This document shows, piece after piece, positions 1 to 9,911 of a DNA stretch of 9,911 nt (position 1 is its first letter; every line of letters starts with the position of its first letter). This DNA comes from Candidatus Altimarinota bacterium (GTDB lineage: Bacteria; Patescibacteriota; Gracilibacteria; GCA-2401425; JAJOLG01). Under the pieces are notes generated by a model. That model ran no database searches. It saw only the letters and a list, made by a program, of their open reading frames with translations, and was not told the DNA's origin. The stretch is from assembly GCA_021129445.1 (NCBI GenBank), contig JAJOLG010000044.1, positions 1 through 9,911 of the forward strand, given 5' to 3'. The translations under genes and the position numbers were made by a program.

Positions 1-2329
1 AAGACCTTTATCTGCTGCTTTAAGAGAATTTTTTGTTTGATCTCAACTTTCTCAATTTATGGATCAAACAAATCCAATATCTGAATTACTTCACAAAAGA
101 AGGCTTTCTGCGATGTGACCTTGATGATTAGTTAGAGAAAGAGCTTGATTTGAAGTTAGAGATGTGCATCCCTCGCATTATTGAAGAATTTGTCCAATTT
201 CTACACCAGAATGACCAAATATTTGATTAGTTTTGCATTTTGCAAATTATTGAAGAGTTAATAAATATTGATTTATTGAGACTCCATATAAAACAGTAAA
301 AAATACTGTTAAAAATTGAAAAGAAGCAATTTGAAGAATTATTAGAAAAGATGAGTATTGACAAAAAGCTTGAACGATAATTGATGAAAAAATTCTTAAA
401 AAAATTAAAGAAAAAGAAATAAATGTTGTTTCTTATGTAACTGACGAAGTAAAATTTTACGATGCAGAGGCAGAAATAAATTTTACAGTTGCAGAAGCAA
501 ATACAGATATTGATGAAAATTGAAATATTTTAAAATCAATTGTTTCAGCTCGTAAAGCTTGACATCCGACAACTGTTCCTGCTTTTGATTTGACTCATAT
601 TGATATTACACCAAAACAAATTATTTCTGAATGAACTTCATTAATTCCATTTCTTGAACATGATGATAATACTCGTGCATCTATGGGATCAAATATGATT
701 AAACAATGAGTACCTTTGGTTAGTCCAGATTCTCCAATTATTTGAACATGAATGGAATGAGTAGTTTCTGAGCATACTTGACAATTGCTTATGGCTAAAT
801 GAGAATGAAAAGTTTCTCATGCTGATGCTAAAAAAATTGTTGTTATTTATAAAGATTGAGAAAAAGTTGAATATACTCTTGATAACTACGAAAGAACAAA
901 TCAGTGAACAGCATATCATATGAGATGTGTTGTATCTGAATGACAAAAAGTTAAAAAATGAGATATTTTAGCTGATTGAGCTTCTATTCAATGATGAGAA
1001 GCAGCAACTTGAAGAAATCTTGTTGTGGCTTACATGACTTGGAAATGATATAATTATGAAGATGCGATTATTATTTCAGATAAAGTTTGGACCGAATCTT
1101 TGTATGATTCAGTGCATATTAAAGAATACACTGTTGATATCAGAGACACAAAACTGTGAGCAGAACAAATGACAAGAGATATTCCAAATGTTTCAGAAGC
1201 GAAATTAAAAGATTTGGATTTAGATTGAATTGTGAGAATTTGAGCAAGAGTTAAAGAATGAGATATTTTGGTTTGAAAAATTACTCCAAAGTGAGAAACT
1301 GAACAAACACCAGAAGAAAGACTTTTACAAGCAATTTTCTGAGAAAAAGCAAAAGATGTAAAAGATACTTCATTAAAATTATGATGATGAGAATGATGAA
1401 AAGTTATTGATGTGCAAATTTTTTCAAAAGAAAATTGAGATGAACTTTGAGTTTGAGTAAATAAAAAAGTTAGAGTTTATGTTGCACAAACAAGAAAACT
1501 TCAAGTTTGAGATAAAATGGCATGAAGACATGGTAATAAATGAGTTATTTCAAAAATTGTGCCACAAGCAGATATGCCATTTTTAGAAGATTGAACACCA
1601 GTTGATATTATTCTAAACCCACTTTGAGTATCATCTCGTATGAATATTTGACAAATTCTTGAAACACATCTTTGAATGGCTGCTAAAAAACTTTGAATTA
1701 AAATAGCAACACCTTCATTAGATTGAATTAAACCTGCTGAAATTAAAAAAATAATGAAAAAAGTTTGATTGCCAGAAGATTGAAAGTTCCAATTGTATGA
1801 TTGAGCAACATGAGAACCTTTTGCTTATAAAACAACGGTTTGAGTGACTTACATAATGAAACTTCATCATTTAGTTGAAGATAAACTTCATGCGAGATCG
1901 GTTTGACCATATTCTCTTGTAACTCAACAGCCACTTTGATGAAAAGCTCAACATTGATGACAAAGGTTCTGAGAAATGGAGGTTTGGGCGCTTGAATGAT
2001 ATTGAGCAGCCAATGTTCTTCAAGAAATGCTTACAATAAAATCTGATGATGTTTTATGAAGAGCAAGAGCTTACGAAGATATTATTAAACTTCAAGATAT
2101 TAGAAAACCATCAATCCCTGAATCGTTCAATGTACTTGCTCATGAGCTTCAAGCACTTTGATTAAATGTTGAATTATGATGAACTGAATGAGATAAATTG
2201 TCATTAAAAGATATTGAAGAAGCTGATATTGCAAAAGAATGAGAAGAAGAACCAGTTGAAAAATTATCTGATTTAACAGCTGAATCAGTAGAAACTGAGT
2301 GAGCAATTGAGCAAAATATAAATAATTAG
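1..2329 (+). CDS. rpoB: RNA polymerase beta subunit, 3' part (5' end outside window)
   Basis: The reading frame runs from base 2 to a TAG stop at 2327-2329 and gives the last 775 residues of the catalytic beta subunit of RNA polymerase, with TGA read as glycine. It begins in the rifampicin-pocket region: SQLSQFMDQ (41-67), HKRRLSA (92-112) and GPGGL (116-130), then STPEGPNIGLV (200-232). Later come WKGYNYEDA, GDKMAGRHGNKG (1508-1543) with the two active-site lysines, and GGQRFGEMEVWALE before a Glu-rich tail. TGA supplies invariant glycines throughout; only a few GGN codons occur, for example GGA in MGS and GGT in HGNKG. The E. coli SI2 insertion is absent. It lies upstream of rpoC in the same orientation, as in nearly all bacteria. 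Identification is certain; only the 5' end is missing. Confidence 0.98.
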
Positions 2330-2550
2330 TAGTTTAAAAATTTTTCTCTGTATTGAAAAATATGGAGAAAAAATTAAGAGAATTTCTTTTAAAGAAAAAA
2401 TAAAAAAATCGTTCTAAAAAAATTTTTAGTAATAAAAAAATTTTTTCCTTTAAAATATTTTTTAAAAATATTTTTCTGGCCGAAAAAAATTTTTTTTATG
2501 AAAAAATTAAAAAATTTAGAAAATTTTATAAAAATTATTTTTAATAAAAT
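2330..2550. other. rpoB-rpoC intergenic spacer, AT-rich, with hairpins
   Basis: This 221-bp spacer has no plausible gene. Its best structure is a hairpin with arms 2341-2353 and 2360-2372: 13 pairs including two G-U, with a 6-nt loop. It lacks a following T-run, so it looks more like a processing or pausing element than a terminator. Further along are A/T self-complementary stretches at 2383-2397, 2414-2429 and 2452-2474, which may partly reflect base composition. No clear promoter is visible. The TTAATAAAAT just before rpoC contains no Shine-Dalgarno motif. Confidence 0.6.
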
Positions 2551-6423
<3,873 letters not shown>

Positions 6424-6450
6424 AAGAATAATTTTTAGAAAAAATGAATT

Positions 6451-6482
6451 AAAAAAAATCTTGGGAGACCAAGATTTTTTTT
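6451..6482 (+). terminator. Intrinsic terminator of the rpoBC operon
   Basis: A perfect 14-bp inverted repeat (arms 6451-6464 and 6469-6482, core ATCTTGG/CCAAGAT) closes a GAGA tetraloop and runs into eight T residues, 27 bp after the rpoC stop. The arms end in A8 and T8, so it could also work for transcripts from the other strand. Confidence 0.9.
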
Positions 6483-6501
6483 AATAATTAGTAAATTTTT
6501 T

Positions 6502-6552
6502 TTGTCATCCTGAGGAGTAAAATAACGAAGGATGTGAGATTCTTCGCGACAA
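6502..6552. repeat. Dispersed palindromic (REP/MITE-like) repeat copy
   Basis: A 51-bp element lies between the two terminators. It is bounded by TTGTC and GACAA and starts TTGTCATCCTGAGGAG. It contains an internal hairpin CGAAGGAT (6526-6533), loop GTGAG, ATTCTTCG (6539-6546), with one G-U pair. From memory, it resembles the TCATYCTGAG...GAAGAATCTC intergenic palindromes that occur in many copies in diverse bacterial genomes. It is more GC-rich than its flanks. Only one copy is in the window, so repeat status is inferred from resemblance. Confidence 0.55.
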
Positions 6553-6577
6553 CATAATTAAGTTTATTTTTTACATT

Positions 6578-6607
6578 AAAAAAAAGACTATAAGAAATAG
6601 TCTTTTT
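6578..6607 (-). terminator. Intrinsic terminator of the minus-strand operon
   Basis: On the minus strand the arms AAAAAGACTAT and ATAGTCTTTTT (6607-6597 and 6591-6581) form an 11-bp stem with a 5-nt loop, followed by a run of eight T (complement of 6578-6585). It sits 17 bp beyond the ybaB stop. The plus-strand reading has a shorter T-run, so it may act in both directions between the converging operons. Confidence 0.85.
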
Positions 6608-6624
6608 AAATTTATGTAAATATT

Positions 6625-6918
6625 TTACATTCAAGGTAGTCACATTCATCACATAATAGCCTTCATTTTTTCAGCAGAAACTTCTTCGGCTTTCTTTTTT
6701 GCTTTTTCAATTGCTTTTTTTGTTGCATCGGCAAGTTTTTCTTTTTTTGAAACTTCCATTAAGTCATCTGGATATTCAATTGAAGCCAAATCCATTCAGG
6801 CTGTCATCATTACAACAACTCAGTCGATTTCAGCTTTAATATGAATTCAGTCAAGTTCTTGTTTGATTTGTTTTGCTTGTTGTTGAAGTTTGTACATGTC
6901 TTTCATTTGTCCTAACAT
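6625..6918 (-). CDS. YbaB/EbfC family nucleoid-associated protein
   Basis: This 97-residue protein (TGA = Gly) runs from ATG at 6918-6916 to TAA. The fold pattern is that of the YbaB/EbfC family, small dimeric DNA-binding proteins associated with the nucleoid and often linked to RecR/DnaX. It has a Gln/Lys-rich N-terminal helix (MLGQMKDMYKLQQQAKQ), a central IKAEIDGVVVMMTAGMDLASIE beta region (split here as IKAEIDG and VVVMMTAG), a Lys/Glu-rich C-terminal helix (about 57-88), and the typical Met/Gly tail GGMGLPGM. Similarity is to the family pattern rather than to one residue motif. It is the last gene of the presumed operon, 48 bp after the thioredoxin gene and just before a terminator. It is not next to recR or dnaX here. 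No Shine-Dalgarno is seen. Confidence 0.85.
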
Positions 6919-6966
6919 AATATTTGGATTATTTTTTTATTTTTATTCAGGTTTTAAATTTTAAAA

Positions 6967-7281
6967 TTAAGAAATATGTTTTTCAATAGCTGAAACTAAA
7001 ACCTCTTTTCATACTAATCAAGAAATTTCTTCAACTACTTCTCAATCTTTAAAAATTTTAATTGCAGGGATTCACATAATTCAATATTTTTGTGATGTTT
7101 CAGGGTTTTCATCAACATTTAATTTTCAAATTCTTGCTTTTCATTCAAATTCTCATGCTAATTCGTCAATAACTGGTCACATCATTTGACATGGTCCACA
7201 CCAATCTGCATAAAAATCAACCAATGAAATTCAAGTTTTAATATCTTCTGCGAAATTCGCATCTGTAAATTTAAAAGCCAT
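6967..7281 (-). CDS. trxA: Thioredoxin
   Basis: A cytoplasmic thioredoxin of 104 residues, a normal single-domain length, which reduces protein disulfides through a dithiol active site. The sequence shows the FYADWCGPC motif with redox cysteines C28 and C31, the buried D22 on the preceding strand, and the cis-proline loop GIPAI at P72, followed by KIFKDGE and the C-terminal helix. There is no signal peptide or membrane segment. The Gly of WCGPC is GGA, whereas nearly all other glycines are TGA. The ATG at 7281-7279 follows an A/T-rich leader without a Shine-Dalgarno. It lies 66 bp after the sigma-factor gene and 48 bp before ybaB, all on the minus strand, so cotranscription is likely. The electron donor (thioredoxin reductase) is not in the window. 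Confidence 0.95.
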
Positions 7282-7320
7282 AATATTTTTTATTTAGTTT
7301 ATAATTATTTGAATCTTATT

Positions 7321-7348
7321 AAAAATTTTTCATTAATGCAAAATTTTT
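7321..7348 (-). other. Hairpin at the sigma factor stop, weak terminator or processing site
   Basis: Arms 7321-7333 and 7336-7348 pair over 12 positions with one T-C mismatch. The pairs nearest the centre must open to form a loop. The minus-strand exit reads TTTTTAATAAG, a short T-run. It begins at the sigma-factor stop codon and could partly separate that gene from trxA. The composition is almost all A/T, so confidence is low. Confidence 0.3.
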
Positions 7349-7923
7349 TAATGAAATTCTTCTAAAATTTCTTTTAATTTTTTAATTCATCTCGAATGAA
7401 TTTTTCTAACATTTTCCTCAGATTTCTCAGTAATTATCGCAATTTCTGAATAATCTAAATCATTTAAATATTTAAATAAAATCACATCTTTTTCAGTTCA
7501 TCAAATTTTATCAAGTCATTTTTTCAAAAATTTTTTATCAAAAACATTTTTTGCATTTTGTTTTACTAAATTTAAAGATTTTTTATCTTCAATTTCAATT
7601 TCCTCTCAATTATCTGAATGTAAAGATTGTGTTTTAAAATTCGCATTTTTTCTGTAATAATCTATTACAATATTTGATGCAATTTTGTAAACCCAGGCTG
7701 TAAAAGGTGTTGAGTCTTGAAAATTGAAATTTCAAATTTTATCCCAAACTTTTACAAAAACCTCTTCAGAAAGGTCTTCTGCGGTTTCTTTATGGGAAAC
7801 TTTGTAAAAAATAAAAGAGTAGATATTTTGTATTAAAATATCATAAATTTCTCAAAATGCATTTGTATCTCAATTTTGCATTTTTTTAGCTAGTTCGTTA
7901 ATTTTTTCTTTGTTTAAAGACAA
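7348..7923 (-). CDS. ECF-type (sigma-70 family group 4) sigma factor
   Basis: A two-domain alternative sigma factor that would direct RNA polymerase to a special promoter set. Region 2 spans about residues 20-95: NAFGEIYD, then ETAEDLSEEVFVKVWDKIGNF and PFTAWVYKIASNIVIDYYRK, the helices for core binding and -10 recognition. After a short linker, region 4 (about 140-188) has the helix-turn-helix DYSEIAIITEKSEENVRKIHSR for -35 binding. Regions 1 and 3 are absent, as in ECF sigmas. I chose TTG at 7923-7921, giving 191 residues, because the extra INELAKKMQNGD matches the usual family N-terminus; the first ATG (7881-7879) would give 177. Neither start has a Shine-Dalgarno. It begins 27 bp after the ppaC stop and is followed by trxA. 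No anti-sigma factor is visible nearby, so its control is unknown; a redox link through the neighbouring thioredoxin is only a guess. Confidence 0.9.
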
Positions 7924-7949
7924 AAAATAAAATTATTTTTTAAAAAAAT

Positions 7950-8879
7950 TTAACTAAAATATTTATCTAAATCTGGTACAATTTGTTTTTTTCTTGATAA
8001 TCTTTTTCATAAATCTGCTAAATTATTTTCAATTTTTGTTCAAAAAATATTTTCAACAACTTTTGTTTCATTTCAATCTAAAACAAAACTTATGTTTTTT
8101 TCTTCTAAAATATCAACAACTGAAAGCAGGATGAAATCCAAATTATCTTCATGTTTGATTTTTTGTAATCATTCTAAAATTTCGGTTTTTTTATCAAGTG
8201 AAAATTTTGGATTTGTAGTTTCAAGTGTTCAAATTCAAGCTTTTATTCAATTAAAATCAAAATTTTTATAATCAGATTTTATAATTTCTTCAATTGAAAA
8301 TCAAGTTAAATCTGATTTTGCATCAAACATATTTTTTACAAATTCTCATAAATGCTCAATTTTTGCAATTTTATTTAGTTCTTTTCAAATTTGAACATCT
8401 TCTCTTGTGGTTGTTGCAGATCTGAAATTTAAAGTGTCAGAAACTATTGCAGAAAGCATTAAAGTTGCAATTTTTTGAGAAATTTCAAATCAATTTTCTT
8501 TAAACATTTTATAAAGAATTGAATTTGTGGATCAAAGTTGTTCTGTTCTGATAAAAACTGGTCATGATGTTGAAAAATCTCAGATTTTATGATGATCAAC
8601 CAAATATTCAATTTCATATTTTCAAATATTTTCAATTGATTGTGATTTTTCGTTGTGGTCAACAAGTGCAATTTTTGTTCATTCTTCAAGCCCTAAAATT
8701 GTTTCTGGCTCTTGAATTCAGCAAAAATCCAAAACAAATTTTGTTTCTTTATTTAGATTTCAAAGTTTAATTGGAGTTGATTTTTTTCATTTTTGCTCTA
8801 AAAAATTTTGAAAAACAATTGATGCACAAACTGCATCGGTATCAGGGGATTTGTGTGATATTATCTTTATTTCGCTCAT
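7950..8879 (-). CDS. ppaC: Manganese-dependent (family II) inorganic pyrophosphatase
   Basis: A 309-residue DHH-family enzyme that hydrolyses pyrophosphate to two phosphates in the cytoplasm, pulling nucleic-acid and protein synthesis forward. Ligands and catalytic residues sit almost exactly where B. subtilis PpaC has them: SHKSPDTD with H9, D13 and D15; DHNE at 74-77; DHH at 95-97; SDTLNFRSATTT with D148; and the substrate-binding SRKKQIVP at 295-302. Length and end match the family, with no CBS or DRTGG insertion. The LGSTNS segment replaces the usual GCTAT-like one. TGA encodes many glycines. The ATG at 8879-8877 follows an A/T leader without a Shine-Dalgarno. It is the first gene of the four-gene minus-strand cluster and stops 26 bp before the sigma-factor start. 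The promoter is not obvious upstream. Confidence 0.95.
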
Positions 8880-9003
8880 AATTTTATTTATTTTGTATAA
8901 AAAATTTGTACAGAAATTTTTTTTATTGATTTGAAATTATTGAAAAATTTTTTTGTGTCAAAAAAATTTTATTTTTTTATATGAAAAAATGTTTTAATTT
9001 TTC

Positions 9004-9032
9004 TTGACATAAATAAAAAAATATTTTATATT
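9004..9032 (+). promoter_or_regulatory. Sigma-70-like promoter for the downstream RNA region
   Basis: A perfect -35 box TTGACA (9004-9009), a 17-nt spacer and a -10 box TATATT (9027-9032, five of six consensus bases) are preceded by AT-rich DNA that could act as an UP element. Initiation would be near 9039-9041. No protein gene follows on this strand, which suggests it drives a non-coding transcript. The match is unusually good even for an AT-rich background, because the -35 box contains G and C. Confidence 0.6.
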
Positions 9033-9183
9033 AAGTAAAAAAAATCACAGTGAAAATTTTTACATAATAAAAAAAAATATTTTAAAAATTTTTCAACTAA
9101 TAAAGATTTTTTTTTAAAATTTTTTTAGTAAAATTATCTGATTTGAAAAAAATCAAGAAAATTAAAATAAACGGAAAAAATCA

Positions 9184-9335
9184 ACCCAGGGTAAATGAGT
9201 TTAAAATTCAAAAAGAGAAGAATAGAGGGTTTTAACCTTTCTCGATTTTGAACTCATCTACCCTCTATCTTCCGAACCAACCGCGGAACTGAATTTTACC
9301 ATTTGGTTAAAATTTAGTATAACACAGCTGATTCG
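9184..9335 (+). ncRNA. Predicted structured RNA, family unknown (island 1)
   Basis: A locally GC-richer island lies about 145 bp after the predicted start site. Helix A2 pairs 9196-9207 with 9245-9256 (12 bp, one G-U) and is extended outward by GGGTA/TACCC (9189-9193 with 9259-9263). Helix B pairs 9217-9230 with 9260-9272 (13 bp, one bulge). It competes with GGGTA/TACCC and with a small inner helix (9215-9220 with 9237-9243), but could coexist with A2 as a pseudoknot. Helix C pairs 9288-9300 with 9305-9318 (13 bp, one bulge, ATTT loop). Three long helices in 130 nt are hard to explain by chance. I recognise no known family; strand follows from the promoter. True ends are unknown. Confidence 0.5.
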
Positions 9336-9361
9336 AAAAATAGAGTGATTAAATTTTTTTA

Positions 9362-9390
9362 CTCAATTTATGATTGAGACAAATTTTTTA
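9362..9390 (+). terminator. Possible weak terminator after RNA island 1
   Basis: CTCAAT (9362-9367) pairs with ATTGAG (9373-9378) around a TTATG loop, and a T-run follows at 9384-9389. The stem is only 6 bp and the T-run starts 5 nt away, so termination may be partial or absent. If used, it would give a transcript of roughly 350 nt from the promoter at 9004-9032. Confidence 0.35.
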
Positions 9391-9438
9391 AATTTATTTT
9401 TTAAAAATATGATTTAATTTTTTTGTAAAAAATTTAAT

Positions 9439-9538
9439 TGATAAGAATTATTAAATTCCTTATCAGGATCCTTTTTCAAGTAAAAAGACCCCGATATTTT
9501 TTATATCTGCTTTCATATTTTTTAAAATAAAAAATATG
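9439..9538. other. Four tandem hairpins, no gene
   Basis: Consecutive inverted repeats fill this stretch. Arms 9439-9449 and 9454-9465 give 11 bp with one bulged C and an ATTA loop. CTTTTT/AAAAAG (9471-9476 with 9482-9487) closes a CAAGT loop. GATAT/ATATC (9493-9497 with 9503-9507) closes a T5 loop. CATATTTTTT/AAAAAATATG (9514-9523 with 9529-9538) is a perfect 10-bp stem. The first is followed by GGATCCTTTTT and could terminate plus-strand transcripts. They may belong to a longer RNA. The adjoining stretch 9539-9637 is an A-rich run in which I see nothing functional. Confidence 0.4.
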
Positions 9539-9637
9539 TAAAACACACAAAAACAAAAATAAAAAAAATAAATAATTTCAAAATAAAATTATTTAAAACA
9601 AAAACAAAATTTTTAGTCATTGTTCCGCATAATTCTC

Positions 9638-9860
9638 CTTAATTTTTTAAAATTAAGAATCGTTTACGATTGAGTTGTGTTAACTAAAAGCGAATAAATG
9701 ATATACCCAGGACACGGTTTCAAAAAACTGTCCCGGAAAGTGGAGGGTTGATACTACAAGGCCCGCACCTTGTAGATCTTATAAACTGTTTTGAGAAAAT
9801 TTCTTCCCCAGGATTTATTTCTTGTTGAGGCAGGAAAAATATTTTTCAAAACATCTTTTA
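9638..9860 (+). ncRNA. Predicted structured RNA, family unknown (island 2)
   Basis: A second GC-richer island ends directly at a strong terminator, which sets the strand. Two abutting hairpins lead in: CTTAATTTT/AAAATTAAG (9638-9657) and AATCG/CGATT (9658-9671). Then come GGACA/TGTCC (9710-9714 with 9729-9733, flanked by CC/GG) and a perfect 8-bp stem CTACAAGG/CCTTGTAG (9754-9761 with 9768-9775) with loop CCCGCA. The latter is extended by GTT-ATA/TAT-AAC across a G-A mismatch and a 4-nt bulge. A 13-bp helix pairs 9787-9800 with 9841-9853 with one bulged G. No clear promoter is seen just upstream, so the 5' end is uncertain and may lie as far back as 9040. I do not recognise the family; a riboswitch or leader for a gene beyond the window is less likely given the terminator but possible. 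Confidence 0.5.
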
Positions 9861-9891
9861 AACCTCGTGAATTTTTTCACGGGGTTTTTTT
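9861..9891 (+). terminator. Intrinsic terminator of RNA island 2
   Basis: AACCTCGTGAA (9861-9871) pairs with TTCACGGGGTT (9876-9886) over 11 bp with one G-U and a TTTT loop, running into seven T residues (9885-9891). On the minus strand the exit has only TTT, so this terminator serves plus-strand transcription. Confidence 0.9.
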
Positions 9892-9911
9892 AAAATCTTT
9901 TATTGATTTTT

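Follow-up and report, generated by a model that had tools for sequence, protein, structure and literature searches.

Genomic context of the island

The analyzed DNA, referred to below as the window, is a complete contig (C27) of 9911 bases from a 673-kb assembly of 77 contigs (94.8% complete) of an AT-rich bacterium with a small genome. Base 9911 is the last one of the contig. The genes of the window can be read through only if TGA encodes glycine, and TGA accounts for 221 of their 230 glycine codons, while GGN is almost absent. A genome of the same order (G001) uses GGN for glycine, with TGA ending 27 of 202 long open reading frames in a 400-kb sample; in another family (f15), which belongs to the same class only, TGA also occurs inside genes. 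Either TGA recoding is distributed patchily among these orders, as it seems, or the genome's placement deserves a check. The following features were assigned to the window, the two RNA polymerase genes by eye from the sequence and the other proteins by Pfam:

2-2329: rpoB, most of the gene
2551-6423: rpoC
minus strand: YbaB-family protein, thioredoxin and sigma-70-type factor
7950-8879, minus strand: DHH/DHHA2 phosphoesterase
9004-9032, plus strand: promoter-like site (11/12 matches), upstream of the island 9165-9330
9500-9528, plus strand: promoter-like site TTTATA-17-TAAAAT (9/12 matches, weak), the nearest one upstream of 9638
9638-9892, plus strand: noncoding GC-enriched island, a candidate small RNA with terminator, studied by GC content, fold z-score and a six-frame coding test

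The DHH gene is preceded by a gap exceeding 1 kb, which contains the island. A consensus scan detected no promoter-like site just upstream of 9638, and the number of consensus promoter matches in the gap does not exceed that in shuffled sequences. Several other elements were observed in the gap. The stretch 9165-9330 is its first GC-rich structured island, with fold z-scores of -4.6 on the plus strand and -5.4 on the minus strand; the hairpins 9165-9330 and 9440-9502 both fold better on minus. A 15-bp hairpin, TATCGGGGTCTTTTT/AAAAAGGATCCTGATA, is found on the minus strand at 9453-9490, where G.U pairs make the pairing uninterrupted on this strand only. The motif CCCAGG occurs on the plus strand at 9185, 9706 and 9807, each time inside a structured island of the gap, and once elsewhere in the window. 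On the minus strand, within 9640-9532, AAGGAG lies 5 bases before an ATG (MRNND, stop), overlapping a further ATG, which belongs to a 32-residue hydrophobic frame with a negative codon score. The leaders of the other gene starts read in the window are A-rich and lack an AAGGAG-like motif, and this one may therefore be due to chance.

Composition and coding potential

The GC content of the island is 33.9%, rising to 48.7% in its core (9703-9780), compared with 16.6% and 10.5% in the noncoding flanks 9331-9637 and 8880-9164. The enrichment described in the earlier note is therefore borne out. GC enrichment in AT-rich genomes is a recognized sign of structured noncoding RNAs (PMC6429828), whereas a fold predicted from a single sequence does not constitute evidence that a structure is functional (PMC8250186); for this island, GC enrichment is the better argument of the two.

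Codon-usage scores, calculated with the genome's own code, were negative in all six frames of the island, the best being -0.49 bits per codon, compared with a mean of +0.65 and a minimum of +0.18 for in-frame 150-nt pieces of the window genes. Peptides from frames across the island gave no Pfam match. The earlier note had likewise seen no coding signal, and the protein gene on either strand that it had named as a ground for refutation is contradicted by the negative scores in every frame, because of which the island is very probably noncoding.

The terminator

The island contains four predicted hairpins followed by a terminator:

9638-9657, plus strand: AT-rich hairpin CTTAATTT-TTTA-AAATTAAG, 8 bp with a single GC pair (weak evidence)
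9707-9736, either strand: GGACA/TGTCC hairpin, better paired on minus, where U.G replaces A.C at 9709/9734
9754-9775, either strand: perfect 8-bp hairpin CTACAAGG-CCCGCA-CCTTGTAG (loop CCCGCA on plus)
9787-9853, plus strand: long imperfect hairpin closed by the AU-rich helix 9787-9798/9842-9853 (12 bp, one G.U)
9861-9892, plus strand: intrinsic terminator, stem 9861-9871/9876-9886 (11-12 bp) with a T-run to 9892

The plus-directed terminator is the best-supported part of the island. A GC-containing hairpin is followed directly by a T-run, as defines an intrinsic terminator, the fold z-score on the plus strand is -6.8, and the stem has a pairing probability of 1.00, so that the proper terminator proposed for the end of the island is indeed present. 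A fixed-rule terminator scan did not list 9861-9892; its rule for the start of the T-run may be unsuited to a stem with A-T outer pairs.

Attenuators usually consist of a structured domain and then a terminator, and the contig stops at 9911, so any next gene lies outside it. The island could accordingly act in cis as an attenuator or riboswitch, in the 5′ leader of a plus-strand gene located past 9911; terminator formation would then depend on what the hairpins sense. The 3′ arm of the terminator pairs with 9721-9740 marginally better than chance (P 0.08). However, no upstream stretch competes for the 5′ arm more strongly than expected by chance (P 0.63), the pairing probability of 1.00 was obtained from each of four 5′ ends tested, and no known leader family matches. 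Because the competing pairings are no better than chance or marginal, a plain 3′ end is favored over a switch, and we regard the leader as an unlikely but serious alternative.

Folding strength and strand of the hairpins

Fold z-scores were calculated against dinucleotide shuffles, and they are descriptive because the stretches were picked after the folds had been seen. For the whole island they amount to -4.5 to -4.7 on plus and -4.35 on minus. Much of this signal is due to the terminator, since the remainder (9638-9857) reaches -3.0 on plus and -3.15 on minus. The corresponding values for 9638-9786 are -2.4 and -3.3.

The perfect 8-bp hairpin with the CCCGCA loop was found as described before, at 9754-9775, and is extended by the pairs 9750-9752/9776-9778. 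Perfect stems of 8 bp or more, containing four or more GC pairs, appeared in 0.3% of the island shuffles, and a chance origin is unlikely. The GGACA/TGTCC hairpin also exists, with its arms at 9710-9714/9729-9733; on plus, an A.C mismatch at 9709/9734 separates them from outer CC/GG pairs. Folded alone (9703-9740), it is ordinary, with a nonsignificant z-score of -1.5. The helix closing the 3′ domain, previously given as 13 bp, is likewise real and measures 12 bp with one G.U. The tertiary pairing suggested between GGG at 9745-9747 and CCC at 9762-9764 would be geometrically possible, with just 3 bp. The G-rich stretch 9742-9749 could also pair with 9630-9637 (P 0.15) or with the terminator arm (P 0.25), neither of which beats shuffled partners.

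The predicted fold of the core 9703-9786 has an energy of -29.3 kcal/mol on minus (z-score -3.6) compared with -22.7 kcal/mol on plus (z-score -1.8). Together with the gap hairpins 9165-9330 and 9440-9502, which are also better on minus, this would be expected if the core were part of a minus-strand RNA, for example a leader belonging to the minus-strand genes or one of their small RNAs, with the plus-strand terminator a separate element adjoining it by chance. The preference of the core is, however, a lean rather than proof, because it is largely due to the single wobble position 9709/9734 (A.C on plus, U.G on minus). The 3′ third leans the other way: 9787-9892 prefers plus, with z-scores of -2.6 on plus and -1.9 on minus for 9787-9857, and the promoter scan reported no such site on the minus strand of the gap. 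A minus-strand origin of the core seems improbable to us, though it too is a serious alternative.

Search for relatives

BLAST searches of the island in two sets of class genomes (60 and 192) returned only short AT-rich matches. A covariance model based on this one sequence recovered only itself among 353 class genomes, and again in 40 genomes for which more candidates were scored; the other hits, at 17-20 bits, represent noise. Both types of search start with a loose prefilter that needs some resemblance, which very diverged homologues could escape. Infernal was also run with no prefilter on roughly 0.5 Mb from relatives, of which 400 kb came from G001, the only same-order genome in the set; the best hit, at 20.4 bits, is a tRNA-Leu of that genome. 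Using the DHH gene as a syntenic anchor, we found a frame within about 100 bases upstream and no comparable gap in four of the five best relatives' loci; the fifth (G009), in which DHH lies inside a longer frame, was left unjudged. Searches of phage, plasmid and viral-contig sequences yielded nothing of note. With no homologue found, there is no covariation evidence for the structure. The genomes searched include no close kin, and the missing homologues therefore say little about conservation within the genus.

The lack of detectable conservation in the covariance-model search is compatible with an explanation in which the terminator alone is functional, forming the 3′ end of a longer plus-strand transcript, and the hairpins are chance or decayed sequence; on plus, 9655-9786 has a z-score of just -1.7, and 12 of 200 shuffles fold as well. 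Nevertheless, a core of 49% GC within a gap of 10-17% GC, containing a perfect GC-containing 8-bp hairpin, is hard to explain without selection, and we consider a functional terminator among chance hairpins quite unlikely.

A candidate small RNA

Our preferred explanation, held tentatively and at somewhat below an even chance, is a lineage-restricted small noncoding RNA on the plus strand that ends at about 9892. It is favored by the strong plus-strand terminator, the GC enrichment, the negative six-frame test, the fold z-score of -4.5 (-3.0 without the terminator) and the lack of a competitor for the 5′ arm. Counted against it are the lack of homologues and covariation, the better folding of the core on minus and the lack of a good promoter directly upstream. 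A plus-strand noncoding transcription unit would end at the intrinsic terminator, and the GC-rich hairpins would form the body of an RNA of roughly 250-360 nt, the shorter length applying to a start near 9638 and the longer one to a start from the promoter-like site 9500-9528. The terminator hairpin, folding independently of the upstream part, would end the RNA and protect its 3′ end, and the function may lie in the upstream hairpins, through base-pairing or the binding of a protein. Transcription, the 5′ end, the action of the hairpins on the plus strand and their mode of action are what we infer from the sequence. Of the structured RNA ending in a terminator that the earlier note proposed, the noncoding character, the GC enrichment and the plus-strand terminator have held up; the evidence stops short of a single plus-strand structure, as no homologue and hence no covariation was found, the sequence preceding the terminator folds on plus no better than on minus, and 9703-9786 prefers minus.

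Very unlikely, in our judgment, is a new structured RNA class of a little-sampled lineage, such as a small pseudoknot with an expression platform (for example, with GGG 9745-9747 paired to the CCC loop at 9762-9764 and stacking on the 8-bp hairpin) or a diverged RNA replacing one that Rfam misses in this genome.

If real, the small plus-strand RNA adds a noncoding RNA candidate in a bacterium with TGA-encoded glycine and a small genome, and it could be checked in metatranscriptomes. At present, it remains one orphan candidate of a common type, of limited importance as long as neither relatives nor expression have been found.

Comparison with known RNAs

The Rfam comparison proposed earlier brought no identification: in the window scan and in a permissive scan of the island, no family exceeded its cut-off, and the matches were due to chance, mostly to the terminator. 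The best match by E-value was the L10_leader (RF00557), with 26.6 bits compared with a cut-off of 44, a score that comes mainly from the terminator. Both the leader and the island end in a terminator; however, the fit to the helix proper to the leader is poor, and no rplJ is known downstream of the island. RNase P RNA (RF00010) stays below the gathering score at the island, and the genome's copy is located on contig C15 (134.6 bits). For tmRNA (RF00023), the island contains no tRNA-like domain and has no ARAGORN, Rfam or meaningful match to a tmRNA profile of 14 relatives; none exceeds the cut-off in this genome, whereas 16 of 20 relatives have one above it.

The conserved S domain of SRP RNA carries a GGAA tetraloop with AGCAG. 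SRP RNA (RF00169) has no Rfam match at the island or in the genome, and AGCAG is absent from both strands of 9638-9891. The small SRP RNA model gave nothing over its cut-off in this genome or in 20 genomes of the class, while most controls were positive. 6S RNA (RF00013) has no Rfam match at the island and was not found in the genome. It resembles the island in its size and noncoding nature; in contrast to the separate hairpins predicted here, 6S RNA forms one rod with a central bubble.

A further comparison is with the orphan intergenic noncoding RNA candidates obtained from GC and intergenic-length screens of AT-rich genomes (PMC6429828). Unlike for those candidates, no homologues of the island were found from which to build a consensus structure, but it shares with them a GC-rich island in a long noncoding gap, hairpins and an intrinsic terminator.
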